From positions 1 through 64,000 of IMG/VR virus record IMGVR_UViG_3300041411_000080: a stretch of 64,000 nucleotides of DNA. One strand, 5' to 3'. Positions 1 to 64,000 of this stretch are shown in pieces. The DNA is from a virus. Each line of letters opens with the position of its first letter. Position 1 is the first letter of the stretch. The notes beneath the pieces were generated by a model. It saw nothing but the letters and a program-made list of their open reading frames with translations. It ran no database searches and was not told the DNA's origin. The translations under genes and the position numbers were made by a program.

Positions 1-39
1 GTTACGTACTAGGTCGATAATAAGGATCTGAGAGTTCAT
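1..39 (-). CDS. 5' end of a gene leaving the window on the left
   Basis: An ATG at 37-39 (minus strand) opens a frame of 13 codons that stays open to the window edge. GAGG lies six bases before it, inside the end of the previous gene. Too little is visible to guess a product. Confidence 0.6.
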   Translation of the reverse strand, partial: MNSQILIIDLVRN

Positions 40-41
40 GC

Positions 42-686
42 TTAGCCTCGTTTGCTACGATTGCGTGGGACCGTTTGGATTTCGCTGAACCGGATGGACA
101 GATCAGCACCGAAGGTATCAGGGAACAGAGTCGACAACTCTTCACGAAGCATTTCGCATACCGCTTCTTTGGTGATGTAGTTGTACAGAATAATCCCGCG
201 ATGGTAAACCATAGCTGGGTAAACCTTACCGCCTGCACGTACCTCAGCGAAGAAGCCACCGTAGGTAGTCGCCTCATGACGTACTTCATGACGGTATACT
301 TCGATCTGCACATTGTTAGCTGAACAGATCTGAACGAACTCGTTGGAGTTACCACCGAACATCACAGGACGCTTACGACCCGTAGTGATGTCTTGCAGAG
401 AACGCATCAACAAAGGTACGTCCGATTCCAGCGTGACCATGTCGATGATCTGACGCATTGCATCCATGAATTGCTTGTGAACGATTTCTTCGGTCTTCTT
501 CGTCCATGCACTGGTATCGGTAATACCGATGACGTTAATGCCAAACCACACGTAACCGTTGTTGTGTTTAACCTTGACGCAGAGGTGTGGAATGTTAGAG
601 AGACCAGACAGGTGCATGACAGTGTAGTCAGTCAACCGTTTGATCACGAGGGTCATATTGGGGCAAGTTACAATTTGCGTAGACAT
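42..686 (-). CDS. hypothetical phage protein, 214 aa
   Basis: No family recognised. The N-terminal half alternates short hydrophobic strands (around VWFGINVIG); the middle has a long helix and a strand reading VMFGG, which loosely fits the strand-helix pattern seen in several neighbours. The C-terminus is basic (NRSKRG). AAAGG stands nine bases before the ATG. The next gene begins two bases after the stop codon, so the two are probably co-transcribed. Confidence 0.85.
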   Translation of the reverse strand: MSTQIVTCPNMTLVIKRLTDYTVMHLSGLSNIPHLCVKVKHNNGYVWFGINVIGITDTSAWTKKTEEIVHKQFMDAMRQIIDMVTLESDVPLLMRSLQDITTGRKRPVMFGGNSNEFVQICSANNVQIEVYRHEVRHEATTYGGFFAEVRAGGKVYPAMVYHRGIILYNYITKEAVCEMLREELSTLFPDTFGADLSIRFSEIQTVPRNRSKRG

Positions 687-712
687 TGAGGTGGACCTTT
701 AAATAGATTGAG

Positions 713-1387
713 TTATTCGACAGATTGCCAGTTCAGACTACGTCCATACTTAGCCTCGTCGATATAGACCTGACGCTTCAACCATTCATCTTCCCGATTA
801 TCGAACTTATCGAGATGAGTGATGGTGAAACCAACTTGTTTAATGATGTCATTTGCTTGAGCAGTGATGAATTCATTCATTACCGTATTACGAGTACAAG
901 TCGACTGATTCAACAGACGACCGTAGAAGTTAGACAGTAACGTGTGCGTAGGTAATCCCTGACGATCAGCGATCACGAAATAATCCATGGTCGAATCGTG
1001 ACGGATCACATAAAGATTACCCGGTCCAGTAAGATTACGAGTCTTACGGAATGCCAACAAGTCGGCTGTGTATAACTCGTCTTCCAGAATTTGGGCACTG
1101 AAGATCTCAGGCTTAGTCAAGAAGTAGAGTTCAAGTCTAGCACCGCGTTTAACCGCAGCCTTTACACACTCAGCATTGTTACTGGTAGCGTAAGTGGAAA
1201 GGACCTGTTTAAAGTTACGAGTCTCGCTGAGCCATACTTCCCCAGTATCGCACATCAGGATAGCAAAGAAGCCACCCTTGTTCTTCCCCGGTACAGATGT
1301 TTGGTTGGTGACTTCTGCCATGTATTTACGGCAGATCCGACGAGCTTCCGTGTAGCGTGTTTTTGTGATTGGCCGTACAGCGTACAT
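713..1387 (-). CDS. hypothetical protein, possibly diverged GIY-YIG-like fold
   Basis: 224 residues. Residues about 38-105 run: strand GFFAILM, strand TGEVWLSETRN, then helices and a strand LELYFL followed by a helix with a Glu (ILEDELY). That order recalls the GIY-YIG nuclease fold, but the GIY and YIG signatures and the catalytic Arg are not clear, so nuclease activity is doubtful. No other family fits. It follows the 289 aa gene by 26 bases in the same operon. Confidence 0.8.
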   Translation of the reverse strand: MYAVRPITKTRYTEARRICRKYMAEVTNQTSVPGKNKGGFFAILMCDTGEVWLSETRNFKQVLSTYATSNNAECVKAAVKRGARLELYFLTKPEIFSAQILEDELYTADLLAFRKTRNLTGPGNLYVIRHDSTMDYFVIADRQGLPTHTLLSNFYGRLLNQSTCTRNTVMNEFITAQANDIIKQVGFTITHLDKFDNREDEWLKRQVYIDEAKYGRSLNWQSVE

Positions 1388-1413
1388 TACTAGCCCTCTA
1401 GATAAAGTTGTGT

Positions 1414-2283
1414 TTATTCTTCTTGTTGGTTGACGTTGAGAATACTGTAGCGAAGACCGAAGTCAGGACATTTGAACTTGGTACCTAGTAGCGGGGTACC
1501 GGTCATTATGTGATCCATAAACTGACCGTACATCTTAGGGCCATCACTGTCAACCAATTTCCATTCTGGACTAAGGGTGTTATGACGATAGAACACGCGT
1601 ACCAGATCAGGGAAAGCCGTAGATAGACGATGATTATCGAGGTCTCCCTGATCCAGGTTACCATCACGCTTCAGTTGCAGGTAGTACTTGTAAAGCTTCC
1701 ACGCTGTACGTGGCTCACCGACGATCATGAAGTCTGTAGCCAGCCGCTTCTCGCTTGGTGGCAACCCCAACAACTTACCAAAGCTATCGCAGTTGCGCGG
1801 AACGTGTACAGGAGTAACACCTTCAACGAGGTAAGTGCGGCAACCCGGACGCATTGCAATCTTCAAAGGTGCGTTGCTACCACGATCACCGTTATCGAAT
1901 ACCCATGGGAGACGATCATCTTGCATATCAACGTCAACCGTAAAGTTCAGCTCACCGCCGAGTTCTTCCTCGAACTTCTTCAGTTGGATACCGAACGTGA
2001 AGATCGTCCACAGGTTAACTTGGCGGGTATAGCGGTAAGGACGTTTGTACTTGAAGCGGTAGACATGTTTATGAACGATCGCCCCTGATGGGAGTACGGT
2101 CTCAGTAATGTCCTTCCGAATATCGGTCTGTAGACCCAGATCGTTCTTTTTTGGCAAGGCTTCCGAAACGCGCTTCAGGATACCTTCGTTAGCCAGGTTG
2201 CTAAGAGTAGACTTATCAGGCTGACTCCAAACAACACTCACCTTGATACGGTCATGGCCGCGATCTCTTTTCTTAGAGGACAT
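1414..2283 (-). CDS. hypothetical phage protein, 289 aa
   Basis: Unrecognised. It opens with a very basic stretch (SSKKRDRGHDR) and has a strand-helix segment FMIVGEPRTAWKLYKYY near residue 190. The gene at 3333-4289 has a similar LTVMGEPTAV followed by a basic helix, so the two may be distant paralogues. Its start overlaps the end of the upstream gene by 11 bases, pointing to translational coupling. Confidence 0.85.
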   Translation of the reverse strand: MSSKKRDRGHDRIKVSVVWSQPDKSTLSNLANEGILKRVSEALPKKNDLGLQTDIRKDITETVLPSGAIVHKHVYRFKYKRPYRYTRQVNLWTIFTFGIQLKKFEEELGGELNFTVDVDMQDDRLPWVFDNGDRGSNAPLKIAMRPGCRTYLVEGVTPVHVPRNCDSFGKLLGLPPSEKRLATDFMIVGEPRTAWKLYKYYLQLKRDGNLDQGDLDNHRLSTAFPDLVRVFYRHNTLSPEWKLVDSDGPKMYGQFMDHIMTGTPLLGTKFKCPDFGLRYSILNVNQQEE

Positions 2284-3244
2284 GTTCTAGAATCTCCTTT
2301 ACTTCTTTTTGAGTATAACCACGGTTACCCGGACGCTGGGTTTGAAGGACGTTCAGTACCGCCAAAGGGCATAGGCTACTACGAACCGATGCTTCATGTT
2401 TAAACGGTTCTTCTGAATCCAACCACTTATTCATCTGCTTCGTGTAACGATGCAATGGTCCGTAAATATCTTCATCGCTCAACTGCCATGGTTTAGGATG
2501 AACGATAATCCATTCAGGATCAACCCCATTGCCAGCGATACATTTAACCAACAAGATAGCCTTATTATCCATCTTATCAGTCAGGTTAGCAAAGATCGCA
2601 TCATTGGTCAGTGACTGATGATCTTCAGTGAAAGCCCGGCGTGCTTTGGAAGCTAGACGACCCGCTGCACAAGCCTCACCAATCGCCCATACGGCTTCAA
2701 CGCGAGTATCGTAATAGATACTAGCTTTACCCTGTACCGGGTAGGTAACGATCGGTTCCACGTTGTTACCCAGTTGACACGACTTACCGACATAATGAAG
2801 GCTGATAGGTTTCGAGGTATTAACCAGAATACCAAAGTCATGTTCCCATGTAAACCATTCAGGACGAGCCTTAGTGGAGAACTTGGTTGACATCGATCCG
2901 CCGTCCATGAATGGCTTGGCGGTATCAAGCATTTCACCGATGTCAGACATCAATGCCTTCCAGAGCTTTTCAGAACCCAGTTCCTTACAACTCCCCGAGA
3001 TACGGTACTGAGTAGGACCAGCAGCATCCGAGATACCACCTTCTTTCAATACGATCTTCTCGATACGTACCTGCGGATAGATGAAGATATAATCCGCAGG
3101 GCGAACATCGTCCAGTAGTAGACGATAATGCGCAACGATTTCTTTGATTCGGTATTGAATCCACTTACCAGCCAATGCCATCTCTGGTGTCTTCGGTACA
3201 CCACGTCTTACCCACAAGGTAAGCTCATCTTTCACACGACTCAT
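2273..3244 (-). CDS. hypothetical phage protein, 323 aa, first gene of an operon
   Basis: Unrecognised soluble protein with mixed helices and strands. AGGAG lies just before the ATG (TAGGAGTATCCA). A promoter-like element ends 32 bases upstream and a terminator of the previous transcript lies beyond it, so this gene heads the operon that runs to the left edge of the window. Confidence 0.87.
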   Translation of the reverse strand: MSRVKDELTLWVRRGVPKTPEMALAGKWIQYRIKEIVAHYRLLLDDVRPADYIFIYPQVRIEKIVLKEGGISDAAGPTQYRISGSCKELGSEKLWKALMSDIGEMLDTAKPFMDGGSMSTKFSTKARPEWFTWEHDFGILVNTSKPISLHYVGKSCQLGNNVEPIVTYPVQGKASIYYDTRVEAVWAIGEACAAGRLASKARRAFTEDHQSLTNDAIFANLTDKMDNKAILLVKCIAGNGVDPEWIIVHPKPWQLSDEDIYGPLHRYTKQMNKWLDSEEPFKHEASVRSSLCPLAVLNVLQTQRPGNRGYTQKEVKEILEHVL

Positions 3245-3275
3245 TGGATACTCCTAATGTTTGGGATACACAGCT

Positions 3276-3301
3276 GTAATGTAGATGTGAAATAAATTGA
3301 G
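3276..3301 (-). promoter_or_regulatory. early-type promoter element (P1)
   Basis: On the minus strand an AT-rich block ATTTCACATC is followed by TACATTAC, one base off TATATTAC. It sits 32 bases before the start at 3244, the same spacing as in other copies in this window. Confidence 0.5.
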
Positions 3302-3320
3302 ATGGCCAAAAGGCCACCTC
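3299..3320 (-). terminator. rho-independent terminator
   Basis: GAGGTGGCC-TTTT-GGCCATCTC forms a nine-pair stem on the minus strand (one G-U pair), followed by AATTTATTT. It lies just after the stop of the 3333-4289 gene. Confidence 0.65.
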
Positions 3321-3332
3321 GATCAGGTTTAT

Positions 3333-4289
3333 TTACACTTCAGCGACTTCACCAACAGTCTCATCTTCAATAGCCAGAGCTGTACCATCATAGACGGTTT
3401 CTTCTTGGGTTTCGAAGGTTGCGTATTCCATGGTCTTGAAGAAGCGCATGTCAGTTGTGTCGATTGCGCTGTTCCAACGAAGGGAAGTGAACGGCAATGG
3501 AGTTTCCATCATGTTCTTCATGTTGATGTTCACATAGCGAACACCTTCCACCACCCAACGATTGCTTTCGTCAAGGTTACTCACAACCCAGTTACCACCA
3601 GCCGGATTCTGGACGTGTACCCATACCAACAGGTTATGCCATTGGATGTTCGGGTGACTACGCATCATCTGCTTGATGTTGATGCGCGCGCCAGTACCGA
3701 CACCGGCTTTAAACATACTTTCACGCTCAGCAGCAATACGACCAGCGTGACTACGGGCGTAGTACTGCCATACACGACGGAACTTATCGACCGCAGTCGG
3801 TTCACCCATTACGGTCAGGCCGTTCAGTGGGGAATTGAAGTGACCGTCCCAGCTTGGGATGTCGTCGCCGGTTGCGTTCCACTGTTCAGCACCTTTACGG
3901 AGCAGTACTTGTGCAGGGCCAGCAACCATTGCCCACGGATCAGGCATCCCACCGTTATCCAGATAGGATTCCAGACGTACGAACTTGCTCTGGTACTTAG
4001 CCAGAATAGCTGCCAGCTCTTGCAGGATGTAGTGCAGGCGAGCGAACTGGTATTGGTTTGTACCCGTATGGCGGATAGGGAATACCAAGGTCAGGTTGCA
4101 ACCATAGCTCTCGTTACCGTTATGGGTAACAGCAGGCTTGACGTGGTCATGGTGATCCATCAGCTCTTTATGAACCGACAGCAGCGCATTGATGTCAGCC
4201 AGCAGATCGATTTCATTTTTGAATGCTTCACGGTCGTTAGCGCCTTGCATGTAAGCGATAGTTACACTAACGGTGTTCGGTTTGGACAT
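3333..4289 (-). CDS. hypothetical phage protein, 318 aa
   Basis: Unrecognised. Contains LTVMGEPTAV followed by an Arg-rich helix (RRVWQYYARSHAGRIAAERE) around residues 155-185, reminiscent of the 1414-2283 product, and ends in an acidic tail (EDETVGEVAEV). GAGGAAAGGTA precedes the ATG. It is isolated between two stem-loops, so it may be a single-gene unit or be read by partial read-through. Confidence 0.87.
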   Translation of the reverse strand: MSKPNTVSVTIAYMQGANDREAFKNEIDLLADINALLSVHKELMDHHDHVKPAVTHNGNESYGCNLTLVFPIRHTGTNQYQFARLHYILQELAAILAKYQSKFVRLESYLDNGGMPDPWAMVAGPAQVLLRKGAEQWNATGDDIPSWDGHFNSPLNGLTVMGEPTAVDKFRRVWQYYARSHAGRIAAERESMFKAGVGTGARINIKQMMRSHPNIQWHNLLVWVHVQNPAGGNWVVSNLDESNRWVVEGVRYVNINMKNMMETPLPFTSLRWNSAIDTTDMRFFKTMEYATFETQEETVYDGTALAIEDETVGEVAEV

Positions 4290-4318
4290 TACCTTTCCTC
4301 GGAATAATTAAGATGGTT

Positions 4319-4334
4319 GGGGAACAGTGTCCCC
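4319..4334 (-). terminator. stem-loop, possible weak terminator
   Basis: GGGGA/TCCCC stem with a six-base loop between two genes; no T-run follows on the minus strand, so it may be a processing or stability hairpin instead. Confidence 0.35.
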
Positions 4335-4337
4335 ATT

Positions 4338-4363
4338 GTATTAGCTTAGCCCGTATTAGCTTA
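4338..4363. repeat. direct repeat of 11 bases
   Basis: GTATTAGCTTA occurs twice, separated by four bases; the right copy overlaps the stop codon of the 4361-4834 gene. Origin and function unknown. Confidence 0.6.
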
Positions 4364-4834
4364 CTTCTGTGGTGGTGCTGCTGGCAAGAAGCTAATGGTT
4401 TGCTGGAGATAGCCCATGTCCTGGAGGTTGAATCGACCTTTATTAACCGGGTTATGTGCAATCTCACCAAATGAAAGAGTCGTGCCACCTGGATTGAGTG
4501 GTTGGCTCGAGACGCTGTTCTTAGTTACTGTGATGATCCAGCCATCGGCAATCACGACAACCGTCACATTGGTCTTACCGATGAAGTCACGAATATGATC
4601 GGCAGTCAGACAGGTTTTATCCTTGAGCTTATGCTCGATCTCCAGCAATGCATCGATGTGACCGATAGCGAAATAAGCTTGTACCTGTGGGCGGTCCCCG
4701 GTCTCGAACAGGTATTCAGAACGCATGCGTGGAGCGCCTTCAGCAGTTCTCAGTGCCTGAATAAAGGTTACATTGTCGTTAGCGCGATAACCGTAAACAA
4801 CACCTTGTGGTACAGCGTGAAGAATGAAAGACAT
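4361..4834 (-). CDS. hypothetical phage protein, 157 aa
   Basis: Unrecognised. Segment AYFAIGHIDALLEIEHKLKD followed by a helix and the strand VTVVVIADG repeats the strand-Gly-helix-helix-strand pattern found in neighbours. The tail is Pro-rich (AAPPQK). Starts ten bases after the 55 aa membrane-protein gene upstream. Confidence 0.85.
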   Translation of the reverse strand: MSFILHAVPQGVVYGYRANDNVTFIQALRTAEGAPRMRSEYLFETGDRPQVQAYFAIGHIDALLEIEHKLKDKTCLTADHIRDFIGKTNVTVVVIADGWIITVTKNSVSSQPLNPGGTTLSFGEIAHNPVNKGRFNLQDMGYLQQTISFLPAAPPQK

Positions 4835-4843
4835 CTTGAATCC

Positions 4844-5011
4844 TTAGCGGTGAATGATCAGAGTAGACCAAGTGGATACGAGTAACAGAATGAGTGCAAC
4901 AGTCAGAACTTCACGACGGGCGGGAGCATGGCTCTTAAAGCACAATGCTAACCAGCCCATCCAAGTAATGATCGTAACAACCCACAACAGTCCGATGAGT
5001 GTAGGGTCCAT
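4844..5011 (-). CDS. small membrane protein, 55 aa, two helices
   Basis: ATG at 5009-5011; reads MDPTLIGLLWVV and then a second hydrophobic stretch VLTVALILLLVS separated by a basic loop (KSHAPARRE). AGGACC stands close upstream. Two transmembrane helices are predicted by eye. It fills an otherwise empty gap in the operon. No family recognised. Confidence 0.72.
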   Translation of the reverse strand: MDPTLIGLLWVVTIITWMGWLALCFKSHAPARREVLTVALILLLVSTWSTLIIHR

Positions 5012-5018
5012 AAAGGTC

Positions 5019-5453
5019 CTAGAAGTAGTTGGTTGAATCGACGGTCCAGTGCAACGGAAGTTGAATCCCCTTCATCGCCGATTGTACCTCAGAAGGAGTG
5101 CAACCGATACTGAAAGCATGGTTCCCTTCCACGTAATCTTCGAACGTTCGGGCAGCGTTGCGGTAAATATAGAAGCGCTTGGTGGTAGCCACGAAGATAC
5201 GCACGTCATGCTGACTGCTGAGTTCGATCAGCTTTTCTTCAGACAGATTGTTAGTGAGCCGCAATACGGTAGCCACGAAATTAGTCTGGACAGCCGACCC
5301 GGTTACCCACAGTCCGATTGGAGAACAGATGTTACCATCAGGCTCTGTGAACAAGCGTGCTGTCGATTGGGAAATGTAAGCCCAATCCTTAGCGATGGAT
5401 TTCAACCCACCGAACTTAAGGGTCCGTTCGGTGATGTCAATATAGAAGCTCAT
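5019..5453 (-). CDS. hypothetical phage protein, 144 aa
   Basis: Unrecognised. Carries GLWVTGSAVQTNFVATVL, then a helix and the strand VRIFVATTKRFYIY, matching the loose strand-helix-helix-strand pattern of nearby products. GGAGACGGC precedes the ATG; the start overlaps the previous stop by four bases (ATGA). Confidence 0.85.
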   Translation of the reverse strand: MSFYIDITERTLKFGGLKSIAKDWAYISQSTARLFTEPDGNICSPIGLWVTGSAVQTNFVATVLRLTNNLSEEKLIELSSQHDVRIFVATTKRFYIYRNAARTFEDYVEGNHAFSIGCTPSEVQSAMKGIQLPLHWTVDSTNYF

Positions 5454-5695
5454 GCCGTCTCCTTGGGTTTGATCGCCCGAATGTTAAAACCTTCAGGGAT
5501 GTCAGCAATCTTTTGACCGAGAGTGTTAACCCGGAAGAAGAAGTCATAACCGAAGAGATGTTTCTCTTCGTCATGCACCAGTTGCACACTACCGTCTTGA
5601 ATGTAGATGTCACGAGCTGGGAGGAACTTGTGACCATGCGAACGAGATTGGTAGATACCGTTCGGCACCGTTTGACCATTTAGTTCACGACTCAT
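5450..5695 (-). CDS. hypothetical phage protein, 81 aa
   Basis: Small soluble protein with several strands (DIYIQDGSVQLV, YDFFFRV). Four-base overlap with the gene that follows. No family recognised; a second frame across the same bases is the weaker alternative. Confidence 0.8.
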   Translation of the reverse strand: MSRELNGQTVPNGIYQSRSHGHKFLPARDIYIQDGSVQLVHDEEKHLFGYDFFFRVNTLGQKIADIPEGFNIRAIKPKETA

Positions 5696-5698
5696 TAC

Positions 5699-5887
5699 TT
5701 AATCCTTTTTGTAGTACTTCGATTTAAGACTGTCTGCCAAACCATAGTCCGGGTCACGTACGGGTTCAATCCCATCTGTTGTACCGGTCATGATACGAGG
5801 TGGTGCATGACGAGGCATTTCTGCTACTACACGAGTATTAGTAATGCCTGCCTTCAATACTTCTTCTCTTAACTTTTCCCAATTCAT
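5699..5887 (-). CDS. hypothetical phage protein, 62 aa
   Basis: Start placed at ATG 5885-5887 because AGGAGTATAAG stands directly before it; a longer frame would run through the terminator upstream. One N-terminal helix then a Pro/Arg-rich segment (EMPRHAPPRI) and a basic end (KSKYYKKD). Function unknown. Confidence 0.78.
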   Translation of the reverse strand: MNWEKLREEVLKAGITNTRVVAEMPRHAPPRIMTGTTDGIEPVRDPDYGLADSLKSKYYKKD

Positions 5888-5911
5888 CTTATACTCCTGA
5901 CCACATAAAGC

Positions 5912-5929
5912 CCCTGCTATTAAGCAGGG
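5912..5929 (-). terminator. rho-independent terminator
   Basis: CCCTGCT-TAAT-AGCAGGG on the minus strand followed by GCTTTAT, just after the stop of the 5937-6767 gene. Confidence 0.65.
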
Positions 5930-5936
5930 ACCTATG

Positions 5937-6767
5937 TCAGTGTCGAACGGTTTCGATTTCGTGAGTGAGAGCCATAGTGACAACCGATTCGTGGAATGGG
6001 TTACGACGACTTATTTCATTATGCTTGTAATCACGCAGGGTGACCTGTAAAGGAAACTTACGATACCCGTTGTAGATCAACTTGGTGACGGCTTCGTTGG
6101 ACAACGGTTCTTCTGGTCGAACCCAACTCATTCCACTACGAGTTAGTTTGATCATAGTTCCGACATCGGTGATCAGATACATGGTTGCCCATGCACCCAG
6201 TGCTTCAGCAATGCGTTCCAGTTGTAGTTCAGTCATCCCTCCACACGCAAAATAGCTGGATTCGCGCACTTCCCGTTTTGCATGCTTGTAATGACGCATG
6301 GCATTACGAACACCAACACTACTACCAACGAACAGGATGTCTTTGATGACCAAGCCATGTGCTGGGTAACCACTGATGTCCCACGGGCGATTGCAAACGT
6401 CCTCGCCTTCGAACTGGATGATCTCATCACCGGGGGCAACCCAGATTGATGCACGGCCATCGCCATGTAACTTCAGCACGTGACGGGAATCAGCGTAACC
6501 GGGATTATGGCAGTCGAGTGCGTTATGGACGTTCTGGGTCTCAGCCATCTTTTCAAACGCGTGACGCAGTTCCCAACTAGGGAAGAAGATAACTGCCTCG
6601 TACAACCCTTTCGAGTTACGCGATGGTAAATCGACCCAACGAATGATGTCGACTTTCTTCTTACCATGGTGAGCTTTGTTGAGATCAGCCATTGTCCCAT
6701 GCAGTGCTACTAGGTAGGGAGCTGGGCAATCACGTTTAACGAACAACTGGTATACTCGACCGGACAT
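5937..6767 (-). CDS. hypothetical phage protein, 276 aa
   Basis: Unrecognised. N-terminal strand YQLFVKRD; centre has ILFVGSSVGVRNAMRHY followed by charged helices and the strand WATMYLITD, the same order as in several neighbours. It is the last gene before a terminator and abuts the 107 aa gene upstream with one base between. Confidence 0.86.
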   Translation of the reverse strand: MSGRVYQLFVKRDCPAPYLVALHGTMADLNKAHHGKKKVDIIRWVDLPSRNSKGLYEAVIFFPSWELRHAFEKMAETQNVHNALDCHNPGYADSRHVLKLHGDGRASIWVAPGDEIIQFEGEDVCNRPWDISGYPAHGLVIKDILFVGSSVGVRNAMRHYKHAKREVRESSYFACGGMTELQLERIAEALGAWATMYLITDVGTMIKLTRSGMSWVRPEEPLSNEAVTKLIYNGYRKFPLQVTLRDYKHNEISRRNPFHESVVTMALTHEIETVRH

Positions 6768-6768
6768 A

Positions 6769-7092
6769 TCAGTTCACCTTTTCGAATTTGAATTCTTTAT
6801 CCGCAGCTTTCCAATTGGGCCAGTAGATCCCACGGATCATAATCCGCTTAGTCAGGATGCTGCTATCTGGGTCCATAGTGAAAAGACGGATCTGGAACGA
6901 GTCACCCGGTTCGATATCGGTGAGTTCGTTAAGTACCGGACGAATGCGTTCCAACACCATGTCTGGATCTGTACCCAGATCGACCAGATGCTCGATAGTG
7001 CTAGGGTTGGAGATAACCCCAACGAGATTGTCAATCGAACCACAAGCGTAGTAAGCCTTGTCCTCAGACAGGTTGTAGAATTCAACGTACAT
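6769..7092 (-). CDS. hypothetical phage protein, 107 aa
   Basis: Unrecognised. Opens MYVEFYNLSEDKAYYACGS, then two helices and the strand FQIRLFT: again the small alpha/beta pattern common in this part. Good ribosome site (AGGAGTAACAC) before the ATG; three bases separate it from the upstream gene. Confidence 0.84.
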   Translation of the reverse strand: MYVEFYNLSEDKAYYACGSIDNLVGVISNPSTIEHLVDLGTDPDMVLERIRPVLNELTDIEPGDSFQIRLFTMDPDSSILTKRIMIRGIYWPNWKAADKEFKFEKVN

Positions 7093-7095
7093 GTG

Positions 7096-7389
7096 TTACT
7101 CCTGATTGATAAATGTGTAAAGTTTGCTACGGCTGGTAGTCGAGTCCTTAACAGACTTAACCGAGATATTGACGGGCGCAGTGTGTTCCGAATCTTTACG
7201 GATCAAGCCACGCATTACTTTAGGGAAAGCCGCCATCAACTGTTCTTGTACGGCTGTAGCCAGATCACGAGTGCGGTATTGCTGTGCACTGCGTTGTTTG
7301 GTAGTGGTACCGAAACCTTTCTCCGATTCAGTCAGGAGCAGCTTCTCTTGATCAACACCCAAACACAACTCAATAACGTACGATGCCAT
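7096..7389 (-). CDS. hypothetical phage protein, 97 aa
   Basis: Unrecognised; a hydrophobic N-terminal strand (YVIELCLGV), a central basic helix (QQYRTRDLATAVQEQL) and two C-terminal strands. Its start overlaps the end of the next upstream gene by 20 bases. Confidence 0.84.
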   Translation of the reverse strand: MASYVIELCLGVDQEKLLLTESEKGFGTTTKQRSAQQYRTRDLATAVQEQLMAAFPKVMRGLIRKDSEHTAPVNISVKSVKDSTTSRSKLYTFINQE

Positions 7390-7678
7390 GATTAGACCCC
7401 GCTACACGTTTGATACTGACCATGATTTTTTGACCAACGTACTCCACCAGATCATTAGCTGGATGATCTTTGAAAGCAAGTACGATATCTTCACCCATGT
7501 CACGGAAGATATCAGCAGCTACCATCGCATTGCCAGCAGACAGATAACCCGGTACTTCGAACTGGTTGTAGTTATCCACGCTATCAGGCCAAAACAGACG
7601 GACACCGACCGTGTAGGTATCTGGGATAGTAGGAGACAGACTTTCCACGATTTCTTGTAATGTAAAAACGCGTTCCAT
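7370..7678 (-). CDS. hypothetical phage protein, 102 aa
   Basis: Start chosen at ATG 7676-7678, preceded by AGAGG at six bases; an upstream ATG in the same frame lies inside the 41 aa gene. Strand TVGVRLFWP, then helices and the strand IMVSIKRV. No family recognised. Confidence 0.82.
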   Translation of the reverse strand: MERVFTLQEIVESLSPTIPDTYTVGVRLFWPDSVDNYNQFEVPGYLSAGNAMVAADIFRDMGEDIVLAFKDHPANDLVEYVGQKIMVSIKRVAGSNHGIVRY

Positions 7679-7680
7679 TA

Positions 7681-7806
7681 TTAACCTCTTGAAATCCAGA
7701 TAAGGGCAACACTGCAAATAATCAAGAATAGCAATACCGCTGCCCCTACTTGGTTACTTGCATCGCCGTGTACTTGACGATCGTAATCTTCATCGCTATA
7801 ACGCAT
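7681..7806 (-). CDS. small membrane protein, 41 aa
   Basis: Charged N-terminus (MRYSDEDYDRQ) followed by one transmembrane helix (AAVLLFLIICSVALIWI) and a short end. Coupled to the next gene: its last codons carry the AGAGG site used downstream. Likely a single-pass inner-membrane peptide; function unknown. Confidence 0.7.
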   Translation of the reverse strand: MRYSDEDYDRQVHGDASNQVGAAVLLFLIICSVALIWISRG

Positions 7807-7811
7807 CACGA

Positions 7812-8342
7812 TCAGATCTCGATATTAACTGTCAGGAGGACTTCGGTTGGTTCCAAAGTACTCAACTGTTGACGACGGAAAAGATGCAACATCGTTTCCA
7901 TTGGAGTATGGGTATCGACCTTTGGTGCGTCGATAAAGCTGAACGTGAAAGCTTCAGTCATCAATGGATTCATTGCCCAAGAGACTACATCGGTTTCAGT
8001 GTTAAGCTTAGCCAGCAACACTTGGAAGGTATCACCAGTCTCGCCGTGGATATCAACGTAGTCATCCGAGTAAGTCTTGATGTATTGGGGATTACCCTCA
8101 GCGTCTTGAATTACGATACCATCGATTTCCAGTGACTCTTGACGCTCACCGTAGCTGGTGAGGTTCAAACGAATTGCATAGTGATCCCGTGGGACCTGCA
8201 CATAACCTTCAGCCAATCGGTTCATCGCAGTGTTAGCCTCGAAATAAGACAACACGCCATCAGCAACTGTAGCTGGATTCCCTTCGGTATCGATCGCGTA
8301 GGAAACACCAGTGAGTTGATTTACGAACAGAACTTTAGACAT
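7812..8342 (-). CDS. hypothetical phage protein, 176 aa
   Basis: Mostly beta-rich acidic protein (TYSDDYVDIHGETGD, VLLTVNIEI at the end). Strong ribosome site GAGGTGACCT before the ATG. No family recognised. Confidence 0.85.
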   Translation of the reverse strand: MSKVLFVNQLTGVSYAIDTEGNPATVADGVLSYFEANTAMNRLAEGYVQVPRDHYAIRLNLTSYGERQESLEIDGIVIQDAEGNPQYIKTYSDDYVDIHGETGDTFQVLLAKLNTETDVVSWAMNPLMTEAFTFSFIDAPKVDTHTPMETMLHLFRRQQLSTLEPTEVLLTVNIEI

Positions 8343-8350
8343 AGGTCACC

Positions 8351-8701
8351 TCAGATAGATAGTTCGAATGTGTACAGTCTTTTACCGGATGCATCTACAA
8401 CAGACATGCCATACTGGCCTTCCGGGTATTTCTCAAAACGCAGTGTCTCGATAAGGTCTGTAAAATCTCGAGCATACAACCCAAGATTGTAACGAGCTTG
8501 TTCAACGTCGTCTACATAGACGATACGGTGACCATGATCGATGAACTTATCTTTAACAAAGAACGCTCGCTTGGAGTCGATTAAGGTAACCAGTGTTAAA
8601 CACCGATTATCATCTTTGTCATACACGGCGTAGTGATAATCTCGGAACAGGGTCCAATTCATATACGCTGGACGTAATGAATCGATATCCTTTACAGCCA
8701 T
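8351..8701 (-). CDS. hypothetical phage protein, 116 aa
   Basis: Unrecognised small alpha/beta protein rich in Tyr and Asp (DYHYAVYDKDDNRCLTLVTL). One-base overlap (TAATG) with the gene upstream, so translation is probably coupled. Confidence 0.84.
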   Translation of the reverse strand: MAVKDIDSLRPAYMNWTLFRDYHYAVYDKDDNRCLTLVTLIDSKRAFFVKDKFIDHGHRIVYVDDVEQARYNLGLYARDFTDLIETLRFEKYPEGQYGMSVVDASGKRLYTFELSI

Positions 8702-8964
8702 TAAGCCATACCTGGTGGACGCACACCAACCTGAGTAGGATCTTTACGCAGTTGCCCTTCACCTACCCAGACGCGATGGATATCACTCGCTGGAGTAATG
8801 CCATCACCTAAAGCCCGTACACTGTGAGGTGTATCGACCTTGCCCGGATCATAAGCCATGATTTGAAGACGGCCATTCTCTACCGCAAACACTTCACCCT
8901 TTGGACCCATCAGGTCCGCCCCAGCCAAACAAAACTCCCCAGTAAAGAAATTACGCTGCTGCAT
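8701..8964 (-). CDS. hypothetical phage protein, 87 aa
   Basis: Short beta-strands with Gly turns (GEFCLAGADLMGPKGEVF). Overlaps the end of the 201 aa gene upstream by 14 bases. Unknown function. Confidence 0.82.
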   Translation of the reverse strand: MQQRNFFTGEFCLAGADLMGPKGEVFAVENGRLQIMAYDPGKVDTPHSVRALGDGITPASDIHRVWVGEGQLRKDPTQVGVRPPGMA

Positions 8965-9556
8965 TTAAAACCCCCGTTGTGATAGGCTTAGGAATCGGAG
9001 TGCCGAATGGAACGTAGTCCAGTAGTAGTTGATTTTTAGAGGACACAATCGGGAACTCCGTATCGCCCGGATTACGCCAGACGATCTGTATTGCCTTTGC
9101 TTGTTCAAGATGATTCTGGTCTACCAGCCAGTGACGCAGCATTTGCGCTTGACCGTATACCATGCGCTCAGCGTCCACAGGACGCACTTGGAAGAACTGA
9201 CCTATCTCGGTGTTAGCCAATTCACGGTTCATCGCCATAGCGACTTCCTGAGAGGTCTTAGCGCCATAGCCGTTCTGACTCAACCAACTGTGCATCGCCT
9301 TGATGTGCGGATACAGTAGGTTATAGTTGAAGTCGTTGATAGCAATACCGGAGACGTAAATCTCAGGTAGGTTGAAACGAGAGAACCCGACAGTGTAGAA
9401 CCCGTAAGGGATACCATCATTAGGTTGACCGAACAATGGACGCACTGTGAACTCGACCCGATCCAGTTGATCGTTGATCTGTTCCAGAATTTCTTTTATG
9501 TCGCGTTTAAACAGATGTGCCGAACGAACATAGTCGCTCTTAGTGTACGCTGTCAT
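8951..9556 (-). CDS. hypothetical phage protein, 201 aa
   Basis: Unrecognised. Helical N-terminus (RSAHLFKRDIKEILEQINDQ), a central IYVSGIAINDF strand followed by helices, and strand IQIVWRNPGD. Overlaps the 67 aa gene upstream by 17 bases. Confidence 0.85.
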   Translation of the reverse strand: MTAYTKSDYVRSAHLFKRDIKEILEQINDQLDRVEFTVRPLFGQPNDGIPYGFYTVGFSRFNLPEIYVSGIAINDFNYNLLYPHIKAMHSWLSQNGYGAKTSQEVAMAMNRELANTEIGQFFQVRPVDAERMVYGQAQMLRHWLVDQNHLEQAKAIQIVWRNPGDTEFPIVSSKNQLLLDYVPFGTPIPKPITTGVLNAAA

Positions 9557-9743
9557 TCAATACCTCGATCTGATCACTGGTGGCATAGAAGTCATTCATT
9601 GGCTCACTAACTTTAGCAACCTGAAAGACTTTACCGTTACGAGTTTCGTCTAGGATGTAAAGTTCATCACCAGCTTCGGCCATAGTGCAATCTACATCGA
9701 GTACAGTAATGACGATCTTGCGTAAAGCCCTTGCCCTTTTCAT
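9540..9743 (-). CDS. hypothetical phage protein, 67 aa
   Basis: Small protein with a basic N-terminus (MKRARALRK) and a compact beta segment (ITVLDVDCTM, DELYILDE) suggestive of a small barrel. Four-base overlap with the gene upstream. No family recognised. Confidence 0.8.
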   Translation of the reverse strand: MKRARALRKIVITVLDVDCTMAEAGDELYILDETRNGKVFQVAKVSEPMNDFYATSDQIEVLNDSVH

Positions 9744-10027
9744 AACTCTCCCCCGAATACGGAATCCATATCTGTTAGCTGAACGGTTTCGATCTGATCA
9801 TGGTTGTCGCAGTTCATGACTCGGAATCCACCACCTGGGTTTTCCGTATCTTCACTGAGTACCATCAGGTCATCACCTTCATTTGCAAACTTTACTTCAG
9901 TATAGCCTTTCTCACGATCTGTGCGATGAATGAAAATGTCGTTAGTCGCTTGTAATAACATACCACGCGCTACATCACTCTTCGAGATGCCATCGATCAG
10001 TTGTGTAAGGTTCTTGAAGAAGCACAT
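9740..10027 (-). CDS. hypothetical phage protein, 95 aa
   Basis: Similar general build to the 67 aa product that follows: a short helix, then strands DIFIHRTD, EVKFANEGDDLMVL. GGGGAAATAAC precedes the ATG. First well-supported gene after the terminator at 10158-10177. Confidence 0.82.
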   Translation of the reverse strand: MCFFKNLTQLIDGISKSDVARGMLLQATNDIFIHRTDREKGYTEVKFANEGDDLMVLSEDTENPGGGFRVMNCDNHDQIETVQLTDMDSVFGGEL

Positions 10028-10028
10028 G

Positions 10029-10124
10029 TTATTTCCCCTGCTCAGTAATTGTTGGCTTCTTTCTCCAAGATTGGTCTAGGATACTATTTGTTGCCAGTTG
10101 AGATAGTGTTGATTGCACAGACAT
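10029..10124 (-). CDS. possible 31 aa leader ORF
   Basis: An ATG at 10122-10124 opens 31 codons ending just before the 95 aa gene. There is no ribosome site and the ATG touches the promoter-like element, so it would have to be leaderless. It may simply be the 5' untranslated region. Confidence 0.25.
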   Translation of the reverse strand: MSVQSTLSQLATNSILDQSWRKKPTITEQGK

Positions 10125-10140
10125 GATGTAAATCTGAATT
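10124..10140 (-). promoter_or_regulatory. early-type promoter element (P2)
   Basis: AATTCAGATTTACATCA on the minus strand matches the window consensus except for C in TACATCA. It lies just downstream of a terminator, at an operon boundary, but 97 bases from the 95 aa gene. Confidence 0.4.
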
Positions 10141-10157
10141 CCGTTGTACTGACATAA

Positions 10158-10177
10158 AGCCTCCCCGAAGGGAGGCT
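10158..10177 (-). terminator. rho-independent terminator, UUCG loop
   Basis: AGCCTCCC-TTCG-GGGAGGCT on the minus strand followed by TTAT, directly after the 10183-10626 gene. Confidence 0.75.
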
Positions 10178-10182
10178 ATTTA

Positions 10183-10626
10183 TTATTCGATGAATTGAAA
10201 CAAAGCCCCGATGATTGGTGAACCTTCATCCGCCCGAATGTAGGTACGACCAGACTGCCAACTGAAATGGATGTTGATGCCCCAACGTTTTCCATTGATC
10301 TTGGTAACGTAGCCCGTATAAGTATTACCGACACCCTTCTCGATTGGATGAGGGTTACGCGGTTTTAACTTAACGATCTGTACATTACCCTCTTCGTCCA
10401 GATAGCTGATCTCACGAATGTAGATATACGACCAGTCTTCATTCGTACCGTAGGCTTGTCGGAAATCGAAAGTACGTCCATCTGCCAAGATGTGCACGGT
10501 CTTCTCGAATTCTTGGTTAGCCAACATCACTTGCACTTCGTTCCGTTGGAACCAAGGGTGAAGAATGTTGAGGTTGTAACATGGTCCCGGTTTAGGGAGG
10601 CTGTTAGGTCGGGATGTGTTGTACAT
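10183..10626 (-). CDS. hypothetical phage protein, 147 aa
   Basis: Start placed at ATG 10624-10626, which has AAAAGGA at a normal distance; an ATG 15 bases upstream lacks one. Beta-rich (DWSYIYIREISYLDEEG, WGINIHFSW). Overlaps the end of the 143 aa gene. Ends at a terminator. Unknown function. Confidence 0.82.
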   Translation of the reverse strand: MYNTSRPNSLPKPGPCYNLNILHPWFQRNEVQVMLANQEFEKTVHILADGRTFDFRQAYGTNEDWSYIYIREISYLDEEGNVQIVKLKPRNPHPIEKGVGNTYTGYVTKINGKRWGINIHFSWQSGRTYIRADEGSPIIGALFQFIE

Positions 10627-11035
10627 AAACGTCCTTTTCATTAACTGGGCCTTCAAAGGTCTCAGTCAAGAAGTTGTAGTTACGACCGGGTACACTTGCG
10701 CTACAGCTTTTAAACTGTACGAAGTTATTGTATCGATCGAAGTTGAATACGAAGACTGGTTGACCCAATACCCTAGCAAGCGACGCTTTCTTTGCGTTAT
10801 GGGTGAAACTTGCATTACCCTGACCTTTGCAGATCAAGTACTGTGTAAGTTTACCTTTAGGTAACCGAATGTGAACTGGGTCAGTAAAGGACATATATCG
10901 AGTTGGATCAAACTCACTGAGTGTAATCCATTGACCGTCACGTCGATTCTGCCAGTTAGCTAGGAGACTCCCAACCTTCCAACCCCCTATTACTATTAGT
11001 GCCGCTTTAAGTATGACGAGTATAGTCATGGTCAC
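10604..11035 (-). CDS. membrane-anchored hypothetical protein, 143 aa
   Basis: One N-terminal transmembrane helix (MTILVILKAALIVIGGW) and a soluble domain of about 115 residues with mixed strands. Four-base ATGA overlap with the gene upstream. Probably an inner-membrane protein; no family recognised. Confidence 0.82.
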   Translation of the reverse strand: MTMTILVILKAALIVIGGWKVGSLLANWQNRRDGQWITLSEFDPTRYMSFTDPVHIRLPKGKLTQYLICKGQGNASFTHNAKKASLARVLGQPVFVFNFDRYNNFVQFKSCSASVPGRNYNFLTETFEGPVNEKDVYVQHIPT

Positions 11036-11307
11036 CCCGAGAATGGTTTCCCGATTACCAGATCCCGATGCAGGAAATGTTGTTTCGGTACTACCACTTC
11101 TTTCAATTCGGTTCCGGTGCGGTTATCGGCGATCTTCAAGATCTCACCCTGAGGTGTAATCTCAATTCTAACTGGAGGGATACCCACCAGACCCATGGAT
11201 ACGAAATCGAGATCATCGACCGTAGACATAGCGACTTGGTGATCGTGTCCCATCCAATCAGCAACCCAATGACCGCACTCGGTACGCTTTAGCTTAAGTT
11301 CGCTCAT
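11032..11307 (-). CDS. hypothetical phage protein, 91 aa
   Basis: Soluble; includes a Cys/His-containing start (RTECGHWVADWMGHDHQ) that could bind a metal, though spacing does not match a known finger. GAGGGAC precedes the ATG. Confidence 0.8.
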   Translation of the reverse strand: MSELKLKRTECGHWVADWMGHDHQVAMSTVDDLDFVSMGLVGIPPVRIEITPQGEILKIADNRTGTELKEVVVPKQHFLHRDLVIGKPFSG

Positions 11308-11318
11308 AGTCCCTCTTA

Positions 11319-11334
11319 GGGGACCAGAGTCCCC
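11319..11334 (-). terminator. stem-loop between genes
   Basis: GGGGAC-TCTG-GTCCCC with no T-run; possibly a weak terminator or an RNA stability element. Confidence 0.35.
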
Positions 11335-11335
11335 G

Positions 11336-11827
11336 TTAGTTCAAAGTCTCGCGTGTGTGGTACTCTGCCAGATCGTTATTACCACCAGCGATCTCCATCA
11401 TATTCATTACGTTGATGAGTAGAGTACGTTGCACACCATTGATCTCAACACACAGCTCTACGCTGGCCGGGAAACATTGGATGCGCTGGACTTTGCCGAA
11501 GGCATAGATGAAGGTCAGCATTGGATCAACCATTGCCAGTTCGTCATCGTTCATGTTTTGCAGGTAAGGTACCAGCGTTTTCTTGACGATCCAGTTCAGG
11601 ACCGTTCCAGAATGTTGCACTTGATCGACACCCCACTGCAACAGATGCGGGATGCATTCCAGATTCGATTCGATACTGTACGCAGCATCATGCCAGGTCA
11701 TCGGAACCTTAACATAGTTATCCGATGGGAATGAGGTCACCAGTGGACCATGCTGCAAGAAGGAGACCCAGCGCAGGTAATCGTTAGTGGTGCCGTAAAG
11801 GTCGCCGTTGCTATGAACTTGTTCCAT
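11336..11827 (-). CDS. hypothetical phage protein, 163 aa
   Basis: Unrecognised. Mostly helical in the middle (SNLECIPHLLQWGVDQVQ), with beta-strands at the end around VELCVEINGVQRTLLINV. Eighteen bases separate it from the 235 aa gene upstream. Confidence 0.85.
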   Translation of the reverse strand: MEQVHSNGDLYGTTNDYLRWVSFLQHGPLVTSFPSDNYVKVPMTWHDAAYSIESNLECIPHLLQWGVDQVQHSGTVLNWIVKKTLVPYLQNMNDDELAMVDPMLTFIYAFGKVQRIQCFPASVELCVEINGVQRTLLINVMNMMEIAGGNNDLAEYHTRETLN

Positions 11828-11844
11828 TATCTTACTCCAGTATG

Positions 11845-12552
11845 TTATTTTTTAACGATTGTGGCGTCAGTAAAGTCGCCGTTGAATTGGACCACGTAAT
11901 TGTGGCCAACGAAGGAAATCTGCGATATATTTTCCCAGTGGTCCTCTAGGATAATTCCATTCATGAGGTGGGTCTTCAAAGCACGTTGAATGATGATCTC
12001 CGGGTTATGGAACAACTTACGGATAGTCTCACTCATCATTGTTTCAACACCGATACAAGATAACCCCAAGGCCATCATTGTTGCTTGTTCTTGTGGGAAC
12101 AACATTGCACGAAGGTAAGTAGCCCCACGCACAGCGCGGAGTGCGGGGTGCTCATCATTGTCTTTAAGGCTACCGACCACGTAAAGTTCCGGGAATAAGC
12201 GATAGCTTTTCTCACGTACCGTCACTCGGTAGGTATACTCTGAATTTTCCTCAGAGTACATTATATCGTAGGCTTGATCTCGGGTCCAGATTTCGCCATC
12301 TGAATTCAACTCAACCGAACTGCCGATTTTCCACGAATCACGGAATGCACACATGAACTTGGCAACCGTTTCGTGATTCACCATGTAGTGGCCGTAACGC
12401 TGGGCATCCCATGGTTGGTCGGTATCGTTGTGATGTGGATGGACCACGAAGAACTGTGTACCTCGTACCCACTCGATGTAGATACTGATGTTGGTTTCTT
12501 CAGGGTAGCCATATATGTTACGGTTGAAGCGTAAAGTGTCCAGCAGTTGCAT
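11845..12552 (-). CDS. hypothetical phage protein, 235 aa
   Basis: Unrecognised. N-terminal beta part (ISIYIEWVRGTQFFVVHPHH), a central strand ELYVVGSLKDN followed by helices, and a C-terminal beta part (VQFNGDFTDATIV). AGGAGGCATTA stands before the ATG. Lies below a terminator, so it may start a transcript or be read by leakage. Confidence 0.85.
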   Translation of the reverse strand: MQLLDTLRFNRNIYGYPEETNISIYIEWVRGTQFFVVHPHHNDTDQPWDAQRYGHYMVNHETVAKFMCAFRDSWKIGSSVELNSDGEIWTRDQAYDIMYSEENSEYTYRVTVREKSYRLFPELYVVGSLKDNDEHPALRAVRGATYLRAMLFPQEQATMMALGLSCIGVETMMSETIRKLFHNPEIIIQRALKTHLMNGIILEDHWENISQISFVGHNYVVQFNGDFTDATIVKK

Positions 12553-12595
12553 TAATGCCTCCTAGCGATTTAACGAAAAAAAGAATTTAGCTAAC

Positions 12596-12613
12596 GGGAG
12601 TCCGAAGACTCCC
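12596..12613 (-). terminator. rho-independent terminator, UUCG loop
   Basis: GGGAGTC-TTCG-GACTCCC on the minus strand; a T-run appears about 15 bases later. Follows the 12632-12865 gene. Confidence 0.7.
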
Positions 12614-12631
12614 ATTGGCTTATTGATCCGA

Positions 12632-12865
12632 TTAGCGAAAGAGTTCAGCTGCCAATGCCTGTTTAAAGGCAAGACGCTGCTGCTCATCGCCACCCCACAA
12701 CTCCACACTGGTAAACCCGTCTGCATTCGGGGAACCGAACGCATTACAGGTTTTACCGAGTGGGGAGGAGATGGAGTTTTGAATGATCCGCTCGCGTTGA
12801 GCGTTCATACGAACAACATCAGGGGTCAGGATCGTTACGTTTACTACGGTCTGCAAATTCAACAC
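12632..12865 (-). CDS. hypothetical phage protein, 77 aa, GTG start
   Basis: Starts with GTG at 12863-12865 behind AAGGAG at seven bases. Strand VVNVTILTPD then a helix and a C-terminal helix (QRLAFKQALAAELF). Followed by a terminator. Function unknown. Confidence 0.78.
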   Translation of the reverse strand: MLNLQTVVNVTILTPDVVRMNAQRERIIQNSISSPLGKTCNAFGSPNADGFTSVELWGGDEQQRLAFKQALAAELFR

Positions 12866-12876
12866 AGCGATGCTCC

Positions 12877-13224
12877 TTATTTAGCTTCAGCGATGAGACG
12901 ATCTACCCAAGTGAGCATTTGTTGCTCAGCTTTGTGCAGGTGGAAGTTATTTGGATCGAGTTCTTCACGCACTTCATATGCAAGTACGTTCTTAGCAGCG
13001 GTCAGGGCTTCCTTCCAGCATTCTTTGGAAGCACCATTGCGCTGCATGTGATTAGTCATAGCGCGGATGCGAGCCGAAGCTTCATCAATCCAGCGCTCAG
13101 CGCGGCGGCGATCGTTTTCACGTTTGGCCACAAGCTGTGCTTGGTAAACCGAGTTAACGAGTAATGCAACGCCAACGACAGCCATGGCGCCATTTGCATA
13201 ATCTTCAAAAGTCCATCTAGCCAT
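12877..13224 (-). CDS. membrane-anchored helical protein, 115 aa
   Basis: One transmembrane segment near residues 10-30 (GAMAVVGVALLVNSVYQAQL) followed by a long, highly charged helical region (KRENDRRRAERWIDEASARI) that may form a coiled coil. Probably an inner-membrane protein with a cytoplasmic tail. No family recognised. Confidence 0.83.
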   Translation of the reverse strand: MARWTFEDYANGAMAVVGVALLVNSVYQAQLVAKRENDRRRAERWIDEASARIRAMTNHMQRNGASKECWKEALTAAKNVLAYEVREELDPNNFHLHKAEQQMLTWVDRLIAEAK

Positions 13225-13253
13225 GATTTAGAATCCTTCAGCGTTTGAGTTAA

Positions 13254-13496
13254 TTAGTGCAGGGAGATCTTGCAGATTTGTTCGTCCAGCTTTTGAATAG
13301 CCGGAATGACTTCAGCACGGATGCGCGGGCAACCTTCGAAGTTGTACAGGTCCAGGTACAGCTGGTCGAAGAAGCCACGCATTTCTTCATCCGCTTCGTA
13401 GGAAGGGGTTTGAGCTGCGATCAGTTCTTCGATCTTGGTAGCTACAGCCAGGTTGGCTTGAGCGATCCAGGTGTTAACAGTAGGCAGAGTTTGCAT
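13254..13496 (-). CDS. hypothetical phage protein, 80 aa
   Basis: Start placed at ATG 13494-13496, with AGGAAATTAATC upstream. Almost entirely helical, acidic in the middle (SYEADEEMRGFFDQLYLDLY). No family recognised. Confidence 0.8.
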   Translation of the reverse strand: MQTLPTVNTWIAQANLAVATKIEELIAAQTPSYEADEEMRGFFDQLYLDLYNFEGCPRIRAEVIPAIQKLDEQICKISLH

Positions 13497-13530
13497 GATT
13501 AATTTCCTATAGATAAATTTGAGTTTTAGA

Positions 13531-13668
13531 TTAAGCTGGTTTATTTTCAGTGTCTTCAACGAAGTACACGTAAACAACACTAACCGTTACGACAACAGCA
13601 GTAACGGCCAACACGGCGGCTGCACCAGCAACCACCCCTTTGAAAAAATCGCGGGCTACTTCTTCCAT
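13531..13668 (-). CDS. small membrane protein, 45 aa
   Basis: N-terminal EEVARDFFKG, one transmembrane helix rich in Ala and Val, and an acidic/polar end (EDTENKPA). AGGAG-type site (CAGGAGTTAAATA) precedes the ATG. Same size and build as the 47 aa product upstream; unknown function. Confidence 0.75.
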   Translation of the reverse strand: MEEVARDFFKGVVAGAAAVLAVTAVVVTVSVVYVYFVEDTENKPA

Positions 13669-13721
13669 TTATTTAACTCCTGTAATTAAAAGAAGGTGAT
13701 ACTGGTTAGAGTATCACCTTT

Positions 13722-13748
13722 GTAATATAGCGTTTAAATGGGTTCTAT
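13722..13748 (-). promoter_or_regulatory. early-type promoter, variant (P3)
   Basis: Minus strand reads TAGAACCCATTTAAA then CGCTATATTAC. It shares the TATATTAC core with the other elements but has a distinct upstream half found also in P4 and, more loosely, P5. Start codon 54 bases away. Confidence 0.55.
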
Positions 13749-14056
13749 TATTTACGGCTTGCCAACAGGTGGCAACGACGCAAAGAGAAGATCAGTTGAC
13801 TTACCAAAGTACGAATGCACTTGATCGCTTCAAAGCGTTCAGTTTCTTCGATGCCCGGCATTTCGTTGAACTTGGTGATCTCTTCTTCAACCATGCTGTT
13901 CAGCTTGGCGATACGATCCAACCAAGGCACGTCGTCTGCATTCATCTGATCAAGCAGGTCACTGATACGTGCAGTGATCTCCATCTCAATGTGAGTTGCA
14001 GTTGGTTCAACCTTGGTCCAGCCGAAGGTGTTCATCATATCGCGGATAAAGCCCAT
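13748..14056 (-). CDS. hypothetical helical protein, 102 aa
   Basis: All-helical, acidic in the centre (MEITARISDLLDQMNADD) and basic at the end (SLRRCHLLASRK). First gene after P4. No family recognised. Confidence 0.84.
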   Translation of the reverse strand: MGFIRDMMNTFGWTKVEPTATHIEMEITARISDLLDQMNADDVPWLDRIAKLNSMVEEEITKFNEMPGIEETERFEAIKCIRTLVSQLIFSLRRCHLLASRK

Positions 14057-14089
14057 CGTAAATTCCTTTAAGTTAGTTAATCCACAAAA

Positions 14090-14117
14090 GTAATATAGCC
14101 TTTAAAGGGTTTCTAAT
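14090..14117 (-). promoter_or_regulatory. early-type promoter, variant (P4)
   Basis: TTAGAAACCCTTTAAA then GGCTATATTAC on the minus strand, 34 bases before the start at 14056. The stop of the upstream 47 aa gene lies at its far edge. Confidence 0.6.
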
Positions 14118-14118
14118 A

Positions 14119-14262
14119 TTACTCTTGCGGAGGTTCTTCTGGTTCAGGTTCCGGGTTATCTTTAAACAACCAGACTGTCAGTCCTAACAAAGCTACTGTA
14201 GTCACGACGAATCCTATCACCACATCGCGCAGCTGTATACTACTTTCTCCATGATCTTCCAT
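14119..14262 (-). CDS. small membrane protein, 47 aa
   Basis: Short polar N-terminus, one transmembrane helix (VVIGFVVTTVALLGLTVWLF), then a Glu/Pro-rich tail (DNPEPEPEEPPQE) probably outside the membrane. GAGGTGTAAG precedes the ATG. Unknown function. Confidence 0.76.
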   Translation of the reverse strand: MEDHGESSIQLRDVVIGFVVTTVALLGLTVWLFKDNPEPEPEEPPQE

Positions 14263-14295
14263 CTTACACCTCGAATAGTTTGCGGTTTGTAAAGC

Positions 14296-14658
14296 TTAGT
14301 AAAAGTACAGCACGTCTCGCCAGCGGGTCATCAGATGAATCCAGATACCACGTTCAGATGTAGACATGTGGTTGAAGTCATTAGGTCCATGACCCATTTG
14401 CTTCTCCAGTTCAAACTGAAGCCATGCAAAGGTACGACGATATTCCTTCTCCCGACCACCATTGCGGTTAGGAACCCTACGACAACGTTTCAACTCACTG
14501 TTGATCTGTTTGATCCAGTAGTCGTAGAACTGATGGTCTATCCGTTTCGATGGACGGGTGCAATGCCAGAATGCCCAGCCAGCAATCAGTACCATAGAAC
14601 CCATTATCGCCCAGAAGCTCCAAGGCATCAGTAGTGCAGCTTTGTAAAGTTCCTGCAT
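14296..14658 (-). CDS. membrane-anchored hypothetical protein, 120 aa
   Basis: Start at ATG 14656-14658 with GGAGTTGTC before it. N-terminal transmembrane helix (WAIMGSMVLIAGWAFW), then a basic helical domain (KRCRRVPNRNGGREKEYRR). First gene after P5. Confidence 0.82.
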   Translation of the reverse strand: MQELYKAALLMPWSFWAIMGSMVLIAGWAFWHCTRPSKRIDHQFYDYWIKQINSELKRCRRVPNRNGGREKEYRRTFAWLQFELEKQMGHGPNDFNHMSTSERGIWIHLMTRWRDVLYFY

Positions 14659-14690
14659 GACAACTCCAGTCAAGATTTAATTACACGGCT

Positions 14691-14718
14691 ATGATATAGC
14701 TGTAAAACCATTTCTAAT
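14691..14718 (-). promoter_or_regulatory. early-type promoter, variant (P5)
   Basis: TTAGAAATGG, then GCTATATCAT on the minus strand, 33 bases before the start at 14658. It sits in the divergent gap with the only plus-strand gene, which may use an unidentified promoter here. Confidence 0.5.
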
Positions 14719-14734
14719 AAACGAGGAAATCGCT

Positions 14735-14959
14735 ATGCCCACTAAGAGTCCAGCTCAAGCCAGATTGATGCGTGCTGCTGCACATGATCCAGAGTTCGCC
14801 AAGAAAGTTAAGGTTCCACAAGAAGTAGCTAAAGAATTCGTTGATGCCGATAAGAAAGAAAAAGAGAAGGCTGAGAAAGACAAGAAAAAGAAAGCGGATA
14901 AGAAAGACGATCATCACACCAAGTCTAGTATTACCACTCGATACAAAAAAGAAGCATAA
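14735..14959 (+). CDS. DUF3008-like small protein, 74 aa
   Basis: The only plus-strand gene. It opens PTKSPAQARLMRAAAHD and has VPQEVAKEFVDADKK, the pattern I know from small phage proteins of the DUF3008 type (K-S-x-x-Q-x-x-L-M-x-A-x-A and a later A-x-E-F-x-x-A-D-K). The last third is a Lys/Asp/Glu-rich disordered tail. GAGGAAATCGCT precedes the ATG. Function unknown in the family. A shared terminator separates it from the converging P-loop gene. Confidence 0.85.
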   Translation: MPTKSPAQARLMRAAAHDPEFAKKVKVPQEVAKEFVDADKKEKEKAEKDKKKKADKKDDHHTKSSITTRYKKEA

Positions 14960-14962
14960 CAA

Positions 14963-14984
14963 AGCCCCTCCAATCGGAGGGGCT
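14963..14984. terminator. bidirectional terminator between converging genes
   Basis: AGCCCCTCC-AATC-GGAGGGGCT lies between the plus-strand gene and the minus-strand P-loop gene; A/T-rich bases flank both sides. Confidence 0.7.
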
Positions 14985-14992
14985 ATATGTCG

Positions 14993-15619
14993 TTAGATCT
15001 TGGTATTGTGATACACTACATCATCGACGCCCAGCGTGTAAGATGGTCCACCTCCAATCAGAATACCTTTGGCCTTAACACGTTCTTTATAAGCCGCGTA
15101 TTCAGTTGGGTCAGTAGTGATATCCCAATGATCAGGTTGCTTGATATCGTTATCACATTCAATGACTTCGATTCCTGGATCGATATCACGGAGCATCAAC
15201 TTAAACTCATTAAGGACATAGGTCTTACCTGAGTTGCATTCCCCTATAAACATCGCATGGAAGATTGGTGCCTTCCCACGGTTAACGTACGCATATGCAT
15301 CCATAGAGGGCTTGGTCCGCCAAGGGGCCTGGAACACACGTACAGCTTCTCGCTGTGTAGTCATCGCGTAATGACGACCTAGGAAATGTTCAGACAAGAA
15401 CACCGGATTGATTATCAACGATGTAATCTCTTCGCGAGTCAACTCTACCACAGGCATGTAACACTGTGTATCGAATACCGCGTTACCGAAGCCTTGCTCA
15501 TTCAAACGTTGACGAAGCATTTGATACAGCTTCAACATAATAGGCTCGGCACGCAGATTGAGTTCTATGTTCTGGAGTTTACGGGAGAAAACGAATACAT
15601 CATACTTAGGGCAGTTCAT
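14993..15619 (-). CDS. P-loop NTPase, 208 aa
   Basis: Residues 122-140 carry AMFIGECNSGKTYVLNEF, a Walker A motif (GxxxxGKT, residues 126-133) after a hydrophobic strand. A strand IEVIECDND about 30 residues later could hold the Walker B or base-binding acid. The size recalls small nucleotide kinases or ATPase domains, but the lid and substrate motifs are not recognisable. The first 120 residues are an unknown helical domain. AGGAAAATCC precedes ATG 15617-15619. ATP binding is likely; substrate unknown. Confidence 0.83.
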   Translation of the reverse strand: MNCPKYDVFVFSRKLQNIELNLRAEPIMLKLYQMLRQRLNEQGFGNAVFDTQCYMPVVELTREEITSLIINPVFLSEHFLGRHYAMTTQREAVRVFQAPWRTKPSMDAYAYVNRGKAPIFHAMFIGECNSGKTYVLNEFKLMLRDIDPGIEVIECDNDIKQPDHWDITTDPTEYAAYKERVKAKGILIGGGPSYTLGVDDVVYHNTKI

Positions 15620-15645
15620 TGGATTTTCCTTGAGACGAAATAAAA

Positions 15646-15663
15646 CCCTACCCGAAGGTAGGG
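15646..15663 (-). terminator. rho-independent terminator, UUCG loop
   Basis: CCCTACC-TTCG-GGTAGGG then TTTTATTT on the minus strand, after the 15672-16031 gene. Confidence 0.8.
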
Positions 15664-15671
15664 CGTGATAC

Positions 15672-16031
15672 TTAAGCGCCACCTTCAGGTTCAGGCGGTA
15701 CAACAGCAGCAGGTTTGAACGATACGAACAGAACCTTATCAGCAGGACCAGTAGAAATACCGATACCTTCAGCAGCAGGACCATATTGGTTCTCTACCTT
15801 AACGTCACTCCAACCACCAGCGGTGATCGATGCCTTGAGAGCAGTGATACCAGGAGCGGTCAGTTCCTTACCTTTGTAGGTACGGATGACAGTATGATCA
15901 GTTACGCTGGTATTCTCGAGGAATGCCAGAGTAGCCGCAGTTTGCAGGTGAGCGGTAATGTCAGCTTCAAAAGGTGCGATCTCAGCAGCGCTTACGGCTA
16001 CTTTCAGATCGGCAAGACTTGGGATTGCCAT
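15672..16031 (-). CDS. hypothetical phage protein, 119 aa
   Basis: Ala-rich N-terminal helix (LADLKVAVSAAEIAPFEADI), then a small alpha/beta part (TAGGWSDVKVENQ, KVLFVSFKPA) and a Pro/Gly end. The 124 aa product at 55531-55905 has the same MAIP start, order of elements and a private UUCG terminator; they may be distant paralogues. Unknown function. Confidence 0.84.
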   Translation of the reverse strand: MAIPSLADLKVAVSAAEIAPFEADITAHLQTAATLAFLENTSVTDHTVIRTYKGKELTAPGITALKASITAGGWSDVKVENQYGPAAEGIGISTGPADKVLFVSFKPAAVVPPEPEGGA

Positions 16032-16081
16032 GGCATGAATTTCCTTTTAACATGGTCCGCGGTATTGCAGGACCTATACTA

Positions 16082-16555
16082 TCAGGAAACAGGGACAAAA
16101 TTAAACCGCACCTTAAACATCTCGACCTGATACTTACCATTCGGTTGAATATCACGGAATCGAATCTGACCATCAGATACGGTTATGGCCACAATACCCA
16201 AGTCTGATTCAATATAAGCTGACTTCGCCGCTAGGTCAGTGTCAAATTCGTAAAGCTTACCATCTTGATCGACCCGTAGATAAATGGTCTGCGAGAAGTC
16301 TCCACGAATGATTCCATCGAAGCTAAATACCTGTGGCACACGTTTATTGATGATGCCTGAGGTGTGACCACGCTCGAAACTAACTGACTGTATATAGATA
16401 GCCTTAATCACATCTCGAACATAAGTCCGCGACGCTTTCTTATCTTTGAGCAGTTCGTCTTGGTAAAATTTATCACGGTACCACTTCGGTGGAACTAAGA
16501 TAGACCAGAGGATATAAAGGATTAACGCTCCGCTGGCATAAGCTACCACATTCAT
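16082..16555 (-). CDS. membrane-anchored hypothetical protein, 157 aa
   Basis: One N-terminal transmembrane helix (YASGALILYILWSILV), a basic stretch, then a beta-rich domain (TIYLRVDQDGKLYEF, GIVAITVSDGQIRF). Overlaps the end of the next upstream gene by four bases. The soluble part probably faces one side of the inner membrane; no family recognised. Confidence 0.83.
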   Translation of the reverse strand: MNVVAYASGALILYILWSILVPPKWYRDKFYQDELLKDKKASRTYVRDVIKAIYIQSVSFERGHTSGIINKRVPQVFSFDGIIRGDFSQTIYLRVDQDGKLYEFDTDLAAKSAYIESDLGIVAITVSDGQIRFRDIQPNGKYQVEMFKVRFNFVPVS

Positions 16556-16773
16556 ACGCCGTACCCCTTAGATACAAAGAAACCGGTACTCGAGATGATA
16601 GTGATAATACCTGACCATTGCCAGAATTTAACCATCTTCGACCAGTCCGGTAGATTTGCCCCGAATGCAAATGCAATGATACCTAGTAGTTGAAACATTG
16701 ACGTAAACGAAAATGCTACTAGGCTTAAGGCCATCAATGCAAAGAATGTTACTGTTAACATTGAATTCCTCAT
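16552..16773 (-). CDS. small membrane protein, 73 aa
   Basis: Three hydrophobic stretches (TVTFFALMALSLVAFSF, LLGIIAFAFGAN, GIITIISSTGFFV). An alternative ATG at 16761 with AGGAATTCA upstream would give 69 residues. Probably an integral inner-membrane protein; no family recognised. Confidence 0.76.
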   Translation of the reverse strand: MRNSMLTVTFFALMALSLVAFSFTSMFQLLGIIAFAFGANLPDWSKMVKFWQWSGIITIISSTGFFVSKGYGV

Positions 16774-16776
16774 AAT

Positions 16777-16796
16777 GCCCTCCGGTTAAGGAGGGC
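16777..16796 (-). terminator. rho-independent terminator
   Basis: GCCCTCC-TTAACC-GGAGGGC followed by ATTAT on the minus strand, after the 16805-16984 gene. The 3' arm also supplies a ribosome site for the next gene. Confidence 0.6.
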
Positions 16797-16804
16797 ACCT
16801 TATG

Positions 16805-16984
16805 TTACTTGTAACCCAACTGCACCAGTTCACGATGGAGACGTTTAGCCACCCATGCGCGTTCTACTTGATGAGCGAGAACTTTGTTGCGCTTATTACT
16901 CGACAGGTACGCACTGTAGGGACGATCGCGATCCCAGAGATCTTTGCCACGCGAGTAATAACAGGTACGATAAGATTTTGCCAT
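16805..16984 (-). CDS. small basic protein, 59 aa
   Basis: Start at ATG 16982-16984 behind GGAGG; a longer frame upstream has no site. Rich in Arg, Lys and Tyr (KSYRTCYYSRGKDLWDRDRP), probably nucleic-acid or protein binding. No family recognised. Confidence 0.75.
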   Translation of the reverse strand: MAKSYRTCYYSRGKDLWDRDRPYSAYLSSNKRNKVLAHQVERAWVAKRLHRELVQLGYK

Positions 16985-17048
16985 GGTACATAACCTCCAC
17001 AGGTTTACGTTAATAAACCGTGGCCACAGCTGAAAGTAAACAGGCATC

Positions 17049-17348
17049 TTAGCTACTCACTGTATTCCAATATTGTTCAGCCAGATTATCGACCGTTTCA
17101 GTATATGAAACTTTCAACAGTTGAACGTCTGGACCAACATGTCCGGGTGGTGGTACCAGATCCGTCTCAGTGTAGGTGATATCCATGAATCGCTCAACTA
17201 CCCCTAAGGCTCGAGCGATTGCCATTTCCATCATTTCTATTTCATCAGTATCCCCGCAGACTTCATTGATGACAGCTTCGGGGATCTTCCTAAGTTCACA
17301 CAATACAACTTGAACCATGCTGGGTTCAGGTACGTAAGTGTCGTCCAT
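17049..17348 (-). CDS. YW-tail family protein, 99 aa
   Basis: Acidic, helical (DEIEMMEMAIARALGVVERF) and ending in EQYWNTVSS. Six neighbours end in close variants of this tail. Stop and start overlap by one base with the next member upstream. No known family; the bodies of the members differ, so the conserved tail is the common feature. Confidence 0.83.
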   Translation of the reverse strand: MDDTYVPEPSMVQVVLCELRKIPEAVINEVCGDTDEIEMMEMAIARALGVVERFMDITYTETDLVPPPGHVGPDVQLLKVSYTETVDNLAEQYWNTVSS

Positions 17349-17677
17349 TAAGAACTCACTTGATCAAAGTAGGACTGCGCCAGATTCGCCTTGAGGCGGA
17401 TATCCACATGAACTTCTCCAGGGACTTCGGTCTTTTCGACGGAAGCTACGAAGCCGAGGAAGTTATCTTGAACTTCAGTCAGCGCGCTGCTCAAGGCATG
17501 ATCGATTGCTTTAGCAGCCGAACCTACCAGCAGGTCATGACCATCCAGACATTTGTCTTTAGCCAAATCACGCAGTGTATCCTTAAAAACCTCGATCGAG
17601 TCGGTACGAATCTTTACGAAGGTTTCGATTGGGTCAGTACCTTCAGTGATGATCTTTGGTTCAGTTGTTTGTTCCAT
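17348..17677 (-). CDS. YW-tail family protein, 109 aa
   Basis: Helical body (SIEVFKDTLRDLAKDKCLDG), then a beta strand (EVHVDIRLKANL) and the end QSYFDQVSS. Shares tail and one-base overlaps with its neighbours on both sides. Function unknown. Confidence 0.83.
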   Translation of the reverse strand: MEQTTEPKIITEGTDPIETFVKIRTDSIEVFKDTLRDLAKDKCLDGHDLLVGSAAKAIDHALSSALTEVQDNFLGFVASVEKTEVPGEVHVDIRLKANLAQSYFDQVSS

Positions 17678-17970
17678 TAAGAAGCCACCTCTTCGAAGTA
17701 CAGTGTAGACAGACCAGTAGAAATGCTCAGTTCAACCGAGACTTCTTCACCTTCGGAATCAGTAGCACTACCCGTAACCAGATCCGTATAACGTTCTTCG
17801 ACTACATCCAGAACCGCACCGACCAATTGATCAACACCTTTCTTAACTACGTCTTCTGGACTTTCAACACCATTGGCCATAGCCTGATGGAAGTCTTCGG
17901 ACATGAAGTAGTCCACCGCTTCGTTACGTTTCTCTTTGATTGCCGATACAAAATTGTCAACTTCGCTCAT
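17677..17970 (-). CDS. YW-tail family protein, 97 aa
   Basis: Acidic helical body (FVSAIKEKRNEAVDYFMSED), beta segment EEVSVELSISTG and the end TLYFEEVAS. The order helices - strand - tail matches the 109 aa product, supporting common descent of these two. Function unknown. Confidence 0.83.
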   Translation of the reverse strand: MSEVDNFVSAIKEKRNEAVDYFMSEDFHQAMANGVESPEDVVKKGVDQLVGAVLDVVEERYTDLVTGSATDSEGEEVSVELSISTGLSTLYFEEVAS

Positions 17971-17998
17971 ATGTCACCTGTCTATTAAAATGGTTTGG

Positions 17999-18094
17999 TT
18001 AGATGGAAACGGAATTCCACAACTCATAGAGTGGTTCAGTAATTGCTTCGGTAGGAGCTGTACGAGTAACCAGCTTGTCATCGAAGGCGTGCAT
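17999..18094 (-). CDS. YW-tail mini-protein, 31 aa
   Basis: ATG 18092-18094 behind TGAGGTATAC. The product keeps little more than a short start and the family tail (PLYELWNSVSI). It may be a shrunken family member, or evidence that the tail alone is functional. Confidence 0.6.
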   Translation of the reverse strand: MHAFDDKLVTRTAPTEAITEPLYELWNSVSI

Positions 18095-18101
18095 GTATAC
18101 C

Positions 18102-18347
18102 TCAATAGGAAAGCTTCAGGGGTTCCCAGAGCAACGCTAGCGGTGCATTAGGGTCAACGTACCATTGCCATACCCAGAAGCTACAGAACGCAATCAGGAA
18201 CACCCCAATGGCAATCTTACCATAGCGGTTAGATATACCGAAGATAGTTTCGATCTTGTACTTCTGTAGACGTGGGTGTTCGCCGAGGATCAACCAGAAA
18301 CCAGCAATGGTCCAACATACCACCAAGAAGAAAGTAAAGATATCCAT
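18102..18347 (-). CDS. small membrane protein, 81 aa, two helices
   Basis: Transmembrane stretches TFFLVVCWTIAGFWLIL and IAIGVFLIAFCSFWVW with a basic loop between. ATG 18345-18347 overlaps the acetyltransferase stop as ATGA. No family recognised. Confidence 0.8.
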   Translation of the reverse strand: MDIFTFFLVVCWTIAGFWLILGEHPRLQKYKIETIFGISNRYGKIAIGVFLIAFCSFWVWQWYVDPNAPLALLWEPLKLSY

Positions 18348-18892
18348 CAAGCTACGTCCTTCACGGTGGTAACACCAGCTTTAACCATCTGACGATACAT
18401 TTTCATCTTAGCTGCTTTCTGTTCTGCATTTCGGGCCTTGATCCAATCACCATACTTCGCAAGGGATTCTCTGGATGGGGTAACGAACTGGCCCATCTCC
18501 AGAATGAAGTTGCGGGTAAAGAAATTCCGCCAGCCAGCGAAACCACGGTAAGCGCCTAGTACCGAGTTACCGGACCAGTTCTCACGGATCGCATTAACCA
18601 GCAACGTACCCACACCTTTACCACGCCAGTGCGGTAATACGTAAAACTCACAGGTCTTCTCTTTAGGGTAGTAGAATGCATACCCCACCAGAGCACCAGT
18701 TTCAGTGTTAACTTTGGCGATATGGAAAGGTGTTTCGAACTTACCCTTTTGGTCGAAGTATTCCAGTTCAACCATCAAAATCGATTTAACGAAACCCAGT
18801 GGTTCATAGACACTCATGAGGTCAAGCAGACGAAGGAATCTGTTCTTCTCCTTGGTGTCAGTATGTTCGATCAGTGTAGTAATGTAGGTCAT
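18347..18892 (-). CDS. GNAT-family N-acetyltransferase, 181 aa
   Basis: Transfers an acetyl group from acetyl-CoA to an amine in this family. Residues 81-100 read CEFYVLPHWRGKGVGTLLVN: strand beta4 followed by the acetyl-CoA pyrophosphate loop R-G-K-G-V-G (90-95). The preceding strand ALVGYAFYY fits beta3, and a later FFTRNFILEM fits the end of the fold. Length is typical. Nothing shows the substrate; phage GNATs may modify host proteins or small molecules, which is inference here. It lies within the YW-tail cluster, four-base overlap with the next gene upstream. Confidence 0.88.
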   Translation of the reverse strand: MTYITTLIEHTDTKEKNRFLRLLDLMSVYEPLGFVKSILMVELEYFDQKGKFETPFHIAKVNTETGALVGYAFYYPKEKTCEFYVLPHWRGKGVGTLLVNAIRENWSGNSVLGAYRGFAGWRNFFTRNFILEMGQFVTPSRESLAKYGDWIKARNAEQKAAKMKMYRQMVKAGVTTVKDVA

Positions 18893-19266
18893 GAATTTAC
18901 ATCATCCCAAAGAGTGGTTACGTAGTCGTTGAATGTGTGGGCGGCTCCATGAGCAATCAGTCCCGGAGCGTTCTCAGAACACAGGCCAAGGAAGTTCTCA
19001 TGTAGATTGACGTGGGCAGCCATGTAACTGCAAGCAAAGTTCACACCTTCGCCAATGCATGCTTTAACTACTTTCAGTTGCTGAGGTGTCATATCCGTGT
19101 AAGCTTGAATTAGCTTATTCATCCCATAGTCAACACCATCGACCATGCTTTTATGGATGCTTTCACGAGTCTGGGTTTCAAGTAATTCCATTGCTAGACT
19201 TACTTCAGTGGACACATGAATCAACTCGTCGATTTCTTGCCCACTCGGAACCTGTGCCGTTTTCAT
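18889..19266 (-). CDS. YW-tail family protein, 125 aa
   Basis: Helical (VSLAMELLETQTRESIHKSM) with several Cys and His in the second half, ending TTLWDDVNS. Coupled by four-base overlap to the acetyltransferase gene. Function unknown. Confidence 0.82.
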   Translation of the reverse strand: MKTAQVPSGQEIDELIHVSTEVSLAMELLETQTRESIHKSMVDGVDYGMNKLIQAYTDMTPQQLKVVKACIGEGVNFACSYMAAHVNLHENFLGLCSENAPGLIAHGAAHTFNDYVTTLWDDVNS

Positions 19267-19269
19267 AGG

Positions 19270-19611
19270 TTACACCCGTTCGACCTTACGGAACTTGATC
19301 AGGGCACTACCAATGACTACACCTGTTTCCATGTTAGTCAGTACGCCATAGGTTTGAAATGGTGGTTCACCGCTGCCATCGATCTTAGACCGTGCATCGA
19401 ATACACCAGTAGCTTCGACTGGATCAACGTATAGGAAATGTCGACCTTCGTACTCTTTAGGGATTTGTTCCCCAAGCGGCCAGACTGTAAACAACAGCTT
19501 GTTTTCGTACCAACCTTTAAAAGACAGTTGGACTACAGTGCCATAAGCTGGAAGATGGTCAGCCTCCAGTATAGGGAACTCAGCTGTATAACGTTCGTGT
19601 GGTTTAAACAT
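19270..19611 (-). CDS. hypothetical phage protein, 113 aa
   Basis: Beta-rich soluble protein (VVQLSFKGWYENKLLFTVW, ALIKFRKVERV). No YW tail. One base separates it from the 78 aa gene upstream. No family recognised. Confidence 0.83.
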   Translation of the reverse strand: MFKPHERYTAEFPILEADHLPAYGTVVQLSFKGWYENKLLFTVWPLGEQIPKEYEGRHFLYVDPVEATGVFDARSKIDGSGEPPFQTYGVLTNMETGVVIGSALIKFRKVERV

Positions 19612-19848
19612 TTAATCTTCCTTAGGGATTAGCAGCTTCCAGCTATCGAGGTCTTTTACCTCACGCCAGTTCCACGAATCCTTTACAACGGTTAGGATTT
19701 TCTGAGCAGCTTCTTCGATAGTGGTTTCAACTGGACGCCACCATCCAGTACTACAACCTGCTGTGCCTGAACTGGTTTCATTTTGTTGTTGGTAAGCGAT
19801 ACTCAAGTTGAGTACATTATTTTCGGATACCCACCATTCGGCTCTCAT
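19612..19848 (-). CDS. hypothetical phage protein, 78 aa
   Basis: Trp-rich small protein (EWWVSENNVLNLSIAY, GWWRPVETTIEEAAQKIL). The strand then helix order could be a small alpha/beta unit. Four-base overlap with the YW-tail gene upstream. Confidence 0.8.
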   Translation of the reverse strand: MRAEWWVSENNVLNLSIAYQQQNETSSGTAGCSTGWWRPVETTIEEAAQKILTVVKDSWNWREVKDLDSWKLLIPKED

Positions 19849-20099
19849 GTACTTACCTCAGACCAATAGCGATTACATTCGATAGCAATCCCCTTACACC
19901 AGTGTGGATCACCATTAGATTCACATACACCAATAGCCTTCAACTCGAAGAGACCTTCAATAGCATCGGTCGTACGTAAGATTGCAGCTTCGATCAGCTG
20001 GGTCGGTGTAAGCTTGGGGCTATCTTTTATTAGCTCGTCACGAATACTATCCAGCTCGCCAAACGCCGTGTGTAACACATCTTGCTCTAGGCTAGCCAT
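19845..20099 (-). CDS. YW-tail family protein, 84 aa
   Basis: Helical body (FGELDSIRDELIKDSPKLTP) and the end CNRYWSEVST. One-base overlap with the next family member upstream. Function unknown. Confidence 0.82.
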   Translation of the reverse strand: MASLEQDVLHTAFGELDSIRDELIKDSPKLTPTQLIEAAILRTTDAIEGLFELKAIGVCESNGDPHWCKGIAIECNRYWSEVST

Positions 20100-20455
20100 T
20101 ATGAATTCACCAATGCCCAGTAAGCCTCAAGTCCTTGGCCGAAGTCAGCGAACTCGCGGTGATCGATGTAGTTAGCTCCGGCTGCGATTGCCTCTTCTTT
20201 ATCCTCAGGTGGATCATACGCAATCAGGTTAACAGCAGGGAAGTGTTCACTGTTGCCATCCAGAATACCGAGAACACCACCGATGATCTTATTGGCTACT
20301 GCGGTGTCACGCGCAGCTGAATCCTCATAGGCATCCAGATAAGGATCTTGCAGAGCTTCGTCACGCATCTCTTTCAATGCGTATACGAATTGGTCACGTG
20401 CTTCACCCACAGTTACTGGACGAGGTTTGCCATTACCTTCAAAATAAATACTCAT
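20099..20455 (-). CDS. YW-tail family protein, 118 aa
   Basis: Acidic helical protein (DQFVYALKEMRDEALQDPYL) ending LEAYWALVNS. The rightmost member of the cluster. Start overlaps the upstream stop by four bases. Function unknown. Confidence 0.82.
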   Translation of the reverse strand: MSIYFEGNGKPRPVTVGEARDQFVYALKEMRDEALQDPYLDAYEDSAARDTAVANKIIGGVLGILDGNSEHFPAVNLIAYDPPEDKEEAIAAGANYIDHREFADFGQGLEAYWALVNS

Positions 20456-20886
20456 AGATCTCCACCCATTGCTAGTAAAATGATTTTATTGCCTTCATCG
20501 TCATCATGGGATTTGATAACGAGGTCAAAGTTTTCTGGACGTTCGCTGGAATAATGGATTGGCGGGAAGTTCATGACAAAGAAACGATCACGTCCCGTCT
20601 TAATAATCCTTACTCTTCGGTCGTACCACATGTCGGGATACATGTTGTAGTCGGTGATAACCTCTACCTGCCATTGTCCCGCCAACTCACTGGTCGTAAG
20701 ATTTCTCAGTTGTAACGTCCACAGTACCTTTGCACTAGGGCATTGGATTAGACCCTGTCTATTAAAGGGCACCTTAATGCGTGGGTTACACAGGAGATAC
20801 TTTCGCATCTTACGTTTGAATAGCCCGGTGAACCACTCCTTACCTAGCCTACGCTTGAGTACAAGTGGGCTGTTATCAAAATGCAT
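20452..20886 (-). CDS. hypothetical phage protein, 144 aa
   Basis: Very basic first 35 residues (KRRLGKEWFTGLFKRKMRKY), then beta strands (LWTLQLRNLTT, QWQVEVITDYNMY, RFFVMNF) and an acidic end. Unknown; the basic start suggests nucleic-acid contact. Confidence 0.82.
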   Translation of the reverse strand: MHFDNSPLVLKRRLGKEWFTGLFKRKMRKYLLCNPRIKVPFNRQGLIQCPSAKVLWTLQLRNLTTSELAGQWQVEVITDYNMYPDMWYDRRVRIIKTGRDRFFVMNFPPIHYSSERPENFDLVIKSHDDDEGNKIILLAMGGDL

Positions 20887-20887
20887 G

Positions 20888-21352
20888 TTACACCTTAGGG
20901 TTAAAAGTTATATGGTGCGGTGCTTCCAACCGGTTCAGTGCTTCGTAGATCTGGAAATCGAGCTGATCATCACTTTCATCAATCCCCAGATCTTCTACGT
21001 ACATGTAACCTTCTTGCACGATAGACGAGTGGGTTGGACTGTGGGTCATGTCAGCTGTAGGGCAAACCAGAAACAGATCTAGTTCTTCAGCACTGTGGTC
21101 GTCTTCTACAACACCGAGGTTGTACAACGACATGTTAGACACTGCTGGAGCATCTGAGCTGAACATCTTCTCGATGGCATCTACTGGAGTACCGATTGTC
21201 TTCAGTACATCGGGCTGCACCAATACGAACGAAGCGTACAACGGTGGTTCATCAGCGCGCGGTACGATAGTTACGATTGGATAAACAGCTAGATGCCAAC
21301 CATCGCTATTGTCGTAGATCCAGTTACCGTGGATGACTGCCTTCTCTCTCAT
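20888..21352 (-). CDS. hypothetical phage protein, 154 aa, first gene of an operon
   Basis: Unrecognised acidic protein with N-terminal strands (HLAVYPIVTIVP, ASFVLVQPDVL). A promoter element ends 13 bases before its ATG, with AGGG between, implying a very short leader. It heads the operon that includes the YW-tail cluster. Confidence 0.84.
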   Translation of the reverse strand: MREKAVIHGNWIYDNSDGWHLAVYPIVTIVPRADEPPLYASFVLVQPDVLKTIGTPVDAIEKMFSSDAPAVSNMSLYNLGVVEDDHSAEELDLFLVCPTADMTHSPTHSSIVQEGYMYVEDLGIDESDDQLDFQIYEALNRLEAPHHITFNPKV

Positions 21353-21364
21353 TGTATTACCCTA

Positions 21365-21391
21365 GTGATATAAATGTGAAATAAAATGAAT
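21365..21391 (-). promoter_or_regulatory. early-type promoter (P6)
   Basis: TTTATTTCACATTTATATCAC on the minus strand is a full match to the window consensus. Only 13 bases separate it from the start at 21352. Confidence 0.6.
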
Positions 21392-21732
21392 TAGAGCGCT
21401 TGACCGATGTTAGCCAAGCACGCTTCATTTACAGTACTCAGGATCTGTTCGTCCTTAAAACCTTTATGGACGTTCTTCATCAGGTCCAGTACGATGACTT
21501 GAGTATAGACCTTTGCCCCTTCTGAACCATTCCAATAGTTGGAAGGTTGGTTATTCAGCTTACTCATTACATCGAACTGAGTCTTACCAGCACGGAAGTC
21601 CGTTAGGACCTCCTGTGCGGCTTTATGAACGACTTTACAAGCCGGTCCGTTCAATGTTACGGCATTTGCATAAGAAGGCGTACAGCCTACGAAGGCAAGG
21701 ATTATGAGAGCAGCAAATATCTTACGCAGCAT
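21391..21732 (-). CDS. exported protein with signal peptide, 113 aa
   Basis: MLRKIFAALIILAFVGCTPSYA is a typical signal sequence: basic start, hydrophobic core, then either a poor lipobox ending at Cys or cleavage after ANA. The mature part has two Cys (GPACKVV and NEACLAN) that could form a disulfide. The 37663-38028 product has the same layout, so a small family of secreted or periplasmic proteins is likely. ATG 21730-21732 is chosen over a longer frame because the signal then begins correctly. Confidence 0.8.
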   Translation of the reverse strand: MLRKIFAALIILAFVGCTPSYANAVTLNGPACKVVHKAAQEVLTDFRAGKTQFDVMSKLNNQPSNYWNGSEGAKVYTQVIVLDLMKNVHKGFKDEQILSTVNEACLANIGQAL

Positions 21733-22345
21733 GTAGTATGTCTCCATTGCGTGAACGCAGTTCGTTGAGAAGCGTCATGTGAATCGATCCAATGACTGGA
21801 TGACTCGGACGATAGAACAGAATGTCCGAACGGTGGCGCCGAATCACGTTCTGGTAAATTTGATCAGGTTTCTCACCTGGGCGAATACCTTCGAAGGCTT
21901 CCAGTACATAAATCAGCTCGTAGATATTCATGACCATGTGAATGTCACTAAGCTCAGGGCCGGGCATCCCATTTTCTTTTTGGGTGATTTGTCGGAAGTT
22001 ATGCATGATCTTAGGAATCGTTGCACTGTCCAGAGTGTTAGTCATGTCAAGCCAGTTCTTGAACTGGAATGGTGTATAAGAAACACTGGAGATACACTTG
22101 ATCAACATTGCACTGGAGACCATCGAAGGCGAACCGTCAAACAGTGCCATGATAGCGCCTATAGCAAAGCAAGCATCCCAAGGACGGGATACTCGACCGA
22201 AGTCTGCCATGGCATCGATAGACTTAGCTCCGATAACCATGTTGGCTGCTGCACGGATAGAACCACGATCAGGCAAGTTACCTACAGTGTAACCTTTGGT
22301 CAATGCCAGTTGACGAATCTTGGCAATCAGTTCATTGTCGTTCAT
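21722..22345 (-). CDS. hypothetical helical protein, 207 aa
   Basis: Mostly helical with Ala/Met-rich stretches (AAANMVIGAKSIDAMADF, AIGAIMALFDGSPSMVSSAM), not long enough for membrane helices. Four-base overlap with the gene upstream. No family recognised. Confidence 0.84.
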   Translation of the reverse strand: MNDNELIAKIRQLALTKGYTVGNLPDRGSIRAAANMVIGAKSIDAMADFGRVSRPWDACFAIGAIMALFDGSPSMVSSAMLIKCISSVSYTPFQFKNWLDMTNTLDSATIPKIMHNFRQITQKENGMPGPELSDIHMVMNIYELIYVLEAFEGIRPGEKPDQIYQNVIRRHRSDILFYRPSHPVIGSIHMTLLNELRSRNGDILHAA

Positions 22346-22881
22346 TCAAAAATATCCTTACGTACGGCCCGGAGGAAACGATCTTTCTTATCGATGAAGA
22401 TACCACGACAACCAGTTTGGACTTCTTCATCAGAGTAAGTAACGGTAAAGGCAGGATCATCCAGACTAAGGGTGATCTCTTTATTCCGCCAACCACAGAC
22501 ATAACGGAGCCCCTTCAACGGGTGCCCTTGTTCAGTCACGGTAAACATCAACCAGACCAGATCCTTAACTTCTTCGAGGACCATGGTATTGGTTTCAGCA
22601 GTAATCTTCATCGGGGTCGGACGAATCACATCCAGACCAACGGAAGTCATCCCATCGATCATGTTCATCGCAACCGGCATAATGGTGGGTTGATACCCAT
22701 CCAAGTTAAAGGTGTGATCGTCGAAGGTTTGTAGACGACTGAGGAAGACTTCTTCACCCAGTCGATCTACCATGTAACCTGACCACATCTCGAACATTGT
22801 TTCCAGATCGTCAGCCATGGAGATAGCATTACGCGCTCCGGTGACACTCTGTGACATCAATCTCTCGATAGTGCGATCCAT
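22342..22881 (-). CDS. hypothetical phage protein, 179 aa
   Basis: Helical first half, then beta strands (VKDLVWLMFTVTEQGH, ITLSLDDPAFTVTYSDEEV). Two bases separate it from the 146 aa gene. No family recognised. Confidence 0.84.
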   Translation of the reverse strand: MDRTIERLMSQSVTGARNAISMADDLETMFEMWSGYMVDRLGEEVFLSRLQTFDDHTFNLDGYQPTIMPVAMNMIDGMTSVGLDVIRPTPMKITAETNTMVLEEVKDLVWLMFTVTEQGHPLKGLRYVCGWRNKEITLSLDDPAFTVTYSDEEVQTGCRGIFIDKKDRFLRAVRKDIFE

Positions 22882-22883
22882 AG

Positions 22884-23324
22884 TTACTCCATTACTGCAA
22901 GGTTAGCGGCAACACTCTCAGTAGCAAGACTGATAGCATATTCGAATTCAATTGAAGTAGTCTTGCGTTGTTCTTCATCTACCGATTCATCAGTTAAGTA
23001 ATCAATCAGTACATGTGGACTCCGATCAGGGGAATCGTCTTGCAGTACCAGAAGACTTTCCTGTGACAACATCACGCCGAAGTTGTAGTTCTGGCAGAAT
23101 AGGAACTTGCGTGGACCTACATCTACTTGAATCGTTGCACGCGACTTCTGCTTACTGTCACCGATGAAATCGTGTGAGTAAGTAATGCCTTCAGCTTGAG
23201 TAACAACTAATGGTTTAAACTCGTTAAACTTACTGCGGTGAATACCACGATCGTACACCGCACGGAACAACTCACCCAGCTGACGTTGTAATAGTTCCGT
23301 ATGAATTCTTGGTTGATTGCTCAT
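22884..23324 (-). CDS. hypothetical phage protein, 146 aa
   Basis: Starts SNQPRIHTELLQRQLGELFR; centre has beta strands (RATIQVDVGPRKFLF) and an acidic C-terminal half. GGAG lies seven bases before the ATG. Overlaps the end of a 51 aa gene by 53 bases in another frame. Confidence 0.83.
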   Translation of the reverse strand: MSNQPRIHTELLQRQLGELFRAVYDRGIHRSKFNEFKPLVVTQAEGITYSHDFIGDSKQKSRATIQVDVGPRKFLFCQNYNFGVMLSQESLLVLQDDSPDRSPHVLIDYLTDESVDEEQRKTTSIEFEYAISLATESVAANLAVME

Positions 23325-23427
23325 TGGGTTGCTCCAAATGATGATTTGTAATTACGGTCCGGTTTAGAGCGTAACCGAGACCGATTGTAAGAAACGTTGA
23401 CAGAACAAGGCTTGCGAAGATTTTCAT
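23272..23427 (-). CDS. small exported or membrane protein, 51 aa
   Basis: ATG 23425-23427; MKIFASLVLSTFLTIGLGYA is a signal-like or membrane-anchoring helix followed by a polar tail that overlaps the next gene. The ribosome site is weak (GAG). Probable because it fills a 140-base gap with a coherent signal sequence. Confidence 0.55.
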   Translation of the reverse strand: MKIFASLVLSTFLTIGLGYALNRTVITNHHLEQPNEQSTKNSYGTITTSAG

Positions 23428-23446
23428 ATTCGACTCACGGCTAAAT

Positions 23447-23466
23447 GGAGGGGTGTAGTCCCCTCC
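23447..23466 (-). terminator. rho-independent terminator
   Basis: GGAGGGG-ACTACA-CCCCTCC followed by ATTTAG on the minus strand, after the 23471-24106 gene. Confidence 0.6.
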
Positions 23467-23470
23467 TTTA

Positions 23471-24106
23471 TTAGTTGCTTTGACGTTGACGACGTACGGT
23501 TTCTTTGAAGGTCAAACGTTCAGCATCTGGATCACTATACTTTTCTTCGAACTGGTACATGTCGGTACTGGAGTACATACGGAAGCCAGCATCATGGATC
23601 TTGATCTTACCTTGAACTACATAAGCTTGCAGTGCAGCGCGAAGAGCGATCGTTGCTTCTTCCTGCCAGTTAGCTTTACGCATCTCATCGGTATACATGA
23701 CCTTGAGATCTGGCATTGGAGGGAACTCAAGTTCATCCATTACTTCCACCAACAACAGTTGGTCAGGCAGATCGGTGTTGGAGTAGATGATCCGTGGGAA
23801 CACAACAAAGAACTGGCCTACGTTGTAAGTATCTGGACCGCTGATCATGGTCTGGAAAACGTATTGACGTTGAGCTTCAAGTTCTTCGATGGTGTTTGGG
23901 ATACCATGCTTGGTCAGCCATTCCAAACCCAGTGGATGGTCATACTTGCGTTCTGGCTCAGGGGTGAACTCACCGGTATTAACTGCCACGTCGTTATACG
24001 CTTCTTTAGCGAACAGAGTTTGCAGTTCTTTCGGGAGAGTCTGCACCAGACGGAACACTTGGTTCGGTGAAACTTTGGTACGTTGTACTGGAACTTCAGT
24101 GGTCAT
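23471..24106 (-). CDS. hypothetical phage protein, 211 aa
   Basis: Unrecognised. Helical N-terminus (QVFRLVQTLPKELQTLFAKE), central strands (FFVVFPRIIY, LLLVEVMDELEF) and a basic C-terminus (ETVRRQRQSN). Placed between two terminators with 36 bases of empty upstream sequence in which I see no clear promoter. Confidence 0.85.
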   Translation of the reverse strand: MTTEVPVQRTKVSPNQVFRLVQTLPKELQTLFAKEAYNDVAVNTGEFTPEPERKYDHPLGLEWLTKHGIPNTIEELEAQRQYVFQTMISGPDTYNVGQFFVVFPRIIYSNTDLPDQLLLVEVMDELEFPPMPDLKVMYTDEMRKANWQEEATIALRAALQAYVVQGKIKIHDAGFRMYSSTDMYQFEEKYSDPDAERLTFKETVRRQRQSN

Positions 24107-24142
24107 GGAATTACCTTATTTAGATTGAATGTGTATTGCAGA

Positions 24143-24562
24143 TCATTTGGATTGTGGGTAGACTTTCTCTTCCTCATTAATCCATCGAGCTTTATAACCC
24201 TTAGACCTTACGTAGAAAATGTCTGTGTCTAGAAAGAATGGGTGAACTCGTTCGGTGAATTGAACGTAGCTTTCAGACTCATTCATAGCGGCTGCTTTCT
24301 TAGCAGCTTTACAGTTACCACGTGTCCACCAGAAAGGATGGTTAGGTTCCTTGCCTGGATCATTATTTACGTCTTGGAGAATATAACGAGCCTTGATGAC
24401 GTAAGCCTTTGGGCAGAAGAAATACTGGAACCATCCGAAGATAAGGATGTGTAGTAACCAGAAGAGCATCAACATCGCACAGAACGCAAATGTCTGCCAA
24501 TGATGATAGTATTTATTCTTGAGGCGATACCACCGGGTATCCCATGGATATTTTTGTGACAT
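24143..24562 (-). CDS. membrane protein, 139 aa
   Basis: ATG 24560-24562 behind GAGGAAACTACA. Basic N-terminus, one long hydrophobic hairpin (AFCAMLMLFWLLHILIFGWF), then a soluble C-terminal domain with Cys and Trp. Probably an inner-membrane protein; no family recognised. Confidence 0.82.
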   Translation of the reverse strand: MSQKYPWDTRWYRLKNKYYHHWQTFAFCAMLMLFWLLHILIFGWFQYFFCPKAYVIKARYILQDVNNDPGKEPNHPFWWTRGNCKAAKKAAAMNESESYVQFTERVHPFFLDTDIFYVRSKGYKARWINEEEKVYPQSK

Positions 24563-24590
24563 TGTAGTTTCCTCGAGACAAAATAAAAAA

Positions 24591-24608
24591 GAGTCCCCGA
24601 AGGGACTC
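24591..24608 (-). terminator. rho-independent terminator, UUCG loop
   Basis: GAGTCCC-TTCG-GGGACTC then TTTTTTATTT on the minus strand. The same 18-base hairpin recurs at 45420-45437. Confidence 0.82.
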
Positions 24609-24684
24609 ATTTGTGTAGATCAAGCAACCATTCACCATAGCTCTTTTTATAGCCATGGATAACAGCTGCTTCATAAGCACTCAT
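24607..24684 (-). CDS. mini-ORF, 25 aa
   Basis: ATG 24682-24684, overlapping the previous mini-ORF stop (ATGA); encodes AYEAAVIHGYKKSYGEWLLD and ends at the terminator stem. Contiguity with two further mini-ORFs suggests translated peptides. Confidence 0.45.
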   Translation of the reverse strand: MSAYEAAVIHGYKKSYGEWLLDLHK

Positions 24685-24731
24685 ATCCAATCTTCTTCAC
24701 GAGTGATTATGTCTGGGCGTTCATCATTCAT
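24681..24731 (-). CDS. mini-ORF, 16 aa
   Basis: ATG 24729-24731 with GAGG seven bases upstream; ends TREEDWI. Its last 30 bases resemble those of the 12 aa ORF, so one arose by tandem duplication. Confidence 0.4.
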   Translation of the reverse strand: MNDERPDIITREEDWI

Positions 24732-24766
24732 ACCCATTCCTCTTCAGATGTCTGGACGTACGTCAT
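24728..24766 (-). CDS. mini-ORF, 12 aa
   Basis: ATG 24764-24766, two bases after the stop of the glycine-rich gene; ends SEEEWV. Could be a real micropeptide or just the space between two genes. Confidence 0.35.
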   Translation of the reverse strand: MTYVQTSEEEWV

Positions 24767-24768
24767 GG

Positions 24769-24906
24769 TTAGATACCTTCGTATTCATCGCGAATACCCT
24801 CTCCTACACCACTGATGCCCCCACCCACTCCGATGCTATCGCCGAAGCCAGTGATTTCTTCACAGCCAATTTCTTGACTGCCGATAAGCAGATACATTTC
24901 TTTCAT
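24769..24906 (-). CDS. small glycine-rich protein, 45 aa
   Basis: ATG 24904-24906 with GAGG at eight bases. N-terminal strand MKEMYLLIGSQEIG, then a Gly-rich acidic end (GDSIGVGGGISGVGEG). Unknown. Confidence 0.62.
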   Translation of the reverse strand: MKEMYLLIGSQEIGCEEITGFGDSIGVGGGISGVGEGIRDEYEGI

Positions 24907-24938
24907 AGCAATTACCTCATGGTTGATTGTACATACCA

Positions 24939-25172
24939 TTAGGCGACCAGTTCTTTTAACCGGACTGGGTCCCAAGGAGTGCGTCCTTCCAACATCAGTT
25001 CACGTTCACTGAGTTCAGCTACGGGCTTACGACCTTCAGCTTTACGCCAAGCCTTATCGAGGTCCTCCACATGCTTATCAAGCTCTTTGGACTTCTTCTC
25101 AGTAGCCAATTCGAAGCCAGTGGTGCCAGGCTGCATCCACAACCCGCTTTTATGCCGTATTGCCTTAGCCAT
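24939..25172 (-). CDS. small charged helical protein, 77 aa
   Basis: Highly charged central helix (ATEKKSKELDKHVEDLDKAW) that could be a coiled coil, ending TPWDPVRLKELVA. Overlaps the gene upstream by eight bases. Function unknown. Confidence 0.8.
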   Translation of the reverse strand: MAKAIRHKSGLWMQPGTTGFELATEKKSKELDKHVEDLDKAWRKAEGRKPVAELSERELMLEGRTPWDPVRLKELVA

Positions 25173-25353
25173 GTATTAATCCTCTTACGATTTCTTCAGG
25201 GGACGGACCCTTGTGTAATTCTGCTGGGTGGAACCGGTCTCGGATAAATTGACGACGTTGCTTACCCGTCAATCCGCGTGGAAAGCTAACTATCCCTGAG
25301 TCGATAGAAGCTTTCATTCGAGTCAGATCAAAGTTGAAGCTACCTTTAGTCAT
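25165..25353 (-). CDS. small basic protein, 62 aa
   Basis: Contains a strongly basic segment GLTGKQRRQFIRDRF and the end SPEEIVRGLIHG. Possibly nucleic-acid binding. Function unknown. Confidence 0.78.
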   Translation of the reverse strand: MTKGSFNFDLTRMKASIDSGIVSFPRGLTGKQRRQFIRDRFHPAELHKGPSPEEIVRGLIHG

Positions 25354-25359
25354 GGCACA

Positions 25360-26088
25360 TTACTCAGGCTTAAACCAAATCCCCGGAATACCCGCTTCAG
25401 CACGGCGACGCATGAGGTATAGGTAATCCCCGCCATCGATACCATCGGTAGTGTCAGGCCATGTCCAATCACCCACTTTAAGACGCTGGTCACCTACACC
25501 CGTATGGATAATAAGATCACCACCGTCAAAACTGGTCTTGAAATGTTTACCGTAGTAAAGTTCGATGTCATCACGGTTGGCACCTGTCCACTGGATAGCT
25601 TCATTATTACAGTAAGCTCGACGTGGGTCCTGAGCGAACTCTTTGAAGATTACAGATATTTTATCCGAGGGGTAAAGATCGTAGTAATCTGGGTTAGTGA
25701 TATTACGAACGTACTCGAGGTAACGTTGAGTACTGTAATAGCATACCCAGTTACGTGGATCAGCCATATGGTCATAGGCTGCTGGATGATGCTCGAAATT
25801 ACGACCCCATTCAGCGATCGCGCCCTCGGTATCGTCAGCAAGGATAGCCTGCTTTTGAACTGGGTCCAGTCGGTTGTAGAGTACCCACAAGAACTTAGCA
25901 GATGGATTGTTGATCATCGGGCGTGATACGTGAACCTTCAGCATTGTAGGAATGCGGTACAGGATACGTCGCTTGACGAAATCGAACTCATCAGCAGGCA
26001 ATGTTAATGGAGCGTTATACATAAACGTGTACAGCTCAGCACGAGCGTGCTCTTCAGTTTGTTGCCAGATACGACCTAGGGTAGCCAT
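25360..26088 (-). CDS. hypothetical phage protein, 242 aa
   Basis: Unrecognised; helical first two thirds rich in Tyr, Trp and Arg, then strands (DDIELYYGKHF, DGGDLIIHTGVGD, DYLYLMRRR). AAGGAAAATACC precedes the ATG. Ten bases from the 31 aa gene upstream. Confidence 0.85.
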   Translation of the reverse strand: MATLGRIWQQTEEHARAELYTFMYNAPLTLPADEFDFVKRRILYRIPTMLKVHVSRPMINNPSAKFLWVLYNRLDPVQKQAILADDTEGAIAEWGRNFEHHPAAYDHMADPRNWVCYYSTQRYLEYVRNITNPDYYDLYPSDKISVIFKEFAQDPRRAYCNNEAIQWTGANRDDIELYYGKHFKTSFDGGDLIIHTGVGDQRLKVGDWTWPDTTDGIDGGDYLYLMRRRAEAGIPGIWFKPE

Positions 26089-26098
26089 GGTATTTTCC

Positions 26099-26194
26099 TT
26101 ATTCGTCAGTTGAAGGGGGTTGGACAGAAGTGGTACTGCCTGACAATAGCAGGCAGGTCACAATGAAGAGTACGATTATCCCGAATGTTACCAT
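26099..26194 (-). CDS. membrane mini-protein, 31 aa
   Basis: ATG 26192-26194, overlapping the end of the 68 aa gene. One hydrophobic helix (FGIIVLFIVTCLLLSG) with a Cys, then a short polar tail. Could be a small anchor or a lipoprotein-like peptide. Confidence 0.55.
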   Translation of the reverse strand: MVTFGIIVLFIVTCLLLSGSTTSVQPPSTDE

Positions 26195-26394
26195 TTTCGC
26201 ATCTTCCCACCTGAACCACGTTGATAGAAAGGCTGATCTTTGATCTTACGGTTAGTACGCTCACCGTGATCGTTTTTCATCTCACCTTTATACGCACTAC
26301 CCCAGTGTACACCGCAAAGCTCTTCCAGCTTATCCTTACCGCTTACTCGGCGACCGAAGTTACTGAGATGAATGTCTGACATTAGTCCAAGCAT
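26188..26394 (-). CDS. hypothetical protein with DHGERTN tail, 68 aa
   Basis: The last 27 residues (DHGERTNRKIKDQPFY, GKMRKW) nearly repeat the tail of the gene immediately upstream, so the pair arose by duplication or share an exchangeable tail. The first 40 residues differ. One-base overlap (TAATG) with that gene. Function unknown. Confidence 0.8.
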   Translation of the reverse strand: MLGLMSDIHLSNFGRRVSGKDKLEELCGVHWGSAYKGEMKNDHGERTNRKIKDQPFYQRGSGGKMRKW

Positions 26395-26786
26395 TAGTAC
26401 CCCTTCATCTTACCGTTACGACCACGCATGTAAAATGGTTGGTCTTTTAGTTTGTAGTTGGTGCGCTCACCATGATCTGTTTTGCAGTCAGGGTTAATGC
26501 GGAAGATACCGTCCTCACAACCGGCATCTGGTCCCAACCAATCTTTGTCAAGGTCCTGATGGATTTGCTCTGCCAGAATAAGCTCGGTCATAGTAGAAGC
26601 AATCAACCGACTCCTTGCTCCGAAACCGGTCACCAGTATTGGAGAAGCTACGTACTCCTCCTTTGCAAAGACTGGCATCGGTTCATTACCAGTCACGCAG
26701 ATAATCACATTACTGTCATCGGTGGCAGAGTCGTCGAACGTCATTTCGAGAACCGGTGAAGCGCCGATCGTATTCAAAGAAAGCAT
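26394..26786 (-). CDS. hypothetical protein with DHGERTN tail, 130 aa
   Basis: Body with strands DDSNVIICVTGNEPMPVF and a helix TMTELILAEQIHQDL, then tail DHGERTNYKLKDQPFY, GKMKGY shared with the downstream 68 aa product. Its first 71 bases overlap the end of the 136 aa gene. AAAGGGAAC lies before the ATG. Unknown. Confidence 0.8.
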   Translation of the reverse strand: MLSLNTIGASPVLEMTFDDSATDDSNVIICVTGNEPMPVFAKEEYVASPILVTGFGARSRLIASTMTELILAEQIHQDLDKDWLGPDAGCEDGIFRINPDCKTDHGERTNYKLKDQPFYMRGRNGKMKGY

Positions 26787-27126
26787 CTATTCGTTCCCTT
26801 TCTTCTGGTGGGAGAACATGCATAGGCATGCGGTTATTTGGATAAGTGAACATACGGTGGCCTGGGCGTGGCTTAGTGGTATAATCCAATACCACGTCGG
26901 TCCACGTTACTACAAAACCACCGAACCATCCAACGATAGGCTTACGTCGCTCAATCTCCTCCCATGTAACTCTGGTGTATCCAGCGTACTCTTTACCGTC
27001 GAGATCATAGAAGCGTTCTTCAACAGTAACTTTACCTAGGAACACACCGAGGTCTTCATCAAAACATTGTTTTAATGCATCCCAAGATGGGATATCTGGA
27101 TTGGAGTCTGAGCTATACGTCTTCAT
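26716..27126 (-). CDS. hypothetical phage protein, 136 aa
   Basis: Acidic N-terminus, central strand-rich part (VGWFGGFVVTWTDVVLDYT), Pro/Arg-rich end. ATGA overlap with the RNA ligase stop; GAGG upstream. The 71-base overlap with the next gene is unusually long here. Confidence 0.78.
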   Translation of the reverse strand: MKTYSSDSNPDIPSWDALKQCFDEDLGVFLGKVTVEERFYDLDGKEYAGYTRVTWEEIERRKPIVGWFGGFVVTWTDVVLDYTTKPRPGHRMFTYPNNRMPMHVLPPEERERIDAFFEYDRRFTGSRNDVRRLCHR

Positions 27127-28547
27127 TCAGCTGCGGCCTCTTCGGCATCAGTTTCTTTCTCTTTTTGCAACAGGTACTCATTGCTGATGGCCTTGAAAGA
27201 GAAATCACGAGTGGTGGATTTGAATACGATACCTTCACGTTTTACTTCAGGAACGGTTTCGTGTTCGCCATGGATCTCAGCGTAAACACCCTTACCTTTA
27301 GCACGAGCCAATACTTCCTTCAGTGTAGCAGGAAGTACGGTCTCTTCGTTCAACACGTGGATGTATTCCATACCCATGGCTTTAACGATCTCACGGGCTT
27401 CTTTAGGAGCAACCCACAGCTTACCATTACGGTACACTTGGTATACAACGTAACGTGTGTTACCGACCTGCTCATGGTTCTTCTGGATACCCGGACCAAA
27501 CAACTCGCCTTGAACAGTGATCGAGTCGCCATTAGCTTTGTTGTAGGTAGCCAGTTTATCCAGCAACTGGTTATTCAAAGCGTAGCGTACGCAGTTGTCA
27601 TCCTTAGCACGGATAACACGTTTGAAACCAGCGTACCAGAAGTAACGTTTGAACAGGATCTCTTTCAACGCTTCCATTGGAGAGATCTTGCGTTGGCTAA
27701 CTTGACCAACGAAGTGTTTAGCCGTACGGTAAATCCCGCTGAAGCCGCCAGTGAAGGCCAGCATGTTCTGGGCCAAGAATCGACGGATCGTTTGTTCCCA
27801 AGTGAGGTGGATATCCTCCAGACTCATATCGAAGTTACGAGAGCAGACACCATAACGACGGATAGGACCAGCTTCATCCATGTCGTTAATGCTGTAGACT
27901 GTCATCGATTGCCCATCAGCTTTCACAGTCTCTTCAAACAGCTCGCCTTCTTGCGAAGCAGCTGCGAAGTGATGACCGATGTTCTGCACACGTTCTTGAT
28001 CAGACTTGGACAACTGCGAAGGCCAAGCACGGAATGGCGACTCAGCAGGCTTACCCGCAACCCAGCGAACAAAACGCTCGTACCAGCTTACCTCACCTTC
28101 ACGGTTCAGACGACCATCAAAACCATCGGTGTTCAGTACTTGCTCTTCCAGCTTACGTACGCCGAGCCGGTTAGTCAGGTTAGTACCAACCTTCTCTTTA
28201 GCGAACTCTGGTGGAACTGGGATCAACAAACCTTGCGATACTTCACCACGCAGTTTCACAGTACGAATACGAGAGTACACTACGCCATCGAAAGTCTTTT
28301 GACCTTCGCTACGTTCCCCTAGGAAAGACCAGAGTGGATTGGTGATAGGCAACAGAGAATCGATCTCGACATACAGTGCCAGACCACCCTCTTGGAACTC
28401 ACCTTTCTTTACGACACATTGCCACCCACCGACTTTAGCCAACTCAACGAAGTCAGCTTTCTTGATCGGTACGATTGCATCTACTTTAACAACCCGTACG
28501 AGTGCACGAGTGTTTTCTACGACAGCGGAATATTTAACACCAGACAT
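27123..28547 (-). CDS. RNA ligase, DRB0094/Rnl5-like (TIGR02306 type)
   Basis: Members of this covalent nucleotidyltransferase family seal RNA ends with ATP through a lysine-AMP intermediate. Motif I is visible as FEETVKADGQSMTVY, with the adenylated lysine at about residue 209 (K-A-D-G). Motif IIIa-like GELFGPGIQ, motif IV EGIVFK and motif V-like FSFKAISNEYLL follow in the right order. The N-terminal 190 residues (starting GVKYSAVVENTRALVRV) correspond to the OB-like domain that precedes the catalytic domain in Deinococcus Rnl5, here longer. Total 474 residues, larger than the roughly 340 of DraRnl. Start at ATG 28545-28547 behind GGAG. Likely role: RNA repair beside RtcB and the Thg1-like protein in this window (inference). 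Confidence 0.9.
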   Translation of the reverse strand: MSGVKYSAVVENTRALVRVVKVDAIVPIKKADFVELAKVGGWQCVVKKGEFQEGGLALYVEIDSLLPITNPLWSFLGERSEGQKTFDGVVYSRIRTVKLRGEVSQGLLIPVPPEFAKEKVGTNLTNRLGVRKLEEQVLNTDGFDGRLNREGEVSWYERFVRWVAGKPAESPFRAWPSQLSKSDQERVQNIGHHFAAASQEGELFEETVKADGQSMTVYSINDMDEAGPIRRYGVCSRNFDMSLEDIHLTWEQTIRRFLAQNMLAFTGGFSGIYRTAKHFVGQVSQRKISPMEALKEILFKRYFWYAGFKRVIRAKDDNCVRYALNNQLLDKLATYNKANGDSITVQGELFGPGIQKNHEQVGNTRYVVYQVYRNGKLWVAPKEAREIVKAMGMEYIHVLNEETVLPATLKEVLARAKGKGVYAEIHGEHETVPEVKREGIVFKSTTRDFSFKAISNEYLLQKEKETDAEEAAAE

Positions 28548-28574
28548 TGTAAACTCCAATAGCAAAATAGAAAA

Positions 28575-28592
28575 GGGCTCCCGAAGGAACCC
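28575..28592 (-). terminator. rho-independent terminator, UUCG loop
   Basis: GGGTTCC-TTCG-GGAGCCC (one G-U pair) then TTTTCTATTTT on the minus strand, after the 77 aa gene. Confidence 0.78.
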
Positions 28593-28597
28593 TTAGG

Positions 28598-28831
28598 TTA
28601 TTTAGGTACGTTTTCTTTATCAAGCCAGTCTGAGATAATTTCATCTGTAACTTCTCGACCTTGCCTGCTGAATAAGGCTTTTACATCGGCAACTGATGCG
28701 AGGATAGGCTCCATACCACTACGGAACTTATCAAGCTGCTTACACTCGTAGTAATACACCCGCTCATCAAGTGTAAGTGGAACACCCTCAGCGATCTTGG
28801 TATCGATCTTAACACGAGTTTCAGTTTTCAT
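28598..28831 (-). CDS. hypothetical phage protein, 77 aa
   Basis: Charged helical protein (ERVYYYECKQLDKFRSGMEP) that starts on the thymidylate synthase stop (TGATG). Coupled expression with that enzyme is likely; function unknown. Confidence 0.8.
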   Translation of the reverse strand: MKTETRVKIDTKIAEGVPLTLDERVYYYECKQLDKFRSGMEPILASVADVKALFSRQGREVTDEIISDWLDKENVPK

Positions 28832-30276
28832 CAAACGGCTACCTTACCGGCGATGTGTGGATGTGATTCATACCCGAGGATAACGAAATCGTCCGGTGTA
28901 ATCTCACGCTGGTCTTTACCATACACTTCGGGCTTGAACAGGATGCGGGGTGTATCGTACGGTTCACGAGTCAGCTGAAGATCAGTTTGTTCCTGATGAT
29001 TCGAATAAATGTGGCAGTCCCCGCCAGTCCAGATGAACTCTTCCGCAGCCATGTTGAACTGGTTAGCGAGTTGGTGAGTCATCAACGAATAGAAGGTGAT
29101 GTTGAACGGCTTACCGAGGAAGGTATCCACCGAACGCTGATACAGATGGCAGCTCAGACCACGGCGTGGTGCCTGTACATTATCAAGCCAACTATGCATG
29201 AACTCTTCAGTGACATCACTTGGCTTATTCAAGGCACACAGACTACTCTTGAAATTTTCCACTGAACGAATCGGTGGCAACCCGCGAGCTGGATCAAATG
29301 CTGCTTGAGCATCTAGTCGGTCTTGATATGCATTGAGGCGTTCTTCCAGATTCAGTTCACGAGTCCAGAACTGGAAGAAGCAGTGGCATGGCGGGAGAGC
29401 CTGATCTTCTACCAGACGTGGGTCCCATGCACAGACGATAATCCGACGGGAGTCAGGACCATTAGCCAGCTGATCCATTACATCTTGCAGTTGGTCAATA
29501 CGACGACGGATAACACATTGGTCAGTCGCAGTATCTGTACCCGGAATGTCTACAACGAAAGTGAAACCACGTTTCTCGTAATCCACCCATTCCAACTTAG
29601 GGATGATACGGACATCATCGATGTTCCGCCACGTCTTACCGTACACTGCACCCAGATCACCACCGATCAAACGTTGTGGTTCGGATTTGAAGAACAGTCG
29701 ATGTAGACGCTTCATGCACTCAAAACCGAAGTTGGTCGCATGGGTAGCATCAGGTGACTCGACTTCTTTCCATTTAACAAGATTAACCTTAACGATCTTC
29801 TTAACGTCTTCACGATCTTTGATGTTAGGGTACTGTGCCCAGAATGCTTCAACTCCTTCAGGACTCAGTTCCGCGAGGAAGCTCTGGATATCCTCAATAG
29901 CGATATCGTTCTCGACGTCGAAGGTAGTGAACACAAGTACCCACTTACCGTCAATGTGCTTATCGATCTTGATGGTAAGATCGTATTCATCCAATGGTGC
30001 GTATTCAGCGGTTTCTGGTTTAACCCATTCGTTCCAGATACGTACACCATTACGGATCAGGTAGTCTACACGAGTATCACCAGAAGACATCCAGATCAGT
30101 TCATGGATTACCGAGTGAAGGTGAATCTTCTTGGTGGTTACCACAGGCAACTTATTGTTACGCAGATCGTAACGTTCGTGTTGACCAAACATGGACTGTG
30201 TGCCAGTACCAGTACGGTCACCTTTAAAGATGCCGAGGTCTTTGATCATTTGAAGCGATTGAAGATACTGATGCAT
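28831..30276 (-). CDS. thyA: thymidylate synthase, enlarged
   Basis: Makes dTMP from dUMP with methylene-tetrahydrofolate. Seen: phosphate-binding DRTGTGTQSMFG (Arg 21), ELIWMSSGDT, GDLGAVYGKTWR (206-217), SRRIIVCAWDP (277-287), active-site Cys 297 in LPPCHCFFQF, LSCHLYQRSVDTFLG and GGDCHIYSNH. All key residues are present, so it should be active. At 481 residues it is almost twice the usual 264; the extra sequence sits mainly at about 85-200 (with the strand-rich KWVLVFTTFD) and 305-370, between conserved blocks and in frame. With dCTP deaminase at 45451 it could form a phage dTTP route. Downstream small gene starts on its stop codon. Confidence 0.95.
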   Translation of the reverse strand: MHQYLQSLQMIKDLGIFKGDRTGTGTQSMFGQHERYDLRNNKLPVVTTKKIHLHSVIHELIWMSSGDTRVDYLIRNGVRIWNEWVKPETAEYAPLDEYDLTIKIDKHIDGKWVLVFTTFDVENDIAIEDIQSFLAELSPEGVEAFWAQYPNIKDREDVKKIVKVNLVKWKEVESPDATHATNFGFECMKRLHRLFFKSEPQRLIGGDLGAVYGKTWRNIDDVRIIPKLEWVDYEKRGFTFVVDIPGTDTATDQCVIRRRIDQLQDVMDQLANGPDSRRIIVCAWDPRLVEDQALPPCHCFFQFWTRELNLEERLNAYQDRLDAQAAFDPARGLPPIRSVENFKSSLCALNKPSDVTEEFMHSWLDNVQAPRRGLSCHLYQRSVDTFLGKPFNITFYSLMTHQLANQFNMAAEEFIWTGGDCHIYSNHQEQTDLQLTREPYDTPRILFKPEVYGKDQREITPDDFVILGYESHPHIAGKVAV

Positions 30277-30318
30277 GTATTTACCTTTAGTGAATTAGGA
30301 AGGACCACATAAGTGATC

Positions 30319-30723
30319 CTATTGGGTAGAACTTAGACCATGGAAACCTGGGATGTTATGCTCTGGTTCAACCATATCCAAATAAGCAATGTCCTGACTG
30401 AGTTCAGTAGACCGAACCCAGCCAAGCATGTCCGCCAGTGAACCCGCCGTAGCTGCACAGTAGATAGCAGCGTAAGGAACGTTAACCACTTTACCCTCTG
30501 GGAAGGTCACAGCAACGTGATCTTCATTTAATACCGTTCTGGTATTACGGGTGATAGAGCCCAAGGCTAGAGACATAACGTCGGCCCCTTCTGCACCGGT
30601 AATCAATGGCAAAACCTCAGGGGCTAATGCCACTGTAATCCAAAGATCCAGTGGATCGGCTATCATTTCCATCCGCTCGATTGCTTCACCAAGGTGTTGC
30701 TTAACAGCTTCGTCACGAGACAT
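30319..30723 (-). CDS. SspB-like protein, short form, 134 aa
   Basis: Residues about 25-100 follow the ClpXP adaptor SspB: strand LWITVALAPEVLP, strand VMSLALGSITRN, strand HVAVTFPEGKVVNVPYAAIY, then AGSLADML. The last parts line up with SspB's 'basic strand - V-P-x-x-A-V' core that binds ssrA-type tags. It lacks SspB's long acidic tail and ClpX-binding end. Next to a longer SspB-like gene, three bases away. Could be an adaptor, an anti-adaptor or a decoy. The assignment rests on pattern reading only. Confidence 0.6.
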   Translation of the reverse strand: MSRDEAVKQHLGEAIERMEMIADPLDLWITVALAPEVLPLITGAEGADVMSLALGSITRNTRTVLNEDHVAVTFPEGKVVNVPYAAIYCAATAGSLADMLGWVRSTELSQDIAYLDMVEPEHNIPGFHGLSSTQ

Positions 30724-30725
30724 AA

Positions 30726-31898
30726 TTATGCTTCCGCCATGGTTGGAACTTTCTTTGGTTTACCGGTGAGCACTTTCAGCCAAGAAGGACGAGCCTTACG
30801 CTTACCCGGCCAAGTGCATTTGGTTACATCCAGATCAGGGAAGAAGCAGCTATTGCCATTAGCCCCATCGGAACGAAGCTCTGGTTGGGTAGACTTCATG
30901 GCATTCGCTATAACGAACTTATCGGTAGGAGCGAGCTTCTCAAGAGCTTCACGACGAGCCAACTTTTCACGATGTACGGTATCGATCCAAGGCATACTGG
31001 CTTGAGGCTTCTGCTTACCGCCTTCGATTACGGTCCAATTACGATCACGCATTTTAGTTTCCAATGTGTCATGGCCGATCATGCGACCCCATTCACCTTG
31101 TGGTTTAAGGTCAACCTTACCGGGAAAGTTAAGGATGGTAGCGTCACCACTGAAAGTAGCATTGCCCTTATCACCGAAATCAACTTTGAAGACGTTGGTA
31201 TCTTCTTTGATTGGACTAGCCAGTATAACCAACTTACCTTCAGAGTCAACTTTGAAACCATCACATTGAATAGACATACCTTGTTTACGCCATGATTCAT
31301 TCAATGCGTCGATTTCTGCTTGGGTTGGAATTGATACCTCAACCGTAGTACCATCAGTCTTAACTACTGATACAGTCGACTCAGGCGTAGCTACGTCAAT
31401 CGCCGCCAACTCTCGGGCTTTGATATCGGCACGGAGAGCAGCCAACTCTTCATCGGTGATCTCATCAATGCTCTCAACATGACCGTTGTTGAAAGTAATG
31501 CGATGTTTACCATTATCCAGTACTTCGACACCAACTGGTTCGATGCCATCTGGAAGATCCAATTCAACATCACCGTAATCTTCGAAGTAAGGGAAGATGT
31601 TAGGGATACCTGTGGTAGGATCTTCAGCAGCATATACTGCGGTGTAAGGAATCTCCAGTTGGATCTCCTTACCTTGACGACGGGACCAGAAACTGAACGA
31701 CTCATCACCGGTAGTGAAGTGACGGGTAGCATTCGCTGAGATGTTCAAACAAATCATCCCAGAGACGGGGTTCATATCCTCGAGGTAGTCCTTTGGATCG
31801 AACTGTGCAGCCTGTACGTAGATGTGCCATTTGGCAGCATTCTCGGTAACGAACCAATCCAGCAATGCTTGAAACGTAACTTTAGCCATGGGTATCAT
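30726..31898 (-). CDS. SspB-like ClpXP adaptor domain with long C-terminal extension
   Basis: Bacterial SspB brings ssrA-tagged proteins to ClpXP. The first 120 residues line up with SspB in order: helix FQALLDWFVTENAAKWHIYV, strand GMICLNISANATRHF, strand FSFWSRRQGKEIQLEIPYTA, and the helix start VYAAEDPTTG with NIFPYF. About 270 further residues (acidic VELDLPDG, a helix, beta segments) are not SspB. Near the end stands ARPSWLKVL, which resembles the RPxLRVV ClpX-binding tail of SspB but is followed by 15 more residues. Start ATG 31896-31898 behind AGGA. A promoter element lies 34 bases upstream, so this heads an operon with the second SspB-like gene and thymidylate synthase. Confidence 0.72.
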   Translation of the reverse strand: MIPMAKVTFQALLDWFVTENAAKWHIYVQAAQFDPKDYLEDMNPVSGMICLNISANATRHFTTGDESFSFWSRRQGKEIQLEIPYTAVYAAEDPTTGIPNIFPYFEDYGDVELDLPDGIEPVGVEVLDNGKHRITFNNGHVESIDEITDEELAALRADIKARELAAIDVATPESTVSVVKTDGTTVEVSIPTQAEIDALNESWRKQGMSIQCDGFKVDSEGKLVILASPIKEDTNVFKVDFGDKGNATFSGDATILNFPGKVDLKPQGEWGRMIGHDTLETKMRDRNWTVIEGGKQKPQASMPWIDTVHREKLARREALEKLAPTDKFVIANAMKSTQPELRSDGANGNSCFFPDLDVTKCTWPGKRKARPSWLKVLTGKPKKVPTMAEA

Positions 31899-31931
31899 GA
31901 TTCTTTCCTCTAGTTAATGTTGCATCCAATG

Positions 31932-31957
31932 AATAATATAAATCTCAAATAAAATCT
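31932..31957 (-). promoter_or_regulatory. early-type promoter (P7)
   Basis: TTTATTTGAGATTTATATTA on the minus strand, 34 bases before the SspB-like gene start at 31898. Confidence 0.55.
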
Positions 31958-32174
31958 AGTGGTTAGTCGAATGGATGACACATAACAAACTAATAACAAA
32001 TCCTGCCATTGAAAGCCAAGTACAGATATGCCAGCGAAGTTTACCGCCATCATGGAATACGACAGGGTTATTGGGAACAGGTCCTCTCGATTGCCATGTA
32101 AGTTGGATGAATAGGAACATCAGACATATGAACACTAGTGGTGTCAAATGCCACAAGCTAAAATTGTCGAACAT
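31956..32174 (-). CDS. small membrane protein, 72 aa, two helices
   Basis: Transmembrane stretches LTPLVFICLMFLFIQLTW and WLSMAGFVISLLCVI with a polar loop (QSRGPVPNNPVVFHDGGKLR). No ribosome site as strong as its neighbours. No family recognised. Confidence 0.76.
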   Translation of the reverse strand: MFDNFSLWHLTPLVFICLMFLFIQLTWQSRGPVPNNPVVFHDGGKLRWHICTWLSMAGFVISLLCVIHSTNH

Positions 32175-32201
32175 AAATCACCAAAAAAGAAATAAAAGAA
32201 A

Positions 32202-32223
32202 GCTCCTACCCGAAGGTAGGAGC
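32202..32223 (-). terminator. rho-independent terminator, UUCG loop
   Basis: GCTCCTACC-TTCG-GGTAGGAGC then TTTCTTTTATTT on the minus strand. Ends the NAMPT operon. Confidence 0.85.
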
Positions 32224-32232
32224 GATATGCCG

Positions 32233-32637
32233 TTACTGAGGGTTGTAGTCGATGTGACGAGTGGCGTCAATCATATCGAACGCAAGGATGTTAGTAATCT
32301 TACCTGCGGTGGTTTCGTGTTTACGAACCGAGATAGAGAACTCCTTGTGTTTAGGTTCTGTTTGGAGACGCACGAAAGTTTCTGCGAATGGACCGTAAGG
32401 TTCACAAGTAAAACTGACGCTATCCTCAGACCAGACTGGATTGATCAACCGGCAACATACGCGATCCATGTTAACTTCACGCATACGTCGGAACCACCAA
32501 GTGATATCCAGATCCCCACGGATAGGGGAACCGAACTCACAATACACTCCATCCTTAACACATGGCTGCTTAAGGAATTCCTCAAGTGCAATGCGAAAGG
32601 CGGGAGACTTACGGGTCAAATCGATTTCGTAATGCAT
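32233..32637 (-). CDS. hypothetical phage protein, 134 aa, NAMPT operon
   Basis: ATG 32635-32637 behind GGGG, next to the NAMPT-like stop codon. Beta-rich body (VYCEFGSPIRGDLDITWWFR, KEFSISVRKHETTAG). Third gene of the PRPP synthetase - NAMPT transcript, before the terminator, so a role in the same process is possible. No family recognised. Confidence 0.82.
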   Translation of the reverse strand: MHYEIDLTRKSPAFRIALEEFLKQPCVKDGVYCEFGSPIRGDLDITWWFRRMREVNMDRVCCRLINPVWSEDSVSFTCEPYGPFAETFVRLQTEPKHKEFSISVRKHETTAGKITNILAFDMIDATRHIDYNPQ

Positions 32638-32638
32638 A

Positions 32639-34375
32639 TTACCCCAGCATGGCTCGTTCACGGACTTGAGCGAAAGTTACTTCATTAGGGAACTTGCCAT
32701 CTTTGAAGATGACTTTCAGTTCACCCGAGGAAGTATCGATCTCATCAATCCCGAAAGTTTGGTTCTGTTGCAGAACGTAGTCACCTGCTTCATCACGGAC
32801 AACCTTCAGGAAACCTTTAGCCGATTTCTTGTTGGTTTCACCTTCGGTCTTAGGTGCTTTGAACAGTTCAACGAACAGGTCGTCTACTTGAACAGCGGTA
32901 GCTTTAACCGCAAAGCCGAAAGTGTCACGGGTGTTGTGCTGATAGGTGTAAGAACCGATACCCAGTACCCAGTTAGACGATGCAAAGCCTTTCTTCATCA
33001 GGCGACGCATGATCTCTTCGGTACGGGCTACAGTGATCGAGTCACCATAGATCAAGCCGATACGTTCGTGGAGAACTTTGAAGCCTTTCTCGTTGATAGT
33101 ACCACCGAAGGTTTCCCACAGCAGTTCAACTGCACCACGTTGTTCAGGAGTCAGTTCAACAGGAACGTATTCGTACCCATCGCGCTCCAATACAACCTTG
33201 CGGATCTGACCATCGACACTGACGTATTTACCAGTGATAGATTTACCTGCATGAATCATGTCCGAGATTTCAGACACGGTGAAGATCTCAGCGCCACAGA
33301 TTACTTCTACAGGATCACCCGAGTCAGGACGAACCACAACTTTAGCCAGACCGTTAGCATCCGGTTGACGACCGAGGATCTCAGCCTTAATGGATGGGAA
33401 GACGTTGGTCAGAACACCCCAGAAGTCAAAGCTGTCCGATACCAGAGAGATGATCCCTTTAGGTACCTTAACAGTAATGGCTTCAATGATGAACTCACGT
33501 TCTGCTTCCAGCTTCAGGGTATTGAGTTCGTCAGCAGTAAAGTCTGCTTCGGTCTTACCCAGCTCCTTCAGCTTAACAGCCAGACGGTACAGGATGTTCG
33601 AAGTGGCGACGGCGTGTTCGGTAGCTACTACGGAAGCGGCCAGGAACTCTTTGTCAGCATCTGCAAAGTACATGTCTTCAACGAAGTCAATCGCTGGCAG
33701 AGTGTCAGTACCTTTGAAGAACACCAAGTGACCAGCGTTCGAGAATGCAGCTGCTTGTGGGTTGTTGATACCACGCAGTGCAAAGTCGTGACCTTGGAAG
33801 TCAACACCTTCGATTGGAGAACCAGTCAGGTGTGCGAAGTGTTCCAGTACACGGCGATACTCGTAAGCGATGGTGGTGTTGCAGACCATAGCCCAGATCA
33901 ACGAGGACATGAAGGTTTCGAGATAGTTCACAACCCAGTAGAACTCAGGGAGCGTATTGTAGATCACGTAACCCGGAACGTTCATGTTCAGGCGGGAACC
34001 TTCTGGTACCGACAGTACAGTAATAGGCAGGTAACCCAGATCGTGCAGAGCAGCCATGGCTTCGATGTCAACCATACCTTCACCGAGGTAAGTATCCATA
34101 CGACGCTTGTAACGACGGATCACAGTGGCCTTGTCTTTCTTGAAGAAACTGGCATCCCAGATACCGGCAACTTCACGCATTACGGCTTGGATACCAAACC
34201 AAACAACTTTGTGGTCCCAGAACATCGATTGGGACTTAGAACCCAGGAACAAGCGGTCAGCACGTGGAGTACCGTTACCGTAAGCGAAGTTAGTGCCGTA
34301 TGGATACAGAGGACCGTGCCCCATTTTGTAACCATCAGCTACGGTTGGACCAAACAGTTGAAAGTTAGTAGACAT
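32639..34375 (-). CDS. nicotinamide phosphoribosyltransferase-like (NAMPT/Namat type)
   Basis: NAMPT joins nicotinamide to PRPP to give NMN. Seen in order: HDFALRGINNPQAAAFSNAG (PRPP/nicotinamide pocket), HLVFFKGTDTLPAI, VVATEHAVATS, LVSDSFDFWGV, VVVRPDSGDP and IYGDSITV, which match the family blocks. Length 578 against about 490 in the human enzyme. It follows a PRPP-synthetase-like gene by nine bases. In the phage NAD+ reconstitution route NARP1, proteins annotated as this pair (Adps and Namat) instead make ADP-ribose-pyrophosphate and join it to nicotinamide; sequence reading alone cannot tell which substrate is used here. Expected role: restoring NAD+ for LigA and against NADase defences. 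Confidence 0.92.
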   Translation of the reverse strand: MSTNFQLFGPTVADGYKMGHGPLYPYGTNFAYGNGTPRADRLFLGSKSQSMFWDHKVVWFGIQAVMREVAGIWDASFFKKDKATVIRRYKRRMDTYLGEGMVDIEAMAALHDLGYLPITVLSVPEGSRLNMNVPGYVIYNTLPEFYWVVNYLETFMSSLIWAMVCNTTIAYEYRRVLEHFAHLTGSPIEGVDFQGHDFALRGINNPQAAAFSNAGHLVFFKGTDTLPAIDFVEDMYFADADKEFLAASVVATEHAVATSNILYRLAVKLKELGKTEADFTADELNTLKLEAEREFIIEAITVKVPKGIISLVSDSFDFWGVLTNVFPSIKAEILGRQPDANGLAKVVVRPDSGDPVEVICGAEIFTVSEISDMIHAGKSITGKYVSVDGQIRKVVLERDGYEYVPVELTPEQRGAVELLWETFGGTINEKGFKVLHERIGLIYGDSITVARTEEIMRRLMKKGFASSNWVLGIGSYTYQHNTRDTFGFAVKATAVQVDDLFVELFKAPKTEGETNKKSAKGFLKVVRDEAGDYVLQQNQTFGIDEIDTSSGELKVIFKDGKFPNEVTFAQVRERAMLG

Positions 34376-34384
34376 GTAGTTTCC

Positions 34385-35266
34385 TTAGATGGCAAGCCAA
34401 TTCATTTTTGGATTTACGAGACCGTTACCGTCAGTGTTGCCGGTAGCAGTAGGTTGGAACGAGTTGGTGGTAGTAACACGATCGAAGAGTTCGGTTACAA
34501 CTTCAGTACCGTAGCTGAAGATACCGTGAGTAACCCAGAGTTCAAGACTCAGAGGTTCGTATTCACGGATAGCTTTAGCCAGAGCAATAAAGGTACGACC
34601 ACCGTCACAGATGTCATCGACTACGAGCAGACGCTTGTTACCCACATGGGCATCAAAGCGAGTACCGGTGATTTCCATGGTTTCCAGATCACGATCTTTA
34701 GTAGCGCAGATGTAACCTGCTGCACCCAGTTCGGTAGCCAGTGCTTTAACGCGTTTCTGCGCACCAGCATCTGGAGCTACCAAATAGACTTCACTGAAAT
34801 CCATGTTACCGTAATAGGTATCACGACGCATGACATCCGCCAGAGGACGTACAACCGAACGCTTGATCAGCGCCGGAGTAACGTCACTGTGTGGGTCAAG
34901 CAAAGTCACTTTAGTGAAAGCCAGACGGTTGATTACGTCAGCAAACACTGCAATGCCATTTGCTTCACCCGGATTGCATACTCGGTCTTGCCGAGCGTAC
35001 GGCGTGTAACCCATCTCCAGAGCGACAGGCATGTCGGGATCGATACGACGGATCGCATCTACTACCAGCATCAGTTCAAAGCAAGTATCTGCCGAGTTGA
35101 GGTATGTCTTAAGTACAATCTCAGAAGCTGTGTCAATCCGTTCACGTACAGGTTGTGGAAGGCGAGGGTTTACCTCACCTCCTTTGAAGACTGGAGCTGA
35201 ACTGTTAATCCAGCTAGTACGGATGGTTTGACCCGCTTCGTGACGAACCAATTGAATTTCAATCAT
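34385..35266 (-). CDS. ribose-phosphate pyrophosphokinase-like (Prs/Adps type)
   Basis: PRPP synthetase transfers pyrophosphate from ATP to ribose 5-phosphate. Visible: GYTPYARQDR (86-95), LLDPHSDV (ribose/Mg region), and the PRPP loop VVDDICDGGRTF (about 217-228; the usual form is V-D-D-x-x-D-T-G-G-T). Length 293 fits the family. Start at ATG 35264-35266 with AAGG upstream. A promoter element lies 34 bases away, so it leads a three-gene transcript with the NAMPT-like enzyme. The NARP1 enzyme Adps, which acts on ADP-ribose, belongs to this family and is the main alternative. Confidence 0.92.
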   Translation of the reverse strand: MIEIQLVRHEAGQTIRTSWINSSAPVFKGGEVNPRLPQPVRERIDTASEIVLKTYLNSADTCFELMLVVDAIRRIDPDMPVALEMGYTPYARQDRVCNPGEANGIAVFADVINRLAFTKVTLLDPHSDVTPALIKRSVVRPLADVMRRDTYYGNMDFSEVYLVAPDAGAQKRVKALATELGAAGYICATKDRDLETMEITGTRFDAHVGNKRLLVVDDICDGGRTFIALAKAIREYEPLSLELWVTHGIFSYGTEVVTELFDRVTTTNSFQPTATGNTDGNGLVNPKMNWLAI

Positions 35267-35299
35267 GATCGATACCTTGGTTAGATTCATTACACCACA

Positions 35300-35325
35300 G
35301 TGATATAAATCTGAAATTTATTGAG
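35300..35325 (-). promoter_or_regulatory. early-type promoter (P8)
   Basis: AATTTCAGATTTATATCAC on the minus strand, 34 bases before the Prs-like gene. A near-perfect consensus copy. Confidence 0.65.
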
Positions 35326-35330
35326 TTGAC

Positions 35331-35519
35331 CTAGAACCCAGCTAAAGTAGCTAACAGCTTGAAAATTCCCGCAACTACACTTAGGAGAATGCCGTAGAGA
35401 CTGATAACCCATCCAAGGGTCATCAGTCCGGCAAAGCCGGAATGGTTGTCTTTCATCAGGTAGCACATCAAAGACATGATGAAGAAGAATGTCCAGAGTA
35501 CTGTGTGTGCAATAATCAT
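35331..35519 (-). CDS. small membrane protein, 62 aa, two helices
   Basis: ATG 35517-35519 behind AAAGG, just past the rtcB stop. Hydrophobic stretches HTVLWTFFFIMSLMCYLM and VISLYGILLSVVAGIF. Last gene before the NAMPT promoter. Unknown function. Confidence 0.78.
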   Translation of the reverse strand: MIIAHTVLWTFFFIMSLMCYLMKDNHSGFAGLMTLGWVISLYGILLSVVAGIFKLLATLAGF

Positions 35520-35521
35520 AA

Positions 35522-36766
35522 TTAACCTTTTACGCAAACGATTTGCTTGAGTGTATGAACGATCTCAACGAGGTCAGCCTGAGCAGCCATAACGTCTTCA
35601 ATGTTCTTGTAAGCCTTAGGGGTTTCATCCAAGACTTCTTTATCTTTACGACATTCAACACCGAAAGTATCACGTAGGTGATCTTCCATGGTGAAGACTT
35701 TCTTAGCCTGGTTACGGGACATCACCCGACCAGCACCATGAGAACACGAGCAGAAGGATTCTTCGTTACCCAGCCCACGAACGATGAAAGACTTAGCACC
35801 CATCGAGCCAGGGATAATACCCAGTTGATCTTTCTGTGCCGACACTGCACCTTTACGCGTCACGACGACTTGCTCACCGAAATGGGTCTCTTCCGACACG
35901 TAGTTGTGGTGGCAGTTAACTGCATTCAAGGTGGTGGTGATAGGACGACCCATGAACTTAGCGAAGGCTTCGATGGTGTTACGCATCATTACCGAACGGT
36001 TGAGTGCAGCAAATCGCTGAGCAGCCAGTACACCACGACGGTAGTCATTGTAGCTCTCGGTATCGATATTCAGGTAAGCGAGATCTTGATCAACAAGCTG
36101 AATACCCGCTTGGATCATTTCTTCTTTAGCCTGATTGATGAACAATGTACCGATAGCATTACCTACACCACGTGAACCGGAGTGCAACATAATCCACACA
36201 CGTTGTTCTTCGTCTAGACAGATCTCCACGAAGTGGTTACCAGTACCCAGAGTACCACAATGGTTGAATGCGTTATCCACAGCTCGCTTCAGAGTTTTGT
36301 ATTTACCCGACAGGTAAGCGAACTCTGATCTGATCGCCTGGACTTCTGTTTGCATCGCCATATCCAGCTTATCATAGACGATCGAGAAGTTACCCCATGC
36401 ACCACGGTCACCAGGACGACCGTTATTAGTGCGACCATGTGGCACTGCGGCTTCGATCAGACTACGTAGACCCGACAAGTCATCAGGTAGGTCTGATGCT
36501 ACGAAGTTGGTCATCTGTGCGGCCATACCGCAACCTAGGTCTACCCCTACAGCTGCCGGAATGATAGCTTGTTTAGTGGCGATCACGGAACCAATGGTTG
36601 CACCTTTACCAAGATGTACGTCAGGCATTACTGCAAGATGCTTGTGGATGAATGGGAGGTTAGCAATATTTTTCAATTGCTTCAGAGCTTCGGCCTCCAC
36701 AGGAACACCTTTAACCCAAGCTTTGATGGGAGTTTCGTTTTCAGCAGACAGATTAATGTACGACAT
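35522..36766 (-). CDS. rtcB: RNA-splicing ligase RtcB
   Basis: Joins RNA 3'-phosphate (or 2',3'-cyclic phosphate) to 5'-OH with GTP and manganese. Motifs: MPDVHLGKGATIGSV, GVDLGCGM (metal ligands Asp 76 and Cys 79), LGTGNHFVEI, HSGSRGVGN, HHNYV, IPGSMG and SHGAGR, the last holding the histidine that carries GMP. Length 414 matches the E. coli protein (408). All catalytic residues appear intact. No RtcA or archease neighbour. With the RNA ligase and Thg1-like protein it points to tRNA or rRNA repair after nuclease attack (inference). Confidence 0.96.
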   Translation of the reverse strand: MSYINLSAENETPIKAWVKGVPVEAEALKQLKNIANLPFIHKHLAVMPDVHLGKGATIGSVIATKQAIIPAAVGVDLGCGMAAQMTNFVASDLPDDLSGLRSLIEAAVPHGRTNNGRPGDRGAWGNFSIVYDKLDMAMQTEVQAIRSEFAYLSGKYKTLKRAVDNAFNHCGTLGTGNHFVEICLDEEQRVWIMLHSGSRGVGNAIGTLFINQAKEEMIQAGIQLVDQDLAYLNIDTESYNDYRRGVLAAQRFAALNRSVMMRNTIEAFAKFMGRPITTTLNAVNCHHNYVSEETHFGEQVVVTRKGAVSAQKDQLGIIPGSMGAKSFIVRGLGNEESFCSCSHGAGRVMSRNQAKKVFTMEDHLRDTFGVECRKDKEVLDETPKAYKNIEDVMAAQADLVEIVHTLKQIVCVKG

Positions 36767-36797
36767 TTAAAACCTCACACAGACGGAAAGAGATTGC

Positions 36798-37001
36798 TTA
36801 TTTAAGGAACAGTTGGCCACCGATGAAACCAGTGGCTAATGAAAAGACGATACCTAGTACCTTGCACCATGTGGCGTATTTGTTATAACGCTTCCATAGT
36901 TCGTAAGGTGTCCCAACCTTCTTACGGTTGAAGTAGATTTCACCGCTAGCACCAGCGAGGGCGAAAAGCAGTATCAGTGTAAATAACAGGTAAGCTGTCA
37001 T
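36798..37001 (-). CDS. small membrane protein, 67 aa
   Basis: N-terminal hydrophobic helix (YLLFTLILLFALAGASG), basic loop, second helix (VLGIVFSLATGFIGGQLF). Four-base overlap with the gene upstream. No family recognised. Confidence 0.78.
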   Translation of the reverse strand: MTAYLLFTLILLFALAGASGEIYFNRKKVGTPYELWKRYNKYATWCKVLGIVFSLATGFIGGQLFLK

Positions 37002-37276
37002 TGATGATTCTCCAATAGTCGTCTGACGGCATCACTGGTGTACGGAACATGTGACATCATCTCATTCAAGGCTTGTGCCAAGAGACTAGTGTCAGGGACC
37101 GATGTGAAACCTTTTGGAATAGGCAATAAACCCGGACGAACTCTGCGGCGGGGGTCCATTGCATAGAATCCGCCTACCAAGTATGGTTTCGGTGCCTCTA
37201 GACAACGTCTGTTCCAAAAGAACTTCGGGGCTCCATGCGGATGTGCCCATGGTGACCTAGGAAATCCGTAATGCAT
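36998..37276 (-). CDS. hypothetical phage protein, 92 aa
   Basis: Unusual start rich in His, Pro and aromatic residues (HYGFPRSPWAHPHGAPKFFW), then a basic Pro-rich stretch and a C-terminal helix. A later in-frame ATG is possible as the start. Overlaps the gene upstream by 20 bases. Confidence 0.7.
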   Translation of the reverse strand: MHYGFPRSPWAHPHGAPKFFWNRRCLEAPKPYLVGGFYAMDPRRRVRPGLLPIPKGFTSVPDTSLLAQALNEMMSHVPYTSDAVRRLLENHQ

Positions 37277-37439
37277 TGTACACCGCCGTAACTAAGCCAA
37301 TGAAACTAATGGTTACTCCAACCATTTGACATTTGTCGACCTTCGAGTAACGCCCTTCTTTTAAGAACCACTTAAATGGTGCAAACCCCACACCTATGGT
37401 TATTGCCGTACCGATGAAAATCAGTAACCCACCTATCAT
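37257..37439 (-). CDS. small membrane protein, 60 aa, two helices
   Basis: Stretches GGLLIFIGTAITIGVGFA and MVGVTISFIGLVTAVY with a basic loop. AGGTTT lies before the ATG. Unknown function. Confidence 0.75.
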   Translation of the reverse strand: MIGGLLIFIGTAITIGVGFAPFKWFLKEGRYSKVDKCQMVGVTISFIGLVTAVYNALRIS

Positions 37440-37461
37440 AAAACCTCCGAGACGGTATAAA

Positions 37462-37482
37462 GGCCCTCCCGAAGGAGAGCCC
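37462..37482 (-). terminator. rho-independent terminator, UUCG loop
   Basis: GGCTCTCC-TTC-GGGAGGGCC, with T-rich sequence on both sides, after the 37487-37654 gene. Confidence 0.7.
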
Positions 37483-37486
37483 TTTT

Positions 37487-37654
37487 TTATACGCTAAGCA
37501 TCATTAAGAAGCCAGCAAAAGCAACTCCAGCACCCACCAAGTACATGAGTACATTTAGGATATTACCGATACGAGATCGGCGAGTTGGAGCTGTATCAAT
37601 AAAGGTGGCAAGTGAAACCAGTGCACACCCTATGATGATCATAACTAGTGACAT
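37487..37654 (-). CDS. small membrane protein, 55 aa, two helices
   Basis: ATG 37652-37654 behind TGAGG. SLVMIIIGCALVSLATF and VLMYLVGAGVAFAGFLMML are membrane-spanning; between them a basic loop (TRRSRIG). Unknown. Confidence 0.75.
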   Translation of the reverse strand: MSLVMIIIGCALVSLATFIDTAPTRRSRIGNILNVLMYLVGAGVAFAGFLMMLSV

Positions 37655-37662
37655 TACCCACC

Positions 37663-38028
37663 TCAGTTCAATGAGACTAAGTTGCCATAGTCGTTTTGCA
37701 TGCAAGTATTAAAAGATTGCACGTAAGTTTCAATTGGGGTTTTATGCCATTTGTACACTTGTGGTGCTTCTTCTATTACTCTGGGCAGAACGCGGTAAAG
37801 AACGTTATCTTTGTTGCGCACGCCGTAACCTTTCATGGCTTGAAGGTTCTGTTTCCACTTAGGGAGACTTTCACCTCGTTGTTTAGCTTCTGCTCCAGCT
37901 TTAGCCATCAAGGCTGCACTGTCACAATAAAGCTGATCAACCACCACTTGCTCGCCATGGGCCATGGTAGGGATCATTAAGACTCCTACCAGCAACCCTA
38001 GACGCAGTACGTGTGTTAAACATTGCAT
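37663..38028 (-). CDS. exported protein with signal peptide, 121 aa
   Basis: Signal sequence HVLRLGLLVGVLMIPTMAHG with likely cleavage after AHG. The mature part is basic and helical, with one Cys near the start (LYCDSAALMAKAGAEAKQRG) and one near the end (SFNTCMQN), a layout shared with the 21391-21732 product. Probably periplasmic; perhaps acting on the cell envelope or on superinfecting phage, which is speculation. Confidence 0.8.
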   Translation of the reverse strand: MQCLTHVLRLGLLVGVLMIPTMAHGEQVVVDQLYCDSAALMAKAGAEAKQRGESLPKWKQNLQAMKGYGVRNKDNVLYRVLPRVIEEAPQVYKWHKTPIETYVQSFNTCMQNDYGNLVSLN

Positions 38029-38078
38029 CACGTTGGACCTTAGTTGTTTGATTCAGAAGATAGGGTACTCAATCACCG

Positions 38079-38270
38079 TTAATAGGCTGCGAAAGCCACT
38101 CCGAGACAGAGCGCCCCGCCGATGGCTAGAATTAAACTGACCAAGAAAACGAAAGCACCTAACTCGATGTTCTCGCCGGGGTACCAACGCTTACTGGTCG
38201 TCTTAAAGATACCTATCAACCCCACTACCACCAGTGCAACCATGATCAGGATCTTAATCACTGGAGCCAC
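38079..38270 (-). CDS. small membrane protein, 63 aa, two helices
   Basis: Stretches IKILIMVALVVVGLIGIF and FVFLVSLILAIGGALCLGVA with a basic loop (KTTSKRWYPGE). Overlaps the end of the 304 aa gene by 17 bases. Unknown. Confidence 0.78.
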   Translation of the reverse strand: MAPVIKILIMVALVVVGLIGIFKTTSKRWYPGENIELGAFVFLVSLILAIGGALCLGVAFAAY

Positions 38271-39168
38271 CAGACGAACTGGAACTACTCGAATCAGAAT
38301 AACTCACTGGCGTGCAGACGTAGTCACGTTCGTAGCCACTCTTCACTTCAGTACTGATGTTAGCTGGTACGCTAATAGCAGCGAACGACTCTGGGATCTG
38401 TCGACTGAGGACTTCAGCTATGTTCCTTGGCTCAGTAGACGATACGAATGACTCGCGCTCATCAATAGCACGGACGTCCAAAGGTACATCGTCCAGAACC
38501 ACGTCAGGTTTGATGTTGTGCTCTTTCCATTCCTCATATTCGACTGCGGTCAGTTCACCAACCAGAAGCCATGGGTAGGCATCTTCGATAGCTGGATCTT
38601 CGGCGTAAGCGCGCATGAACAGCAATGGTACGGCAGCATCACCCTCAGTAACTGGATCAGAGTGTTCTACCTTAGTGGTCCACAGCTGGGCTACTTCAAT
38701 GTCACTGGTGTAAGAAATACTGGTGTCTTCAGGATTATCAAAGATAGCAATAGTGATAGCGTTATGCGTAACCACTGCACCAGTCTCATCCGTCTCGAAA
38801 TCAACCTTGTATTTAAACATGGCGTTCGATACAGCTACCTGAATAGCCTGACGGTTAACGTGTGTACTAACATCACCCGGTAGCGGGTTAAAGGTGTTAT
38901 ACTCAGCTGAACCTTCAAGGAACTTCTGGCAACGCAGTTCCCATGGATCTTTCAGTTCACCTACCAGTTGAGCAGACTCGGTGATCTTAACATGAATGGT
39001 TGGATCGAATGCAGTTTCAATAACCCAGGACACGTTAAGACGAATCCACGCATCCCAGATCTGATAACCATTCAAGCCAGATTCACATTTGACTTTAGTG
39101 TAGAGTGGGAAACCCAGCGACAAAGCTTTGCTTCGTAGTGCGGCATGTGATACAACTGCAACCGGCAT
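38254..39168 (-). CDS. hypothetical phage protein with Ser-rich tail, 304 aa
   Basis: Unrecognised acidic protein, probably beta-rich (WIRLNVSWVIETAFDPTIHV, HNAITIAIFDN), ending in a run of Ser and Gly after TPVSYSD. Low-complexity tails of this kind are usually flexible linkers. AAGGAAATAAAC stands before the ATG. Confidence 0.85.
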   Translation of the reverse strand: MPVAVVSHAALRSKALSLGFPLYTKVKCESGLNGYQIWDAWIRLNVSWVIETAFDPTIHVKITESAQLVGELKDPWELRCQKFLEGSAEYNTFNPLPGDVSTHVNRQAIQVAVSNAMFKYKVDFETDETGAVVTHNAITIAIFDNPEDTSISYTSDIEVAQLWTTKVEHSDPVTEGDAAVPLLFMRAYAEDPAIEDAYPWLLVGELTAVEYEEWKEHNIKPDVVLDDVPLDVRAIDERESFVSSTEPRNIAEVLSRQIPESFAAISVPANISTEVKSGYERDYVCTPVSYSDSSSSSSSGGSSD

Positions 39169-39179
39169 GTTTATTTCCT

Positions 39180-39377
39180 TCAGTTAGTTGTTGTTAGCTC
39201 TTCGACCATTCGTTTCAGAGTCGAGACTTCTTTAGTCAGCTTAGAGATGTTCTCAGCTTGAGCTGCTACCATTTGTTCCAACTCAACCAGCCGATCTTTC
39301 TTCGATGATTTCTTTTCTTTCACTGGGACTTTACCCCGACTGAATACTTTTGAAAGGAGTTGCCAAAGATCATTCAT
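39180..39377 (-). CDS. small coiled-coil protein, 65 aa
   Basis: Basic first half (RGKVPVKEKKSSKKD) and a clear heptad helix (LVELEQMVAAQAENISKLTK, then EVSTLKRMVEEL), probably forming oligomers. One-base overlap with the gene upstream. Unknown role. Confidence 0.8.
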   Translation of the reverse strand: MNDLWQLLSKVFSRGKVPVKEKKSSKKDRLVELEQMVAAQAENISKLTKEVSTLKRMVEELTTTN

Positions 39378-39808
39378 TAAATGACGTCCTTATAACGCCA
39401 GTCACCGTAAGGTACGCCAACACGATACGCATTGGTTTCGTTTGGTTCCTGTGGTGTATGAAATACTGTCAGCATCATCGTTAGACGATAACAGTGATAG
39501 CGTTGTTCGAGTTGGATCTCATAAGTATCGTCTGTCGAGTCGATTATCACTTTACCCATGTACTTGGGTACAGCGAGTTGATACTTGTCATAGATCTCGA
39601 ACTCGAATTTACCAGTGTAGTTCTGTAGGGCTGGGACGACACTCGTATTAAAGATTGCCCAACCATCAGGGAACTGGATCTCAAGTGGCACTACCCAATG
39701 GACTTTACCATTTACCTTTCCACCATCCTTCGTCCAAGGAGATTCAAAGAGATCACCCTTAACGCCGGGATATAGCGGAATGCTAACAACTGTAGAGGCT
39801 GTCGTCAT
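39377..39808 (-). CDS. hypothetical phage protein, 143 aa
   Basis: Beta-rich throughout (VHWVVPLEIQFPDGWAIF, GKFEFEIYDKYQLAV, YRLTMMLTVFH), suggesting a sandwich fold. GAGG stands before the ATG. No family recognised. Confidence 0.84.
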   Translation of the reverse strand: MTTASTVVSIPLYPGVKGDLFESPWTKDGGKVNGKVHWVVPLEIQFPDGWAIFNTSVVPALQNYTGKFEFEIYDKYQLAVPKYMGKVIIDSTDDTYEIQLEQRYHCYRLTMMLTVFHTPQEPNETNAYRVGVPYGDWRYKDVI

Positions 39809-39822
39809 AATAACCTCCGTGG

Positions 39823-40098
39823 TTATTGGTATTGGGTTCCAAGGTAATGCTCGTCCATATACTTATTCCAATCTTCAGCCACGGCCATCACGTTGTGGAG
39901 TCTGGTCGAGTTGTAATAAGCATTATTGTTAAACCGCATCACTTGTTTAAAGTCTTTGAGTGCTTTCTTCACACCCGCCGGACTAGGGTCTTTCCTGATG
40001 TCGTAAGCTACTTGACGAACGCAGTAATGCCATTCATCAAACTCCCCGTCTAGCTTACCCATCTTGTTGCGTATTCGTTGGTTATAGCCGTATTTCAT
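39823..40098 (-). CDS. hypothetical helical protein, 91 aa
   Basis: Basic, helical (SPAGVKKALKDFKQVMRF), rich in Asn and Tyr. ATGA overlap with the gene upstream. Unknown. Confidence 0.82.
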   Translation of the reverse strand: MKYGYNQRIRNKMGKLDGEFDEWHYCVRQVAYDIRKDPSPAGVKKALKDFKQVMRFNNNAYYNSTRLHNVMAVAEDWNKYMDEHYLGTQYQ

Positions 40099-40493
40099 GA
40101 GTAGTGCCCTGTCCAGATATAAGTGGTGCAGTTAGGATCTTGTGTTATTTTAAGCCTAACTGCCATGTCTGCATAAACTAGCCCCGGTCGGTTCTGTCGC
40201 CAGTAACTACGCTTCTCACTGAGGATCACATGGAGTTCAGTAATGATGATAGTTTCCTCTACGTCAAAGATTGTAAAGACAATCTCATCGGGCTTTGGAT
40301 ACAACCGTTCCTTATGGAAGCTGATCTCTTTATGATCTTTACCTTTAGCGTAGTTAATGATCTCCACAATATCAGCATCTGAGAAACCAATCTCAGGATT
40401 ACCTTGTTTGCGAAGATCATTACCGTGTTCGTAGTAGCTGTGATTGAACCGATAGGGTAACTCGATCTCAGACGTAACGATATTGAAAGCCAT
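40095..40493 (-). CDS. hypothetical phage protein, 132 aa
   Basis: ATG 40491-40493 has AGG at eight bases; another ATG six bases upstream is too close to it. Beta strands EIVFTIFDVEETIIITELHV dominate the middle. No family recognised. Confidence 0.8.
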   Translation of the reverse strand: MAFNIVTSEIELPYRFNHSYYEHGNDLRKQGNPEIGFSDADIVEIINYAKGKDHKEISFHKERLYPKPDEIVFTIFDVEETIIITELHVILSEKRSYWRQNRPGLVYADMAVRLKITQDPNCTTYIWTGHYS

Positions 40494-40525
40494 GGCCATT
40501 ACCTGTAAGTTATTCACAGGATTGG

Positions 40526-40801
40526 TTATCGTAGACCTTCCCGTCCCCACGCATTACCCATACAGTCTTTAAACATCAGGTTCATCCGAGTAGCGGTAAA
40601 CCAACGATTGGACTTTCGTACCGTACGTTTGGTGTATCGTTCTTTAAACTGCTTACGGATGAGACTGAGTGAACTACCGTCGGTTAAAGCCTCCATCAAA
40701 TACATGCGGAAGTCATTCCACCATGCTACGTATTGATCAAGGTCTTTTTCGTCCCGCCGTTTCTTTTTCGGCAATCGTGTTGCAGGTCTCGGTTTCTTCA
40801 T
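40526..40801 (-). CDS. small very basic protein, 91 aa
   Basis: Starts KKPRPATRLPKKKRRDEKD and stays basic (RKQFKERYTKRTVRKSNRWF). Likely binds nucleic acid. Its first 65 bases overlap the end of the 359 aa gene; GGAG is 11 bases from the ATG. Confidence 0.75.
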   Translation of the reverse strand: MKKPRPATRLPKKKRRDEKDLDQYVAWWNDFRMYLMEALTDGSSLSLIRKQFKERYTKRTVRKSNRWFTATRMNLMFKDCMGNAWGREGLR

Positions 40802-41816
40802 CTGTTGTAATTCTCCACGAAACAGTACCCATATAGACACTGTACAAAACCTTTAAAGGGGGATTCACTAATAGAGGCTGTGTATCAACGCTAGCTGGGT
40901 ACTTAGACTGATTAGTGCAATAAACACCAACCGGTACAGTTTTACCATCCCAGGTGAAGTCAATGGCGTCGGTAAAGATGTCCAGCTGATAATCACCAAT
41001 CTTGTAATCTTTTGCCAACCGTTCAATAGCGCTGACCAACAGTTCTTTAACGTAAAACGGACGGGATGCAGTAGCCTTAGAATCAGCGATGATCTCCATC
41101 GCATAATAATGAATCGGAGCGTGTGCAGTTTTCCGATGCGTGAGTCGTATCGCATGCTTGTCATTTACCGAATCCACTTTCTTTATTTCGTACCAACGCT
41201 TCGGATCGGTGTCTTTACGGTGCTTACGGTCTATTTTGGCGTCATCAAAAACACCAACTTGATTAGGGTCGAATGCTGTACCCAGTTCAGACGATGTAAT
41301 CAACCGGCGATTACCTATGTACTCTCGTGGTACTAGGATCTCTTTTTTATCGACATACAGGCGAATGTTATCACCCGAGAAGATCTCATTGGTAATTGCC
41401 ATCTCGTGCAGTCTGTAATACTGATGTGGCTTCAACCGACTGGCGATCTTCTTCAACCATGCAATGACTTCTTCACGATCGTTCTCACCTTCCTGGTCAC
41501 GCAACTCATGGAAATCACTATCCTCCAAATCCATGAGGTTAATCCTCATGTAGGCCACGTCGTCCACAGGGTTCCAATCTGAGAGCGTATCAGTTCGATT
41601 ACCTTTATGGCCAAGGACCTGATAGTGTACATCGTATCGCTTGTTGATACCACGACCACCAAGATATCTACCTGTGCCTTTAAAGTAGACCAAAGCAGTC
41701 TCTCGGTGTGCATACGCCTTAACGTAAGGAACGCCGTTGCGTAACCGTTCAGCGATCAGTTCAAGTCCTTCGTTCTTGCCGAACCAATTATCAAAAATTG
41801 ATTTTAATATTTCCAT
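40737..41816 (-). CDS. hypothetical phage protein, 359 aa
   Basis: Unrecognised. N-terminal helix, strands with many charged residues (ETALVYFKGTGRYLGGRG), a central acidic helix and strands near IRLYVDKKEILVPREY. Its start overlaps the LigA stop by 26 bases, so it is translated with the ligase; a link to DNA joining is possible but unproven. Confidence 0.84.
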   Translation of the reverse strand: MEILKSIFDNWFGKNEGLELIAERLRNGVPYVKAYAHRETALVYFKGTGRYLGGRGINKRYDVHYQVLGHKGNRTDTLSDWNPVDDVAYMRINLMDLEDSDFHELRDQEGENDREEVIAWLKKIASRLKPHQYYRLHEMAITNEIFSGDNIRLYVDKKEILVPREYIGNRRLITSSELGTAFDPNQVGVFDDAKIDRKHRKDTDPKRWYEIKKVDSVNDKHAIRLTHRKTAHAPIHYYAMEIIADSKATASRPFYVKELLVSAIERLAKDYKIGDYQLDIFTDAIDFTWDGKTVPVGVYCTNQSKYPASVDTQPLLVNPPLKVLYSVYMGTVSWRITTDEETETCNTIAEKETAGRKRP

Positions 41817-43902
41817 CAGGATGCACCACCAAGCTTAAGAATGTAATTTCATCAGGGGATGATTGTTCGATGACCTTTTCTTCGTTGTGGATAACCCAAG
41901 GGATACCCAGCTCTTTAGCGCTGGCTAGTTTATGAGCGGTGTACTTGGTACCACAAACGATCATCGACGTTTTGGATGTAACGTCTTTAGTAATCTTAGC
42001 TCCCAAACTTTTATAGTGAGCCTCGACTTCTTTACGTTTCTGACCAGAGAAGTTGCTACCAGTTACAACGATAGATGCATTACCTAAGACACCGTCACCT
42101 TGACGCTTAGCAGGTGCTCTCAACCATTGCATCTTAGGGAAGTTCCGCCAACTAGATTCTTCTTCTGGTTTAGCACGATCTTCATCGAAGTATTCAAAGA
42201 TACATGTAGCACCAAGCTTACCGATATCTTCGACTTCTAACAGATCATTGTAGGACGCAGTAGAAAGATCATGGATATGCTGGAAGTGTTGTGCCAGTTT
42301 CTCCGAAGAGTTCTTAGCAATACCGTCAATACCGAACGACATCACCAAACGTTCCAGTGTCATGTTGGCTTGAGCGATTACGATAGCCTCTAGAAGCTTC
42401 TCAGTCTCTCGCTCAGACAGTCCAACGCTCAACAGGTCCTCACGTGTCAGATCGAACACTTTAGCAGGCTGGTAAGCTTCTAGGATCTTAGCGTCATGTA
42501 GCTGCTTAATAGTAGCTGGACCCAGACCTTTGATGTTAAAGACATCGCGATCCATGCAGTACTCTAGATGAGCAATGCGTCGACCATAGCACTGACGGTT
42601 ATCACAGTTGTCAGTTTCTTTACCATCTTTGTTAACCACGATAGAGGTTGGGGTGTTACATACTGGACAATGAGTCAGTGGCTCGTAGAGGACCTGATCG
42701 GTGTGTTCTACGGTTGTACCCATTACGTAGGGGATCACATCACCTGCACGTTTGATTTGCACGCTACAGCCTTTATAGAGCTTTAGACGGTCAACCTCGT
42801 TACGGTTATGCAACGTTACGTTAGAGATCATCGTACCATGAACATGAACTGGTTCTACACGAGCCACTGGAGTCAGTCGGCCTGTACGACCTACCTGATA
42901 CTCGACGTTGAGTAGTGGTGTTACACCTTCAGATGCAGGGAACTTAAAAGCAGTAGCCCACTTAGGTGCACGGGAAGTCATGCCGAGGAATTTACGATGC
43001 GCATGCTTAACTACCTTGAAGACGATACCATCGACTTCGTAAGGTTGCTCAGAACGAATGGACTGCATCTTCTCGATGAACTTTGGCCACCCGGTGATGT
43101 AATGATCCGATGGGTAGTTTAGTACATCAGGAATAGCCGCTACTTCGAATCCGTTTGTAGTAAGAGACTCTTGTTCATAGTACCAATCGCGATCGATTGT
43201 GTCCCCTTCACTGTCAAACGAGTATCCCACAAACTGCAACTTACGCTCAGCTGTTACAGCTGGGTCTTTTTGACGCAAACTACCGGCGGCGTAGTTTCGT
43301 GGGTTAGCAAAGGTCTTCTTACCCTCGGCTGCTAACGCATCGTTAATAGCCCTGTAGTCCGCTAGAGCCACCACCACTTCACCTGTAACCAACGTATACT
43401 CATTGGTCCAGGTAGTCAGTGTTTTAGGGATACCCTTGATCTGCAAAGCATTAAGAGTTACGTTCTCACCTGTTTCACCATCGCCACGAGTTACAGCCCA
43501 AAGCAGTTTACCATTGCGGTAAACCAGTCTTAGGCTCAGACCGTCTAGCTTCCATTCACCTCTCACTTCAAGACCCGTAGTCTCTGGATCACCAGTGATG
43601 TCGATGCTCCAGTCAACCGCTTCATCAGAATCAAAGGTGTTAGCCAGACTCAACATTGGCAAACGGTGCTTCAACGGTTTGAAGTGACCAAACGTCATTG
43701 CATGTCCGACTTTCTGAGTTGGAGAAGCTGGAGTTACCAACTCTGGGAACTGCTTCTCTATATGAACCAGTGCACGGAACTTCTGGTCATACTCAGCGTC
43801 TGGGATCTTCGCATCATCCAAGACATGGTAATGATAGTTCAGCTCATCAATCTCAGCACAGGCAATAGCATAAGCTTCACGTAGTTCTTTCATGTTCGTC
43901 AT
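41791..43902 (-). CDS. ligA: NAD+-dependent DNA ligase (LigA)
   Basis: Seals 5'-phosphate/3'-OH nicks using NAD+. Domain order is complete: Ia domain (HYHVLDDAKIPDAEYD, about 24-39), adenylation domain with Lys 118 in EWKLDGLSLRLVY, GDGETGENVT, NPRNYAAGSLRQ, an OB region, a four-Cys zinc finger (HCPVCNTP and DNCDNRQC), helix-hairpin-helix repeats, and a C-terminal BRCT domain (ASIVVTGSNFSGQKR). Length 703 is normal for the family. Start ATG 43900-43902 behind AAAGGA. A catalytically empty paralogue lies just upstream with a 26-base overlap. Its need for NAD+ links it to the NAMPT-like gene. Confidence 0.96.
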   Translation of the reverse strand: MTNMKELREAYAIACAEIDELNYHYHVLDDAKIPDAEYDQKFRALVHIEKQFPELVTPASPTQKVGHAMTFGHFKPLKHRLPMLSLANTFDSDEAVDWSIDITGDPETTGLEVRGEWKLDGLSLRLVYRNGKLLWAVTRGDGETGENVTLNALQIKGIPKTLTTWTNEYTLVTGEVVVALADYRAINDALAAEGKKTFANPRNYAAGSLRQKDPAVTAERKLQFVGYSFDSEGDTIDRDWYYEQESLTTNGFEVAAIPDVLNYPSDHYITGWPKFIEKMQSIRSEQPYEVDGIVFKVVKHAHRKFLGMTSRAPKWATAFKFPASEGVTPLLNVEYQVGRTGRLTPVARVEPVHVHGTMISNVTLHNRNEVDRLKLYKGCSVQIKRAGDVIPYVMGTTVEHTDQVLYEPLTHCPVCNTPTSIVVNKDGKETDNCDNRQCYGRRIAHLEYCMDRDVFNIKGLGPATIKQLHDAKILEAYQPAKVFDLTREDLLSVGLSERETEKLLEAIVIAQANMTLERLVMSFGIDGIAKNSSEKLAQHFQHIHDLSTASYNDLLEVEDIGKLGATCIFEYFDEDRAKPEEESSWRNFPKMQWLRAPAKRQGDGVLGNASIVVTGSNFSGQKRKEVEAHYKSLGAKITKDVTSKTSMIVCGTKYTAHKLASAKELGIPWVIHNEEKVIEQSSPDEITFLSLVVHPDGNIKINF

Positions 43903-44809
43903 TGGATTTTCCTTTTAGTAGTTTGATGGCCCATTCAGGGTAGCGTGATGTATACCCCAACTCCAACCGGCGTTGAGTCTCCAGTACCCGGAAGGTAAGA
44001 CCATCTGTCGGGAACATGTAATCATTCAAGTTCTCTGATACAAAAGACTCGATGCATTCTTCAATAGCACCGACCTCACGAACCTTACCATTGAAGACGA
44101 ATGCTGGCATGTGATGGAATCCCCAACTGGACATTATAGCCCGTAGTTCCATCAGCTCGAAGGTACAACCTGGAATGTTGACGGTGTGCGGGATGAACGT
44201 CAGACAATCTGGTTTTATCCCTTGATCACGAAACATGTTCATCATGACCTGTGTAGCTGTCATCTCAGGACCCACATCTTTCCAATCAGTTAACTCCATG
44301 TGTTCCGCTGTTGAGATAACAACTTTCCCATGGATATTAACACGCTCAGTTTCATTGATGTGTTGTGGTACACCATCAACCATGTACATGTGCATAGTGA
44401 CGTCTTTACCTACCAGACCATCACCATAATTAACGGCCTTGTGTAAAGACCCACCCACGTAAACCAACTCAACCTCAATACCTCTAAGAGCTGGCTCACA
44501 CAGGATGTCTTTTGCATCCACCGACTCAAACCAACGTCTTAGACTAGAAACGTCATGAGCTTCTCTCAGAGGTAACATTGGGAAGTCGTGTTTGGTTAAC
44601 TCCCCACGCGATAACATCTGTTCACGAATATTACGTGCTTGTGGTATGGCCGTCGCTGCATGTGGGTTCTCACGACACATACGTTCGTAATCTCGCTTGT
44701 AAATATCGTACTGCACGTCTGAGATCAATGGTTCTTTAAAGACGTGGTACATCAAGTCGTAGTTAGTGAGGGTGGCTCTCAATTCGTGGAGCTTTTGTAT
44801 CGATTGCAT
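43877..44809 (-). CDS. LigA-like pseudo-enzyme, Ia + adenylation domain only, 310 aa
   Basis: Aligns with the first 300 residues of LigA: Ia-type YDLMYHVFKEPLISDVQYD, a PMLPLREAHDVSSLRRWF segment, then CEPALRGIEVELVYVGG where LigA has E-P-K-L-D-G, followed by YGDGLVGKDVT and, near the end, DGLTFRV and YTSRYPEWAIKLL. The AMP-accepting Lys is Ala 107 and the motif Asp is Arg 109; the motif IV Lys is Arg. The enzyme cannot form ligase-AMP in the known way. OB, zinc-finger, HhH and BRCT domains are absent. The frame is intact, so it is not a decaying pseudogene. Could be a regulator or partner of LigA. Start at ATG 44807-44809; upstream alternatives exist. Confidence 0.85.
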   Translation of the reverse strand: MQSIQKLHELRATLTNYDLMYHVFKEPLISDVQYDIYKRDYERMCRENPHAATAIPQARNIREQMLSRGELTKHDFPMLPLREAHDVSSLRRWFESVDAKDILCEPALRGIEVELVYVGGSLHKAVNYGDGLVGKDVTMHMYMVDGVPQHINETERVNIHGKVVISTAEHMELTDWKDVGPEMTATQVMMNMFRDQGIKPDCLTFIPHTVNIPGCTFELMELRAIMSSWGFHHMPAFVFNGKVREVGAIEECIESFVSENLNDYMFPTDGLTFRVLETQRRLELGYTSRYPEWAIKLLKGKSNDEHERTT

Positions 44810-45395
44810 CGCCGTATTGCTCGGCAGCTTTGGCCCACCAGTCTGGGGTATGTGCATAGTAGTATTCACCGAAGATGTGGGTTGCGAGGGCATTATCAAA
44901 AGCGTCTAGCTTAGCTTGGTTGAGCTTTTTGATATTATGCTCCACCATGTTCATGAAGTGCTTGACGACAACCGACTGTGTAGCCAGAACGCAGTCAGAC
45001 TTACATGAAATGTCCACGAAACTGAGCGAATGACGATCACGTATCCCGTGACACGTTACGAGTAGGATATCTTCCACAAACAGTGAATATAATTCACGTA
45101 GGTCCTTGGAGTAGTCATCCGAGTCCTGTGTAAAGATCAGTTCCAACAGTCGGAGAGTCGGTTTAAGACGTTTAGGAATACGATCAGCGAAGCGTGAATA
45201 GTTGTCAAGGTCTTCACGATCTTTCTCCGTAAGCGTAAACATGAAACCGTAGATCGGTTCCAAGTACTTACCAGCTTTGAACAGATAAGGTTTATCCCGT
45301 TTTGGTGGTTCCCAGATGTAGTGCTTCTTAATGGTAGGTTGCTTGAACTGGTGTACCTCAATCGGTAACCCATCCGTGAATGTTAAGAAATGCAT
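44763..45395 (-). CDS. hypothetical phage protein, 210 aa
   Basis: ATG 45393-45395 behind TGAGG. Helical in the second half (HFMNMVEHNIKKLNQAKLDA), with Cys and His scattered (VTCHGIRDRHS, ISCKSDC). Overlaps the pseudo-ligase start by 47 bases. No family recognised. Confidence 0.84.
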   Translation of the reverse strand: MHFLTFTDGLPIEVHQFKQPTIKKHYIWEPPKRDKPYLFKAGKYLEPIYGFMFTLTEKDREDLDNYSRFADRIPKRLKPTLRLLELIFTQDSDDYSKDLRELYSLFVEDILLVTCHGIRDRHSLSFVDISCKSDCVLATQSVVVKHFMNMVEHNIKKLNQAKLDAFDNALATHIFGEYYYAHTPDWWAKAAEQYGDAIDTKAPRIESHPH

Positions 45396-45419
45396 GGTAA
45401 CCTCAGACAAAATAAAAAA

Positions 45420-45437
45420 GAGTCCCCGAAGGGACTC
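45420..45437 (-). terminator. rho-independent terminator, UUCG loop
   Basis: GAGTCCC-TTCG-GGGACTC then TTTTTTATTTT on the minus strand, identical in stem to 24591-24608. Follows the dCTP deaminase gene. Confidence 0.85.
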
Positions 45438-45450
45438 CGTTTAGATGTTA

Positions 45451-46038
45451 TTACGCGATAGCATCTTGGGTGCCAGACTGACCCTGATACTTACCGTCGC
45501 CGTAACCAGACTCACATGGTTCACCTTGCAAGAACAATACCTGAGCAATACCACAGTTCAAGTACACTCGTACTGGCAAGTTGCAGTTGTTCACTACTTC
45601 TACCACAAGGTTACCTTTCCAACCCGGCTCCAGTGGCGTGACGATTACCGAGACAGCACCACGAGCATAGGTCGACTTACCGAGGCAGTTACCCAGAACG
45701 TCCTTCGGCATATCAAACCATTCAGGTGTATGACCCAACAGGAAACCGTTAGGTGGCAGCGATACGTAAGCTGCACCGTCAGTGGCGTACTTGATCACTG
45801 GTTCAATATAGATCTTTGGATCAATGTTCCGTGGATCAACTTCGACACAGTGTACGTCAGTGAACAGCTTCAGACCTTTGTCTGAAAGACTGATGTCGTA
45901 ACCATAGCTGGACAGACCATACGAAGGAACGCGGCTGCCGTCTTCGGTGTAGCGAACCTTCGTTGGATGAAACGGTTTGATCATTGGTGTGTCGCTAGTA
46001 CACAGATCACGAATTTGCCAATCGGCGAGAATAGTCAT
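45451..46038 (-). CDS. dcd: dCTP deaminase
   Basis: Converts dCTP to dUTP, the first step toward dTTP. Visible: SSYGYDISLS near residue 45, GKSTYARGAV (120-129), VTPLEPGWKGNLVVEVVN with the catalytic Glu at about 147, and GIAQVLFLQGEPC, then the C-terminal KYQGQSGTQ that closes over the nucleotide. Length 195 fits dCTP deaminase better than dUTPase. Whether it is mono-functional or also hydrolyses dUTP cannot be decided. It lies just before a terminator; its dUTP, after hydrolysis, feeds thymidylate synthase. Confidence 0.93.
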   Translation of the reverse strand: MTILADWQIRDLCTSDTPMIKPFHPTKVRYTEDGSRVPSYGLSSYGYDISLSDKGLKLFTDVHCVEVDPRNIDPKIYIEPVIKYATDGAAYVSLPPNGFLLGHTPEWFDMPKDVLGNCLGKSTYARGAVSVIVTPLEPGWKGNLVVEVVNNCNLPVRVYLNCGIAQVLFLQGEPCESGYGDGKYQGQSGTQDAIA

Positions 46039-46074
46039 TGGAATAACCTTGAATTGTTCATGTACACTATTAAG

Positions 46075-46599
46075 CTAGTAGGTAGGATCTTGCAGAGCCC
46101 CAGCTTTCTCTTGCGAAACCATATCCCAATAAGCCTGACAGATGTTGGTACATGGACGAGTAGCTTCCACTAACTTGATCTTATCGCCCTCTTTAGCCAT
46201 GGCCGGTACAGCGTAGTCACTGATAACGAACCGCGAGTCATGGATACCTGTACCTTCCAGTTTACAGATGGCATTGCCAACGATCAGATCCAAGGTCTTC
46301 ATGAACTGTTCAGGATTAACTGGAATGTTACCATGCTCATCGTATTTAATACGACTGACACATTCGCCTGGCTTTGGTAGGTCATGAATAGTGCTGCCAT
46401 TCAATGCGTTTTCGATATCGCAACGCATATCGAAGAAGACCCCGGCTGGACCACCTTTACGGATGCGGTAATCTTCCGTAAGGTCACGTTTTCTCAACTC
46501 TGGATCAACGAGTTGGAATCCCGACTGGTCACCAACCAAGGCCAATATTTCTTCCAATGGGTAGTCTTGGGGAAAGACCGGTTTAGAGGTATCGATCAT
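46075..46599 (-). CDS. hypothetical phage protein, 174 aa
   Basis: Unrecognised acidic protein (EEILALVGDQSGFQLVDPEL) with two Cys clusters (DMRCDIEN, RPCTNICQAY). One-base overlap with the gene upstream. May be co-transcribed with dcd. Confidence 0.84.
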   Translation of the reverse strand: MIDTSKPVFPQDYPLEEILALVGDQSGFQLVDPELRKRDLTEDYRIRKGGPAGVFFDMRCDIENALNGSTIHDLPKPGECVSRIKYDEHGNIPVNPEQFMKTLDLIVGNAICKLEGTGIHDSRFVISDYAVPAMAKEGDKIKLVEATRPCTNICQAYWDMVSQEKAGALQDPTY

Positions 46600-46892
46600 T
46601 ACACGTACCCCAGATATTCTTTCAGGATAGACTCAATACCCGACAGGTACTGCGGCTTCTTGATGGTCATGTTAACCAGACGCTCGCCATGGGATTGGAA
46701 GATCTCCCATTTGACTTGAATCGGATGCTCTTCATTCGGAGTGGTATAGTCAGCTGCGGTTGGGTAGATGACGATCTTGTTATGACCCGAATCAAAACTT
46801 ACCCAATCAGGAGTTTCATCTTTCTGACCACGACCCTTCCAATTAAGGTTATAGATCGTTTGTAACATTGACTCTACGGAATGTATGCTCAT
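46599..46892 (-). CDS. hypothetical phage protein, 97 aa
   Basis: ATG 46890-46892 behind AAGGA, chosen over a longer frame. Strands NKIVIYPTAADYTT and IQVKWEIFQ, C-terminal helix SGIESILKEYLGYV. Overlaps the 49 aa gene upstream. Confidence 0.8.
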   Translation of the reverse strand: MSIHSVESMLQTIYNLNWKGRGQKDETPDWVSFDSGHNKIVIYPTAADYTTPNEEHPIQVKWEIFQSHGERLVNMTIKKPQYLSGIESILKEYLGYV

Positions 46893-47038
46893 ACGGTGTC
46901 CTTCACATTGCGTGCCTTCCACCAATTCTCGACTGGTGGGATATCACATTTTGGTTTGGTCGCTATCATATCACAGATGCGAGTAGATTTACGATTCAGA
47001 TGCAGTTTACGGAACAACTTGGAATTACCGACCTTCAT
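46889..47038 (-). CDS. small basic protein, 49 aa
   Basis: ATG 47036-47038 overlaps the stop of the 263 aa gene (ATGA). Very basic start (KLFRKLHLNRKSTR) and two Cys (RICDM, KPKCDI). Likely translated by coupling; unknown. Confidence 0.68.
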   Translation of the reverse strand: MKVGNSKLFRKLHLNRKSTRICDMIATKPKCDIPPVENWWKARNVKDTV

Positions 47039-47826
47039 AGCGTAATACCACTCAATCCTCTTTGATCACGAGTAACGATGAATTCGTCATTGGCTTCACA
47101 GATGCACCGACGAGCGAGAAAGGTAAGTGCTGTAGGTGTAGCGATTTCGTACTTGGCATTAAGGACGATGTAGTAAGACGTAAGGATCAGTTCATTCAAC
47201 TCAGCTTCTGACAACTTATCCCATTCGTCTAGTGTGAAGTGTGGTGCAGTAGCCCATTCATCAGTGTGTTTGGACTTCACGATATCGATCGCACCCGGAG
47301 TCTCTACACCTACTACCGTAACATCGCTAAGTGGGATATACTTCTGCACTTTAGCGCAGAGCCTTTTACCAGCGGACATAGCTGAATCAAAAACAACGTT
47401 GCCATTCAGGACATCGCTGCTTATAATTTTCTGATGTACGTCACCCCATTTAAAGCCAGACTGATCACGGAGTTCAGTGAAACGACCACCTTCTTCAATG
47501 ATGACGCTATTCGGTATAAAGAACAAGACTCCCGGTACATGGCAAATTTCATCACGTGCTACATAACGAGTGAGGATCAGATGCTTACCAACGTACTTCT
47601 CTTTCTCGAGATTTGACATGAAGAACCACTCTTTGAATGGTACTACTTCAGCTTCACTCCAAACCTTAGGGAGACGAGACAACAACGTACCGAGTTGTTC
47701 TGAACTACGAGCGTTATAAACCATCGTAGTCGATTTCGGAATCCAATGAAACAGAATCTCACGGTTGTCAGGCCATTCGATATCTACCGCTTCCTTCGTT
47801 ACGCTACGTGCAAAGTTAAGTGACAT
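47035..47826 (-). CDS. hypothetical phage protein, 263 aa
   Basis: Unrecognised. Contains strand-rich parts (KHLILTRYVARDEICHVPGV, DVTVVGVETPGAIDIV) and a Cys-rich C-terminal segment (FLARRCICEANDEFIV). AAGG stands before the ATG. Confidence 0.84.
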   Translation of the reverse strand: MSLNFARSVTKEAVDIEWPDNREILFHWIPKSTTMVYNARSSEQLGTLLSRLPKVWSEAEVVPFKEWFFMSNLEKEKYVGKHLILTRYVARDEICHVPGVLFFIPNSVIIEEGGRFTELRDQSGFKWGDVHQKIISSDVLNGNVVFDSAMSAGKRLCAKVQKYIPLSDVTVVGVETPGAIDIVKSKHTDEWATAPHFTLDEWDKLSEAELNELILTSYYIVLNAKYEIATPTALTFLARRCICEANDEFIVTRDQRGLSGITL

Positions 47827-47829
47827 CTA

Positions 47830-48240
47830 TTATACCTTCATATCCAAGTCGAGTTGCAATTCAAACACCACCACGTAACGATCCCATTCATTAACGATGT
47901 TCACGGTCAGTAGTTGTTTGGTCAGAGCATGTTCTGGGTTCTGCTTGAGGACTTCTGCGATAGAGTACTCTACTTCAGCACCAATCGATTCACGAACCAT
48001 TGCACCGCCAGTGATGGTCCATGGTGCAGAGTTTTTGTCACGCTTAACCGTAGTGTTAATACGGACGAATGCTGTACCCGAGGTAGGCATGCTGTAGTCA
48101 AGTATGCGATTGTATTTATCTACAATCGCAATGACCTCGTTAACTTTATCTTCTGCCGTGTAATGATAGACGATACCGTTATCAAACGTTAGGTTGATCT
48201 TGTTCAGATGACTCGCTGTTAAGACTCGACTCTTCGACAT
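47830..48240 (-). CDS. hypothetical phage protein, 136 aa
   Basis: ATG 48238-48240 with GGAG at seven bases, inside the end of the HD-hydrolase gene. Beta-rich (INLTFDNGIVYHYTAEDKV, RYVVVFELQLDLDMKV). Coupling to the hydrolase suggests a related role. No family recognised. Confidence 0.8.
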   Translation of the reverse strand: MSKSRVLTASHLNKINLTFDNGIVYHYTAEDKVNEVIAIVDKYNRILDYSMPTSGTAFVRINTTVKRDKNSAPWTITGGAMVRESIGAEVEYSIAEVLKQNPEHALTKQLLTVNIVNEWDRYVVVFELQLDLDMKV

Positions 48241-48898
48241 CTGTAATCTCCGGGTAGACGTGTTCACGAAATTCAGTGTAGCTCATGAATTCGTCGGTGG
48301 CATTGAAGTGGGTACTCCAAACGTTGTAATGGGTCCATGCGTCAACATACACTTCCTTACCGGCAGCGAATGCTGTCTCAACGGCAGAATCATAGATCGC
48401 TGTGCGGGCCATACGACGATTCATTGCAGCTAGTAGCTGGACTTTTTCATCCAGATACACGTACGCGAACTTCTTATCGTGGCGAGCAATGGACTTGGTA
48501 TTGGAGATCAGATCTGACAACTTCAGTTCCAGCGTCTTATCACAACGTGCCATTACGTGCGACCGGTCGATCCCTTTACGGACCGCACGGTTACCATCTT
48601 CTGGTGTGGAGATGTCGGTTACACCTTCAACCAGACGGGCAACTTCCTGACCGAATACTTGAGCGACGTGTGCCAGCGTTACGCTGGTATCTTCCACCAC
48701 GTCATGCAGAAGAATCGCTACCTGTTGCGCGATACTTGGTTCACAGTGCGTCAGGAGGATCTGTAATGCTTCCTCAGGATGATTATGGTAATCCTCGCCC
48801 GTGTACTTACGTTTCTGCCCGACAGCGGCATGAGCAGCGATACAGAAGGCCCTTGCCATTTCTACAACGGTGTAATCTCTAGGTGCTTGAGTGCGCAT
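48182..48898 (-). CDS. HD-domain hydrolase, SpoT/MESH1-like
   Basis: The (p)ppGpp hydrolase family removes the 3'-pyrophosphate of the alarmone. Seen: RKYTGEDYHNHPEEAL with His 40, AILLHDVVEDT with the HD pair at 65-66 and the following E-D, LVEGVTDIS, and KLSDLISNTKSI where the metal-binding Asp is at about 129. Order, spacing and the single-domain size (238 residues, longer tail) match small alarmone hydrolases. No synthetase domain. Expected effect: lower host (p)ppGpp or counter alarmone-making toxins (inference). The tail is Ser/Glu-rich and probably disordered. Confidence 0.9.
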   Translation of the reverse strand: MRTQAPRDYTVVEMARAFCIAAHAAVGQKRKYTGEDYHNHPEEALQILLTHCEPSIAQQVAILLHDVVEDTSVTLAHVAQVFGQEVARLVEGVTDISTPEDGNRAVRKGIDRSHVMARCDKTLELKLSDLISNTKSIARHDKKFAYVYLDEKVQLLAAMNRRMARTAIYDSAVETAFAAGKEVYVDAWTHYNVWSTHFNATDEFMSYTEFREHVYPEITDVEESSLNSESSEQDQPNV

Positions 48899-49068
48899 TA
48901 GTCATCCTTCATTACGTGTTCAGCCCAACGTCTAAGGAAGTCCGCAAAAGGGCTACTGTAGGTTTCTCTGAAAGATACCCGTACCCAGCGTTTTGGATTG
49001 TACTTATCGTTAAGCTTGAGGCGATGTTTTAGTTTGGTCTTAAACCAGTGCCGACTTTGTTTTGCCAT
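48898..49068 (-). CDS. small basic protein, 56 aa
   Basis: ATG 49066-49068 overlaps the upstream stop by one base. Arg/Lys/Trp-rich (KQSRHWFKTKLKHRLK, PKRWVRVSFRETY). Possibly nucleic-acid binding. Not recognised. Confidence 0.72.
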   Translation of the reverse strand: MAKQSRHWFKTKLKHRLKLNDKYNPKRWVRVSFRETYSSPFADFLRRWAEHVMKDD

Positions 49069-49715
49069 TAGCGTTCACCAATAACATCGTAGGCTACAGC
49101 ACTTTCCAGTTTTGGTGTCGGGTTACTTTCCCGAAAAGCTGCTTTACGCTGCTTCTCTAGGTACTGCTCACGTTCCCAATCTTCCCGTTCAGCCTGTTCT
49201 TGTAGATGATACCAGTGGATAGGTGACCATTCCTTCACCACGAGTCCTCGATAAACCCCTGGACCCAACAGTAGGATGTAACCTTCAGGCATGTCATAGA
49301 TAACCTGATTAGCTGTAATGCATTGACGTAAAGACCGCTGCTGTTTAATGTTTTCAGGTCTGTATACGTCAACCAGATAACGCTTTTCACGGTTTACGCA
49401 CGCAACGCGAACTTGTGTATAGACCTCACCTTGTAAAGCAGCGTCATCACGATGTTGATTGACTCTGGTAACAGCGTACACCAGCTTTCCGTGATAGTTC
49501 TCTACCAGTCCACGTGCTTCACGAATATTCTTGGAACGTACTTGCTCAAAAGCCTGAACCGTAGCCTGATGTTCAGGTTGCAGGAAAGGGTTATGCTTGC
49601 GCACATGACGTTCGATCTTGGATGTAATGTATTTACTACGATCAGCCATACCCAAGAGGTTACGGTAATGTTCAATCGACATTACGATTTGTTGTTCGTT
49701 ATGATTACGTTCCAT
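49068..49715 (-). CDS. hypothetical phage protein, 215 aa
   Basis: Basic helical N-terminal third (YITSKIERHVRKHNPF), a beta middle (GYILLLGPGVYRGLVVKEW), and a charged C-terminal helix (QEQAEREDWEREQYLEKQRK). No family recognised. GAGG stands before the ATG. Confidence 0.84.
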   Translation of the reverse strand: MERNHNEQQIVMSIEHYRNLLGMADRSKYITSKIERHVRKHNPFLQPEHQATVQAFEQVRSKNIREARGLVENYHGKLVYAVTRVNQHRDDAALQGEVYTQVRVACVNREKRYLVDVYRPENIKQQRSLRQCITANQVIYDMPEGYILLLGPGVYRGLVVKEWSPIHWYHLQEQAEREDWEREQYLEKQRKAAFRESNPTPKLESAVAYDVIGER

Positions 49716-49723
49716 GGTTCACC

Positions 49724-50095
49724 TCAGTTGATTAAACAGTAAGGAGCCGTGTTAGTTTCACGGATTTCCTTAAGGGTCTTTTTGATGTCTTTGTCGTTCT
49801 TGAGTGGATACTCGATAACCACGAATGTAGCTACCTTAGTCTTACCTTTCTCATCACGATTAATTTCTTGATCATGGAGATTCTGGAAAAACCGATTAGG
49901 GTGCTTCCCTGACGTCAGTAGCTTGAGGTGTTTATCAACGTCCTTAGAGACATCGCTAGACGAACCCATAATAAACCGACCTGAATCACGATGATCGATT
50001 ATGTAAGCACCTTTCTTTACGACATCACGACGACCACCTTTAATGGAAGCGCTATGCGTCCACTGGTTACCTCTATGGGTTGTCTCGAAACTCAT
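49724..50095 (-). CDS. GIY-YIG-like protein, probably inactive, 123 aa
   Basis: Residues about 29-75 read GAYIIDHRDSGRFIMGSSSD and then a helix DVDKHLKLLTSGKHPNRFF, closely tracking GIY-YIG nucleases such as I-TevI (GIY..., YVGSAKD, R, H). The first signature is GAY and the second is FIMG; the catalytic Arg (as R27 of I-TevI) is replaced by Asp, while the His four residues on remains. The fold is likely; cleavage is doubtful. It may act as a DNA/RNA-binding or inhibitory domain. Confidence 0.72.
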   Translation of the reverse strand: MSFETTHRGNQWTHSASIKGGRRDVVKKGAYIIDHRDSGRFIMGSSSDVSKDVDKHLKLLTSGKHPNRFFQNLHDQEINRDEKGKTKVATFVVIEYPLKNDKDIKKTLKEIRETNTAPYCLIN

Positions 50096-50104
50096 GGTTA
50101 ATCC

Positions 50105-50470
50105 TTAGAGGCTGATGTGTTCTGACATATGCATCGCATGATCGGTGAGTGTGGCCAACGCATGGACGAACACCGTCTGACCTTCGCGCCAATTAGGGCT
50201 GAAGATGAAATCACCTTTAACATGCCAAGGGCGACCAACATCCCAGTCTACTGAATAGACCTTACCCAAGTACTGACATTCGAGGCGGTTCTTCCACAGC
50301 TGGAGTACCAGACCTTGCATAGTACGTGAGTTAAGTTTGATGGTAGCATAATCACCGTGAAAAATCATCGGAGCGATAAAGCATTGTTTCCACAACAACG
50401 GGATCTGAGTTTTGAAGGTCAACTTAATCAGATCGGCAACCTCGGTGTTAACTAGGTTGGGTTTGGTCAT
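50105..50470 (-). CDS. hypothetical phage protein, 121 aa
   Basis: Unrecognised; helix at the start (EVADLIKLTFKTQIPLLW), then strands and a His/Met-rich end (HALATLTDHAMHMSEHISL). TGAGG precedes the ATG. Located between the GIY-YIG-like and SLOG-like genes. Confidence 0.83.
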   Translation of the reverse strand: MTKPNLVNTEVADLIKLTFKTQIPLLWKQCFIAPMIFHGDYATIKLNSRTMQGLVLQLWKNRLECQYLGKVYSVDWDVGRPWHVKGDFIFSPNWREGQTVFVHALATLTDHAMHMSEHISL

Positions 50471-50477
50471 ACTTACC

Positions 50478-51128
50478 TCAGCAAAGATTTTCTAAACGTG
50501 GATCTGTTGGCTTCAGGATTTGACGCCAATCAATTTCTTCATAGGGGTAGTCTTCCTCGTAACGCTTGAGGAATTCCAATGCCCACTTAGTACCTGCTTC
50601 AGTGAACAGGTTCTTGCGAATAGGTACACCTGCTTCAATAGCCAGATGTAGGGCTGTAGCGGTGCCACCCGTAATCACTTCGCGTTTAGGGTCACCCTTG
50701 GTAGGGGCAGAATAGATAATCGCTCTCACATGCGATTTAAGGTCATGTCCAAAGATTTGGAACACGTTACGAGTATGTAGTGATTCCCCGTAATCATCCA
50801 GTCCCCTGAATGAACCTCTAGCTGACTGTGCCATAGCTCTAGCTAGATCCCAGTTCTCTGCGAAGTCTTGTGCGATCATAAAGAATGGATGTTGAGCAAC
50901 TCGTCTACGAGAAGCTTTAGACTCCACCAAATAAATTCTAGCCCCTACCTCGGAATACTTCCGGGATTGTTTAGCACCATACCAACCAGCGCGGTCAGCC
51001 CCGAAAGCATCGCCTGAACTAACAGCGATCCCTAGATCCGTATAGGTACGACCTATACGAATCAGTAGTTCAAGATCATCAAGACTCGCTTCACGCGAAC
51101 CTACTATTGCAACGTATTCTTGTTCCAT
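50478..51128 (-). CDS. DprA/SLOG-like Rossmann protein, 216 aa
   Basis: Starts with YVAIVGSREAS, then a helix and GIAVSSGDAFGADRAGWYGA: the nucleotide-binding VGSR and S-G-x-x-x-G-x-D loop of the DprA/LOG (SLOG) superfamily. Later RAIIYSAPTKGD and TGGTATALHLAIEAGVPI complete the Rossmann core. Members bind single-stranded DNA (DprA) or nucleotides (LOG, SLOG sensors). The size matches a stand-alone core without DprA's extra domains. Overlaps the Thg1-like gene by 25 bases, so the two are translated together. Function not certain. Confidence 0.82.
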   Translation of the reverse strand: MEQEYVAIVGSREASLDDLELLIRIGRTYTDLGIAVSSGDAFGADRAGWYGAKQSRKYSEVGARIYLVESKASRRRVAQHPFFMIAQDFAENWDLARAMAQSARGSFRGLDDYGESLHTRNVFQIFGHDLKSHVRAIIYSAPTKGDPKREVITGGTATALHLAIEAGVPIRKNLFTEAGTKWALEFLKRYEEDYPYEEIDWRQILKPTDPRLENLC

Positions 51129-51940
51129 CCATTACTCTCCAAAACATCCCCGAAGAAGAACTCTACAGGATTAGTCAGTTGAGTAATTGGTGGTAATTCA
51201 AGTTCGGTCATTATACGCGCGTCCTTAAGAATGTACCCGCCGTTTGTACGAGCGTGGTGCTTAGGAGGCAATAGATCGATGTCAGCTTGATCGAGTTTCT
51301 TATCCGTAGTTAACTCTTTCCAACCAATATAGGTACCACGTTTGAAGAAGTACGGATAGTGGTTCCAGTTCACACCGTGTTCAGACCACAACATCTCCTG
51401 AATCTCTGATGTATTCTTTTTGTGGAGTTGTTTATTGGAGAAGTAGTGGTGACCTGCCATTTGAATGGAATTCTTGGTAGCATCCCATTCACGCCAGATC
51501 AATACGTTCACAGCTTCCATGAGGTTTGGTACGTTCCATACGCGTGCATCAAACGTAGGGTTACGTTTAGCGTATTTCGGCATGTGCTCTAGGATGTACT
51601 GGTTGAAGTAAAGCGTGGCATGTGACCCTAGAAGGCTAACCATCTTCTGTACTCGTCCGTCAAACCAAGTCTTGGATTTAAATGAAGGACTAAACCAGAT
51701 AAGCGTAATCTCATCAGACTGTGTATAACCTACGGTTGCGTTAGTGTGCCTCACCAGTTCCTTAGTGGTGTGGATCATTGCTTTCGACATCGTGGCGTCG
51801 AATGGACGTTCCATACCGCGAGTGAATCTGGAGAATCCACGTCCATCAATCCGAGCTACGATTGGTACTAACGGCATAAAGCGCTCTTGCGCCATAGCCG
51901 ATTCATAAAGCTTCATACGATCGCCAAGTGCATCATTCAT
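51104..51940 (-). CDS. Thg1-like 3'-5' nucleotide polymerase
   Basis: tRNA-His guanylyltransferases add G to the 5' end of tRNA; the bacterial and phage Thg1-like proteins repair truncated tRNA 5' ends. Motifs: VARIDGRGFSRFTRG (metal site Asp 32-Gly 33), GYTQSDEITLIW (Asp 76-Glu 77), FDARVWNVPN, and a later HHYFSNKQLHKKN. Length 278 is normal and the catalytic acids are kept. Together with RtcB and the RNA ligase it forms a third RNA-repair activity in the window. Start ATG 51938-51940; the upstream site is weak. Confidence 0.92.
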   Translation of the reverse strand: MNDALGDRMKLYESAMAQERFMPLVPIVARIDGRGFSRFTRGMERPFDATMSKAMIHTTKELVRHTNATVGYTQSDEITLIWFSPSFKSKTWFDGRVQKMVSLLGSHATLYFNQYILEHMPKYAKRNPTFDARVWNVPNLMEAVNVLIWREWDATKNSIQMAGHHYFSNKQLHKKNTSEIQEMLWSEHGVNWNHYPYFFKRGTYIGWKELTTDKKLDQADIDLLPPKHHARTNGGYILKDARIMTELELPPITQLTNPVEFFFGDVLESNGWNKNTLQ

Positions 51941-51946
51941 TTCTTA

Positions 51947-52120
51947 TTAATCCCATTCTTCATCAGATGCTTGTTCATCTGCGTTTTTACTGATAGCCCG
52001 CTTTTGTTCTATGGTAAAGGTATGCCACATTTCACGGAGGTCGTCATTGATGTAGTTCCGCCAGTTGTGAACGCGCCCACCAATTTCCCAGTTAGGTTCG
52101 TCGCAATCTACGTCAAGCAC
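51947..52120 (-). CDS. hypothetical phage protein, 57 aa, GTG start
   Basis: GTG at 52118-52120 follows GGGAGG at six bases; an ATG further upstream lies deep in the previous gene. Acidic, Trp-rich (DEPNWEIGGRVHNWRNYIND). Ends six bases before the Thg1-like start. Unknown. Confidence 0.75.
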   Translation of the reverse strand: MLDVDCDEPNWEIGGRVHNWRNYINDDLREMWHTFTIEQKRAISKNADEQASDEEWD

Positions 52121-52595
52121 TATTGGCCTCCCGCATGCTATCGATCTCGAGTTGTACACTAAGATCAGTTAGGAACAAGATTACCGAATGATGCATGTCC
52201 TGAACTTCAACAGGCAGCTTAGCTGCCACTAATGGATTAAATATAAGGTCGCCACAAATAATACTAATCCCAACGACTTGTGCTATGAGGATGGATTCAT
52301 CCTGAACAGCACGATTACAGCGATACGCATTGGTCTGGATGACCAATTGAACTGTGCAACCTACTGGAAGGCGATACTGATAAGTTTCAAGTACAGTTCC
52401 CTTAGCGAATGTTTCTTCACCACGCGTTTCCCTATGGGACTGACCTCTTAAAATTATGCTCCATCCTTGTTCGGTGAACGATGTCTTCTCGAGCCATTCG
52501 TTAATGAAGTAGATTGCACTTGCGTAACCACCGGCCACATTAAAGGCATGTACATCGGGTAGATCATTCATTTTCGATAGATCATTCATCTTCAA
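52113..52595 (-). CDS. hypothetical phage protein, 160 aa
   Basis: The start repeats MNDLSK-MNDLP, a short tandem duplication that offers two ATGs. Beta-rich middle (TVQLVIQTNAYRC, ILIAQVVGISIICGDLIF). Overlaps both neighbours. No family recognised. Confidence 0.82.
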   Translation of the reverse strand: MKMNDLSKMNDLPDVHAFNVAGGYASAIYFINEWLEKTSFTEQGWSIILRGQSHRETRGEETFAKGTVLETYQYRLPVGCTVQLVIQTNAYRCNRAVQDESILIAQVVGISIICGDLIFNPLVAAKLPVEVQDMHHSVILFLTDLSVQLEIDSMREANSA

Positions 52596-53055
52596 ACCCC
52601 TTTACAGTAGTGTAGTGCTTTACATTTCCGATGGGGGCGCATTTAACAGCCTTAACCAGTAGGTCACCTTGTTTGTGTGCATCACCCCAAGCAGTTACCA
52701 AACCAGTTTTATGATCCTCATGTTCGAGCAACCATTCGGCTGCACGCTTGAGTAGTTCGTCATGATCCCAATGATGGAAACCAATCTTACCATGGTAGAC
52801 TTCTTTTGGTTCCCAACGCCACAGACGATCTTCGAAATCGTAAGGAGCACGTTTAACCATTACTTCTACCAACAACTTCCAACAGTAGGGTTGATCATCG
52901 GCAAACTTGTCTTCTTCAGGGGACAGATAGATCTCAAGAAGATTTCCACCGACACAACGTTCCATCAAGTGGACGCGACTATTGGAGTTACCGCCATAGC
53001 TGAGTTCCAATTTCATGGATCGGCTAAAAGAACGGATGATGTCAATGTGCTTCAT
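52582..53055 (-). CDS. hypothetical phage protein, 157 aa
   Basis: Unrecognised; acidic, Trp-rich (LWRWEPKEVYHGKIGFHHWD) with a helix LLKRAAEWLLEHED. Overlaps the 53 aa gene by four bases (ATGA). Confidence 0.82.
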   Translation of the reverse strand: MKHIDIIRSFSRSMKLELSYGGNSNSRVHLMERCVGGNLLEIYLSPEEDKFADDQPYCWKLLVEVMVKRAPYDFEDRLWRWEPKEVYHGKIGFHHWDHDELLKRAAEWLLEHEDHKTGLVTAWGDAHKQGDLLVKAVKCAPIGNVKHYTTVKGFEDE

Positions 53056-53213
53056 TTAAGTATCCTTGGTCGCAGAGATTTGATTTGCTTGATTAGATCG
53101 TTACGATAATAACGCTGACTAATATTAGCCTTAACCCGTTCAGCATGCTCCACTGTGAAGTAATGGTGTAAGTTTTCGTAGATCCAGTTGTGTTCCCATT
53201 GTAGCGGATTCAT
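53052..53213 (-). CDS. small basic protein, 53 aa
   Basis: ATG 53211-53213 overlaps the upstream stop. Aromatic start (WEHNWIYENLHHYF) and basic end (IKQIKSLRPRILK). Probably helical. Unknown. Confidence 0.7.
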   Translation of the reverse strand: MNPLQWEHNWIYENLHHYFTVEHAERVKANISQRYYRNDLIKQIKSLRPRILK

Positions 53214-53641
53214 TCTACGACAGTCCTTTTAAAGAGATAACCTGTAATGTCCAAATGTTCCCAACCCTCTAGGAAATCTTTAGAGTGAGTCAATCGGATA
53301 TTACCATCGGTCATAGCCTCGAGCGAGTAGCACCATGTGTTCACATGTAGTCGATTGTATTTCGTAACTTTGAGGACTTCGCCAGTGGCTGTACGGATCT
53401 CATTCGGTGTGTTCCAATCTTCTGGTCGATAGATCGCAAAGTCAAAGCGATGGTTATCTCCGAAGTCTCCTAAGAAGCCTTCCGTCTTTAATACTCGAAC
53501 AAGGTTATTTACCTTATCAATTCTCAAGAAAGGTAACGTACCCTCAACAGCTGGAACTGTACGGTAGATAATGTCAGCAAAGTTAAGAGAAGTACCTAGA
53601 AACTCCAGTGAAGTTATGATACTAGCTTTCTTTTTCTTCAT
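53210..53641 (-). CDS. hypothetical phage protein, 143 aa
   Basis: Starts with a run of Lys (MKKKKAS). Then mixed strands (LPFLRIDKVNNLVRVLKTEG, IRLTHSKDF). One-base overlap with the gene upstream. Unknown. Confidence 0.83.
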   Translation of the reverse strand: MKKKKASIITSLEFLGTSLNFADIIYRTVPAVEGTLPFLRIDKVNNLVRVLKTEGFLGDFGDNHRFDFAIYRPEDWNTPNEIRTATGEVLKVTKYNRLHVNTWCYSLEAMTDGNIRLTHSKDFLEGWEHLDITGYLFKRTVVE

Positions 53642-54561
53642 TATAGATCACTCATCATTTTTAGGGTGAGCGTAGTACATCTCGTATGCCCTTCAAATTT
53701 TACATCTGTCCAACCTACTCGTTGCAGATCACGGATAAGTCGTTCTCGGTTAGCCTCTAAGAGACGAAAGTCAAACAACGTAAATACATAAGCTTGAGTA
53801 GCTGGGTTGAAATTATTCCCACCAACGTTGGTCAGCGCTTTCTGTATAGTGGCCAGGCATTTATCATAGTTCTCAACTAACTTCTCCCCCGTCTGCTTAC
53901 TTACCGTAATTGGACCCATAAGCTCTAGTTGAGTAGTATTGTAATGCCATTCATTGAATGCTTCATTCCCATTGGAGAGATAATACACCACGTTAATGTC
54001 ACGGTAGAGATTTTTGCGATCTAGGAATAAGTTCTCGACATCCTCGACCTTCGATGCGACATAGGGGAGAAACCTTTGCTTTACAGTAGCGGGTGAGTGG
54101 TCGACTTTGAAAGGGGTCATAATGAATACGACTGTAAATCGACCAACGTGTTTGTTCGGTTCGACTACGAACTGTTCATTCTCGCCATTGTCGTATTTAA
54201 TTCTAACTGTAATTGGGACCCGCCTTACTCGTGCAGCTAAAGCTACTGACTCACGTAGACCATCGTAATCGTTAGCAACGACAAGATTATAGAACCAGAT
54301 GTCTTGATTGGGCGAACCATTTAAACTTCGTCCATACCACGTGTCAACATCTGTCATCTTACGTGGTAGTGATTGCTGTACAACTGGTACTGGATCGATA
54401 TCGTAACCTGTGAAACGTTCTATCTCAGCAGAGTCCTTCGGAGAAGAGGTCTGTACCGGGACAGTTGTCGGGATATCTGATTTGTCCTCGCTTGAGGGCG
54501 ATTTTCTTCGCTTCAACCCGATTGTAGAAAGTGCCGTACTGATCCACGAAGCCTTGTTCAT
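53641..54561 (-). CDS. hypothetical phage protein, 306 aa
   Basis: ATG 54559-54561 behind AGGGGAAG. About 70 disordered Ser/Pro-rich residues, then strands (VPITVRIKYDNGENEQFVVE, FTVVFIMTPFKV). Its first 137 bases overlap the 168 aa gene in another frame; a later ATG would shorten the overlap but has no ribosome site. No family recognised. Confidence 0.78.
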   Translation of the reverse strand: MNKASWISTALSTIGLKRRKSPSSEDKSDIPTTVPVQTSSPKDSAEIERFTGYDIDPVPVVQQSLPRKMTDVDTWYGRSLNGSPNQDIWFYNLVVANDYDGLRESVALAARVRRVPITVRIKYDNGENEQFVVEPNKHVGRFTVVFIMTPFKVDHSPATVKQRFLPYVASKVEDVENLFLDRKNLYRDINVVYYLSNGNEAFNEWHYNTTQLELMGPITVSKQTGEKLVENYDKCLATIQKALTNVGGNNFNPATQAYVFTLFDFRLLEANRERLIRDLQRVGWTDVKFEGHTRCTTLTLKMMSDL

Positions 54562-54931
54562 AATCTTCCCCTGCGTATTTACGAAGTAATTTGATGCCGC
54601 CATATGCCTCAATATGACCGTACATGAGATTTGAGTAGTGGCGAGGTCCCATGACAATAATGTCTTTATAACGGTTGGCTGCACTGACTATCACAAAGTC
54701 AACTTTATGTTTATCCCAGCGCCAGCCAGTAAAGCCATCAGCATCATTCTTAATCCACGCTCGATGCATATAGCCATCAAGCAACATCTTACCTATGCCT
54801 TCAAGGCGCTTTACTGGATACTGACCTGTAACAATCCACCACAAACGTTTAAGCTTTTGACCTTTCTGGCTATGAAATGGAGTAGGATATTCTGGAACGT
54901 TATAACCTGAATCACGAGTTGGCCAAACCAT
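54425..54931 (-). CDS. conserved phage protein of unknown function, 168 aa
   Basis: The last third (EQGFVDQYGTFYNRVEAKKI then ALKRGQI and LFSEGLC) matches a pattern I know from many phage proteins: G-F-x-D-x-x-G-x-F-x-x-R-x-E-A-x-x-x-A, followed by L-F-S-E-x-L at the very end. No function is known to me. The centre has IIVMGPRHYSNLM. Overlaps the gene upstream by 20 bases. Confidence 0.82.
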   Translation of the reverse strand: MVWPTRDSGYNVPEYPTPFHSQKGQKLKRLWWIVTGQYPVKRLEGIGKMLLDGYMHRAWIKNDADGFTGWRWDKHKVDFVIVSAANRYKDIIVMGPRHYSNLMYGHIEAYGGIKLLRKYAGEDYEQGFVDQYGTFYNRVEAKKIALKRGQIRYPDNCPGTDLFSEGLC

Positions 54932-55418
54932 CTTGAGTCTCCACTACGTTATAGATTTTGATGAGGTAGGTAACACCCGTAGATTCGCCGGTTATAATGC
55001 CGCGATGAGTGGTGCGAGTTTTAAATGTGCCATCCACGGTATACTCGAAACGTTTCCAACCGTTCAGTTTGAAGTAACGTGCCAACAGTTCCCAAGCAAC
55101 ATCGGAAGGCTCCTGATAGTAACCAACCATGACACTATAACCTTTACCGTTTTCATCATCAAGACGGTCGAGTTCATACGGGTTACTGAACGATTCTTCT
55201 ACCTTCTTACGTAATGCACGGAACTGACGATAGTCAAGTTCGTCAATGTCGGGATTGTTCTCAGCGAACTGGAGAGCCGATTCACACAGCTCTGGTGATA
55301 CATCTGTACTACTGAATTCATATTGGATAAAGTCGTTGGTATCCCATGCTGGTGGAGCTACTGTTAATTCACCAGCTGGATCAAGGGTGAGTCGAGTTAC
55401 TTGTTCAGTGTTAGACAT
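54912..55418 (-). CDS. hypothetical phage protein, 168 aa, first gene of an operon
   Basis: Acidic N-terminal half with a helix (YRQFRALRKKVEESFSNPYE), then strands (RFEYTVDGTFKTRTTHRG). A promoter element lies 34 bases upstream of the ATG. Unknown function. Confidence 0.84.
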   Translation of the reverse strand: MSNTEQVTRLTLDPAGELTVAPPAWDTNDFIQYEFSSTDVSPELCESALQFAENNPDIDELDYRQFRALRKKVEESFSNPYELDRLDDENGKGYSVMVGYYQEPSDVAWELLARYFKLNGWKRFEYTVDGTFKTRTTHRGIITGESTGVTYLIKIYNVVETQDGLANS

Positions 55419-55451
55419 GATGTACTCTCATTGAGTTTAGGGATCAACAGC

Positions 55452-55475
55452 ATGATATAAATTTGAAATAAATTG
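55452..55475 (-). promoter_or_regulatory. early-type promoter (P9)
   Basis: TTTATTTCAAATTTATATCA on the minus strand, 34 bases before the start at 55418. Confidence 0.65.
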
Positions 55476-55501
55476 AGTTGGCAAAAAGAAAAGGGAATAA
55501 A

Positions 55502-55521
55502 GCCAGTCCCGAAGGACTGGC
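55502..55521 (-). terminator. rho-independent terminator, UUCG loop
   Basis: GCCAGTCC-TTCG-GGACTGGC then TTTATTCCCTTTT on the minus strand, after the 55531-55905 gene. Confidence 0.82.
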
Positions 55522-55530
55522 AATATGACG

Positions 55531-55905
55531 TCATGCAGCTACTTTACTCTTGGACACAGATACTTGTACCCATGGGAATTGACTATTACCAGTCACGCCT
55601 TCATTGGTGTAATCAGCTGCTTCAATATCGACCATGTAGGCAGGTGGCATATAACCAACACGTTGCTTGAATACGTGCACATCATAACCGGCTTCACGCA
55701 GTTGCTTAGTTACTTCAATCTCTACGGTATTGTCGTAGGTGATATAGCCCGGCACATAGAAGCTGAAAAGACCGCTACCACGATAAGCGTCAGAGACTAC
55801 AGCTGGATCGGCCATCAGGGCACTGAGCTTAGCTGCGAAGCCAGTAGGTGTTTCTGGAACAGGTTTAACGATAGCGATCAGACTATCGGGCGTTGGGATT
55901 GCCAT
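55531..55905 (-). CDS. hypothetical phage protein, 124 aa
   Basis: Starts MAIPTPDSLIAIVKPV; then a helix, strand VEIEVTKQLREAGYDVHVF, and a final strand WVQVSVSKSK. Shares build and setting with the 119 aa product at 15672-16031. Ends at its own strong terminator, which suggests high expression. Unknown. Confidence 0.83.
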   Translation of the reverse strand: MAIPTPDSLIAIVKPVPETPTGFAAKLSALMADPAVVSDAYRGSGLFSFYVPGYITYDNTVEIEVTKQLREAGYDVHVFKQRVGYMPPAYMVDIEAADYTNEGVTGNSQFPWVQVSVSKSKVAA

Positions 55906-55945
55906 GGTGTTACCTCAGTTAGGAAGGAAGTTCATAGAATCATAC

Positions 55946-56233
55946 TCAATGGTTTTCATTTACACGATGTTTGTTACGCTCGTCGTTTTTGGCTGACCAC
56001 TTGCCCGCTAACGTAGAACGACATTCAGCACCGTCACCCTCACGGAAGAATTCAGAGTAGCCACCTTCACGACGATTTCGCATTAGCTTTACAGGTTCGT
56101 AATCTCGGATTGAGGGATTACTCTTTGATAGATCGAATCCATCCATGCCACCCAGTTCAATATGAACCATAGGTACTTCTGGAACCGTTCTGTGTTCATA
56201 TCGGAAACACTTACCTCCAAACTTCCTACTCAT
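55946..56233 (-). CDS. small charged protein, 95 aa
   Basis: Probably disordered, rich in Arg, Glu and Gly (RNRREGGYSEFFREGDGAEC, AKNDERNKHRVNENH). First of a cluster of short polyampholyte proteins running to 63421. ATGA overlap with the next gene upstream. No family recognised. Confidence 0.76.
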   Translation of the reverse strand: MSRKFGGKCFRYEHRTVPEVPMVHIELGGMDGFDLSKSNPSIRDYEPVKLMRNRREGGYSEFFREGDGAECRSTLAGKWSAKNDERNKHRVNENH

Positions 56234-56472
56234 GTAGGTCTCCTACTACCATAGTCGTTTTCAGCAAAACTACTTAATCGTGGGTCATTCCAACAACTTG
56301 TACGCCACCCTTCGTGAATTGGTCTGGTATCGAGATCATAACCATTCCCCCGTCTATGTTTGGCATTGATCCCACCGTGGTACCGGTGGCGCATTGCTAT
56401 ATGAGGTTCTAATGAACGAAAAATTACCTTATTACGGTCTAGCTGCCAAGCCTCCCCTAAGTATTTAACCAT
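56230..56472 (-). CDS. small charged protein, 80 aa
   Basis: Arg/His/Gly-rich (IAMRHRYHGGINAKHRRGNG), with W-x-x-D turns near the end (SCWNDPRLSSFAENDYGSRR). Same style as its neighbours. Overlaps the 106 aa gene by eight bases. Confidence 0.75.
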   Translation of the reverse strand: MVKYLGEAWQLDRNKVIFRSLEPHIAMRHRYHGGINAKHRRGNGYDLDTRPIHEGWRTSCWNDPRLSSFAENDYGSRRPT

Positions 56473-56785
56473 TGTGTCTACTCTGGTCTGTATCAGTGTA
56501 GTGCGACCATACCGTAGTAGCTAGGTTATGTCGTTCAGCATCGGGTGTCCATTGTTCATCGAACGCTTTGTCTGACTCGTACAACTCACGGGTTGATGAA
56601 CAACACTGCATACTCAGTTCGTCTTCAGGGTTGCGCCGATCTCTATCGATAACCCATTTGATATTGGCTATAGGACCCAAGGGGTAGAAATAGGCATGTA
56701 TGTCTGTATCGCCGTCTATACCTCGACCCATCGCTGGATGGCACTTACCCTTATAGTACTTCTCACGTGCGATGTTATTCCGCAT
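56465..56785 (-). CDS. small charged protein, 106 aa
   Basis: Charged, with several Cys (KCHP, SMQCCSSTREL) and a segment IANIKWVIDRDRRNPEDE that loosely fits the W/R-G motif of the cluster. No family recognised. Confidence 0.75.
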   Translation of the reverse strand: MRNNIAREKYYKGKCHPAMGRGIDGDTDIHAYFYPLGPIANIKWVIDRDRRNPEDELSMQCCSSTRELYESDKAFDEQWTPDAERHNLATTVWSHYTDTDQSRHNG

Positions 56786-56789
56786 AGTT

Positions 56790-57005
56790 TCACTCTCTTC
56801 CAGTAATACCGCTAGCGTTACGTAGTTCTATACCGACGACACGGGCCCATCTGAATTGATTGCTACGTAGGCATTTATTGAGTGGTTCACTAGAGCGTTC
56901 ATGGCGAATGTCTTCAGGTTCATTACGAATAATGAACCCGCCTCGATCGGAATCACGTCTATTACCTAGCGGTTTGGTTTCAACCTTCCGAGTCGATGGT
57001 TTCAA
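56790..57005 (-). CDS. small charged protein, 71 aa
   Basis: Arg-rich (KPLGNRRDSDRGGFIIRNEP) with NQFRWARVVGIELRN near the end, a variant of the W-x-x-x-V motif seen in the cluster. Overlaps the QueC-like gene end by 26 bases. Confidence 0.74.
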   Translation of the reverse strand: MKPSTRKVETKPLGNRRDSDRGGFIIRNEPEDIRHERSSEPLNKCLRSNQFRWARVVGIELRNASGITGRE

Positions 57006-57765
57006 GTTTGTACTCCGGCGGACATTTGTAATAGTCGTAACTCGGATAACGAATGTCTACATACGAGCACTTACCCACATGTTGCATGACACGTTGTTCT
57101 GCCCGATCTGTACAGTATGGACCTTTACGTTGTGCTCTAGCCACAGCTCGCCATACCGTTTCTTCGTGTTTCTGTTTGTATTGATAAAGTGTTAGGTTAG
57201 CCAACATACAGGGAGAGCACTTCTGACAGGCTTTACCCTCAGATGGCATTTCACATACCCACACCATCGGTAGCAGTCGCTTATCAATCTCCTCAAGCAC
57301 GTTGAGTTTGGTCATATGTAGCAATGGGAACTCTAGTGGGATTGGATCACCATGAAAGCCATGCTTCAACATGCTGTTCCACTGGTCTTCAACATGCTGG
57401 AGGTGTTTACCGAAGTATGCCCCATCACTGTCGACATAAGCCACGCGAACACAACTGTGACGTTTTGCATCCAGTACACGATACGCGCCTTGCATCCAAG
57501 AATTTGGTTGATTCCACTTTTTACTTTGACCATCATGGAGATAGACCGGTTGCAAGATCTCATACTGACGTTGAATCTTGTTGGGGTATTCACGGTTCAT
57601 GAACTCAATCAAACGATCCCGAGCTTCCAACTCAAGTTTCATTTTCTCTTGTGCTTGTCCGCCGTTTACGTACAGAATATCAATCGGACCATCTTCAGCC
57701 AACATATAAGAAACGAGGTAGGTAGAATCCATACCACCCGACAACAACACCAATGGAACTTTCAT
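56980..57765 (-). CDS. PP-loop enzyme, QueC-like
   Basis: QueC makes 7-cyano-7-deazaguanine (preQ0) with ATP. Seen: the PP-loop LLSGGMDSTYL (SGGxDS at 9-14) and four zinc-ligand-like cysteines at 171, 180, 183 and 186 (CEMPSEGKACQKCSPC), as in QueC. Length 261 is slightly above the usual 220-235. No FolE, QueD, QueE or DpdA gene is in the window. In phages preQ0 derivatives can replace guanine in DNA to block restriction, or act in tRNA. Other N-type PP-loop ATPases are possible, but the Cys cluster favours QueC. Confidence 0.85.
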   Translation of the reverse strand: MKVPLVLLSGGMDSTYLVSYMLAEDGPIDILYVNGGQAQEKMKLELEARDRLIEFMNREYPNKIQRQYEILQPVYLHDGQSKKWNQPNSWMQGAYRVLDAKRHSCVRVAYVDSDGAYFGKHLQHVEDQWNSMLKHGFHGDPIPLEFPLLHMTKLNVLEEIDKRLLPMVWVCEMPSEGKACQKCSPCMLANLTLYQYKQKHEETVWRAVARAQRKGPYCTDRAEQRVMQHVGKCSYVDIRYPSYDYYKCPPEYKLETIDSEG

Positions 57766-57791
57766 AGCTACTCCAAAAAGAAAATATGAAA

Positions 57792-57809
57792 GGGGAGCCG
57801 AAGCTCCCC
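57792..57809 (-). terminator. rho-independent terminator
   Basis: GGGGAGC-TTCG-GCTCCCC-type stem followed by TTTCATATTTT on the minus strand, after the AAA+ gene. Confidence 0.82.
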
Positions 57810-57815
57810 AGTCAA

Positions 57816-58949
57816 TTAAGCGGCGAAACCCATACCTGTTTTCTGATGACCTTCACCAACCTCGTGAGCATTGATAGCCTCAGCGAGAGTAATGTCAGTA
57901 CGACCTTCTTTGAACTCGAACGGATCGATCGACATCATGTCACGGATATCGTTAGCCTGTTCGTTGTTCAGGTTCTGGAACTTCAGTACACGGAAGCAAC
58001 GGCCCGGACGCAGCAGAGCATCATCGATATCACGGGTGGAGGTCAAGTTGGTGCAGATGATCAGCTTGATGTCACGTGCCACGATACCAGCGGTAGCGTT
58101 GAGCAGAGCCGACATCGAGACGTTACCTTCAGTACGCTTCTTAACCAGAATATCCGCGTCTTCGGTGAGTACGATGGAACCAGCTGGCAGTTCACGGATG
58201 AAGTCAGGGAAGCCTGGGTGACCCAGTACGTCCATACGGTCAGCCAGATAGATCTTATCATCCCAACCACGGGCGTTGATAACTTCCATCATCCAGTTCG
58301 ACTTACCAGTACCCGGTACACCGTAGATCAGTGCAACGTTGGAATTCGAAACCGAGAACTCTTTGAAGAACTCTGCTGGAGTGAAGTTGAAGTACGGGTA
58401 GAACTTGTTGACATCCAGTACATCACGGTTACCTTGAATGGTTTCCATAACAGTGCACAGGTTGCCTTGGCCGTCTACACGAATACGGGTCAGGTAACGA
58501 GTAGGGGTAGCGTTCAGGTGCTTGGTGAACTCTTCTTTGAACCACTGACAGAATACTGGCAGACCGAGTACGTCATAGGTCGACTTAGTAGCAGTAACCG
58601 ATGGGTTAACGAAGGCACCGATGATGTGGGTATCGGAAACGATTACACGACCCATTACGCAACGGATCATACGCAGACCAGCTTTAGCCAGAATGTCTTC
58701 AGACACTACGCGAGTAACGTCGTTAGCCGATTCTTCTTTGGTACCACCGTGAGGAATGTCGACCAACAGTTCATGCTGTTCCGAATGTTGACCTTGGGTG
58801 GAGAAGTACAGACGCACTACGTCGTAGATGTTATCACCACGCAGTAGTTCCAGTTTGGAGTTGAAGATCTCCATACGAGCTTTCAGTTCTGGAGTGATGC
58901 CGTTGAATTCAGCGAGGTTAGCGGCGTCTTGCATTTCGATAAAGTTCAT
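57816..58949 (-). CDS. AAA+ ATPase, 377 aa
   Basis: Residues 205-220 contain the Walker A loop (NVALIYGVPGTGKSNW, GKS at 215-217), Walker B-type GSIVLTEDAD, sensor 1 IICTNL and second-region DDALLRPGRCFRVLKF with arginine fingers: the classical AAA order, closest in feel to BCS1/FtsH-type modules. The N-terminal 190 residues are an unknown alpha/beta domain that may select the substrate. C-terminal helical lid present. It likely unfolds or remodels a protein; target unknown. Private terminator and AAGGAAAA before the ATG. Confidence 0.9.
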   Translation of the reverse strand: MNFIEMQDAANLAEFNGITPELKARMEIFNSKLELLRGDNIYDVVRLYFSTQGQHSEQHELLVDIPHGGTKEESANDVTRVVSEDILAKAGLRMIRCVMGRVIVSDTHIIGAFVNPSVTATKSTYDVLGLPVFCQWFKEEFTKHLNATPTRYLTRIRVDGQGNLCTVMETIQGNRDVLDVNKFYPYFNFTPAEFFKEFSVSNSNVALIYGVPGTGKSNWMMEVINARGWDDKIYLADRMDVLGHPGFPDFIRELPAGSIVLTEDADILVKKRTEGNVSMSALLNATAGIVARDIKLIICTNLTSTRDIDDALLRPGRCFRVLKFQNLNNEQANDIRDMMSIDPFEFKEGRTDITLAEAINAHEVGEGHQKTGMGFAA

Positions 58950-58974
58950 TGCGTTTTCCTTTGTTTAAATTGGA

Positions 58975-59205
58975 TTAGTAAGTCATTCTTTCAACGATGG
59001 CATCGTCGATATGTACAAGTTCACGGGTACGGGAATCTACACGGTTAGCTCGGGGCGCTCGCGGTACGTCTTCACCGGTACGTTTAGAGGGTCCGATATG
59101 CGGTTTATTGCGTACGTCTACGAGATCGATCGCACAACCCTGACCAGTTACTTCAGGTTTGATGTTGTGCTTTCTCGTCCATGCGTCTGGTTCAGCTCTT
59201 CGCAT
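58975..59205 (-). CDS. small charged protein, 76 aa
   Basis: Arg/Asp-rich (KRTGEDVPRAPRANRVDSRT). The end RELVHIDDAIVERMTY resembles REFVHLDTNV in the 63242-63421 product, so the two are probably related. Unknown. Confidence 0.76.
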   Translation of the reverse strand: MRRAEPDAWTRKHNIKPEVTGQGCAIDLVDVRNKPHIGPSKRTGEDVPRAPRANRVDSRTRELVHIDDAIVERMTY

Positions 59206-59212
59206 ATGTCAC

Positions 59213-59509
59213 CTAGAGTGATGTACGGAGAAAGGTGGATGCGTGATTGGACATGTCCTTAAATCGTCGGTTCAGATCTCGAGTAAACCCCGCTTGGTCA
59301 TTATGACGAACCTCAGGAACACCCTCCTCGCCCCAACTGTGGCGATCAGCTTCACGCCGAAAGTTGTAGTAGGATTCATCATGTTGCCGCCAGAAGAGGA
59401 TGTCAGAATCACACAACTGTTCAGGATGCATCGGGTCATCCTCCCGAGAGAAGCTGGCGTACTGGCGCTCTCTTTGGTTACGGCCTTCCGATTTTAAGAA
59501 TCGCACCAC
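59213..59509 (-). CDS. small charged protein, 98 aa
   Basis: Polyampholyte with many Arg, Asp and His (GRNQRERQYASFSREDDPMH). No predicted compact fold by eye. Overlaps the next gene upstream by 16 bases. Unknown. Confidence 0.75.
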   Translation of the reverse strand: MVRFLKSEGRNQRERQYASFSREDDPMHPEQLCDSDILFWRQHDESYYNFRREADRHSWGEEGVPEVRHNDQAGFTRDLNRRFKDMSNHASTFLRTSL

Positions 59510-59748
59510 TCATCCTCCCGTTTCTCTATACGTCTATCTAGGGTCTGTTTATCGATATCGAGCCGTTCTTCATCGTCTTCTTCATTAATAGAACGATGAG
59601 CCCAACTTCGGTCAAGTGGTCCGCGAACAACGCCCGGACACCATTCCCACTCAGCCTCCGGTGTTGTGTTTCCGTAACGAACATAATCCAACGTTTCTTC
59701 GTCGTAGGAAAATGGATCGTTAGGGTCATGCATAACGTGTTCGCGCAT
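59494..59748 (-). CDS. small acidic protein with W/R-G motif, 84 aa
   Basis: Acidic (NEEDDEERLDIDKQTLDRRI). Contains EWEWCPGVVRGPLDRSW, a W-x3-V-x-R-G-x-L-D form of the cluster motif, here in the middle of the protein. Unknown. Confidence 0.76.
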   Translation of the reverse strand: MREHVMHDPNDPFSYDEETLDYVRYGNTTPEAEWEWCPGVVRGPLDRSWAHRSINEEDDEERLDIDKQTLDRRIEKREDEWCDS

Positions 59749-59756
59749 AGATCACC

Positions 59757-59990
59757 TTAACAAACTAGTTCTTCATGATCTTGATCAGGTCGGTACATGT
59801 CACCATCGTCACTTGGTGGTTCCACACGTTCTCGAAGTCGATCAGGAACATAGGTGCTGGTACGGTGAACCGGGGCTAGCTTACGCTCACCTATACGCTT
59901 GTCGTTCGTTTGGCTAAACGGAATAGTCGTATCTCGATCAGGACGAGTAACGACTTTACGGTTAACTAGGGATGGTTCACCTTTACGCAT
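59757..59990 (-). CDS. small charged protein, 77 aa
   Basis: ATG 59988-59990 overlaps the upstream stop by one base (TAATG). Arg/Asp/Pro-rich (RPDRDTTIPFSQTNDKRIGE, VPDRLRERVEPPSDDG). Probably disordered. Unknown. Confidence 0.74.
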   Translation of the reverse strand: MRKGEPSLVNRKVVTRPDRDTTIPFSQTNDKRIGERKLAPVHRTSTYVPDRLRERVEPPSDDGDMYRPDQDHEELVC

Positions 59991-60577
59991 TACTTCAGGT
60001 CCTGACTCAAGATCACGATGAACCATTTGGAGAAACCATTACCGCGATTAACGATACGCAGGTTCTTCCACAAGTCGGGCCGGATGGCCGACTCACGCAA
60101 CTTAACGATTTCGTCTTGTTCCATCCAGCCTGGGAAACTGAACTTAGCCGACCGCGCTACTGCACGATCGTCATGAGGGTCAGTACTAACACCAGCTTGC
60201 ATCTGTCCTGCACCAGTGATGTTATCCACTGGAGTAAAAGCCTCATTGAAGTTATGATCGGACAGCACAGTGATAATACTAAGTGCTGAAGTCGGTTCAC
60301 CTACCTCATAGAAGTCAGGAGGGGGCAGCGATGGCAACTCAGGTTCTTTTGGGGCTACTACGTGATCCACCAATGGAATCACTGAGTACGTGTCAGCTTC
60401 CGCGCCATAGATCGTTCGATCAATGAGGTGCCGGGTCATGTGTTCACGCGCTTCAGTAAAAGACGTAAAGGTTTTACCCTTATCCGACGTAGCCGCCAGA
60501 GTACCGTCTTCTTTAAGGAACGAAATCCGTGCTCCGCAAACGGTCATGATTGCGAAGCGTTGATCTAATGGATGCAT
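59990..60577 (-). CDS. hypothetical phage protein, 195 aa
   Basis: Folded-looking: N-terminal strands (FAIMTVCGARISFLKEDG), a Pro-rich middle (PKEPELPSLPPPDFY) and C-terminal strand KWFIVILSQDLK. GAGGTAGATAT before the ATG. No family recognised. Confidence 0.83.
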   Translation of the reverse strand: MHPLDQRFAIMTVCGARISFLKEDGTLAATSDKGKTFTSFTEAREHMTRHLIDRTIYGAEADTYSVIPLVDHVVAPKEPELPSLPPPDFYEVGEPTSALSIITVLSDHNFNEAFTPVDNITGAGQMQAGVSTDPHDDRAVARSAKFSFPGWMEQDEIVKLRESAIRPDLWKNLRIVNRGNGFSKWFIVILSQDLK

Positions 60578-60586
60578 ATCTACCTC

Positions 60587-61489
60587 TTAGGAATCGAAAC
60601 CAAATACCATCCGCACTTCACCATACTTCTCGTGAAGACGTTTTACTTCATCGGTGAAGTAAGCGAACTCTTTATTGATTGCAGCATTATCCAGAGTCCA
60701 CTGACAACGAATGTTCAGTTTCTCTACGCGCCCGGCATAACGTCTAAGTTTAGCCAGATGCTTAAGCGCCGATTTCTTACGTTTAACTACACGTTGGCGA
60801 ACGATCTTCTCGACTTTAGGTACATGACGGAAGTTTCCTGGACGATCGAGGATACTCCACGAATCATGTTGGTAGTCTGGATGATCAGGGACCATTTTCT
60901 TAACGTGACGTCGAACCCAGCGGATTTTCTTCTGTGCTTCGTCAACTTCATTCAGAATATGCATGGCATAAGACTGACTACGGATTTTCTCCGGTGTCAA
61001 CTGCGATTGGTCAATAGTAATCTGTTTACCACCCCAGATACCACCACACCAACTTTCAGGTTGAGAGACTTTATCCCACTTGACGTACTGATCCATGGTG
61101 AGAACGCCACGTTTATGGACTGGATTGAAATGCTTGGTACCTTCCAGAATCTCAGTACTGGTCAACCAGCTAAAAGAATGATCGCCGAAACTACCACCGC
61201 ATTTATAATACTCTTCCCAGTCAGGGGCCTTCCAGTCCCAACGAGATTTTGGCTCTTCACGTTTCACAAGGTCCTCAGGTAATCCCCGTGGCTCAGCCAA
61301 AGGTTTGATTGAATCCCCAGTATCAGTACCGCCGAAGCCATAACCGTTACGAACGTTGGCCAACCAACCGAACAAGAAGTAGTGGCGGTTACCTTCGTAT
61401 TTATGATCCGTGATATATTCCCAACTGTCTTCAGCTGGGGTAGACCCCAGTACTTTACGTTGGAACGCTGGATGAACATCAGTACCCAT
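60587..61489 (-). CDS. conserved 'MGTDVH' phage/plasmid protein, 300 aa
   Basis: The first 85 residues carry MGTDVHPAF, YFLFGWLANVRNGYG and IKPLAEPRGLPEDL, a pattern I know from a widespread unnamed family in phages, plasmids and genomes (M-G-T-D-I-H, L-F-x-x-L-A-x-V-R-N, P-R-G-L-P-x-D). Its function is unknown to me. The C-terminal third is strongly basic and helical (EKIVRQRVVKRKKSALKHLA). Confidence 0.84.
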   Translation of the reverse strand: MGTDVHPAFQRKVLGSTPAEDSWEYITDHKYEGNRHYFLFGWLANVRNGYGFGGTDTGDSIKPLAEPRGLPEDLVKREEPKSRWDWKAPDWEEYYKCGGSFGDHSFSWLTSTEILEGTKHFNPVHKRGVLTMDQYVKWDKVSQPESWCGGIWGGKQITIDQSQLTPEKIRSQSYAMHILNEVDEAQKKIRWVRRHVKKMVPDHPDYQHDSWSILDRPGNFRHVPKVEKIVRQRVVKRKKSALKHLAKLRRYAGRVEKLNIRCQWTLDNAAINKEFAYFTDEVKRLHEKYGEVRMVFGFDS

Positions 61490-61499
61490 GAATTACCCC

Positions 61500-61868
61500 T
61501 TAGTTAATGTGAAGATGTTTTTCGCGAGTTACTTTGGAAGGAACGTGTTTGAATTCCACTTTCAGGAAACGTTCCAACAGTTTGATGGCTTTAGCATCGT
61601 CGACGTAACGCAGGCAATCGCCATTGTATTGCTCAACGGTCAGATTACCCCACAACAGTTCGATGACCGTATGGATACCATCCATAGGACCACTGTAGTT
61701 AAGACTCATGGTCCCTTTAGCCGTAACACCGATCGTAAACCAAGTGTTGTCATTACGCAGGGTCTTATTGACTCGACCAGACTTACTACTGGATTTATTC
61801 TGGTAATACGTACCGATGGTCAACAGACGACGACCGAGTTTGGTCTTTGGATCGATCTTACGCAGCAT
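61500..61868 (-). CDS. hypothetical phage protein, 122 aa
   Basis: Basic N-terminal third (RKIDPKTKLGRRLLTIGTYY), then strands and a C-terminal basic stretch (VEFKHVPSKVTREKHLHIN). One base separates it from the membrane-protein gene. Unknown. Confidence 0.82.
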   Translation of the reverse strand: MLRKIDPKTKLGRRLLTIGTYYQNKSSSKSGRVNKTLRNDNTWFTIGVTAKGTMSLNYSGPMDGIHTVIELLWGNLTVEQYNGDCLRYVDDAKAIKLLERFLKVEFKHVPSKVTREKHLHIN

Positions 61869-61869
61869 G

Positions 61870-62301
61870 TTATTTACCTTTTCGTTTTTTGAACTGTTCC
61901 CAGAAACAGATTATGAGTTGGAGCCAGACCACGATAGTGAGGCCGTAAACGAGCAATGGCCCGAAGAACCAATAAAGGTTATCACGCGGTGTTTGCTTTA
62001 TATCGAACTGACGAAGGTTTAAGGTAAGCTTTTCACCCAAGTGCATTTGTCGATACATGTACCCACTTATCTCTCGGTCAAATACGTAACCACTCTCTGT
62101 TTTAAACAGCCCTTCTAATCGTGCTGTACAACTATGCTTACCACAAGCCTGTACCGTATATTTGTCGATGAAAGTAACCGGTACGTCTTGATGTTTCATG
62201 TAGACGTTATTATTCCAAACATAGACCGACCAAGAACTAAGAGTGATGATTAGAAACAATAAGAAAAGACCACTGATATTAAATGTAGATTTACTTGACA
62301 T
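61870..62301 (-). CDS. membrane protein, two helices, 143 aa
   Basis: Transmembrane helices near both ends (ISGLFLLFLIITLSSWSVYV and LLVYGLTIVVWLQLIICFW) enclose about 75 residues that hold two Cys (ACGKHSC). The loop is probably periplasmic. Heads an operon: promoter element 37 bases before the ATG. No family recognised. Confidence 0.83.
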   Translation of the reverse strand: MSSKSTFNISGLFLLFLIITLSSWSVYVWNNNVYMKHQDVPVTFIDKYTVQACGKHSCTARLEGLFKTESGYVFDREISGYMYRQMHLGEKLTLNLRQFDIKQTPRDNLYWFFGPLLVYGLTIVVWLQLIICFWEQFKKRKGK

Positions 62302-62337
62302 GATTAAACACTCTTAGTGGATAAGTATTGCCCGTCT

Positions 62338-62360
62338 ATGATATAAATCTGAACTTTTTT
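62338..62360 (-). promoter_or_regulatory. early-type promoter (P10)
   Basis: AGTTCAGATTTATATCAT on the minus strand, 37 bases before the start at 62301. Confidence 0.6.
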
Positions 62361-62582
62361 CTATTGCTCATCAACTGGACCACGCTTGAATTCCATGTTA
62401 GTCCAGCTGTCATCTTCATCCATTTCAGCTCGACCGTCAACCCAATGACAGTTACGCTGTTCTTCACCTGCACCTAAAGGTCTCCGGGCTTCGGCCTTAC
62501 GAATGGTTGTGATATTGTGTTCGGATAACCTTGGGAACACCCCTCTAGCAAATAGGGTTGGTATGCAGTCACGTTTAAACAT
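62361..62582 (-). CDS. small charged protein with W/R-G tail, 73 aa
   Basis: Basic first half (TTIRKAEARRPLGAGEEQRN) and an acidic end DDSWTNMEFKRGPVDEQ, which carries the W...RG tail of this cluster. Unknown. Confidence 0.76.
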   Translation of the reverse strand: MFKRDCIPTLFARGVFPRLSEHNITTIRKAEARRPLGAGEEQRNCHWVDGRAEMDEDDSWTNMEFKRGPVDEQ

Positions 62583-62585
62583 TGA

Positions 62586-62795
62586 TCAGACCTTATATAA
62601 CCCACGTTTTATATCTGTGTCCCATATGTACCGATCTATATCCTTCCGGTAGTCATCTGCTCCACAGGTCTCATCATCAAATAACCGCCTACCTTCTAGA
62701 GGTCGGTATTCCGTCACACATCGTTCAAAGATTACATGACGTCTTTGGTCAGAGCTACGGTCATTTAAACCAACCCCCTGATAGTCTCTACTCAT
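62586..62795 (-). CDS. small charged protein with W/R-G tail, 69 aa
   Basis: Arg/Asp-rich (NDRSSDQRRHVIFERC), ending IDRYIWDTDIKRGLYKV. The tail is close to that of the next product upstream. Unknown. Confidence 0.78.
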   Translation of the reverse strand: MSRDYQGVGLNDRSSDQRRHVIFERCVTEYRPLEGRRLFDDETCGADDYRKDIDRYIWDTDIKRGLYKV

Positions 62796-62796
62796 A

Positions 62797-63039
62797 TCAC
62801 CACCACTTGTTGTCTATCAAACCCCGTTGAACATCTGTAGCCCAATCTAATTTATTTTGATCTGTACGGACACCGCTAAGATCGTCGCCATCTAACTCAG
62901 TGGTCATCTTTAACCCTTCCGGTTGGATACGTGGATGATCACTCTTACCGCGCTCACCGAACATGCGATAATCCGTTTTCTTATCCTTGATATCCACAGG
63001 TGATGTCGCGCCTGCGGTTTTATCTGAAGTTCTGCCCAT
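62797..63039 (-). CDS. small charged protein with W/R-G tail, 80 aa
   Basis: Lys/Asp-rich (DIKDKKTDYRMFGERGKSDH), ending NKLDWATDVQRGLIDNKWW. Its tail aligns with the end of the preceding product (W-x-T-D-hydrophobic-x-R-G-L). Unknown. Confidence 0.78.
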   Translation of the reverse strand: MGRTSDKTAGATSPVDIKDKKTDYRMFGERGKSDHPRIQPEGLKMTTELDGDDLSGVRTDQNKLDWATDVQRGLIDNKWW

Positions 63040-63050
63040 GGGTCGATTAC

Positions 63051-63245
63051 TCAGTAAGTTAAATGTGATGGTCGTTCACAATCAAGTTTTGGATTAGATA
63101 TATCGAAGACAACTGGGCGCCAACTGACATGTTCGGGATTGGAGCGATTACCACTGTCTCTTAAGGATGCTCGTCCACCGACGGTTACATGTCGTCCCGG
63201 CATTAGTCTGGTGTCGAGATAGGTATCTTCTTGCTCTCTACTCAT
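63051..63245 (-). CDS. small charged protein, 64 aa
   Basis: Arg-rich (DTRLMPGRHVTVGGRASLRD) with HVSWRPVVFDIS. ATGA overlap with the gene upstream. Unknown. Confidence 0.75.
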   Translation of the reverse strand: MSREQEDTYLDTRLMPGRHVTVGGRASLRDSGNRSNPEHVSWRPVVFDISNPKLDCERPSHLTY

Positions 63246-63421
63246 CGGAAGCGTCTCTCATTAACGTTAGGTTCATCATTGGTTCTAGAAACGTTTGTAT
63301 CTAGATGTACAAACTCACGGTAACCTTCACCCTTACGTTTGAGTCGCTCCGAGGACAATCCTTGTAGGCGATGAATAACCACATTACCGCGTCCATATTC
63401 TGAATTATAATCTAGTTTCAT
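63242..63421 (-). CDS. small charged protein, 59 aa
   Basis: ATG 63419-63421 behind TGAGG. Basic (SSERLKRKGEGYREFVHLDT). REFVHLDTNV recalls the end of the 58975-59205 product. First gene after the terminator at 63453. Confidence 0.76.
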   Translation of the reverse strand: MKLDYNSEYGRGNVVIHRLQGLSSERLKRKGEGYREFVHLDTNVSRTNDEPNVNERRFR

Positions 63422-63452
63422 TGTAAACCTCATTTGTTAGTGGCGGCATAAA

Positions 63453-63470
63453 GCTTCCCCGAAGGGAAGC
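63453..63470 (-). terminator. rho-independent terminator, UUCG loop
   Basis: GCTTCCC-TTCG-GGGAAGC then TTTAT on the minus strand. No protein gene ends here, so it may end a minus-strand RNA from 63475-63680 or catch read-through. Confidence 0.7.
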
Positions 63471-63481
63471 AGTATACCCAT

Positions 63482-63700
63482 TAGATTAGATAAGCCTAAT
63501 GAAAGTCGAAGAAGCACGTAGTTAGGTACTGACGTTAGCTCCCGCTAATGTTCTTAACGTACCAGGTCACCTATGGCTGGATCACCCCCTTGAACGCAGT
63601 GCGTATTTGCACGGACTGCTTCTTGACTATACCATTACACTCAGAGTATTCTTTTAACCAAAAAAAGAAAAGGTATAACGCCCTACCTTACGGTAGGGCT
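63482..63700. ncRNA. candidate structured RNA with a 16S rRNA 3'-end look-alike
   Basis: No credible protein frame fits this 220-base gap. On the plus strand, AGUC(G)AAGAAG (63504-63514) pairs with CUUCUUGACU (63619-63628), enclosing GGUAC/GUACC (63525-63529 with 63559-63563), an inner ACGUUAGC-UCCC-GCUAAUGU hairpin (63532-63551) and GCAGUGCGU/ACGGACUGC (63597-63620). Between them, 63575-63591 reads GGCUGGAUCACCCCCUU, 16 of 17 bases identical to the 3' end of pseudomonad 16S rRNA. One G-U pair in the inner hairpin favours the plus strand; the terminator at 63453 favours the minus strand. Strand, ends and function are open. Confidence 0.45.
63680..63699. terminator. bidirectional terminator
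   Basis: GCCCTACC-GTAA-GGTAGGGC after the 63706-63942 gene on the minus strand; on the plus strand it is followed by TATTATTTATT and could end a plus-strand RNA. Confidence 0.7.
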
Positions 63701-63705
63701 ATTAT

Positions 63706-63942
63706 TTATTCTAAGGTGAAGTTTCGGTATAACACAATGTCTTGCTCCAAATCGATAACGGTGTAGTACTTTGCGAACTCGTTATCGATCGGTAAATCGT
63801 AATTGTGATCTACCCATGCTTCCATCTCCTTCTGGGTATTGAAAGAGATCTTAACATAGTGCGTAGGACAGGTACGACCTGGACCCCATGACCGAAGTTT
63901 ATATTCGGCTTCAAACAATGGTTTAACGACTTTATTCTGCAT
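63706..63942 (-). CDS. hypothetical phage protein, 78 aa
   Basis: Mixed strands and helix (THYVKISFNTQKEMEAWVDH, YTVIDLEQDIVLYRNF); probably a small alpha/beta fold. AAAGG stands before the ATG. Sits between two terminators as a single-gene unit. No family recognised. Confidence 0.8.
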   Translation of the reverse strand: MQNKVVKPLFEAEYKLRSWGPGRTCPTHYVKISFNTQKEMEAWVDHNYDLPIDNEFAKYYTVIDLEQDIVLYRNFTLE

Positions 63943-63964
63943 CTTTAAAATCCTTTAAGTTAAC

Positions 63965-63984
63965 GCCTTACCGAATAGTAAGGC
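63965..63984 (-). terminator. rho-independent terminator of a gene to the right
   Basis: GCCTTAC-TATTC-GGTAAGGC followed by GTTAAC on the minus strand; the gene it ends lies beyond the window. Confidence 0.55.
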
Positions 63985-64000
63985 TATTGGTTACAGATGG

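Follow-up and report, generated by a model that had tools for sequence, protein, structure and literature searches.

The locus studied here raises the question of whether a phage can bring an SspB-type adaptor of its own to the ClpXP protease of its host, and what a second, smaller protein encoded directly beside that adaptor would contribute. The window, the whole stretch of 64,000 nucleotides that was analysed, is the start of a virus record of 320,858 bases. On the basis of its chimallin gene (positions 241410-243302 of the record), the product of which is 66% identical to 201phi2-1 gp105 over the full length, this virus can be placed among the nucleus-forming Pseudomonas phages; at 309979-310524 the same record carries genes for three tRNAs (Tyr, Asn, Trp). 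An earlier note on this DNA had described two adjacent SspB-like proteins, the longer one with an extension and a tail resembling that by which SspB binds ClpX, the shorter one without such a tail, and had let both share an early promoter with thymidylate synthase. The two open reading frames (ORFs) are indeed present on the minus strand, a long one of 390 aa at 30726-31898, orthologous to 201phi2-1 gp347, phiKZ gp232 and PhiPA3 gp270, and a short one of 134 aa at 30319-30723, orthologous to 201phi2-1 gp349, with 2 bases between the stop codon of the former and the ATG of the latter. The minus-strand gene order leads from an S80-like protein through a 72-aa ORF, the long ORF and the short ORF to thymidylate synthase (28831-30276, minus strand; PF00303, E 3e-84), the conserved downstream neighbour. 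A 142-aa ORF at 32233-32661 (minus strand) matches the head maturation protease family phrog_7478 (E 4e-13) and, weakly, Peptidase_S80, and the Viktualia neighbourhood likewise has a gene annotated as head maturation protease. At 32639-35290 (minus strand) a nicotinamide phosphoribosyltransferase-type gene is accompanied by a neighbour at the place that ribose-phosphate pyrophosphokinase takes in the relatives, and these genes are probably a phage NAD-salvage pair adjoining the adaptor.

The proposed early promoter shared with thymidylate synthase found no support. A terminator-like hairpin that would end the upstream transcript (9-pair stem, then a T-rich tail) lies at 32202-32223 on the minus strand and is followed by TTTATATTAT (31933-31942, minus strand), which precedes the long ORF by 35-44 bases and is an AT-rich stretch tentatively resembling a phiKZ-type early promoter; the window contains no more matches of this type than chance would give, and a sigma-70-like site was not found in this upstream region. 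Spacing alone makes co-transcription with thymidylate synthase plausible.

The SspB core ascribed to the long protein was recovered by sequence, profile and fold comparison. Its N-terminal domain (residues ~1-106; 31581-31898, minus strand) matches PF04386 over residues 9-102 with an E value of 1.4e-4 (22.3 bits, below the curated cut-off of 27), the PHROGs family phrog_8945, 'stringent starvation protein Sspb-like' (E 2.6e-6), eight NCBIfam models named 'ClpXP protease specificity-enhancing factor' (best 1.3e-7) and SspB of H. influenzae (E 0.0026). While this single-sequence evidence is moderate, that at the family level is strong, since a PDB-wide search with a profile of seven Pseudomonas-phage members, from which the obviously SspB-like RAY protein had been left out, retrieved SspB only (ten distinct sequences, ~2e-14 to 2e-12). 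As regards a peptide-binding groove for ssrA or RseA-type peptides, which the long protein may have, the LN[IL] strand region is retained at the sequence level and adjacent positions vary. The predicted structure has a pLDDT of 50 overall, with blocks of ~51-80 across residues 1-100 and a helix at residues 4-19; in SspB the N-terminal helix mediates homodimerization. When this model was compared with the PDB by Foldseek, the N-terminal ~105 residues matched SspB-type structures in the first 19 matches, all of them SspB or alpha-proteobacterial SspB-type proteins (TM to target ~0.5-0.7), after which the probability falls sharply; the matches include 8et3_Y, the SspB that delivers an ssrA-tagged substrate to ClpXP. 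Sequence and predicted fold together identify the first ~105 residues of the long protein as genuinely homologous to SspB.

The ClpX-tail-like motif claimed for the end of the long protein is also present, as RPSWLKVL at residues 370-377 (30768-30791, minus strand), and its core is common to the C-termini of all relatives read. The pattern P-x(1,2)-[LVMW]-x-[VL]-[VIH] ends all 17 relatives and is like RPALRVVK of E. coli, an established ClpX-binding module. Among bacterial SspBs, Salmonella ends in RPALRVVK and Acinetobacter in KPTLRILD, and similar ends were found in the phages pf16 (KPTLRVVK), NCTB (KPTLSVVK), RAY (KPTLTVVK) and AH06 (GPSLSIVK). The remaining C-termini read are those of PhiPA3 (KPTLTLIKGGKK), PS119XW (KPKLTVIKGGKK), phiKZ (TPKLTVIKGGKK), D6 (PPHLRVIQGGKA), RVTF4 (APHLTVIQGGKA), Psa21 (GPNLTLIQGGKK), Phabio (RPSWMTVIDGGK), Viktualia (RPTWVSVIEGGKRD), 201phi2-1 (RPEWLQVHEGGLK) and the window phage (RPSWLKVLTGKPKKVPTMAEA). 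The window motif has one extra residue, in common with 201phi2-1, Viktualia and Phabio, and is followed by 13 residues, whereas in bacterial SspB it is the very end. A strict RPx[L..]xVV pattern misses the window tail on account of this inserted residue, and the pattern was therefore relaxed to admit one or two residues. Within the last 30 residues, this loose core occurs in 15 of the 446 predicted proteins of the window phage (3.4%), and followed by x-G in the long protein only; the pattern was chosen with the family tails already in view, which makes this rarity descriptive, and related sequences do not count as independent trials. The measured linkers between domain and tail span ~30 to 276 residues, and a tether would be expected to keep such a short end motif even as the intervening sequence diverges. 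The conserved tail is the strongest point, and a new one, in favour of a ClpX adaptor, and on the level of sequence it strengthens this reading.

Equally in agreement with the earlier description, the SspB domain and the tail lie ~276 residues apart, compared to 37-63 in two bacterial SspBs measured. Much of this extension is predicted with a pLDDT below 50, and residues 171-230 (31209-31388, minus strand; pLDDT ~60-69) may fold as a small beta-beta-alpha-beta-beta unit, for which no family match was found and much of which is absent in Viktualia. An internal block, WTVIEGGKQKPQASMPWID (residues 288-306; 30981-31037, minus strand), is conserved in 201phi2-1 and Viktualia with the clade pattern VIxGG...ASMP[FW]ID; its VIEGGK resembles the tails of relatives, and the block may be functional. 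A second short motif, NSCFFPDLDV (residues 349-358; 30825-30854, minus strand), corresponds in the sequence comparison to NS[CV][FY]FPDLDV shortly before the tail in the 201phi2-1 clade, while other clades have PLLDFG-like motifs (PLLDFG-x-[LV]) there. The extension may be more than a linker. It would act as a long, variable leash between the SspB domain and the tail and may carry further binding motifs.

Homologues of the long protein are encoded near nicotinamide phosphoribosyltransferase and/or thymidylate synthase in Viktualia, 201phi2-1, Psa21, D6, phiKZ, PhiPA3, Phabio and PS119XW, with thymidylate synthase near the sspB-like gene in 201phi2-1, Viktualia, PhiPA3, phiKZ, Phabio and PS119XW; RVTF4 also has one sspB-like homologue. 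By sequence comparison the sspB-like gene is an old, conserved phage gene. The identification as SspB is not in itself new, since the homologues of 201phi2-1 (gp347), Viktualia, RVTF4 and Churi are already annotated as such. In IMG/VR, neither the long protein by itself nor the PS119XW protein found relatives as a query, and narrower queries retrieved 201phi2-1, phiKZ-type and Psa21-type loci. The family of 201phi2-1 gp347, phiKZ gp232 and PhiPA3 gp270 shares with the window protein homologous sequence, a similar neighbourhood and the same tail, although identity is at most ~30% and the extensions are clade-specific. In PhiPA3 the gene next after the sspB-like one, gp271 (4108-4860 of the locus), has an annotation that names similarity to the macro domain of macroH2A. 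Like the window protein, bacterial SspB (PF04386) consists of an N-terminal SspB domain, an extension and a basic, P-x-L-x-V-V-like C-terminal tail, but it has neither the inserted residue nor the further C-terminal residues, and the window gene lies between the NAD-salvage genes and thymidylate synthase rather than beside sspA. Two phage proteins from the literature are closer to the bacterial type. Erwinia phage RAY gp39, called a 'putative SspB-like ClpXP adaptor' and found to be cytoplasmic (PMC10299810), has the SspB domain and a tail, KKPTLTVVK, but is only 150 aa long with a short linker, is close to bacterial SspB and has no tailless neighbour described. Similarly, gp18 of Pseudomonas phage pf16 is a phage-encoded SspB with the tail KKPTLRVVK, but it comes from a T4-related phage, has 128 aa and a near-bacterial sequence, and was proposed to act on RseA/RpoE (PMC5587285). 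An SspB-like protein of phage NCTB (1414-1761 of the locus) is annotated as hypothetical; it has the tail KKPTLSVVK and a thymidylate synthase gene close by.

For the short protein the suggested relationship to SspB stood in part: no significant sequence match to SspB was obtained in Pfam, NCBIfam or the PDB, while profile-profile comparison and predicted fold agree with it. When a profile of the short family, which has orthologues in 201phi2-1 (gp349) and Viktualia, was aligned by hhalign with the SspB set, the p value was 0.0033 for the phage set and decreased to 0.00061 with bacterial SspB added. None of 200 column shuffles reached the score of 29.4 (highest 20.2), the reversed comparison gave 11.4, and seven further proteins encoded at these loci stayed at or below 19.8; single sequences of the short family, used without a profile, scored no better than the controls. 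For the predicted model (pLDDT 69, pTM 0.66), the two best fold matches in the PDB are SspB-type structures (E 0.02 and 0.09; probability 0.99 and 0.98; TM 0.42-0.53), and a viral SspB is among its better fold matches in BFVD. Distant relatives, phiKZ gp236 and one PS119XW protein, are encoded across thymidylate synthase, on its other side. This evidence from sequence profiles and predicted models is weak but concordant, and the short protein is probably a very divergent relative with the SspB fold. As the earlier note had stated, it is without the ClpX tail: the XB tail is absent from its end, ...HNIPGFHGLSSTQ, and also from the orthologues read. A tailless protein of this kind could not itself tether ClpX. 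It may share the cargo of the long protein or form a pair with it; that it serves as an inhibitor is a guess.

The long protein, with its SspB homology and SspB fold, its conserved tail and its conserved neighbourhood, is in our view rather likely to be a phage-encoded SspB-type tethering adaptor that supplies host ClpXP with cargo in the cytoplasm. Its binding to ClpX, its cargo and its direction of action (delivery, or competition with host SspB) are what we infer. The N-terminal SspB domain would bind a cargo protein or tag, and the basic C-terminal tail, judged from motif conservation, would dock on the zinc-binding N-domain of host ClpX as RPALRVVK of E. coli does. Consistent with such a role, the XB tail peptide RGGRPALRVVK of E. 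coli attaches to the N-domain of ClpX, where it blocks access for other clients (PMC3983244), and the Kd of P. aeruginosa SspB for ClpX rises from 27 nM to 179 nM once alanine replaces residues R128-K135 (PMC13251409). A search for AAA_2 unfoldases (ClpX/HslU type) in the window phage and six relatives gave none, so that a phage ClpX/HslU was rejected as the adaptor's partner and host ClpX would be the natural one. Together with the cytoplasmic RAY gp39, this makes it most likely that host ClpXP would be redirected in the cytoplasm, towards host proteins or surplus phage proteins. Several observations speak against this reading: neither ssrA-like tags in phage proteins nor a phage tmRNA were found in the window phage, the Pfam score is below its cut-off, the tail has an inserted residue and is not at the very end, and the model of the full protein is of low confidence.

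Rather unlikely, though deserving weight, is a role as competitor, in which the tail occupies the ClpX N-domain, or the SspB domain occupies host cargo, and host SspB or other adaptors are displaced, so that tagged or vulnerable phage proteins are protected or MucA/AlgU signalling is changed. The XB tail peptide alone inhibits SspB-stimulated degradation and also that of FtsZ and lambda O (PMC3983244), competition with the host's SspB over RseA has been suggested for the SspB of pf16 (PMC5587285), and a tailless neighbour with the SspB fold would fit a blocking system. However, cargo domain and tail have been kept together over great divergence, while a pure competitor needs only one of them, and this joint retention favours delivery over competition.

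It is improbable, to our mind, that the SspB fold has been repurposed, with domain and tail binding other partners, for instance phage proteins on the surface of the shell, while the resemblance of the tail to XB is retained for a different partner. The extension carries additional conserved motifs, and many phage tails have a GGK ending that was absent from both bacterial SspB tails read; however, the tails of RAY, pf16 and NCTB are essentially those of bacterial SspB and form a graded series with the GGK tails. The localization of phiKZ gp232 bears on both readings. This protein is one of six that are enriched in the phage-shell fraction and absent from virions (PMC10449902), which agrees with a repurposed fold and counts against a purely cytoplasmic adaptor, with which it does not sit simply. 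Against a partner at the shell, most of the six overexpressed candidates, gp232 being among those expressed, were diffuse outside the phage shell (PMC10449902), and enrichment and diffuse localization together fit a protein of the cytoplasm with possible contact to the shell. An adaptor for a phage AAA+ machine of the BCS1/FtsH-like type is very improbable, because the gene for such a protein two genes downstream of the sspB-like gene in Psa21, D6 and RVTF4, and its distant relatives in phiKZ, PhiPA3 and PS119XW, have no relative found in the window phage, Viktualia, 201phi2-1 or Phabio, all four of which have the adaptor with its tail, and a BCS1-like partner was accordingly rejected for the window phage.

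In summary, the analysis bears out the core observation of SspB-like neighbours for the long protein, makes it probable for the short one and lends no support to the promoter. Nucleus-forming phages leave many of their own proteins, as well as those of the host, exposed in the cytoplasm, and if a conserved phage adaptor of the type discussed here steers host ClpXP, then protein turnover would be under phage control in addition to transcription and translation. With gp232 of phiKZ, a member of this adaptor family is present in a well-studied laboratory phage. What is unusual at the present locus is the long extension of the adaptor and, alongside it, a possible tailless partner. The two could conceivably constitute a proteolysis switch, in which the long adaptor would deliver proteins to host ClpXP and the short one, by pairing with it or sharing its cargo, would block delivery; we consider this improbable, but if it were true, a nucleus-forming phage would decide which cytoplasmic proteins are destroyed.
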